A stretch of DNA of 22,608 nucleotides, from IMG/VR virus record IMGVR_UViG_3300042691_005865, positions 1-22,608 of that record. One strand, written 5' to 3'. Below the pieces are notes generated by a model that worked only from the letters and a program-made list of their open reading frames with translations, was not told the origin of the DNA and did no database searches. Below, piece after piece: positions 1-22,608 of the stretch; positions within the stretch are counted from its first letter, which is position 1, and each line of letters starts with the position of its first letter. This DNA comes from a virus. The position numbers and the translations under genes were made by a program.

Positions 1-1676
1 GCTTCGATGGGCAAGGCAATATCATTGCGGAGGTGCCACAGAAAGCACCTAGAGATACATTGGTTCAAGGCCCAGGTTTTGGCATGACCCCAGCGCCAAC
101 AGGTGGTCAGCTGTTACCTGCTTTGCCGTCTGTTACGCCTCAACCTGTAGGCCCACTTCCAGGTTTGCGTCCAGAGGTGACGGGCTTACCAGGGCTAGCT
201 CCTATATCTGGTGGATTGCCTGGGCTTGCGCCAGTACAGGGTGCTCTGCCTGGAGTCTCTTATACTGCTCCTACCGGATTGCCTGCGTTAGCTCCTACGC
301 CAACAACTGGACTTCCAGGATTAAATATTGTCGGCCCCGAGCAATTGCCAGGGTTGCCAACACCTGTGCAGCCTGAGTTGCCGCGTATATCGCCTATTGC
401 TCAAGTAGGCCCAGCATTAGGGCCTACAGCGCAAATGGCAGGAGCGTTAGCGCCTACAGCACAGATGGGGCCAGCATTGGGCCCTGTATTGCCAACAGAT
501 TTGCCTACAATCGGCGCAAATATACAGCAGGACTCTTTGTTCCAAGCGCTTAAGCGCGAGGCTATAGGCGGCATTGAAGCCTCAGCAGCGGCACGCGGAA
601 AACTGTTTAGTGGCACTACACCTCAGGCCATTGCTGAGCGCGTACAAAACCTTGCGCTGGCGCGTGCTGGTGACATTCAAGCTCAAAACATTGCCGCACG
701 TCAGCAGTTAATGGGTGAGGCTCAACAGCAGTTTGGTCAACAGCTTGCAGCTAGACAGCTTGGCGGTGCTGAAGCAGAGCGTCTTTTCTCCCAACAAATT
801 GCAGCGCAAGGCATGGCAGGCACAGAGGCCGAGCGCCTTTTTGCGCAGCAACTTGCCGCCCGCCAGCTTGGTGGTGCCGAGGCCGAGCGTGCGTTTGCCC
901 AACAGGTGCAAGCGCGTCAGATTGCAGGAGCAGAAGGCGGTCAAGCATTCCAGCAGGCCCTCGCGTTGCGTGAATTGGCAGGCTCAGAAGCGGCACGTCA
1001 GTTTGGGCAGCAATTGGCTGCACGCCAGCAACTTATGGGCGAAGGCGGTCAAGTATTTGGTGAGACCGTTACCGCTCGACAGCTTGGCAGTGCCGAGGCT
1101 CAACAAGCATTTGCGCAACAAATGGCACTACGTCAGCTTGCCGGTGCAGAGGTTGGCGATGTGTTTGGTCGCAGCCTTGCGGCTCGTCAATTGGCAGGCG
1201 CAGAAGCTGGAGACATATTTGGTCGAAGCTTGGCAGCGCAGCAACAGGCGGCAGCGTTACAAGGTCAGACCTTTGGTCAAAGCTTAGCAGCGCGTCAGGC
1301 GCTATTGGCTCAACAGCAGCAACAGCAAGCCACAGCTATGGCGTTACGCAGTCAGTTGATAGGCGAGCGTGGGACGCTGTTTGGGCAAGAGCTTGCGGCG
1401 CGTCAGGCATTGCTTGGCGAGCGCATCGGCGAGCAAGAGCGTCAATACCAGCAGCTTTTCAATCTCGCTCAGCTTGGTCAGGCGGCGGCAGCAGGCCAAG
1501 CGGCAGGCATACAGTCGGCAGCTGGAAACATTGGCGGTTTGCTGGGGCAGCAAGCAAATGCATTGGCAGCAGCACAGGTTGGCGCTGCAAACGCTCAGTC
1601 TCAAATGTTCCAAGGTCTGCTAGGCGCTGGCGCTACATTGGGCGCAGCAGGTCTTATTGGCGGCAAATTTGGTTAA
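1..1676 (+). CDS. Repeat-rich putative internal virion (ejection) protein, 5'-partial
   Basis: The reading frame is open to the left edge (codons from base 3 read FDGQGNIIAE before the GTG at 33), so the GTG is probably an internal valine and the true start lies outside the window. Numbering from that valine, residues 41-153 are degenerate Pro/Leu/Gly repeats of about 10 residues (GLPGLAP type, then GPALGPTAQM type). Residues 221-472 form 14 consecutive 18-residue units close to AARQLGGAEAERLFAQQL. The C-terminus is Gly/Ala rich and ends GLIGGKFG. No enzymatic motif is visible. Eighteen residues equal five alpha-helical turns, so a very long helix or helical bundle is expected. Position directly upstream of two other large Ala/Gln-rich proteins and a tail fibre suggests a virion or DNA-ejection protein; that role is inference. 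Repeat copies differ mostly at silent sites, so they are old and kept at protein level. Confidence 0.75.
   Translation, partial: FDGQGNIIAEVPQKAPRDTLVQGPGFGMTPAPTGGQLLPALPSVTPQPVGPLPGLRPEVTGLPGLAPISGGLPGLAPVQGALPGVSYTAPTGLPALAPTPTTGLPGLNIVGPEQLPGLPTPVQPELPRISPIAQVGPALGPTAQMAGALAPTAQMGPALGPVLPTDLPTIGANIQQDSLFQALKREAIGGIEASAAARGKLFSGTTPQAIAERVQNLALARAGDIQAQNIAARQQLMGEAQQQFGQQLAARQLGGAEAERLFSQQIAAQGMAGTEAERLFAQQLAARQLGGAEAERAFAQQVQARQIAGAEGGQAFQQALALRELAGSEAARQFGQQLAARQQLMGEGGQVFGETVTARQLGSAEAQQAFAQQMALRQLAGAEVGDVFGRSLAARQLAGAEAGDIFGRSLAAQQQAAALQGQTFGQSLAARQALLAQQQQQQATAMALRSQLIGERGTLFGQELAARQALLGERIGEQERQYQQLFNLAQLGQAAAAGQAAGIQSAAGNIGGLLGQQANALAAAQVGAANAQSQMFQGLLGAGATLGAAGLIGGKFG
693..1448 (+). 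repeat. 14 x 54-bp coding repeat (18-residue helical units)
   Basis: Fourteen units in uninterrupted register, each 54 bp, encode the motif (A)ARQLxGAEAxxxFxQxL. Phe at unit position 14 and Leu/Ile/Val/Met at position 18 are the best kept, with Arg-Gln at 3-4. Units diverge strongly in DNA sequence, so this is not a recent slippage array. Confidence 0.85.
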
Positions 1677-1686
1677 GAGGTAAGAA

Positions 1687-3036
1687 ATGGCAATCGACCC
1701 AAATATACCTTTGATGGCTAGAGGCATAGATTTAGGCCAAGTATTAACGACTGGCTTGCAAGGCGCTCAGTCAATCATGGCTATGCAGCAAATGCAGGAA
1801 GAGGCTAGACGTCGCAGACTTATGGCCCCCTACGAAGAGCAATTGGCAAAGCTAAAGCTCGAAGCTGCACCTATTGAATTGGAAGAAAAAAGACTTTCCA
1901 ATCAAGAAAAGATGCAGCTTATGGGTATCCGTGGAAATTACATGGTTGCTCAAAAATTAACGCCATTAATTGCTCAAGGAAAATATGACGAAGCAATTAA
2001 AGTGGCAGAAAAAAGCAAACTTTTTGCAGATGATCAAACTAAGCAAACTATTGTATCCATGCTTAAAAACAAGGATGCCGTAGGGCTAGTATCTGCTATT
2101 ACGTCAGCAGAAAGTGACGCACTCAATTTCGGCGTTATAAAGCCTAAAGAGGCCACGGATGTTAGAACTGCGTTAGAGAAAAACGCAGAAGCAGCAGGTT
2201 TTACGCCTGGAACACCAGAGTTTAGGCAGTTTGTGCGTGAGCAAATGGCAAAGCCAAGAGGCACACAAGTTACTGTAACTCAAGGAATGCAAGATTTGCC
2301 AGCAGCAGTACAGACCAAAATAAATGATTTGTATGATGGTGCTGCTAAATCAGAACTTAGTTCATCAAATTATTTAGACCTTGCTAACCGCATAGGCGCT
2401 ACTCAATTTGGAACAAGTGGCGTTGCTGCTCAAGTTAAAGACTTTTTTGTTAATGCTGTAGGCGGCGATGATGCCGAAACGGTATTGCGACAAGAATTTA
2501 CTAGAGCAAGAAACTCTGAAGTAATAAAAGCTATGCCTCCTGGACCGCAAACTGACAAAGACGTAGCCATATTTTCTGAAGGCATTGAAAAAGCATGGGC
2601 ATCGCCTCAGCGTTTGCAAGCGTTTTTGCGTGGCGCTGCAAAAGTAGAGTCGATTCAATCTCAAATTAATACGGCTAAGGCCGATTGGTTAAGTACTAAT
2701 CGCAGCCTATCACGTGCAAAAGAAGCGTTTACATCGGGCAATTATGACGTTGCTAAAGGCGAATCATTTTTAGATTTGCAGCGTAGAATTGTAAAAGCAC
2801 AAAACGAAATTTTTTCACAGCAAAGCATGTTCCCTGTTACGCCTCAATCGCCAAGACCACAGCAAGGCATGGCTACACAAGAAATTGGCATGGACGTGCT
2901 TAATCTGAACGAATTTGGCCCTGGGCCTACTAACGCGCCTCTACCTGTGCCAACAGGAGCGGCACCAGCTGCTATGTCTGCACCAGCGGCTACAACTGGG
3001 TTTAAGCTTCTAAATAAAAAACGAATAGGGCAATGA
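1687..3036 (+). CDS. Putative virion protein, function unknown (449 aa)
   Basis: The start is ATG at 1687 with an AAGAGG/GGTAAG ribosome site overlapping the upstream stop codon. Residues about 10-80 are Gln/Met/Glu/Arg rich and strongly helical (MAMQQMQEEARRRR), a coiled-coil-like stretch. The middle is mixed helical with no recognised motif, and the last 60 residues are Pro/Ala/Thr rich and probably disordered. No signal peptide or transmembrane segment is obvious. It sits between two other large structural-looking genes with 10-bp gaps, so they are likely one late transcript. By position, size and composition it resembles the internal or ejection proteins encoded beside the fibre gene in podovirus-like phages; I do not recognise a named family. 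Confidence 0.7.
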   Translation: MAIDPNIPLMARGIDLGQVLTTGLQGAQSIMAMQQMQEEARRRRLMAPYEEQLAKLKLEAAPIELEEKRLSNQEKMQLMGIRGNYMVAQKLTPLIAQGKYDEAIKVAEKSKLFADDQTKQTIVSMLKNKDAVGLVSAITSAESDALNFGVIKPKEATDVRTALEKNAEAAGFTPGTPEFRQFVREQMAKPRGTQVTVTQGMQDLPAAVQTKINDLYDGAAKSELSSSNYLDLANRIGATQFGTSGVAAQVKDFFVNAVGGDDAETVLRQEFTRARNSEVIKAMPPGPQTDKDVAIFSEGIEKAWASPQRLQAFLRGAAKVESIQSQINTAKADWLSTNRSLSRAKEAFTSGNYDVAKGESFLDLQRRIVKAQNEIFSQQSMFPVTPQSPRPQQGMATQEIGMDVLNLNEFGPGPTNAPLPVPTGAAPAAMSAPAATTGFKLLNKKRIGQ

Positions 3037-3045
3037 GGAAACATC

Positions 3046-4938
3046 ATGGCAGAAGCTAAGAAAAAGCCCAAAAACGTCATCTATGAAGTCATGGCCCCCG
3101 ATGGGAAAACCCTTCTTGAAATTGAGGGACCAGAGGGTGCTAGTGAGCAGCAAGTATTGCAGGCCGCATCTGGTTTGTACCGCCAGCAATTGCAAAGTTT
3201 AGCGGCTACCACGGATGTGCCTGTTCTTGATCAATTTGGGCAAGTGGTACAGCCGCCACAAGTGCAGCCTAGACCATTAACCATCGGCGAACGCTTAACA
3301 GGTGCTGCCGAAACAGCAGGCACACTAATAAGCGGCGTTCCTGCTGCTATTGGTCAAGTTGGTGGGACCCTTGGCGCTCTTGCAGCTGCTGGTGTGAGAG
3401 GTGAGATAGGCTCACCAGAAGCCGCTAGATTGGCGCAAGAGGTCGCTATGCAGCAGGCCCAACGTCAGCTATACATGCCACAAACACAAGCTGGTCAGCA
3501 GATGGTACAGGCTGTAGGGCAAGCGGCAGAACTAGTGCCTCCATTTTTGCCCATGGCGGCAGAATTGCAGGCAGCTAGTAGATTTGCTGGTCCTGCGGCT
3601 ATGCAGGCTCCAATGGCAACTAGGCGAGCGGCAGAGCAGGCGGCAGCTGGCGTACAAGGCGCTGCGCAAGAAGTTGCTCAAGAAGCTAGAGCTGTTGGGC
3701 AAGGATTGGCAAGAATAGCAACTGAGCCAACACCTCAGCAGCAAGCTATTATCCAGACGATAAAGCAAGATCCTTATAATACTGACGTTGTTAGTTATCA
3801 GCTTGTTGGCAACAAATTAAAAGCTGATAAACCAGCTAACGAAGCCATTAAACAAGGATGGAAAGAAGGTGCTGTTGCAGCTATTAAAGCATCGTCTGAC
3901 GAAGACCGTATAAGAATGCAAAAAATGCTTGACGTTTACAAGCAAGGCAAAAAGGACGAAAGATTTAGAGCGCTGAATCGTCCTGCTGACATTCTTGGAG
4001 AATCATTGAACAATAGAATTCAATTCTTGAATAACACAAGAAAACGAGCAGGAAAAGATATAGAGCGCATAGCAAAAGAACAACTTAGAGGTAAAAGTGT
4101 AAATTACGCTCCAGCAATAGATCAGTTTATTTCTGATCTTAATGAAATAAATGTTGGCGTTGTAATGGGCCAAGATGGTATTGCAAGAGCCGTATTAAGA
4201 GGTTCAGATATTGAAGGTGATACGCAGGCTCAAAAAATAATTAATTCAACGCTGAAACGACTTAGCACTGAAGCGCCACCTGATGCTTATGGCGTTCATA
4301 CTGCAAAACGATTTATAGATACGCAAGTTGATTATGGAAAGCGTAACAATAAAAACCCTTTAACAAGGCAAGCAGAAAACATATTAAAAAACTTAAGACG
4401 TAATCTGAATCAAACCTTAAATGCTGAATTTAGTGATTATGGCGCGGCCAACACAAAGTATTATGAAACGAAACAAGCCTTAGATAACATGCAAGATGCT
4501 GTAGGGTCAAAACTTGATTTTGATAGCCCTAATGCTGCTGCTGCATTTGGCACAGCAAGTCGCAGAATACTTAGCAATTACGCATCAAGAGTGAACTTGA
4601 TTGATAGTCTTGATGAAACAAATAGAATTGTTAACAAATACGGAATGAAGACAAACGACGATATTGTTAATCAGCTAATATTTGTTAATGAATTAGATAG
4701 AATGTTCGGTGCTCCTGCTGATATGACGTTTAAAGGCCAAATTTCACAAGCTATTGAAACAGGCTTGGATGTAGCAAGAGGCAATTTGGCTCAACGGGCA
4801 ATGGATTTAATGGCGCAAGGTGCTGAGCGTATGCGTGGCATAAACGAAGAAAACGCCATAAAAGAAATTGAAAAGATACTCGCAAGAAGGAAGGCTGTAA
4901 CGCCTGGAACTTCAATGGCGATTTCGCCAAACAGATAA
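3046..4938 (+). CDS. Putative internal virion/ejection protein (630 aa)
   Basis: The start is ATG at 3046 with GAGGAAA 5-10 bases upstream. Residues about 12-45 (VMAPDGKTLLEIEGPEGASE and on) match a short beta-rich N-terminal module often seen on phage virion proteins, where it precedes a variable body. Residues about 80-235 are Ala/Gly/Gln rich with low-charge stretches (around LISGVPAAIGQVGGTLGALA) that could associate with membranes, followed by long helical Ala-rich repeats. Residues 240-610 are Lys/Asn/Asp rich and mostly helical. No lytic transglycosylase or peptidase motif is visible. A role as an inner-core protein that enters the cell envelope on infection is inferred from composition and from the neighbours on both sides. 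Confidence 0.7.
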   Translation: MAEAKKKPKNVIYEVMAPDGKTLLEIEGPEGASEQQVLQAASGLYRQQLQSLAATTDVPVLDQFGQVVQPPQVQPRPLTIGERLTGAAETAGTLISGVPAAIGQVGGTLGALAAAGVRGEIGSPEAARLAQEVAMQQAQRQLYMPQTQAGQQMVQAVGQAAELVPPFLPMAAELQAASRFAGPAAMQAPMATRRAAEQAAAGVQGAAQEVAQEARAVGQGLARIATEPTPQQQAIIQTIKQDPYNTDVVSYQLVGNKLKADKPANEAIKQGWKEGAVAAIKASSDEDRIRMQKMLDVYKQGKKDERFRALNRPADILGESLNNRIQFLNNTRKRAGKDIERIAKEQLRGKSVNYAPAIDQFISDLNEINVGVVMGQDGIARAVLRGSDIEGDTQAQKIINSTLKRLSTEAPPDAYGVHTAKRFIDTQVDYGKRNNKNPLTRQAENILKNLRRNLNQTLNAEFSDYGAANTKYYETKQALDNMQDAVGSKLDFDSPNAAAAFGTASRRILSNYASRVNLIDSLDETNRIVNKYGMKTNDDIVNQLIFVNELDRMFGAPADMTFKGQISQAIETGLDVARGNLAQRAMDLMAQGAERMRGINEENAIKEIEKILARRKAVTPGTSMAISPNR

Positions 4939-4955
4939 CATATTTGGAGTAGCAG

Positions 4956-6326
4956 ATGGCTTACCTACCGCTTATAAACGTAGTTCCTCAATTTTTCGAC
5001 AACCTAGGCGACCCCTTAGTCGGCGGTACGCTCAATGCTTATGTGGCAGGCACCAGCACGCCCACTAATATGTATTCAGATATTAGCGGTACCGTAGCAG
5101 GCACTAGCGTTACGCTGGATTCCAGGGGCGAGCCCACAACCATTAAAATGATATGGCTGGATACAAGTATCAGCTATAAATTTATTCTTAAAGACTCTAG
5201 CGGCACCACAATATGGACTGAGGATAATATTTCAGTAACAGGGGTTGCTGATGGCTCAATAACATCTGCAAAGCTTGCTAATGATGCTGTGACAACGGCA
5301 AAAATAGCAAGTAGCGCTGTGACCACTGCAAAGATTGCAGATGGAGCGGTAACACCATCAAAACTACAAAACAGCGGCTATGAGCTTGGTTCTCGCAACA
5401 AAATAATGAATGGCTCAATGATAGTCGCTCAGAGAGGAACGAGTTTTACAAGTCTCACTGGCGCTAACAGTTATACATTAGACCGTTGGTATTACGGTGG
5501 GAGTGGTTCAGGCGTTGTTACGGTATCACAAAATTCTGATGTTCCTAGCAGTGCTAGCGAGTTTCAATATTCTTTAAGAATTGCCGTAACAACTGCTGAC
5601 ACAAGCATTGGTGCGGGTGATTTTTCTGCTATTAGACAACTAATAGAAGGGTTCCAGGTACGTGATTTAATAGGCAGAACGTTTACATTATCGTTTTGGG
5701 TTAGAAGCACAAAAACAGGGACGCATTGTGTATCTTTCAGAAATGGTGGCTCAAACCGATCATGGGTTTCGGAATATACTATTAATGCTGCTGACACATG
5801 GGAATTCAAAAGCGTAACAGTAACGGGCGGCCTTATTACTGCTGGCACTTGGTACTGGACTAGCGATATAGGGTTACAAGCAACGTGGGCTCTTGCTAAC
5901 TCTTCATCAAATCAAACATCAATGACAAATTCTTGGCAGACTGGAAATTACATAAGCACAGGTAACCAAGTTAACTGTTTAGATAGTACGTCTAATATTT
6001 TTGCGATTACGGGCGTACAGCTTGAAGCCGGAAGCAGTTATACGCCATTCGAGCATAGGCATTACGCTTTAGAGTTAACATTGGCTCAGCGCTATTATGA
6101 AACTCAAGACTATTACCCAATGCGAACAACTACTACGGGTATTGAAGCAATCACAAATAATCATGTTAGAAAACGTGCACAACCAACGTTTACAGCAACG
6201 CCAAACCAAGGGTCAGGGATTCAAATTTTTGGAAACTTAGACGGCTATCAGCAAGCGGCGACAAATACATTGGGTGGAACGGCTACGTGCATAATAAATT
6301 CAGAATTAACATTGGTGGGTATCTGA
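4956..6326 (+). CDS. Tail fibre / receptor-binding protein (456 aa)
   Basis: ATG at 4956 follows a GGAG ribosome site. Residues 1-95 form an N-terminal beta domain (MAYLPLINVVPQFFDNLGDP) typical of phage fibre proteins and probably the particle-attachment part. Residues 100-139 are four 10-residue repeats of the type AVTTAKIADG, a common fibre shaft motif. From residue 146 (GSRNKIMNGSMIVAQRG, then YTLDRWYY) the protein follows the carbohydrate-binding jelly-roll domain found in many fibres, ending near LEAGSSYTPFEHR. The C-terminal 90 residues differ from that core and may form the variable receptor-contact tip. The next gene starts two bases after the stop and looks like a fibre-associated partner. 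Receptor identity cannot be told from sequence. Confidence 0.88.
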   Translation: MAYLPLINVVPQFFDNLGDPLVGGTLNAYVAGTSTPTNMYSDISGTVAGTSVTLDSRGEPTTIKMIWLDTSISYKFILKDSSGTTIWTEDNISVTGVADGSITSAKLANDAVTTAKIASSAVTTAKIADGAVTPSKLQNSGYELGSRNKIMNGSMIVAQRGTSFTSLTGANSYTLDRWYYGGSGSGVVTVSQNSDVPSSASEFQYSLRIAVTTADTSIGAGDFSAIRQLIEGFQVRDLIGRTFTLSFWVRSTKTGTHCVSFRNGGSNRSWVSEYTINAADTWEFKSVTVTGGLITAGTWYWTSDIGLQATWALANSSSNQTSMTNSWQTGNYISTGNQVNCLDSTSNIFAITGVQLEAGSSYTPFEHRHYALELTLAQRYYETQDYYPMRTTTTGIEAITNNHVRKRAQPTFTATPNQGSGIQIFGNLDGYQQAATNTLGGTATCIINSELTLVGI

Positions 6327-6327
6327 T

Positions 6328-6621
6328 ATGTATAAGCTAACGCATTTGCCAGCAATACTTAGATTATCTGACAACGCTTTAATTGGAATGTCGGAAGAGA
6401 ATTATGATTACCGCGATTATTTAGCGTGGGTAGCTAAAGGTAACACTCCACTTCCTGCCGACCCTATTCCTAATCCGCGTATCGCAGAAATCCATGCTGA
6501 ACTACAATTGATAGATATGAAATCCATACGTGCGCTGCGAGAAGGCGACTCTGCCAGGATTGCAGCGTTAGAAACACAGGCGGAAACGTTACGAGTCGAA
6601 CTTAGGAGTCTTGCACAATGA
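6328..6621 (+). CDS. Probable tail-fibre-associated protein (97 aa)
   Basis: A small protein with an N-terminal segment (residues 1-50) containing a YDYRDYLAWVAKGNTPLPAD motif, familiar from small proteins encoded right after phage fibre genes and often called fibre-assembly or fibre-associated proteins. Residues 50-97 form a charged amphipathic helix with coiled-coil character. Start ATG lies one base after the fibre stop, and its own stop overlaps the next start (ATGA), so translation is likely coupled. A chaperone role for the fibre is inferred from this position and the motif; catalytic residues are absent. Confidence 0.75.
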   Translation: MYKLTHLPAILRLSDNALIGMSEENYDYRDYLAWVAKGNTPLPADPIPNPRIAEIHAELQLIDMKSIRALREGDSARIAALETQAETLRVELRSLAQ

Positions 6622-6788
6622 TGAAGAACGGCAAAAAGGGCAAAATGCCTGCAATCATGATCGCTATCGCTATGCCTTCTAAAAAGCCTAAAACCAAGGC
6701 TGAAATGAAAAAGGAAGCAATGGAAGACAAAGCAGAGATGGCAGCATTGAAAGCCTACGCTAAGAAAACCAAGAAAAAGGGCAAGTAG
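6618..6788 (+). CDS. Small Lys-rich protein (56 aa), function unknown
   Basis: The protein opens with MMKNGKKGKMPAIMIAIAMP and then becomes almost wholly Lys/Ala/Met/Glu, ending KKTKKKGK. The start overlaps the upstream stop as ATGA, and AGGAG lies nine bases before it; a second ATG follows immediately. It is strongly basic, with one short hydrophobic patch at residues 10-19. Two more Lys-rich small proteins lie at 7437 and 7619. Possible roles are nucleic-acid binding or a packaged basic protein, but no family function is known to me. Existence is supported by tight packing between two plausible genes. Confidence 0.65.
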   Translation: MMKNGKKGKMPAIMIAIAMPSKKPKTKAEMKKEAMEDKAEMAALKAYAKKTKKKGK

Positions 6789-6790
6789 TT

Positions 6791-6961
6791 ATGAAAGAGT
6801 ACATCGCGGCACGACTCAAAGAACCATCCACCTGGCGCGGCTTGATTCTCTTGGCTACGGCTTGCGGTGTACCGATTGCGCCGCAGATGGGTGAAGCCAT
6901 CATTGCGATTGGCTTAGCCCTAGCTGGCGGTGTTGGCATTCTAACAGCAGACTCCAAATGA
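6791..6961 (+). CDS. Putative holin (56 aa, two membrane segments)
   Basis: Residues about 15-30 and 36-51 are hydrophobic, separated by a short Pro/Gln turn (APQMGE), with a charged N-terminus and a short TADSK tail. This is the size and topology of a small two-segment holin. Its stop codon overlaps the start of the endolysin gene (ATGA at 6958-6961), the usual arrangement of a lysis cassette. Holins form membrane lesions that release or activate the endolysin at the end of infection. The assignment rests on topology and position, since holins have little conserved sequence. Confidence 0.75.
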   Translation: MKEYIAARLKEPSTWRGLILLATACGVPIAPQMGEAIIAIGLALAGGVGILTADSK

Positions 6962-7401
6962 AAGCGCTACTAGAGCTCATTAAGAAGTATGAGGGGTGCC
7001 ATAGGCGTCAGGCTGACGGCACTCTGATTGCCTATAAATGCCCTGCGGGTGTATGGACCATTGGATGGGGGAGCACTGGTAGATACATCCGTGAGGGCAC
7101 CGTCTGGACCCAGCAAAAGGCCGATGAGCGCTTAGCCAAAGATGCACAGGTTGCCATTGATGCGGCTCTCAAAGCCTCGCCAATCCTGGCTGGCAAAGAG
7201 TGCAAGCTGGCGGCTATCTCGGATTTTATCTACAACTGTGGAGCTGGTGCGTATGCCGGTTCTACGCTCAAGAAGCGCGTTGATGCTGGTGACTGGATAT
7301 CGGCAGTGCATGAGATCAAGCGCTGGAACAAGGCTGGCGGCAAGGTGTTGCCAGGCTTGACCAAACGGCGCGAAGATGAGGCGCAATTGCTGCAAAAGTA
7401 G
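6958..7401 (+). CDS. Endolysin, T4/P22-type lysozyme (GH24, 147 aa)
   Basis: A phage muramidase that cleaves the MurNAc-GlcNAc bond of peptidoglycan. Catalytic Glu12 lies in KKYEGC; Cys28 and Thr34 keep the C-x5-T spacing of the family in CPAGVWTIGWG, and the C-terminal half carries the expected ISDFIYNCGAGAYAGSTL and KAGGKVLPGLTKRR segments. Length is near the usual 145-165. Glu12 to Cys28 is 15 intervening residues where most relatives have about eight, because of a small insertion around HRRQADG. No signal-anchor segment is visible at the N-terminus (MKALLELIKKYEG), so export should depend on the upstream holin candidate, whose stop overlaps this start. Confidence 0.95.
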   Translation: MKALLELIKKYEGCHRRQADGTLIAYKCPAGVWTIGWGSTGRYIREGTVWTQQKADERLAKDAQVAIDAALKASPILAGKECKLAAISDFIYNCGAGAYAGSTLKKRVDAGDWISAVHEIKRWNKAGGKVLPGLTKRREDEAQLLQK

Positions 7402-7436
7402 GCTAATATAACATTATCAACTATGAGGATTGCCCC

Positions 7437-7622
7437 ATGCCGTTAAAGTCTGGAAAGTCTAAGAAAACCATCTCTAAAAACATTGGTGAAATGGTCGGCT
7501 CATTCAAAGAAACCGGCATGATTGGCACGTCCAAGCCTAAAAGCAAGAAGGCCGCTGTTAAACAAGCCGCTGCAATTGCTTATGACAAAGCGGGAAAGTC
7601 TCGCAAGAAAGGCATGAAATGA
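7437..7622 (+). CDS. Small basic phage protein (61 aa), DUF6496-like
   Basis: The protein starts MPLKSGKSKKTISKNIGEMV and ends with a Lys/Arg/Ala helix (AIAYDKAGKSRKK). The opening and the AIA-(x)-KAGKS ending resemble a widespread small phage family of unknown role (DUF6496-like by my recollection). ATG at 7437 has a TGAGGAT site about ten bases upstream. The 35-base gap before it holds an AT-rich stretch with TATAAC at 7407-7412, possibly a -10 element, but no convincing -35. The stop overlaps the next start (ATGA). Highly basic; nucleic-acid binding is a guess. Confidence 0.75.
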   Translation: MPLKSGKSKKTISKNIGEMVGSFKETGMIGTSKPKSKKAAVKQAAAIAYDKAGKSRKKGMK

Positions 7623-7765
7623 AGGGCCTGTACGCTAATATCCACGCTAAACGTAAGCGTATAGCTGAGGGCTCAGGCGAGAAAATGCGTAAGCCTGGGG
7701 CCAAAGGTGCGCCTACCGCTAAAGCGTTTAAGCAATCTGCAAAGACCGCCAAGAAAGGTACGTAG
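7619..7765 (+). CDS. Small basic phage protein (48 aa)
   Basis: The sequence begins MKGLYANIHAKRKRIAEGSG and continues with a Lys/Ala/Gly/Pro-rich tail (RKPGAKGAPTAK). This opening is familiar from many small phage proteins of unknown function. ATG at 7619 overlaps the upstream stop, with AAAGG seven bases before it, and its stop is one base before the next start. Basic and probably unstructured in its second half. The gene lies in a frame that excludes the longer upstream reading of the next gene, which fixes that gene's start at 7767. Confidence 0.7.
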   Translation: MKGLYANIHAKRKRIAEGSGEKMRKPGAKGAPTAKAFKQSAKTAKKGT

Positions 7766-7766
7766 C

Positions 7767-8000
7767 ATGGGCGAGAAAGCCGGTTACGATGGTCCAGAGC
7801 GTAGACACGCGCCCACTTTGACTGATGAGCAGATAGAACATATAGCTCAGCGTGCGGCAGAACTGGCCGTGCAGAAAATGACGACTGAGATTTACGCCTC
7901 GGTCGGCAAAAACATTCTGCACAAGCTTTTTTGGGCATTAGGCGTCATGGCCGCTGCTGTTACGATCGGTAACGTAAGCCTTAAAGAGCTTATTAAGTGA
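7767..8000 (+). CDS. Small protein with C-terminal membrane segment (77 aa)
   Basis: Residues 1-50 are hydrophilic (MGEKAGYDGPERRHAPTLTD, then an amphipathic helix), and residues about 54-70 (LFWALGVMAAAVTIGNV) form one transmembrane segment, followed by a short SLKELIK tail. The frame is open further left to 7707, but that would overlap the 48-residue gene; ATG at 7767 fits the operon. Proteins of this layout are common at the end of phage lysis cassettes and could be a second lysis membrane protein, but no spanin or lipobox signature is present. Its stop codon lies inside the 7993-8019 hairpin. Confidence 0.75.
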   Translation: MGEKAGYDGPERRHAPTLTDEQIEHIAQRAAELAVQKMTTEIYASVGKNILHKLFWALGVMAAAVTIGNVSLKELIK

Positions 8001-8019
8001 GGGGCTATCCCTCACTTAA
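7993..8019. terminator. Stem-loop between convergent transcripts
   Basis: A perfect 11-bp inverted repeat, TTAAGTGAGGG (7993-8003) and CCCTCACTTAA (8009-8019), with a 5-base loop. It separates plus-strand late genes from the minus-strand early operon, and each gene's TGA stop lies within one arm. Neither side has a strong T tract, so a classical intrinsic terminator is uncertain. Confidence 0.6.
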
Positions 8020-8185
8020 ATTCCTTCATATCAAATAACTGAAGCAACTCTTTACGCAGTGGCGACACGTCCACTTCTGGATATGCTTCTGCCAGTAACT
8101 CCAAGTAGCGCAGTGCAATCTGCGCTTGGTTTGGAGATTCGCAGCTGTTAATGACAGCCCATGCTTTTTTAAGTAGTTCGCTCAT
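8012..8185 (-). CDS. Small hypothetical protein (57 aa)
   Basis: Begins MSELLKKAWAVINSCESPNQ and continues helical (AQIALRYLELLAEAYPEVDV) to FDMKEFK. The start overlaps the stop of the DUF3310 gene (ATGA at 8182-8185 on the minus strand), which supports translational coupling and a real gene. It is the last gene of the minus-strand early operon, ending inside the hairpin at 7993-8019. The composition is acidic to neutral and all-helical; no family is recognised. Confidence 0.65.
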   Translation of the reverse strand: MSELLKKAWAVINSCESPNQAQIALRYLELLAEAYPEVDVSPLRKELLQLFDMKEFK

Positions 8186-8487
8186 TTTGTCCTTCTTGCT
8201 ATTTCACGCTCGATGTACCAAACAGCCTTACGCAAATCTTCGATTTCATCGCCTTTTAACCCTGCACGCCATACATACTTGAGGGCATTACCAAGGCAAA
8301 AAGTCATGTGTTCCGTAATCTGAATGCACTCTATTCCGCTTGGATGTTGGGTGTAATGTTTTGGATGATTGACAGCATCATAGTGCTGTCCAGTATTGCC
8401 GTTCTGACCTATGTTAGAGTTACGCATACACGCTCCTGAGCAATTACCTTCTGGGTAGTTGCAGTCAAATTCTAAACATGGATTCAT
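8182..8487 (-). CDS. DUF3310 protein with Cys-rich N-terminus (101 aa)
   Basis: Residues 36-101 match the phage DUF3310 family: NHPKHY (40-45), GNALKYVWRAGLKGD (66-80) and DLRKAVWYIEREI (84-96). The family is often annotated as a nucleotide kinase, without good support known to me. Residues 1-21 form an unusual extension with Cys4, Cys9, Cys16 and Cys20, which could bind a metal. The ATG follows directly after the stop of a 25-residue membrane peptide (TAAATG), and its stop overlaps the next gene. It belongs to the early minus-strand operon downstream of the promoter at 8596-8624. Confidence 0.85.
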   Translation of the reverse strand: MNPCLEFDCNYPEGNCSGACMRNSNIGQNGNTGQHYDAVNHPKHYTQHPSGIECIQITEHMTFCLGNALKYVWRAGLKGDEIEDLRKAVWYIEREIARRTK

Positions 8488-8565
8488 TTAAAACCCCGTA
8501 ATGCAAACAGCAAATAAAACGCCTGTTGCGATTCCAAATAAAGCGCATCCAATTATATCTTTCAT
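8488..8565 (-). CDS. Possible membrane micro-peptide (25 aa)
   Basis: The peptide is MKDIIGCALFGIATGVLFAV plus CITGF, essentially a single transmembrane segment. Its stop touches the DUF3310 start, and it is the first reading frame after the operator/promoter region. A GCGAGA stretch precedes the ATG. Small size keeps this tentative; it may be a leader peptide instead of a functional protein. Confidence 0.4.
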   Translation of the reverse strand: MKDIIGCALFGIATGVLFAVCITGF

Positions 8566-8580
8566 TCTCGCAGCCCCATG

Positions 8581-8595
8581 TTAAGTAATGCTTAA
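8581..8595. promoter_or_regulatory. Operator candidate A2 (TTAAG-N5-CTTAA)
   Basis: Perfect dyad TTAAG-TAATG-CTTAA immediately downstream of the -10 box of the minus-strand promoter, covering the expected transcription start. Its centre is 18 bp from that of site A1, so two dimers could sit side by side about two helical turns apart. Confidence 0.5.
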
Positions 8596-8624
8596 ATATT
8601 AAGTTTTACTTAAAACATTGTCAA
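8596..8624 (-). promoter_or_regulatory. Sigma70-like promoter for the 8565-8012 operon
   Basis: Read on the minus strand: TTGACA (8624-8619, a perfect -35), a 17-bp spacer, then TAATAT (8601-8596, 4 of 6 matches to TATAAT). It drives the micro-peptide, DUF3310 and 57-residue genes. The -35 overlaps the stop codon of the helicase gene. Operator candidates A1 and A2 overlap the spacer and the start region, so repression is expected. Confidence 0.65.
8599..8613. promoter_or_regulatory. Operator candidate A1 (TTAAG-N5-CTTAA)
   Basis: Perfect dyad TTAAG-TTTTA-CTTAA lying between the -35 and -10 boxes and overlapping the -10 box. Bound repressor would block RNA polymerase. Together with A2 it forms a 33-bp near-symmetric block (8581-8613). 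Confidence 0.5.
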
Positions 8625-9958
8625 GGACGTAACGCATCAAGAAGTTCATTTTGTTGTGCATCTTTTTGATGCAGTACAGTTATTACGCGTTCGTCTATGC
8701 CGCCCGAGGTAACTAAATGCACTATTCGCACTGGGCGCGTTTGCCCTTGGCGATGTAAACGAGCGTTAAACTGTTGGTAGAGTTCAAGTGACCAGTTCAA
8801 ACCAAACCAAACACATAGAGCGCCGCCGTCTTGGAGATTGAGGCCGTGACCGGCACTTGCTGGATGAGCCAGCAGCATACGAATTTTGCCAGCGTTCCAA
8901 CGAGCAATCGTAGACGGTTCTTTATCCAAAACAACCGCATCTGGGAAACGATCGCGTATACGGGCCAAGTCTGATTTATAGTTGTAAGCTACCAATACCG
9001 TCTCGTTGGGGTTGTCCTCCATGATCTCGGCCAAAGCGTCGAGCTTGGCAGCATGGAGCGCTGACCAATTACCCTTGTCATCAGTATACGTCGCGCCGTT
9101 GCACCACTGGAGCAGTTTGTTTGCCAGTACTGCCGCGCTGCTTGCTTCAATTTCTTGCCCGTCTGGTAACTCGGCTAGCAATGTACGTTCAAAGTTTAAA
9201 TATGCTTTTAGAGTTGCTGGCGGCAAGTAGACCGGCTCAACTAAATTAATGCGCTCAGGCAGTTGTAAGTAGTCGCTAGCGGCCATGCTTATCCATGAGT
9301 CGGCAAGCAGAGTGTGGATTTTCTCGGCGGCTCCGGCCTTTGGTGTGTGTTTGTAGCCCATAAAATCACCGTCGAAAAAGCGCTGTTTGTACGCTGTGTA
9401 TGTCTTGCCAAGCGCCATCCCTTGGTCGATTAGATACTGTTGCGCCCATAGGTCTAAAAGACTGTTTGGCGCTGGCGTGCCAGTAAGCAGCACCATATAG
9501 TTGGTCATCGGCAGTACGCGGCGTATAGCCTTCCAGCGCTGAGCGGCTTGTGACTTGAAGCTGCTCGACTCGTCGATAATGACGGCATCGAACGGCCATT
9601 TATCTCGGCAATGCTTCACTAGCCAGGGAACGTTTTCGCGATTGATGACATACACGTCTGCGGTTTTTTGCAAAGCTGTCAGGCGTTGGCGTTCTGTGCC
9701 AGTGCAAATAATCACTTTAAGACTTTGCAGGTGTGACCACTTTTTTACCTCTTGCGCCCATACGCTATTTGCGACACGCAACGGAGCTATGACCAGCACG
9801 CGATCTACTATGCAGCCGTCGAGTAGATCGGCCATGGCCGTGAGCGTCGATACGGATTTACCTAATCCCATTTCTAACGCGAGGCCACATCGACGTTTAG
9901 ATTTAATAAAATCTACTGTTCGACGTTGATATTCATGCAAGTCGTTAGGGGAAAGCAT
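8621..9958 (-). CDS. SNF2-like superfamily 2 DNA helicase/translocase (445 aa)
   Basis: The start chosen is ATG at 9958 (MLSPNDLHEYQ), which has GGAAG eight bases upstream and overlaps the VRR-NUC stop by 14 bases; an upstream ATG at 10018 would overlap much more. Motifs in order: Q-like LHEYQ (7-11), Walker A EMGLGKS (29-35), motif II DESS (129-132), motif III LLTGTPAPN (157-165), motif V GHGLNLQ (370-376), motif VI QQFNARLHRQGQ (395-406). This is a complete ATP-driven dsDNA translocase core of the SNF2 type, found in many phage replication modules next to a VRR-NUC gene. Likely role: fork or recombination-intermediate processing with the adjacent nuclease. The exact substrate is unknown. 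Confidence 0.92.
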   Translation of the reverse strand: MLSPNDLHEYQRRTVDFIKSKRRCGLALEMGLGKSVSTLTAMADLLDGCIVDRVLVIAPLRVANSVWAQEVKKWSHLQSLKVIICTGTERQRLTALQKTADVYVINRENVPWLVKHCRDKWPFDAVIIDESSSFKSQAAQRWKAIRRVLPMTNYMVLLTGTPAPNSLLDLWAQQYLIDQGMALGKTYTAYKQRFFDGDFMGYKHTPKAGAAEKIHTLLADSWISMAASDYLQLPERINLVEPVYLPPATLKAYLNFERTLLAELPDGQEIEASSAAVLANKLLQWCNGATYTDDKGNWSALHAAKLDALAEIMEDNPNETVLVAYNYKSDLARIRDRFPDAVVLDKEPSTIARWNAGKIRMLLAHPASAGHGLNLQDGGALCVWFGLNWSLELYQQFNARLHRQGQTRPVRIVHLVTSGGIDERVITVLHQKDAQQNELLDALRP

Positions 9959-10208
9959 CAACTGCTTCCAGAGTATCAATAACGCGTACATCACAACCCA
10001 ATGCTCGTCGGCGCTCATGATCGCGTTGTTGGTTTTCAGTTGGTTTTGCGCCTGGGGCCTTTAACTCGACAAAAATAATACGGCCACCAGGAAGTGTTAC
10101 AATTCGATCTGGAACACTGCGTTTGTTTGGACTAGTAAACTTTTCGGCCATGCCTCCAAGTGTTTTAACGCGTTTAACTAATGCTGTTTCGATATGCTTT
10201 TCAAGCAT
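9945..10208 (-). CDS. Stand-alone VRR-NUC nuclease (87 aa)
   Basis: A minimal PD-(D/E)xK nuclease domain with SVPDRIVTLPGG (Asp34) and IIFVELKAPG (Glu48, Lys50), followed by the QRDHERRRALGCDVRVID helix-strand. Length is typical of free-standing phage VRR-NUC proteins. ATG at 10208 has GAGG six bases upstream; a TTG at 10214 is possible but lacks better support. It overlaps the polymerase stop at one end and the helicase start at the other, so the three are translated from one message. The family acts as structure-specific endonucleases; cutting of branched DNA is inferred. Confidence 0.92.
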   Translation of the reverse strand: MLEKHIETALVKRVKTLGGMAEKFTSPNKRSVPDRIVTLPGGRIIFVELKAPGAKPTENQQRDHERRRALGCDVRVIDTLEAVDAFP

Positions 10209-11970
10209 AACCAACCTCTTGTAATAGTTCCTGGGCAGCTTTTATATAAACCGCATAATTTACGTCATTTGGAAATCCGCAAAACTCCATGACCGGCTTC
10301 GCGCCGCCTGAGTTCGGCACGCGGTTATTGTTGGTCGCATAATGAATACACTCGTCTGGTAGTACAGTCGTTGAGTGATAGAAGCGCACAGCTTTACCCA
10401 GTCGCTCATGTCTCCACATCGCGCCACCTTGCACGCGCCGTATGGTGACAAACTGTGTGAGGTCAGTACAACCGTGTATTGTCTCTTCAATGGGCGTACC
10501 CTTGGCAATGTGCTGCGCTACGGCGGTATAAATGATCTGGCCGTCTGGGTTTTTGGCGAGGCTGGCGGGAGCGAAAATGCCCTTACCCTTGATCTTGCCG
10601 TCAGTCCTCACGGCGACGTAGTTATTCACGTCGCGGCTGGCAATGACGCTGTACGCTGTGCGCTCCAATTGGTAACTAGTGTCGAGCATCCAGTCAAACG
10701 TAATTTCATCCACTACATCGGCTTGTGCCGTAGAGTGGCAAACGACAATGCCGTCAGTGTTTGCGCTAATCACCCGCACGCCTGCGACCTCAAGCCGTTC
10801 GATTAGCATAAGTAGCGCAAGTTGGCCGGTAATTGTTGTCTGAATAAGTAACTCGGGCGCGTAAAGTGTGCTGTACTTCGACCCGAACTTGCCGAAAGAG
10901 CCATTGAGCGTAATCTTGAGCGTATCGGCTGTTACTTTATCGCCGGAGCGTTTGGCAGCAAGGCGGCGATTAATCAGGGACTGATATAGCGTCAAAAACG
11001 GTTTGCCAAACGCTCCTGGCGCAAGCTGTTGCTGCATGATGATTGATGGGTAATAGGAAGCTACATCGTAGTCTGCCAGTACCATGCCGCCGTCAGTCTT
11101 GACGCACTGGCGTTGCTCGCAGGAGTGCAGACCACCAATGCCCATTTGATATTCAGCTTGTCCGATCTGGATACGAGATTCTTTTAACCACATTGGCATT
11201 TGGACGGACCCATTTGGCCCAAGCTGCCAATTCTCAGCCATTATTCGTTTAAACACGCCTGTCAGGTATGGTGACTGAAACTTAATAATTTTGGGGTCAC
11301 GGTATTTAAACGTGTACCCGTCTTTAAGTTCTGGTTTTCGGTATTCTTTGCCGGTTAGTTTTTTAAGCTCATGTGTAATTAATTTCTCGGCAATCTGCGC
11401 ATCTGAAAGACTGCGAAAATCCATATTATATTGCTTGCCCATATCTACACGTAGATCAATCTGCGGCTTGAGTGCCCTGTAAAGCAGGTGCGTGGTATGT
11501 AGATCGTTCTCGCAATATTCGCGCACAATAAAACGTTGTTCTTGATTGATGCTAGCGTCTGGCTCAATCGGCAAATCTTGCATTTTTGGAGCATTAAGTC
11601 TTCCGCCGTAAATCTTTAAACTCGATTGTCCAGGTGCAACTTCGATAAGGTCAATGTGGTCCCAAGAGTCGGGTATACGCAATTCGTATGTTTTTAAGAT
11701 GCGCCAGATCGATTCGTTAGACTTGATAATAGTGTCGGCTAGTTTCTTTATTTGCGTAATGCTGTAATTATTCAACGCTGCGGCAAGTAATGGAAGATCA
11801 AAATGGTTACCATTAAAACTCATAGTTACATGCTTCATGAGTTTATGGAGGCGAGCCTTATTGATAGGTTGACCATCAAAAGCTTCGATATGAGTGATTT
11901 TGCCTGTCTCTATGTTGAGCGCAGAAACTAAAAAATAATCCGAGTAAATTTCGGTATCAATAATGAGCAT
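10201..11970 (-). CDS. Compact family B DNA polymerase with proofreading domain (589 aa)
   Basis: Exonuclease motifs: Exo I D5-T-E7, Exo II N53-x3-F57-D58, Exo III Y152-x3-D156. Polymerase motifs: YxGG-like YQMGIGGLHS (274-283), motif A D302-VAS-YYPSI, motif B K352-x3-N356-x3-G360, motif C N404-T-D406-G, and a KxKG segment at 459-464. These are family B signatures, not family A. Motif A to motif B is only about 50 residues, so the long TPR1 insertion of protein-primed phi29-like enzymes is absent and an ordinary primer is expected, probably made by the VapE/PrimPol protein. Motif C has Asn where DTD is usual; the essential second Asp (406) is kept. AGAGG lies nine bases before the ATG. Confidence 0.92.
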   Translation of the reverse strand: MLIIDTEIYSDYFLVSALNIETGKITHIEAFDGQPINKARLHKLMKHVTMSFNGNHFDLPLLAAALNNYSITQIKKLADTIIKSNESIWRILKTYELRIPDSWDHIDLIEVAPGQSSLKIYGGRLNAPKMQDLPIEPDASINQEQRFIVREYCENDLHTTHLLYRALKPQIDLRVDMGKQYNMDFRSLSDAQIAEKLITHELKKLTGKEYRKPELKDGYTFKYRDPKIIKFQSPYLTGVFKRIMAENWQLGPNGSVQMPMWLKESRIQIGQAEYQMGIGGLHSCEQRQCVKTDGGMVLADYDVASYYPSIIMQQQLAPGAFGKPFLTLYQSLINRRLAAKRSGDKVTADTLKITLNGSFGKFGSKYSTLYAPELLIQTTITGQLALLMLIERLEVAGVRVISANTDGIVVCHSTAQADVVDEITFDWMLDTSYQLERTAYSVIASRDVNNYVAVRTDGKIKGKGIFAPASLAKNPDGQIIYTAVAQHIAKGTPIEETIHGCTDLTQFVTIRRVQGGAMWRHERLGKAVRFYHSTTVLPDECIHYATNNNRVPNSGGAKPVMEFCGFPNDVNYAVYIKAAQELLQEVGYA

Positions 11971-11994
11971 GAGGGGTAGCCTCTAAGTGATATG

Positions 11995-12018
11995 AAAAGG
12001 GCCGGAGTAACCGGCCCT
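11995..12018 (-). terminator. Intrinsic terminator between DUF2815 and polymerase genes
   Basis: An 8-bp GC-rich perfect stem (AGGGCCGG 11998-12005, CCGGCCCT 12011-12018) with a 5-base loop, followed on the minus strand by TTTT (11998-11995). It lies seven bases past the DUF2815 stop. The T tract is short, so partial termination could lower polymerase expression relative to the ssDNA-binding protein. Confidence 0.65.
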
Positions 12019-12024
12019 GATAGT

Positions 12025-12555
12025 TTAGAAGAAGGCGTCGTCTTCATCGTCGAATGCGTTGAATGCGTTGAACTCTTCAGCACTTGTTCCACCGTCACCA
12101 AACGGCTCACCGTCACGTACAAATTGCACGCCATCAAGCTGTGCGTTTATGCGCTTACCGTACTGATTGTTTTGCGCCCATAATGTAATTATTCCATTAA
12201 CATAACATCCAGCGTAAATAATATTATCATCTTCGCTGATGGCGCTTTTATCTCGATTAATAACTAATGGACGCTTTTTAGTAGACGCTTTGATCGTCAT
12301 TTTACCCGCGTATTCGGGACGGTCCATCTCGTCGCCATCTTTTAAACAAAGTTTATCTGACGCAACTTTACCCTTTAGTTCGTCTTTCTGTAATTTGGCT
12401 ATTACAGCTTCAATTTCAGAAATGGTCTTGGCATGATCTTTCTTATCAAGAATAAACGTAGCTTCGTATTTGCCAGTAGATTCACCGCCAAATGAAGCCA
12501 TTTGAAAGAGCGAAGGAAAAGAAAGGCGTGCAGAAGGGATTTTAACTTTAGACAT
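12025..12555 (-). CDS. DUF2815 ssDNA-binding protein (176 aa)
   Basis: The N-terminus MSKVKIPSARLSFPSLFQMA and the segments KYEATFILDKKDH, RPEYAGKMTIKAS, AGCYVNGIITLWAQ and NAQLDGVQFVRDGEPFGDG follow the DUF2815 family, a predicted OB-fold-type phage ssDNA-binding protein. The C-terminus is acidic and ends DDEDDAFF, like the protein-interaction tail of bacterial SSB. It should coat ssDNA at the fork and recruit partners such as PolB or the nucleases. GGTAAAAA precedes the ATG. An operator-like dyad sits upstream at 12600-12614 and a terminator just downstream, suggesting separate, high-level control. Confidence 0.9.
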   Translation of the reverse strand: MSKVKIPSARLSFPSLFQMASFGGESTGKYEATFILDKKDHAKTISEIEAVIAKLQKDELKGKVASDKLCLKDGDEMDRPEYAGKMTIKASTKKRPLVINRDKSAISEDDNIIYAGCYVNGIITLWAQNNQYGKRINAQLDGVQFVRDGEPFGDGGTSAEEFNAFNAFDDEDDAFF

Positions 12556-12583
12556 TGGTTTTTACCTTTTAGCGTTTTTGTTG

Positions 12584-12601
12584 AGCCGTTACCGGCTTTT
12601 T
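12584..12601 (+). terminator. Weak hairpin with T run, plus-strand polarity
   Basis: AGCCG (12584-12588), loop TTAC, CGGCT (12593-12597), then a T run to 12601. It would terminate plus-strand transcription, yet the flanking genes are on the minus strand, so it could limit antisense RNA or be incidental. Confidence 0.25.
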
Positions 12602-12614
12602 AAGTATCGGTTAA
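12600..12614. promoter_or_regulatory. Operator candidate D (TTAAG-N5-GTTAA)
   Basis: TTAAG-TATCG-GTTAA, one arm mismatch from the dyad found at 8581 and 8599. It lies in the 62-base gap upstream of the DUF2815 gene. No strong promoter is recognised around it. Confidence 0.35.
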
Positions 12615-12617
12615 TTT

Positions 12618-13748
12618 TTAAAGTGTGTCAAATTCTGAAGCAATATCAAATATTGACGGTCTGGAATCGGACTCTGGCGCAAGAGTCGGTTTACCTTTTG
12701 GCTTTTCAATAAGATCAGAAATATCAGGTATGCGTTTTTTGCCGAGTGCTTTTTCTGCTTTTGCTACTGATAAAATTTTACGTTCAAACGCATCATTTCC
12801 GAGCAATGAAATAAGACGTTTTTCGGCTTCAGCATCGTTAGACCATTGGCGCAAACTTCGCCCTTCCACAAGTTTATAACCAGGAAATGTGCCAGATTCA
12901 TTAATAATTGACGATATATGATCTTCTACAGCATCAAGCCAAGAAACAATTAATTTCTTTGCATCCATTGCTTTGCGTAATTGTTCGTTTGTTAGTTTAT
13001 CTGGATTTTGTAGTGTTAAATCATCAAAACTGCTCATTAGTACATTTTCCGTATGTTTTGCTAATGCGGGGCATGTTGCTTTTGCTTTGCAGAACTGGCA
13101 CTGCTTTTCACCAGGAATGCGCGGAGCATTTGGTTTTAAAGCCTCTTCAGCAGAGCGTTTAATCCACTCGCCTAATGCTAACAATTCATCTCGCGTCAGT
13201 CGCCATTCGCTAATATGATCTATGCGCGGCTGTACTATATGTACGTGGAAATATTCAGGGTCATAAAAATCAAAACGTTTCAAAGCACCTAGCGCATAAA
13301 GTATTGCTTGTGTGTTTTGATAAGCGTCAACCATTACGCCTTTGCCATATTTAAAGTCGATTACATGGACTGTTGTACCATCAAAAGCTAGTGCATCTGC
13401 TGTGCCGAATCCTTCTGGAACATAATCAGAAAAGTCTAATCTTACTTCCTGATCAAGATCGCAATTTTTACCAACAGTAATTACATAGTCTACATAAGCC
13501 TGTACTGCCGCGCACATTTCATAACTAACTGTTAAAGCATCATGTGTAGGATGCTTTAAACCTTCATATTGAAACGCAAACAAATGAGGGCTATTAATCA
13601 ATACGTGTTCTGCTAACTCATGCGCAGCCGTTCCTTCATCTGCAAAATGCGAACGCGTATCTGGTAATCCTTCTTCTGCTTTTACTGAACCTGGGCAATT
13701 AATCCAACGATGAGACCCACTAGCAGATAGTTTTGCGTGAGCTTTCAT
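12618..13748 (-). CDS. DUF2800 Cas4/RecB-like nuclease (376 aa)
   Basis: The start chosen is ATG at 13748 (MKAHAKLSASGSHRWINCPG): it overlaps the upstream stop as ATGA and has GGAGG seven bases before it; an upstream start at 13787 is unlikely. PD-(D/E)xK motifs: His43 in EGTAAHELAEH, Asp118 in FGTADALAFDG, D131-F-K133 in VIDFKYGKG, and a QxxxY-like YQNTQAILYA helix (143-152). Cys18, Cys217, Cys220 and Cys226 have the one-plus-three layout of Fe-S-bound Cas4/AddB nucleases. Probably a DNA end-processing exonuclease working with the ssDNA-binding protein next to it in recombination or replication. The Fe-S cluster is inferred. Confidence 0.9.
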   Translation of the reverse strand: MKAHAKLSASGSHRWINCPGSVKAEEGLPDTRSHFADEGTAAHELAEHVLINSPHLFAFQYEGLKHPTHDALTVSYEMCAAVQAYVDYVITVGKNCDLDQEVRLDFSDYVPEGFGTADALAFDGTTVHVIDFKYGKGVMVDAYQNTQAILYALGALKRFDFYDPEYFHVHIVQPRIDHISEWRLTRDELLALGEWIKRSAEEALKPNAPRIPGEKQCQFCKAKATCPALAKHTENVLMSSFDDLTLQNPDKLTNEQLRKAMDAKKLIVSWLDAVEDHISSIINESGTFPGYKLVEGRSLRQWSNDAEAEKRLISLLGNDAFERKILSVAKAEKALGKKRIPDISDLIEKPKGKPTLAPESDSRPSIFDIASEFDTL

Positions 13749-14092
13749 TGTATTGCCTCCAATGCTGTTTTTAGTTTTGGCAAACAATCAGTGGGCACTT
13801 TGCTTAAAGTTTTTGCTCCACCAAACGAATTGATTAGCTCTTTAATCTTTGGCTTAAGATTTTGGTCTTTGCGTACCAACTCAGTACATAACGCTTGCAA
13901 GTCATCAATTGTTACAGGTGTTGATGTGACTTCTTCTGAGGCTACTGGTGGATGCTCAGGAATGCTTGGCTGCTCAGGAATGCTTGGAAGTGCTGCATGT
14001 GACACGCCTATTAAAGTTGCTGTAAGTCCATTTATTGCTTCCCGTAGTGATGCAATTTCTTGGCGCAAATTGGTAATTTCTACTTCTAACAT
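13745..14092 (-). CDS. Coiled-coil protein, unknown function (115 aa)
   Basis: Residues 1-30 form a leucine-rich coiled coil (MLEVEITNLRQEIASLREAI). Residues 36-58 are a Pro/Glu/Ser linker with a duplicated PSIPEQ/PSIPEH unit. Residues 60-115 form a compact helical domain (TIDDLQALCTELVRKD, then KELINSFGGAKTLSKVP). That C-terminal module is familiar from small phage proteins of unknown function. Start ATG follows AAGGAA, and its stop overlaps the DUF2800 start, so it heads the replication operon. Probably multimeric through the coiled coil; a role as a nuclease cofactor is only a guess. Confidence 0.75.
   Translation of the reverse strand: MLEVEITNLRQEIASLREAINGLTATLIGVSHAALPSIPEQPSIPEHPPVASEEVTSTPVTIDDLQALCTELVRKDQNLKPKIKELINSFGGAKTLSKVPTDCLPKLKTALEAIQ
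13953..13988 (-). repeat. 18-bp tandem duplication in coding sequence
   Basis: Two adjacent copies of TGCTCAGGAATGCTTGG plus one base, 17 of 18 identical, encoding PSIPEQ and PSIPEH in the linker of the coiled-coil protein. Near-identity implies recent slippage. Confidence 0.8.
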
Positions 14093-14125
14093 TTTGATTC
14101 CTTTTTAGTCTGTTTAGTTTTAGGT

Positions 14126-14140
14126 TTAAGCATTGCTTTA
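14126..14140. promoter_or_regulatory. Operator candidate B1 (TTAAG-N5-CTTTA)
   Basis: TTAAG-CATTG-CTTTA, one arm mismatch, within the longer inverted pair GTTTAA...TTAAAC (14124-14143). It overlaps the -35 of the regulator promoter and lies upstream of the minus-strand replication operon, so it can serve both directions. Confidence 0.45.
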
Positions 14141-14165
14141 AACATTTGTAATGTTAAGCTATGAT
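14137..14165 (+). promoter_or_regulatory. Promoter of the HTH regulator
   Basis: TTTAAA (14137-14142, 4 of 6 matches to -35), 17-bp spacer, TATGAT (14160-14165, 5 of 6 matches to -10). Transcription from here would begin near 14172 and favours translation from ATG 14194 over the ATG at 14161. It is flanked and overlapped by operator candidates B1 and B2. Confidence 0.5.
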
Positions 14166-14168
14166 TAA
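14154..14168. promoter_or_regulatory. Operator candidate B2 (TTAAG-N5-ATTAA)
   Basis: TTAAG-CTATG-ATTAA, one arm mismatch, covering the -10 of the regulator promoter. Over 19 bases (14151-14169 versus 8578-8596) it matches the A2 region at 16 positions. Confidence 0.45.
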
Positions 14169-14193
14169 AGAGTCGTCAACTTTGGAGAGCGTT

Positions 14194-14394
14194 ATGGATA
14201 AAGAAACTGATCAGTATGAGAGGGTGATTGCCTATTTTGGCTCCCAAGCCAACGCAGCTAAGGCTTTAGGCATATCTTCTGCTGCTGTTGCCCAATGGAA
14301 GATAAAAGCAATTCCTCCGCAACGTGCTATACAAATAGAGGCATTAAGTCAGGGCAAGATCAAAGCGTTAGAGCTAATACCTAGCCTCAAATAA
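14194..14394 (+). CDS. Cro/YdaS-like HTH transcriptional regulator (66 aa)
   Basis: A small helix-turn-helix protein. Residues about 12-40 (IAYFGSQANAAKALGISSAA) carry the helix-turn-helix, continuing VAQWKIKAIPPQRAIQIEAL, the pattern of the YdaS/Cro family in which recognition-helix Gln/Trp is followed by a Pro-rich turn and IE. ATG at 14194 has GGAGAG six bases upstream; the in-frame ATG at 14161 lies inside the -10 element and lacks a ribosome site. It sits between the minus-strand replication operon and the plus-strand VapE gene, the usual place for a switch regulator. Dyads B1 and B2 around its promoter suggest autoregulation, and the same dyad elsewhere suggests regulon-wide control. 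Confidence 0.85.
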   Translation: MDKETDQYERVIAYFGSQANAAKALGISSAAVAQWKIKAIPPQRAIQIEALSQGKIKALELIPSLK

Positions 14395-14395
14395 T

Positions 14396-14427
14396 AAAAA
14401 AGCCCGATAAGCTAAGCTTACCGAGCT
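14396..14427 (-). terminator. Hairpin with T tract on the minus strand
   Basis: An imperfect 27-base stem-loop (14401-14427, 11 pairs with two mismatches, core TAAGCT-A-AGCTTA). On the minus strand it is followed by six Ts (14401-14396). It would stop antisense transcription arriving from the VapE gene, protecting the switch region. In the plus direction no T tract follows. Confidence 0.35.
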
Positions 14428-14455
14428 AAAAGCTAGGAACAAACAAAACGACAGG

Positions 14456-14470
14456 TTAAGTATAACTTAT
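14456..14470. promoter_or_regulatory. Operator candidate C (TTAAG-N5-CTTAT)
   Basis: TTAAG-TATAA-CTTAT, one arm mismatch, ending on the second base of the VapE start codon and overlapping a TATAAC -10-like hexamer. Binding here could block transcription entering the VapE gene. Confidence 0.4.
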
Positions 14471-16583
14471 GAACTCTACAAAGACCAAAACATCACACAT
14501 TTTTAATGTGTTTCCAGTGAATTTAATCCATACAACAGGTAAGGATAAGCCGGAAAAAAAGCCCGCTGTGCGAGGTTGGCAGTCACATATGGCTGCTGTT
14601 GAAGATTTAGCTTTCTCTCAAAACATAGGTGTCGGTGTCCCAGAATCTCACGTTTTTATTGATCTCGATACTTATAAGGGGGTTACTCGCGAGGCAGTTG
14701 ATGTTGCACTTGGCGTAACGTTGCAGTGGGACGATGCTTTAATTCAACGCACAGTGTCAGGTGGCGAACACTATTGTTTTAAGCTTCCTGAAGGCGTTGA
14801 AGTACGGCAAGGTTCATCATTACTTGGCGTCTCAGGCTTCGATACTAGAACACATGGTAAGGGATGGATTTGCACAGGCGAAGGCTACGAAGACATGACA
14901 CTTGTTGGTATGCCAGAGGCTGTTTTTCTTGAATCATGGCCCATGTTGCCAGGATTAGCAGTCGAGCGTATGCAAGAAGTCGAAAGGTCTTTGATCGACG
15001 GAAAGGAACCACTTGGCTACACCGAAGAGCAATTGCGCGAGATTTTATCGGTTTTAGACCCGTCTCCTACCGCACGTGAAGATTGGTTAGCTGTTGGAAT
15101 GGCCTTACACCATGAGACAAATGGTAGTCGTGAAGGATTCCGTTTGTTTGATGAATGGTCAGGGTCACGAGACGAAGACGGAAAACTGCGGTATGCCAAA
15201 TATAAAGTCGATGATGTACGCAACGCATGGCAGAGTTTTAAACGCAAAGGCGCAGGCACCGTAACCACGGCTAGAACATTGCGAATGATGGCAGCTGAGC
15301 AAGGGCTTTTTGTTGACCCTCATCCGGTAAAAGCTGAAGACTTCGACGACTTTGAATGTGAGACATTGCCCAATGAAGTTGTAAGTACATCACTCAGATT
15401 TAAGCGCGATAAGAAAGGTAAGATTGAAGCCTCCTTAGAGAACGTTGATACCGCTTTAAGGTCGTTTGATTTCTGTGGCATGGATATACGTTTTGATCAA
15501 TTTCGCGATGAAATTATGTATTCCGAGCCTGGAACTAAAGCTTGGCGTGCCTTTGCTGATGCCGATTATTCCAGATTGCGAATCATGCTTGAGCGCCGAG
15601 GCTTTAAAGCTGTTGGACGTGAGCTTATACGTGATGCTGTCTTGCTTGTTGCTGATGAAAACCCTTTTGATTCTGCTATCGAATGGCTCGATGGGTTGGC
15701 ATGGGATGGACTCAGCCGTATTGATAATTTTCTAGTCGATTACTTTGGCGCTGAGGCAAGCTCATACACCACTGCTGTATCACGTTATATGTGGTCAGCG
15801 ATGGCGGGACGAGTTCTTGCTCCAGGATGCAAAGCCGATATGGTTCCGATTTTGGTTGGTCGTCAAGGCGCAGGTAAAAGCTCTGGCGTTGCCGCTATGT
15901 CTCCTGCTCCTGACTTCTTTGCTGAGATTTCATTCCACGAACGAGAGGAAGACCTTGCACGAAAGATGCGTGGTCGTTTGGTTGGAGAGATCGGAGAGCT
16001 TCGCGGCCTTCATACCCGAGAACTTGAGCATATAAAAGCTTTCATCACTCGCACTCATGAGAATTGGATTCCTAAGTATCGGGAGTTTGCCGTTTCATTT
16101 CCGAGGCGGCTTTTATTTGTCGGAACTACTAATCAGCAGGAGTTTTTGGCTGATGAGACTGGTAATAGGCGATGGCTTCCGGTGCAGGTTGATGGCGGCG
16201 ATGTGGTGGCTATTGAGCGCGATCGACTCCAATTGTGGGCAGAGGCAAGGGAGTCATTTAAGGCCAATGGGATAGCTTTTAGGGAGGCCGAAGAGCTGAG
16301 TAAAGCAGTCCATGAGCATCACATGATCAGGGATGCGTGGGAAGAGATCATATCGGCTTGGTTGGACGAACCGGACATGTTAGACGGCAAGCCTCCTAGG
16401 GAAAGAGGCAAAATAAAGACTGCGGATGTATTGATGGACGCCCTGAACTTCGACAAAAAACATATTGGTCGAAGGGAAGAGTTGCGTATCGGAAGGGTAA
16501 TGAAAGCTCTTGGATACGAGAAGAAGAAAGAACGACTTAACGGAAAACCAGAGTGGTGCTTCATTCCGAGAGCCCCATTCTGA
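14469..16583 (+). CDS. PrimPol-PriCT-VapE primase-helicase (704 aa)
   Basis: A multidomain replication protein. Residues 10-165 are an archaeo-eukaryotic-type primase-polymerase domain with IDLD (64-67), SGGEH (97-101) and GFDTRTHGKGW (123-133). Residues about 185-260 match a PriCT-2 domain (ILSVLDPSPTAREDWLAVGM). Residues 390-600 are the VapE superfamily 3-like ATPase: Walker A GRQGAGKS (464-471), acidic Walker B-like GEIGEL (506-511), sensor Asn555 in GTTNQ, and Arg finger candidate GNRRW (565-569). The C-terminal 100 residues look like a winged-helix DNA-binding tail. It can prime and unwind, so it likely acts at an origin; the TTCCAG repeats directly downstream are the candidate. The ribosome site is weak (AGG 14-16 bases upstream) and overlapped by operator candidate C. 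Confidence 0.92.
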   Translation: MNSTKTKTSHIFNVFPVNLIHTTGKDKPEKKPAVRGWQSHMAAVEDLAFSQNIGVGVPESHVFIDLDTYKGVTREAVDVALGVTLQWDDALIQRTVSGGEHYCFKLPEGVEVRQGSSLLGVSGFDTRTHGKGWICTGEGYEDMTLVGMPEAVFLESWPMLPGLAVERMQEVERSLIDGKEPLGYTEEQLREILSVLDPSPTAREDWLAVGMALHHETNGSREGFRLFDEWSGSRDEDGKLRYAKYKVDDVRNAWQSFKRKGAGTVTTARTLRMMAAEQGLFVDPHPVKAEDFDDFECETLPNEVVSTSLRFKRDKKGKIEASLENVDTALRSFDFCGMDIRFDQFRDEIMYSEPGTKAWRAFADADYSRLRIMLERRGFKAVGRELIRDAVLLVADENPFDSAIEWLDGLAWDGLSRIDNFLVDYFGAEASSYTTAVSRYMWSAMAGRVLAPGCKADMVPILVGRQGAGKSSGVAAMSPAPDFFAEISFHEREEDLARKMRGRLVGEIGELRGLHTRELEHIKAFITRTHENWIPKYREFAVSFPRRLLFVGTTNQQEFLADETGNRRWLPVQVDGGDVVAIERDRLQLWAEARESFKANGIAFREAEELSKAVHEHHMIRDAWEEIISAWLDEPDMLDGKPPRERGKIKTADVLMDALNFDKKHIGRREELRIGRVMKALGYEKKKERLNGKPEWCFIPRAPF

Positions 16584-16589
16584 TGTTTT

Positions 16590-16792
16590 GTTCCAGAACT
16601 TTGGCGTTGTTCCAGAAGTGTTCCAGAACTTTTTGAAACTTCTGGAACGCCTCAAACCCAATAACGGCGCGGTCTCCAGCTAAGTGTTCCGGTTGTTCCA
16701 GATCTTTTCTAGTAACAAGTACTAGATATGACTAAAAGGTAGTGTTGGGGAATATATAGGAAAAGTTCTGGAACAACTGGAACAACTGGAAC
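16590..16792. repeat. TTCCAG/CTGGAA iteron array, candidate replication origin
   Basis: Nine copies related to GTTCCAGAAC in a 203-base stretch within the 241-base gene-free gap after the VapE gene. Forward copies: 16590-16599, 16609-16618, 16620-16629, 16686-16694 (degenerate), 16695-16704. Reverse copies: 16639-16648, 16765-16774, 16774-16783, 16783-16792. The copies at 16609 and 16639 form an 11-bp perfect inverted pair. An AT-rich stretch (about 16705-16765) separates the two clusters. Iterons of both orientations flanking AT-rich DNA beside an initiator-like primase-helicase resemble an origin; that function is inferred. No open reading frame of note lies in it. Confidence 0.7.
16709..16725. 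repeat. Inverted repeat CTAGTA-N5-TACTAG
   Basis: Perfect 6-bp arms with the loop ACAAG, located between the forward and reverse iteron clusters. It could be a protein-binding dyad or extruded hairpin at the candidate origin. Confidence 0.5.
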
Positions 16793-16824
16793 GGCTGGCC
16801 GGATACCATCGTGGAAAAAGAACT

Positions 16825-17241
16825 ATGAGAAACCTGAACAAACTTACCAACGACGAACTACTCTCAATCAACTCGGGCATCAACTTCGTGGTGCTGTCTT
16901 CGAGCTTTGACATTAACCTCGCCGCAGGGGAGCGAGTGCTTAGTGTTAGGTTTAGTCGGCCTGTCCTCAAAAGACCCATGACGCCAAAAGTTGCTGACTT
17001 CGTTTTGGCCTGGGTTAAGACGCACCCACATCACTGGCTAGTTGAGGTAACAGGACACTACGTCGCTGATAAACAGGTCTATGATGAAACAGTAGAACTT
17101 GAAGCCTTTGCTAAACTTGATTGGCTAACCGAAGCTTACAAGCAGGCTATCGATGAGGTGACCAGCGCAGGCAACTACGGAAAACTTGTAGGGGTCAGCT
17201 GGAAAGCACGCATAAAAACAACAGCAGAGCGTAAGAGGTAA
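16825..17241 (+). CDS. Hypothetical protein (138 aa)
   Basis: ATG at 16825 has GGAAAA about ten bases upstream. The N-terminus (MRNLNKLTNDELLSINSGIN) looks like a helix then beta strands; the middle includes VADFVLAWVKTHPHHWLVEV and the end is basic (WKARIKTTAERKR). No transmembrane segment, signal peptide or catalytic motif is evident and I recognise no family. It is the first gene after the iteron array and is followed six bases later by another unknown, so the two probably share a transcript leading into the terminase genes. Confidence 0.65.
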   Translation: MRNLNKLTNDELLSINSGINFVVLSSSFDINLAAGERVLSVRFSRPVLKRPMTPKVADFVLAWVKTHPHHWLVEVTGHYVADKQVYDETVELEAFAKLDWLTEAYKQAIDEVTSAGNYGKLVGVSWKARIKTTAERKR

Positions 17242-17246
17242 AAAGC

Positions 17247-17645
17247 ATGAACGAATGGGGTAACGGCCTGCACATGGTGCATAGCCGATTAGATCGGCCT
17301 GCCAGCACGCAAACCGCACTGGCGCAAAAACAAAAAGAACGAGATGATCTTTTGCTGGCGGTGCAAATGTTCGAGGCTAAGGGCGGCGAGATTACACGAA
17401 TACCGTATGGCGTCAGCAAAGAACAGCAGTTAGTAAAAATGCGCAGCGGTGAGTTTGAAATCATTACATCGAAAGAGTTGGCGGTACGTTGGAAGTTGCG
17501 AGGCGGTACACTGCCTACCGTGTTAAACAAATTTGAAAACCTCATGTCTATTATGATCGATGGGCAAAAAGCGTTTTGGATTGAAGATATTAAGCGGATA
17601 GAGTTAACAAAAGACTTTGCAATGAAGGGCAAGAAGGCGCTGTGA
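17247..17645 (+). CDS. Hypothetical protein with possible HTH domain (132 aa)
   Basis: GAGGTAAAAAGC precedes the ATG. Residues 25-45 are a charged helix; residues 73-120 (TSKELAVRWKLRGGTLPTVL, then FWIEDIKRIE) have the look of a winged or MerR-type helix-turn-helix in which a SKELA helix precedes the recognition helix and a hydrophobic wing. DNA binding is therefore plausible but weakly supported. The position just before the small terminase would fit a late-gene regulator or packaging accessory. Its stop overlaps a GTG start (GTGA), indicating coupling to the next small membrane protein. Confidence 0.65.
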   Translation: MNEWGNGLHMVHSRLDRPASTQTALAQKQKERDDLLLAVQMFEAKGGEITRIPYGVSKEQQLVKMRSGEFEIITSKELAVRWKLRGGTLPTVLNKFENLMSIMIDGQKAFWIEDIKRIELTKDFAMKGKKAL

Positions 17646-17797
17646 ATGAGCTTGTATACAAAACGCTGTCTGCTGTGTGCATCATTTTGATGCTGCCTCT
17701 CATTGTTACAGCGTTTGTGCTAGTCTTAATATTGACAGCTGTCAAAATGATTTTTGAGAAAAATAAGCCAGATGACCCAGACTTCTGGCAAAACTAA
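17642..17797 (+). CDS. Small membrane protein, GTG start (51 aa)
   Basis: Starting at GTG 17642, which overlaps the upstream stop, the protein reads MNELVYKTLSAVCIILMLPL and continues as one long hydrophobic segment to about residue 35, then a hydrophilic tail EKNKPDDPDFWQN. One transmembrane helix, tail probably cytoplasmic. No ATG gives a usable frame here. Function unknown; size and topology would allow an antiholin or superinfection-exclusion peptide, both only possibilities. Confidence 0.55.
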   Translation: MNELVYKTLSAVCIILMLPLIVTAFVLVLILTAVKMIFEKNKPDDPDFWQN

Positions 17798-17814
17798 AGT
17801 CGTATGGAGTAGTT

Positions 17815-18084
17815 ATGCCAAAGGGCGTCAAGTACGGCGGCAGAACTAAAGGCACGCCGAATAAAAATACATCCGATATCCAAGCTAAGCTTGATGCGCT
17901 TGGCTGTGACCCTATCCAGGGTATGGCCGAGATTGCAGCCGAGGCTCGTCGTACCGGCGATCTTAATTTAGCCGGAACGATGTATAAGGAATTGGCACAG
18001 TACGTTGCTCCTAAGCGCAAGGCTGTTGAGGTGCAAGGCGATGTGACGCTTGGCGGCGGCCTAAGCATCAAGTGGGAAGAGTGA
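17815..18084 (+). CDS. terS: Putative terminase small subunit (89 aa)
   Basis: The N-terminus MPKGVKYGGRTKGTPNKNTS is a basic Gly/Lys/Arg stretch with the GGRTKGTPNK signature familiar from small phage proteins encoded before the large terminase. The body is helical (LDALGCDPIQGMAEIAAEAR, then TMYKELAQYVAPKRKAVEV) and would oligomerise. GGAG lies six bases upstream of the ATG. Small terminases recognise packaging sites and load the motor. It is short for the class and lacks a clear HTH, so the name depends on position 77 bases before terL and on resemblance. Confidence 0.7.
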   Translation: MPKGVKYGGRTKGTPNKNTSDIQAKLDALGCDPIQGMAEIAAEARRTGDLNLAGTMYKELAQYVAPKRKAVEVQGDVTLGGGLSIKWEE

Positions 18085-18161
18085 TCTAGCGTGCGCCCCT
18101 ACCTGTCCCGTTCGCTAGCGTGAGCCTGCCACGATAAACAGGCACCAATCACAGAGGACTT

Positions 18162-19412
18162 ATGCAAGTCACATTACCTTACAAGCCACGACCTTTACAG
18201 CGAGAAATACACGCCTCACTGCGGCGTTGGAATTTGCTTGTCTGTCACAGACGCTTCGGCAAAACAGTTTTTGCAATTAACGAGCTGATTAAGCAGGCGG
18301 CAAAGTGCGATAAGAAAATGCCGAGATACGCTTACGTTGCGCCGTATTACAAACAAGCCAAACAGATAGCATGGGATTACCTCAAAGACTTCACGCGGCC
18401 TATTCCTGGCATAAAGATTAACGAAAGTGAATTGCGCGTTGATTTCCCATGGGGCGCTCGCATCCAGTTATTTGGCGCTGACTCGCCCGACTCAATGCGC
18501 GGCCTGTACCTCGACGGGGTGGTGCTTGATGAATACGCCGACATGTCCCCTAGAATCTTCTCAGAGGTCATTAGACCGGCGTTAAGCGATAGGGAAGGTG
18601 GAGCTATCTTCATAGGGTCTGCAAAGGGCGGTACGCCATTCTATGACCTCTGGGAGCGTGTTAAAGATGACCCCGATTGGTTTGTGAAGGTCTATCCCGC
18701 GTCAGAGACAAAAGTAATCCCCGAAGCGGAGCTGGCAGACGCTAAAAAGATCATGGACGATGATGAATACAACCAAGAATACGAATGCTCCTGGACTGCC
18801 TCGATCAAGGGGGCGTATTACGGTAAGCAATTGGCTGAGGCACATGAGCAGGACCGCATCGGTAAAGTGCCATACGACCCACGACTACCCGTACAAACGG
18901 CGTGGGATTTAGGTGTTGGTGACAGCACTGCCATATGGTTTTTCCAGGTGCTCGGGCAAGAGGTGCGCATCATCGATTTTCACGAAGACTCTGGCGAGGG
19001 CTTGCCGTATTACGCCAAAATCCTCGACCAGCGAGGCTACAAGTACGGTGATCACTGGGCACCGCACGATATACAAGTGCGCGAACTAGGCAGCGGAAAA
19101 AGCCGCATAGAGACCGCAAAGATGCTAGGGATACAGTTTCGTATCGTGCCTAACTTGAGCATCGACGATGGCATTCATGCGGTGCGTAATACCATTCCAC
19201 GCTGTTGGTTCGATGCCAAAAAGTGTGAGCTTGGCTTGCAAGCGCTTCGTAATTATCGCAAGGAGTTCGACGATCGACGTCAGGAGTACAAGCCGCGACC
19301 GTTGCATGACTGGTCAAGCCATGCTGCTGATGCGTTCCGTTACCTAGCGGTTGGCCTTAAAGACAAGCAAAAGGCCAAAACCACTTTGCAGCCTAAGCTA
19401 CAGCTGGCCTAG
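18162..19412 (+). CDS. terL: Terminase large subunit (416 aa)
   Basis: The packaging motor: an N-terminal ATPase that pumps DNA and a C-terminal RNase H-like nuclease that cuts it. Walker A-type CHRRFGKT (28-35), Walker B VVLDE (120-124) with catalytic Glu124, coupling motif GSAKG (152-156). Nuclease acidic residues are Asp249 in TAWDLGVGDST, with Asp271 or His302-Asp303 and Asp390 in WSSHAADAFRY as further candidates. Length is near the short end for the family. AGAGGA precedes the ATG. It packages DNA into proheads through a portal encoded elsewhere. The genes right after it are surface/tail-like and not the usual portal gene. Confidence 0.95.
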   Translation: MQVTLPYKPRPLQREIHASLRRWNLLVCHRRFGKTVFAINELIKQAAKCDKKMPRYAYVAPYYKQAKQIAWDYLKDFTRPIPGIKINESELRVDFPWGARIQLFGADSPDSMRGLYLDGVVLDEYADMSPRIFSEVIRPALSDREGGAIFIGSAKGGTPFYDLWERVKDDPDWFVKVYPASETKVIPEAELADAKKIMDDDEYNQEYECSWTASIKGAYYGKQLAEAHEQDRIGKVPYDPRLPVQTAWDLGVGDSTAIWFFQVLGQEVRIIDFHEDSGEGLPYYAKILDQRGYKYGDHWAPHDIQVRELGSGKSRIETAKMLGIQFRIVPNLSIDDGIHAVRNTIPRCWFDAKKCELGLQALRNYRKEFDDRRQEYKPRPLHDWSSHAADAFRYLAVGLKDKQKAKTTLQPKLQLA

Positions 19413-19451
19413 CGTGTGCTAACATTAGGGTAACTCAATGGAGGGCAAGCT

Positions 19452-19829
19452 GTGGCCGTCACGCTCAACACAACGCTGCGGAATAACCGCGCTGACCAAA
19501 TTACCTCGTTTGCTGGCACCTCGGCCAAGCTTCGCATCTACACAGCTGGTTATGCCTCTCAGCTCGTAGAGCTAATCTGCAACGCCTCAGCCTTTGCCCC
19601 TGCTGCCTCTGGTGGCACGCTTACGCTTAACACCATTAGCGTGGGTGCAGCCACAGCATCGGGCACAGCAGCCATTGCACGCATCTACAAGTCTGACGGT
19701 ACAACGCTGGTCATGGAAGGTTTGACCGTCGCAACAAGCGGCGCAAACATCAACCTTAGCACCACGAGCATTACCACTAACGACCTAGTGTCAGTGAGTG
19801 CCGCAACGATTACGGAGGGCAACAGCTAA
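19452..19829 (+). CDS. Small virion-associated protein, GTG start (125 aa)
   Basis: GTG at 19452 has GGAGG eight bases upstream, a better fit than any ATG. Sequence MAVTLNTTLRNNRADQITSF leads into a beta-rich Ala/Thr/Ser/Gly domain (KLRIYTAGYASQ, GTLTLNTISVGAATASGTAA, VMEGLTVATSG). Proteins starting in this way are common among phage structural genes next to fibres, probably small beta-sandwich components of the particle. The stop shares a base with the next start (TAATG). Function is unproven. Confidence 0.75.
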   Translation: MAVTLNTTLRNNRADQITSFAGTSAKLRIYTAGYASQLVELICNASAFAPAASGGTLTLNTISVGAATASGTAAIARIYKSDGTTLVMEGLTVATSGANINLSTTSITTNDLVSVSAATITEGNS

Positions 19830-20536
19830 TGCCAGTCGTAGTTACCCATACCAAAGTATCCGCCATTGCCGATGACCCTGTAGCCTCAGCCGCAGGGCAG
19901 GTGCTCCCTAGTGACTGGAACGCCAACCATACGCTTACTGGCCTTGGCACCATGGCTGAGCAAGCCTCGAACAACGTAAGCATTACTGGTGGTTCAATCA
20001 CTGGTATTACCGATCTTGCCGTAGCTGATGGCGGTACAGGCGCGTCTACTGCAGCAAATGCACGTGTAAACCTGCTGCCTAGCTACACAGGCAATGGCAG
20101 CAAAGCGCTTACGCTCAATAGCGGCGCTACAGATGTACAGTGGACTACGCTTGTAGACCTGACCAGTGCACAAAGCATTACCGGCGTTAAGACGCTTACC
20201 GACCCTGCAATTGTCGGAACTATCCTTGAGGATATTTTCACTATTACGGATGGCGCTGCGTTCGAGATAGACCCAGGTAACGGCTCCATTCAGCTGATCA
20301 CGCTTGGCGCAAACCGCACACCTAAAGCTACTAACTTTGCAGCAGGTGAGAGTGTAACGCTCATGGTTCTGGACGGTACCGCATACACGATTACGTGGAC
20401 TGACTCTACATTTGGCTCTGGCGGCGTTGTGTGGGTAGGAGGCTCTGCGCCTACACTTGATACCACAAAGTACACCGTTATTGAGCTCTGGAAAGTAAGC
20501 ACGCAGGTATACGGCGCACTGGTGGGGGCTGCTTAA
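19829..20536 (+). CDS. Tail-fibre-like structural protein (235 aa)
   Basis: Residues 1-50 (MPVVVTHTKVSAIADDPVAS, LPSDWNANHTL) form a short attachment-like module. Residues 62-85 contain DLAVADGGTGASTAANARVN, a repeat motif widespread in tail fibres. The remainder is beta-rich (SIQLITLGANRTPKATNFAA, YTITWTDSTFGSGGVVWVGG), resembling a C-terminal fibre/baseplate domain. It overlaps both neighbours by TAATG, so all three of these surface genes are translated together. Probably a short fibre or decoration on the particle. Confidence 0.75.
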   Translation: MPVVVTHTKVSAIADDPVASAAGQVLPSDWNANHTLTGLGTMAEQASNNVSITGGSITGITDLAVADGGTGASTAANARVNLLPSYTGNGSKALTLNSGATDVQWTTLVDLTSAQSITGVKTLTDPAIVGTILEDIFTITDGAAFEIDPGNGSIQLITLGANRTPKATNFAAGESVTLMVLDGTAYTITWTDSTFGSGGVVWVGGSAPTLDTTKYTVIELWKVSTQVYGALVGAA

Positions 20537-22578
20537 TGCAATCGCATCAAATGAAACGTGCAGCTGGTAATTCAGCGCCTACTGACCCTAACTTTAAGCA
20601 GACTGTATTGCTGCTTCATGGGGATGGCACTAACGGCGGCCAAAATAACACGTTCATTGATAGCAGCACAAACAACTTTACTATCACGCGCAACGGCAAT
20701 ACCACACAAGGTACGTTTAGCCCGTTTAGCCAGTCTGATGGTTATTGGTCTAATTATTTTGATGGGACGGGCGATTATCTAAGCATTGCAGATAATGCAG
20801 CGTTAGATATGGGTTCTTCTGATTTCACTATAGAGGGCTGGTATTACCCCGTTGGCAATGCAGCAGTTTCTACAGGCATTGTTTCAAAAAGAGCAAACTC
20901 TTCAACTGTTGGCGGGGTTCTTTTGTATTATGGGTCAACAGGATTAACACCTAGTTTGCTGGTAGATACAGGCGGGACATGGGGAATAAACATAGCGTCA
21001 TCCATTGCATTTAATGGGAACGCTTGGAATCATTTTGCAATCGTTAGAAACGGAACAGCATTTAATTTGTATATAAATGGTGTTTCTGGCGTGTCTGCTA
21101 CGTCTTCTGCCACAATTCCTGATAATGCTTCAGATTTTTGCATTGGCTCTGCTGGTGGGTCAACTTTTCCAATAAGCACATGTTACATGAGCAATTTTCG
21201 CGTAGTTAAAGGAACAGCCGTATATACAAGCGCATTCACGCCGCCAACAGTGCCATTAACTGCAATAACAAATACGTCACTGTTAACATGCCAATCAAAC
21301 AGATTCAAAGATAATTCAAGCAATGCGTTTACGATCACCAGTAATGGTAATACAGCAGTAACGGCGTTTTCTCCGTTTGCACCAACAGCTGCTTATGTTG
21401 CGTCAACTAATGGTGGAAGTGCGTATTTTGATGGGACTGGTGATTATTTAAGTGTTGCAGATAATGCAGCACTAGAAATGGGCAGCAGTAATTTTACAAT
21501 TGAATGCTGGTTTTATCCTTTGTCATTGCCAGCAGATAATCTTATTGCAGACTTTGGAAGCCAAGGAACGCAAGCAAGTTTAATTCCTTTTTATTGCGTA
21601 AGCTCAAGCTCAAGTGTCGTTTACTATATTTCAAGTGGTGGCGGGGCTTGGAATATTGCAAGCGGCGTAAGTTTTGGTGGCACGCTAAGAATGAATCAGT
21701 GGCACCACTTGGCGTTAGTAAGAAATGGAAATACTTACACACCATATTTTAATGGTGTAGCAGGAACAACAACAACTAGCAGCTCGTCAATTAACGATTC
21801 GGCAGTAAATAAATTTATTGGTTCTGCTACAACAGGAACTTCCGCAATAAATGGGTACTTATCAAGTTTTCGCGTAGTAAAAGGCACTGCTGTTTATACA
21901 GCAGCGTTTACGCCGCCTACGGCACCGCTTACAGCAATTACAAATACTCAATTGCTATGCAATTTCACCAATGCAGCCATATTCGACAATACAGGCAAGA
22001 ATGATTTAGAGACTGTAGGCAATGCGCAGATAAGTACCTCTGTTGTTAAGTACGGTACTGGCTCAATGTATTTTGATGGGACTGGTGATTGGCTGCTTGC
22101 GCCAGCAAATCCAAATTGGGATTTTGGCTCAGGGGATTTTGCAATTGAATTGTGGTTGAACCCGTCAAGCACAACAACTACTGATGCTGTGGTTTCAAAA
22201 GGAATTGTTAGCAGTACTGGCAATGAAGTTTGGACGCTTCAGTGGTATGGAACAAATACGCTAGCATTTTTTTCTGGTGGTGGATTAGGGTCTCCAATTG
22301 TAACTACTACATCAACGTTTTCTACTGGAACTTGGTATCACGTTGCAGTAACGCGATCTAGCGGAACTACAAGAATTTTTGTAAATGGTACGGTAGAAGC
22401 AACATCGTCAACGTCATATACCATAACCGCTGGTGGGCAACTTTATATTGGGGCAGGGTGGTTTGCGCCTGCCTCAAGAGATACGTCAGGATATATAGAC
22501 GACTTGCGCATTACTAAAGGCGTTGCGCGTTACACTGCAAACTTTACTGTGCCTGCTAGGGCATTCCCTGATAAATAG
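20536..22578 (+). CDS. Triple LamG-like lectin adhesin (680 aa)
   Basis: Three concanavalin A/LamG-type jelly rolls in tandem, about residues 22-235, 245-455 and 470-675. Each has a YFDGTGD motif (Phe75, Phe298, Phe513) then a strand (GSSDFTIEGW or similar), a hydrophobic WNHFAIVRNG-type strand with YINGV, and, for the first two, a repeated closing motif FRVVKGTAVYT plus FTPP. Domains 1 and 2 are closest to each other; domain 3 has diverged more. Such domains bind glycans, so this is a candidate receptor-binding or host-surface-sticking protein on the virion. ATG overlaps the upstream stop (TAATG). No signal peptide, as expected for a virion protein. Confidence 0.88.
   Translation: MQSHQMKRAAGNSAPTDPNFKQTVLLLHGDGTNGGQNNTFIDSSTNNFTITRNGNTTQGTFSPFSQSDGYWSNYFDGTGDYLSIADNAALDMGSSDFTIEGWYYPVGNAAVSTGIVSKRANSSTVGGVLLYYGSTGLTPSLLVDTGGTWGINIASSIAFNGNAWNHFAIVRNGTAFNLYINGVSGVSATSSATIPDNASDFCIGSAGGSTFPISTCYMSNFRVVKGTAVYTSAFTPPTVPLTAITNTSLLTCQSNRFKDNSSNAFTITSNGNTAVTAFSPFAPTAAYVASTNGGSAYFDGTGDYLSVADNAALEMGSSNFTIECWFYPLSLPADNLIADFGSQGTQASLIPFYCVSSSSSVVYYISSGGGAWNIASGVSFGGTLRMNQWHHLALVRNGNTYTPYFNGVAGTTTTSSSSINDSAVNKFIGSATTGTSAINGYLSSFRVVKGTAVYTAAFTPPTAPLTAITNTQLLCNFTNAAIFDNTGKNDLETVGNAQISTSVVKYGTGSMYFDGTGDWLLAPANPNWDFGSGDFAIELWLNPSSTTTTDAVVSKGIVSSTGNEVWTLQWYGTNTLAFFSGGGLGSPIVTTTSTFSTGTWYHVAVTRSSGTTRIFVNGTVEATSSTSYTITAGGQLYIGAGWFAPASRDTSGYIDDLRITKGVARYTANFTVPARAFPDK
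20758..22223 (+). repeat. Diverged internal duplication encoding lectin domains
   Basis: TTTGATGGGACGGG at 20758, and near-identical versions at 21427 and 22072, mark copies about 669 and 645 bases apart. The FRVVKGTAVYT segment also recurs near 21196 and 21868. DNA divergence is substantial, so the duplication is old. Confidence 0.7.
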
Positions 22579-22586
22579 AGGCCGCT

Positions 22587-22608
22587 ATGCTGATATTCAA
22601 AAATGGCA
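22587..22608 (+). CDS. Start of a further gene, cut by the window edge
   Basis: ATG at 22587 with AGAGG at about 22577-22581; only MLIFKNG is visible. It continues the plus-strand late operon. Function cannot be told. Confidence 0.5.

Follow-up and report, generated by a model that had tools for sequence, protein, structure and literature searches.

TTAAG-N5-CTTAA dyads in a phage replication module as probable operators of a P22 Cro-like protein

The replication module of a viral DNA fragment of 22,608 bp (the whole stretch analysed, referred to here as the window), which is flanked by structural and lysis genes, carries six copies of the dyad TTAAG-N5-CTTAA. Judged from sequence, these are very probably operators of the phage's own Cro-like HTH protein, through which it would regulate its own gene and lower the activity of replication-gene promoters (Table 1). 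The direct basis for this reading is formed by the sites, their overlap with promoters, their conservation at a fixed spacing, the protein's family assignment and modelled fold and the identity of the half-site with that of phage P22; from these we infer binding, repression, its direction and its timing. In the lysis-lysogeny switches from which it is known, Cro opposes CI, and its lytic role in lambda and P22 is turning down early transcription. What appears to be new here is that, in phages for which no CI partner was detected, a Cro with the half-site of P22 has operators that are dispersed and use a 5-bp spacer; no description of this operator set was found in the literature searched.

Dyads and promoters in the window

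Rescanning the window with at most one arm mismatch returned exactly six sites, in agreement with all coordinates and mismatch counts of the first-pass annotation. In line with its placing of the sites in gaps or start regions, each of the six is located entirely or largely in a gap; gaps total 1,034 bp (~4.6%) of the window. Dyad D overlaps the VapE start codon by 2 bp, and no site with one mismatch or fewer lies inside a gene of the window. Six sites of the plain pattern were observed against a mean of 1.18 in dinucleotide shuffles, with 2 of 1000 shuffles reaching six, while at two mismatches the plain pattern shows no enrichment (15 seen versus 14.7 expected). In all six dyads position 6 is a pyrimidine and position 10 a purine, so that they fit the tighter form TTAAGYNNNRCTTAA, for which the six sites, none with more than one arm mismatch, compare with a shuffle mean of 0.41 and a maximum of 4 in 1000 shuffles; as this refinement was derived from the same six sites, its independent test lies in the relatives. 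At two mismatches the tighter form gains one further site only, within a gap at 14407-14421, where it forms the inner stem of a hairpin resembling a terminator; it was left out of the site count. The hairpin itself (14401-14427, between the HTH and VapE genes) exhibits an ATAAG-N5-CTTAC dyad as this inner stem and may double as terminator and weak operator.

Table 1. Genes, dyads and predicted promoters of the replication module (positions in the window)
Feature	Position	Strand	Remarks
DUF3310 accessory protein	8182..8487	-	downstream of dyads A
Dyad A1, TTAAGTAATGCTTAA	8581..8595	none	perfect; just downstream of -10 of minus-strand accessory-operon promoter (DUF3310, 57-aa ORF)
Promoter TTGACA-17-TAATAT	8596..8624	-	10/12 match; carries dyads A1/A2
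Dyad A2, TTAAGTTTTACTTAA	8599..8613	none	perfect; in -35/-10 spacer and start of -10
SNF2/DEAD helicase	8621..10018	-	stop codon followed by dyads A
VRR-NUC nuclease	9945..10214	-	
DNA polymerase, phrog_1252	10201..11970	-	B-type
Enc34-type ssDNA-binding protein, SSB (DUF2815)	12025..12555	-	downstream of dyad B
Dyad B, TTAAGTATCGGTTAA	12600..12614	none	one mismatch; covers -10 of SSB (DUF2815) promoter
Promoter TTGACA-17-GATACT	12603..12631	-	10/12 match; SSB gene
DUF2800 protein, PD-(D/E)XK exonuclease-like	12618..13748	-	
115-aa ORF	13745..14092	-	first gene of divergent operon; homologues at same place in relatives
Dyad C1, TTAAGCATTGCTTTA	14126..14140		one mismatch; reaches into -35 of HTH promoter; downstream of divergent promoter
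Promoter TTTAAA-17-TATGAT	14137..14165	+	HTH (cro-like) gene
Divergent promoter TTGACG-17-TAACAT	14151..14179	-	g13745-DUF2800 operon; similar promoters in several relatives
Dyad C2, TTAAGCTATGATTAA	14154..14168		one mismatch; on -10 of HTH promoter and spacer/-10 of divergent DUF2800-operon promoter
Cro-like HTH protein, 66 aa	14194..14394	+	P22_Cro PF14549, YdaS PF15943; proposed ligand and autorepressor
Dyad D, TTAAGTATAACTTAT	14456..14470	none	one mismatch; overlaps VapE start codon
Primase/helicase with VapE-like domain	14469..16583	+	downstream of dyad D

The best sigma70-like sites of the module coincide with the dyads: 5 of the 16 matches in 9.4 kb overlap a dyad, among them all three 10/12 matches. 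Since the sigma70-like scan by itself is at shuffle level (16 found versus 15.0 expected), the weight of the promoter evidence is in this coincidence and not in the scan alone. The register also recurs, with A2 and C2 starting 11 bp after the -35 start on the minus strand and B starting 17 bp after it and spanning the -10. At position A, relatives L011-L016 retain both the dyad and TTGACA/TTGACG in the same register, and at position B a TTGACA-16 element with a T-A-rich -10 lies beneath the dyad in L012-L015, L029 and L030; no clear promoter was found at dyad D. The location of these sites within the replication module would also suit replication-origin elements (iterons), and the record of APSE-7 (L084) labels 3356-3456, beside its Cro-like gene, as a putative origin of replication. 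However, the sites are scattered singly or in pairs over 6 kb and keep their recurring register to promoter hexamers, so that we regard an iteron function as improbable, although the C gap might serve doubly as operator and origin. A role of the dyads as RNA hairpins, in the manner of attenuators or weak terminators, is even less probable: the A pair can fold at -8.3 kcal/mol and the extra dyad at 14407 forms part of a terminator-like stem, but B and C2 overlie -10 elements and hence are transcribed at most partly, and for these two an RNA hairpin role was rejected as they fold at 0 kcal/mol.

The Cro-like protein and known Cro systems

The 66-aa HTH protein belongs to both the P22_Cro family (PF14549; 66.7 bits, curated cut-off 30.2, E 1.6e-18) and the YdaS family (PF15943; 50.4 bits, cut-off 30, E 1.9e-13), which bears out the Cro/YdaS-like label given to it from the sequence alone. 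Its nearest solved relative by sequence is P22 Cro. The AlphaFold model, built on a 32-sequence alignment (pLDDT 87.4; an earlier model without an alignment was too poor for use), has fold matches to Xfaso1 Cro, XPH1, P22 Cro, N15 Cro and YdaS, and the matches to 3bd1, 1rzs and 2hin identify a helical Cro fold with an HTH. Xfaso1 Cro (3bd1) and N15 Cro (2hin, 6on0), which are among the best of these matches, differ from the window protein in coming from a prophage and from a temperate phage.

P22 Cro shares with the window protein the PF14549 family, an autoregulatory position and a near-identical recognition helix (SDAAVSQWK in P22, SSAAVAQWK in the window), and TTAAG/CTTAA half-sites are common to the P22 operators at cI(c2)-cro and the window dyads; such half-sites are indeed present upstream of the cro-like gene. 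P22, Erwinia 59, Pantoea PA-1 and Enterobacter MII_001 each exhibit three operators between cI and cro, all with TTAAG/TAAAG arms, a spacer of 4 and the helix SDAAVSQWK, and mEp390 (helix ASVSGW) likewise uses a spacer of 4 (gtagg-CAAT-cctac). The 4-bp separation of the P22 type was not found in the window or its relatives, which use 5, and whereas the three P22 operators stand in tandem beside the CI gene, those of the window are found singly or in pairs at four positions in the module, none next to a CI gene. As P22 Cro operates at spacer 4, homology alone gives no prediction of spacer 5. The two systems thus have a half-site in common and differ in its spacing.

YdaS of the E. coli prophage CP-933P shares the PF15943 family with the window protein and is a Cro-like repressor at a divergent promoter region, where it represses both its own promoter and the opposing one (PMC8630535). 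Unlike the window, this system displays a consensus repeat GTTTAGTAA in 18-bp palindromes and has a CI-like partner, PaaR2 (PMC8630535). The behaviour of YdaS bears on the direction of regulation, since the window protein might bind the dyads yet activate early genes: with YdaS a repressor and the dyads covering -10/spacer elements, a blocking position, we hold activation to be improbable. Occlusion of -10, spacer and -35 elements by the dyads instead points to repression.

Conservation of the dyad and its linked variation with the recognition helix

Relatives were gathered through DUF2800, polymerase and HTH-alignment searches together with named phages; a viral-contig search with the HTH alone and megablast against named phages found nothing. 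In the 110 bp preceding the HTH gene, a dyad with spacer 5 and at most one mismatch is present in 19 of 41 distinct relatives (shuffle mean 0.30, maximum 3), compared to none of the 41 at spacers 2, 3, 4, 6, 7 or 8, and at two mismatches the spacer-5 dyad is found in 36 of the 41 (shuffles 4.4, maximum 8). Upstream of the SSB (DUF2815) gene, 12 of 32 relatives exhibit a spacer-5 dyad with at most one mismatch and none of the 32 exhibits one at spacers 3, 4, 6 or 7. Downstream of SNF2 the dyad is retained in 6 of 24 relatives (L011-L016), all with a polymerase at least 86% identical, and dyad D is retained upstream of VapE in a single relative (L028), while no dyads were found upstream of the Pol, DUF2800, SNF2 and VRR genes in relatives. 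Of the 38 sites with one mismatch or none that 22 relatives (189 kb) contain, 35 lie at the four named positions, and two of the three outlying sites are one homologous site inside the VapE gene of L016 and L017. The tests that the first-pass annotation had set, clustering outside coding sequence and conservation in related phages, hence both gave results in favour of the dyad, which is kept in many phages with exact spacing. Of the early regulon that it had proposed, sites B and C are strongly conserved and firm, whilst A, kept in close relatives only, and D, kept in one, are weaker members. Besides the TTAAG dyad, L028-L030 share a conserved atactAGGCTagtat palindrome 46 bp upstream of the HTH start, at the promoter.

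Operator and recognition helix appear to change together. L018 (helix AVFQW) exhibits the site TCAAG-CTAGG-CTTGA and its relative L019 (helix AVFNW) the site TCAAC-AAATC-GTTGA, with the same base pair altered in both arms; neither has a matching site in the SSB gap. TTTAG arms occur in both the HTH and SSB gaps of L041, the second with one mismatch, and GAACTRCGCTTAA is common to both gaps in L040 and L042. The HTH-gap site matches the SSB gap of its own phage better than those of other phages (0 of 5000 permutations; p = 0.002 for non-TTAAG phages), and Q before W in the helix associates with better dyads (Mann-Whitney p = 0.002), in tests that correct only partly for common descent. Most GHIYYW-type helices go without a dyad; against the trend, L027 (SLW) keeps TTAAG despite the changed residue. 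A more distant Cro group with TVSQW/TVNQW helices (L061, L062, L065, L066, L068 and L072) has several dyads of the TTAGG/TAAGG type ahead of the HTH gene; with integrase and S24 repressor in the single record tested, G020 (L065), this group would represent a lambdoid layout with an altered half-site.

These patterns bear on whether a host regulator or nucleoid protein binds the dyads and the phage HTH gene is merely adjacent. Host regulators often target AT-rich palindromes over promoters, as the dyads are, and binding by the phage protein is what we infer; nevertheless, the dyads track the Cro-like gene across many phages at one fixed spacing, vary together with the recognition helix and share their half-site with the cI-cro region of P22-type phages. 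They are furthermore missing from the SSB gaps of five module relatives (L021, L023, L024, L009 and L010) for which the search near the module detected no such HTH; the best matches in these gaps carry 3-5 mismatches. We thus consider a host ligand unlikely, to much the same degree as activation, and retain the Cro-like protein as the candidate ligand.

Proposed mechanism and lysogeny genes

A homodimer of the Cro-like protein would read the two TTAAG half-sites, which lie 10 bp apart, with one recognition helix (SSAAVAQW) each, and the bound dimer would block RNA polymerase where the dyad covers the -10, spacer or -35. Sites C1 and C2 would provide autorepression together with control of the divergent DUF2800 operon, B would govern the SSB gene and A the accessory operon, with VapE a possible target of D. 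Early and replication-gene transcription would then fall as the protein builds up after infection, apparently without a CI partner.

Neither an integrase (PF00589) nor an S24 repressor (PF00717) was found in the window or the searched module relatives, including the complete phages PHS21 and AL, although most IMG/VR records are fragmentary and absence there is weak evidence; YeP5, APSE-7 and G020, a relative of lambdoid type, have both, and a tyrosine integrase also occurs in more distant relatives. No serine recombinase was detected in the window, PHS21, AL or the searched module relatives, and the annotation of the AL record lists neither integrase nor CI. In the window, itself a fragment, no CI-type repressor lies divergent from the cro-like gene, a place taken by the 115-aa ORF. 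G003 and G008 contain an additional HTH ORF, so that a repressor of a non-S24 type is possible in some relatives. A search of 84,980 genomes for a prophage context gave one match, a Pseudomonas contig, a weak result since the search pattern was narrow. Taken from these gene contents, the phage group seems to retain Cro without its usual CI competitor.

On balance we favour, with some reserve, that an apparently non-lysogenic phage group runs its replication module by a stand-alone Cro and dispersed operators, with a spacing of 5 against the 4 of P22 at a constant half-site implying an altered dimer geometry. If this is true, conserved Cro and operators without detectable CI or integrase would separate the lytic role of Cro from the switch and offer a defined operator set on which this role can be tested. 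The constant half-site with spacer 4 in P22 and 5 here amounts to a natural experiment on a change in Cro dimer spacing, and in dozens of phages helix and operator vary in a linked way, which could permit operators to be predicted from sequence.

The gap between the SSB and polymerase genes contains a strong terminator-like hairpin at 11998-12018 (8 pairs, 7 of them G-C), which could allow an excess of SSB over polymerase. L015 and L016 carry ~2.5 kb of extra DNA between these two genes, which is absent in the window, L012, L013 and L017.

Follow-up and report, generated by a model that had tools for sequence, protein, structure and literature searches.

A compact family B DNA polymerase with an Asn-type motif C in a phage replication module that appears to accept either polymerase family

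Exchange of family A (PolA) and family B (PolB) DNA polymerases at a fixed place in phage genomes has already been described. A 2021 study reported such swapping in crAss-like phages (PMC7886860), and the account by Yutin et al. (2024) of in-place PolA/PolB swapping names FoX4, PS6 and JS26 and covers 126 genomes of one Casjensviridae clade, 96 with PolA and 30 with PolB, in which six inter-family swaps are reported (PMC11348598). In Casjensviridae phage Chi, a regulator and a primase are followed by DUF2800, DUF2815, PolA, VRR-NUC and SNF2 genes, and in Xanthomonas phage FoX4 and Serratia phage JS26 a PolB takes the place of PolA, so that the two families alternate in one slot of a common module. 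PolB also holds this place in the isolates Pseudoalteromonas phages PHS21 and AL and Vibrio phages LP.1 and 1.017.O, which have the gene order and PolB slot of the locus studied here, with PolB 42-48% and SNF2 54-57% identical to its proteins, and which are of other species and hosts. The labels given to PolB in these isolates go no further than "hypothetical", "putative DNA polymerase" or "ribonuclease H-like", and our literature search found no paper specific to PHS21. Alteromonas phage ZP6, described as a PolA phage, was set aside. Polymerases of the same PHROG_1252 type, 39-44% identical to ours and with the same NTDG motif C, occur in Queuovirinae (Seurat/CAjan/9g), Septimatrevirus, Lokivirus and Titanvirus; unlike ours, they follow a clamp gene, usually carry an N-terminal extension and lie outside the DUF2815/VRR/SNF2 module. 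Finally, Kazlauskas et al. (2020) recognise, within the EpsilonN-like clade, a "crAss-like" group of PolBs whose motif C and KxY diverge profoundly (PMC7544198). Our polymerase, with NTDG as its motif C and a KxY region that reads RDVNNY, in which the Tyr is not preceded at two residues' distance by a Lys, fits that verbal description.

The DNA analysed here (hereafter the window) is a viral fragment of 22,608 nucleotides, or 22.6 kb, so further replication genes may sit beyond it. Its order DUF2800-DUF2815-Pol-VRR-SNF2, with divergent regulator and primase, matches Chi, FoX4 and JS26 and is thus of the Casjensviridae type. Its replication genes and the active-site motifs of the polymerase are as follows.

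8621..10018, minus strand: SNF2-family helicase (PF00176, E 3.3e-21; phrog_62, E 6.5e-154)
9945..10208, minus strand (ORF 9945-10214): VRR-NUC nuclease (PF08774, E 3.7e-4; phrog_93 endonuclease, E 6.5e-30)
10201..11970, minus strand: family B DNA polymerase of PHROG_1252 type, 589 aa, motif C NTDG (single ORF, PHROG, AF2 model)
10750..10761, minus strand: motif C, N404-T-D-G, with Asn for the first Asp and Gly for Ser (alignment and relatives)
10891..10917, minus strand: motif B, K352-ITLNGSFG (alignment)
11047..11067, minus strand: motif A, D302-VASYYP (alignment)
11503..11517, minus strand: Exo III, Y152..D156 (alignment)
11797..11814, minus strand: Exo II, N53..D58 (alignment)
11950..11958, minus strand: Exo I, D5-T-E7 (alignment)
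12025..12555, minus strand: DUF2815, Enc34-type T7 gp2.5-like SSB (PF10991, E 1.4e-37)
12618..13748, minus strand: DUF2800, RecB/Cas4-like PD-(D/E)XK exonuclease (PF10926, E 3.9e-104; PF12705, E 2.6e-9)
13745..14092, minus strand: 115-aa putative coiled-coil protein at the operon head (place conserved in many module loci)
14161..14394, plus strand: Cro/YdaS-like regulator, divergent (PF14549, E 2.6e-18)
14469..16583, plus strand: PrimPol-PriCT-2-VapE primase-helicase, divergent (PF09250, E 2.3e-5; PF08707, E 2.8e-14; PF05272, E 5.6e-59)

The gene ends on the minus strand overlap in an operon-like manner: an in-frame ATG of the VRR-NUC gene at 10208 overlaps the PolB stop, and the ATG of DUF2800 and the stop of the preceding 115-aa gene share letters (ATGA). 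The Pfam score of the VRR-NUC protein, 21.0 bits, lies under the PF08774 cut-off of 23.8. The initial annotation, which had listed DUF2815, DUF2800, VRR-NUC, SNF2 and VapE around a family B polymerase of 589 residues, holds on both counts: all of these families are present, VapE within a PrimPol-PriCT-2-VapE protein, and 10201-11970 contains a single 589-aa ORF on the minus strand, the plus strand being riddled with stops. The protein matches PHROG_1252 ("DNA polymerase") at E 4.4e-180 over residues 1-588 against profile positions 54-653 of 663. Pfam gives only sub-cut-off matches (PF03175, DNA_pol_B_2, E 8e-5; PF10108, DNA_pol_B_exo2, E 2e-4), and PF00136 did not reach E 0.001 in the window, so that this model by itself would overlook the gene. 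Judged from its sequence, the gene is a real DNA polymerase B of a tailed phage and of a known type. Exo I-III and motifs A and B, which the initial annotation had called clear, are invariant or almost so among the aligned relatives; its view of motif C needs amending, as the motif reads NTDG and not the canonical DTDS. In a tree with Pol II, T4 and two archaeal PolBs as its outgroup, the polymerase groups with the PolB of crAss-like phage cr50 as against these four, with 26% identity to cr50 over 585 aligned columns.

The explanation that we hold to be very probable as a whole is that of a replicative, proofreading PolB of the NTDG clade, primed by PrimPol, standing in a PolA-exchangeable slot, long inherited there and accompanied by no clamp that we could find. 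Within it, we infer the replicative role, the PrimPol priming, activity with the motif C Asn and clamp independence. The divergently encoded PrimPol-VapE protein would unwind and prime the template, and PolB, with its Exo and Palm/Fingers/Thumb domains, would extend the PrimPol primers and proofread. The DUF2815 SSB would coat the single-stranded template during extension, and DUF2800, VRR-NUC and SNF2 would, by family, most likely process recombination intermediates and branched forks. SSB function has been demonstrated for the DUF2815 protein Enc34 ORF6, whose C terminus forms an acidic tail, and the acidic tail of T7 gp2.5 is implicated in contacts with the polymerase and the primase-helicase, as set out in the same source (PMC5686142). 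The window DUF2815 protein likewise has an acidic tail, ending in DDEDDAFF, and the last 20 residues of DUF2815 proteins hold a median of 8 acidic residues in PolA modules and in PolB modules. Since the tails are equally acidic in both, a shared docking tail could aid either polymerase, and the DUF2815 tail could thus serve as a common docking site for PolA or PolB within one module.

How such a polymerase would attain processivity is suggested by the two contexts in which its family occurs. A clamp gene lies directly upstream of same-family PolBs in Queuovirinae (CAjan, R7M, 9g), Lokivirus IMEAB3, Titanvirus RcTitan, Septimatrevirus DLP_1 and Rhizobium phage RHph_I36; these clamps are annotated as processivity factor, replicative clamp, DNA polymerase III or beta subunit. 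A clamp profile found a match in 5/5 clamp-context control records, a positive control by construction as their clamps are in the profile, and in none of 16 module records, 6 of them phages and 10 IMG/VR contigs, that were scanned over their full length. When four clamp proteins were compared with the window by tblastn, the best match (E 0.02) was off target. A QLxLF-like C-terminal beta-clamp motif, for which E. coli Pol II (QLGLF) served as control, is absent from all 101 module PolBs; with kinship ignored, it is present in 1/15 clamp-context PolBs and in 4/31 others, crAss cr50 included. The stretch ahead of Exo I, again with kinship ignored, has a median of 54 residues in the clamp context (n=15, range 10-122) versus 7 in the module (n=95, range 4-135); these lengths may be overstated, each open frame being read from its first start codon. 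The exceptions are six module rows with 62-135 residues and two clamp-context rows with 10 and 30. On the PolB tree of 132 rows the two contexts are strongly clustered, with 3 changes between them. Since neither a phage clamp nor the C-terminal beta-clamp motif was found in module records, processivity would come from PolB itself or from partners such as the SSB, with clamp dependence lacking.

It is nonetheless quite possible, if short of probable, that window-type PolBs do use a sliding clamp, either by way of the host beta clamp, bound at an internal site, or with an unrelated processivity factor that one of the phage genes of no assigned function would encode. The clamp genes directly upstream in the Queuovirinae, Septimatrevirus, Lokivirus and Titanvirus relatives favor this alternative, as do the C-terminal motifs in four of the PolBs outside the module; the clamp-profile result, the lack of that motif from module PolBs and the mostly missing N-terminal extension count against it. 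A stricter version of the clamp-free reading, in which the module PolB is a minimal, clamp-free replicative enzyme that owes its processivity to intrinsic DNA grip or to the DUF2815 SSB, we regard as tentative and rather doubtful. Such a minimal enzyme, an Exo+Pol core, would combine an Asn in motif C with the absence of both the N-terminal domain and the N-terminal extension, and would have neither a beta-clamp motif nor a clamp encoded by the phage. Were it true, one PolB clade would comprise three modes of processivity, namely an own clamp, the host clamp via a C-terminal motif and no clamp, and clamp independence would permit the enzyme to trade places with PolA inside the module. If it proved processive, a proofreading PolB of 589 residues that needs no accessory clamp would have practical value as well. 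Two questions are raised here, namely how a small PolB is processive without an encoded clamp and how catalysis proceeds when motif C begins with Asn. Of the papers listed in a literature search, none was recognised as describing the NTDG motif or the division between clamp and no clamp for these phages, and the motif may well appear in Figure 4 of PMC7544198. Novelty, if there is any, would lie in that division and in the invariant Asn alone.

The preferred explanation of a long-inherited PolB in an exchangeable slot draws on surveys seeded with the window PolB and with the Chi SNF2, and because sampling was seeded in this way the PolA/PolB frequencies are not population estimates. The IMG/VR and genome loci that were kept had at least 2.5 kb of flank on each side and a PolB ORF of 450 aa or more, and near-duplicate PolBs were removed. 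The order DUF2815-PolB-VRR-SNF2 was found in 48/48 informative deduplicated IMG/VR loci (of 120 rows). The bacterial and archaeal genome contigs, 50 of 79 rows being kept, comprised 25 with the module order, 3 with a partial module, 6 with a clamp, 16 with neither and 0 with both. The SNF2-seeded survey showed PolA occupying the slot in many loci. Among 163 labelled module loci, a set confined to the unbroken order DUF2815-Pol-(primase)-VRR-SNF2, PolA holds the slot in 28 and PolB in 135; PF00476 was found in 3/3 slot PolAs tested, one of them slightly under the cut-off. The initial annotation had stated that this module usually carries family A, which is true of Chi and of these 28 loci and does not extend to the others, as either family is found.

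The 163 labelled loci were reduced to 111 (26 PolA, 85 PolB) for an SNF2 tree and, separately, 217 PolB loci were reduced to 147 and then 128 for the PolB tree, six truncated, broken or fused ones being omitted by name. Both are quick trees with SH-aLRT only, and long branches were flagged. The SNF2 tree has 8 PolA/PolB label changes, of which at least 5 are forced by starred branches, against a mean of 24 for shuffled labels. In one pair of loci, L060 with PolA and L149 with PolB, the SNF2 (74%), DUF2800 (62%), VRR-NUC (63%) and primase-VapE (66%) proteins are so alike that the pair is, to judge by these identities, a fresh PolA/PolB swap. PolA and PolB are therefore, as the comparison of loci supports, exchangeable in the module slot over evolution, and the choice of polymerase in a common phage replication module would be free between families.

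A recent non-orthologous replacement in the window phage itself, whose close ancestors would then have had PolA, is very unlikely. The label changes on the SNF2 tree, the L060/L149 pair and the Casjensviridae case (PMC11348598) do show that in-place swaps occur in this module. However, the window SNF2 lies inside two starred clades, of 48 and 55 rows, in which every row has PolB, and the window PolB in a starred 46-row all-module clade, and on these two trees a recent swap in the window lineage is rejected and largely refuted. PolB thus appears to have been long inherited with the module in the window's own lineage, with no recent swap seen. Of the replacement that the initial annotation proposed, exchangeability of the slot stands, with PolA in Chi versus PolB in FoX4, JS26, PHS21, AL, LP.1 and 1.017.O, and a swap in the window's own line does not. 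Its further suggestion of an unusual or less-described PolB lineage is not supported. Such swapping is published (PMC11348598) and the crAss-like group was named in 2020 (PMC7544198), so that the PolB group is for the most part already described with this module and the window case is largely ordinary apart from motif C and the lack of any sign of a clamp. The window differs from the Casjensviridae swap case in that its branch shows no recent swap and in that its TerL is nearest, among the matches listed, to that of Pelagibacter phage HTVC010P (51%); no Casjensviridae phage is among the best 12 TerL matches listed, and a profile search found no module genes in HTVC010P. The nearest sequences are metagenome and MAG contigs, and the window would thus add a large uncultured lineage in which PolB is the settled choice. 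Casjensviridae phage PS6 has an NTDG PolB too, of a more distant type.

The motif C substitution also invites the reading that the enzyme is degenerate or confined to repair, disabled by its Asn, which we regard as highly improbable. The first motif C Asp is indeed missing, DTDS being the motif in T4, E. coli Pol II, phi29, PRD1 and two archaeal PolBs, and archaeal B2 PolBs that keep a single Asp in motif C were regarded as inactivated in the account of Kazlauskas et al. (PMC7544198). Against this, the Asn is kept in 147/147 deduplicated relatives, crAss cr50 included (NTDG 145, NTDS 1, NTDA 1), and the motif A Asp and the second motif C Asp are retained. Of the two patterns used to find the bacterial-genome loci, one contained NTDG; those used for the IMG/VR loci and the phage records did not. 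In the PolB tree a 100* branch separates the NTDG PolBs from the 4 outgroup rows (Pol II, T4 and two archaeal PolBs). Primer-independent PolBs without the first motif C Asp are described as highly active (PMC7544198), and this report and the conserved Asn together lead us to regard the Asn-type motif C as probably active. The Asn could impair catalysis; its clade-wide conservation and the kept Exo motifs speak against inactivity without proving activity, and a biochemical study of a member of the clade was looked for and not found. The check for another polymerase in these genomes was confined to the PolA profile on the surveyed loci.

A protein-primed PolB of phi29 or PRD1 type with a terminal protein is barely credible: the small size would suit it (589 aa versus 572 for phi29 and 553 for PRD1), but TPR1- and TPR2-sized inserts are absent, primase-helicase and SSB genes adjoin PolB, phage AL is recorded as a circular genome, and tblastn with the phi29 and PRD1 terminal proteins gave no match (best E 3.8 and 9.4), a weak test given their fast divergence and the fragmentary window. 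Protein priming was accordingly rejected on motif spacing, gene content and the lack of a terminal-protein match. Motifs A and B are separated by 50 residues in the window versus 134 in phi29, 120 in PRD1 and 74 in E. coli Pol II, and motifs B and C by 54 versus 75, 90 and 54, respectively. These short spacings indicate that the polymerase has neither TPR1, as first annotated, nor a TPR2-sized insert, like RNA-primed PolBs. The reference spacings come from pattern matches, which were used because MAFFT misplaced motif A of phi29 and PRD1 and the Exo motifs of T4; the T4 A-B spacing was not obtained in this way. Taken with the neighboring PrimPol-VapE gene, the sequence supports the annotated view of an RNA/DNA-primed, rather than protein-primed, PolB.

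The structure prediction that had been suggested as a check points the same way. An AlphaFold2 model built from 28 window and IMG/VR sequences (pLDDT 93.0, pTM 0.87) has as its best PDB matches archaeal B polymerases, followed by Pol alpha, Pol II, Pol delta and RB69, the best Foldseek match being at E 4.9e-15 and the best VIA-align match at Z 16.1 with 452 residues aligned and an rmsd of 6.2. The VIA-align Z values are moderate (16 at best), with rmsd of 5-10. Structures of phi29/PRD1 type are absent among the best 50 VIA matches, which excludes nothing. The structural alignments begin at residue 137 of Tgo, 152 of Pol II and 110 of RB69, and the Exo I Asp of the window protein is its residue 5. 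The model thus resembles RNA-primed PolBs that lack the N-terminal domain: as predicted, the protein is made up of Exo and Pol domains of the RNA/DNA-primed Pol II/T4/archaeal fold, the domain ahead of Exo being absent, and the compact size of the polymerase would be due to this missing domain.

Motif C of the window PolB, the 589-residue family B DNA polymerase, reads NTDG (10750-10761, minus strand), and its first position is Asn in all 147 deduplicated PolB relatives, whereas the six reference PolBs (T4, E. coli Pol II, phi29, PRD1 and two archaeal enzymes) carry DTDS. QLxLF-like motifs were found at the PolB C-termini of loci L078, L171, L213 and L231, relatives encoded outside the replication module, with one crAss-like phage PolB included among these non-module enzymes; E. 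coli Pol II possesses a similar C-terminal motif. The L171 PolB is placed by the PolB tree inside the clade that holds PolBs encoded beside a sliding-clamp gene, and a clamp gene was not found in its 10-kb contig.

In the PolB of locus L058 (5188-7041, plus strand), motifs A and B lie 77 residues apart, against 50 in near relatives, and the additional 27 residues are an insert in the fingers region. At four Bradyrhizobium and Mesorhizobium genome loci (L192, L199, L209 and L212), PolB is broken across several frames, which resembles the state in decaying prophages.

Four other proteins encoded in the window:
14469-16583, plus strand, primase-VapE protein
18162-19412, plus strand, TerL
8182-8487, minus strand, 101-aa protein matching phage "nucleotide kinase" families phrog_236 and phrog_2781
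33-1676, plus strand, 547-aa protein

Among the matches listed, TerL is nearest to Pelagibacter phage HTVC010P and its relatives (51%), a phage in which a profile search found none of the module genes, indicating that the window genome is a mosaic. Within the primase-VapE protein, the matches listed (12 rows) cover the VapE half (from residue ~280), which shares ~60% identity with proteins of Yersinia YeP5 and APSE phages, and not the N-terminal primase half; domain shuffling is therefore likely. The 101-aa protein, encoded downstream of SNF2, resembles the C-terminal part of its two matched families. The 547-aa protein contains numerous Ala/Gln/Arg-rich, ARQLxGAEAxxxF-like repeats and is probably a virion or tail protein.
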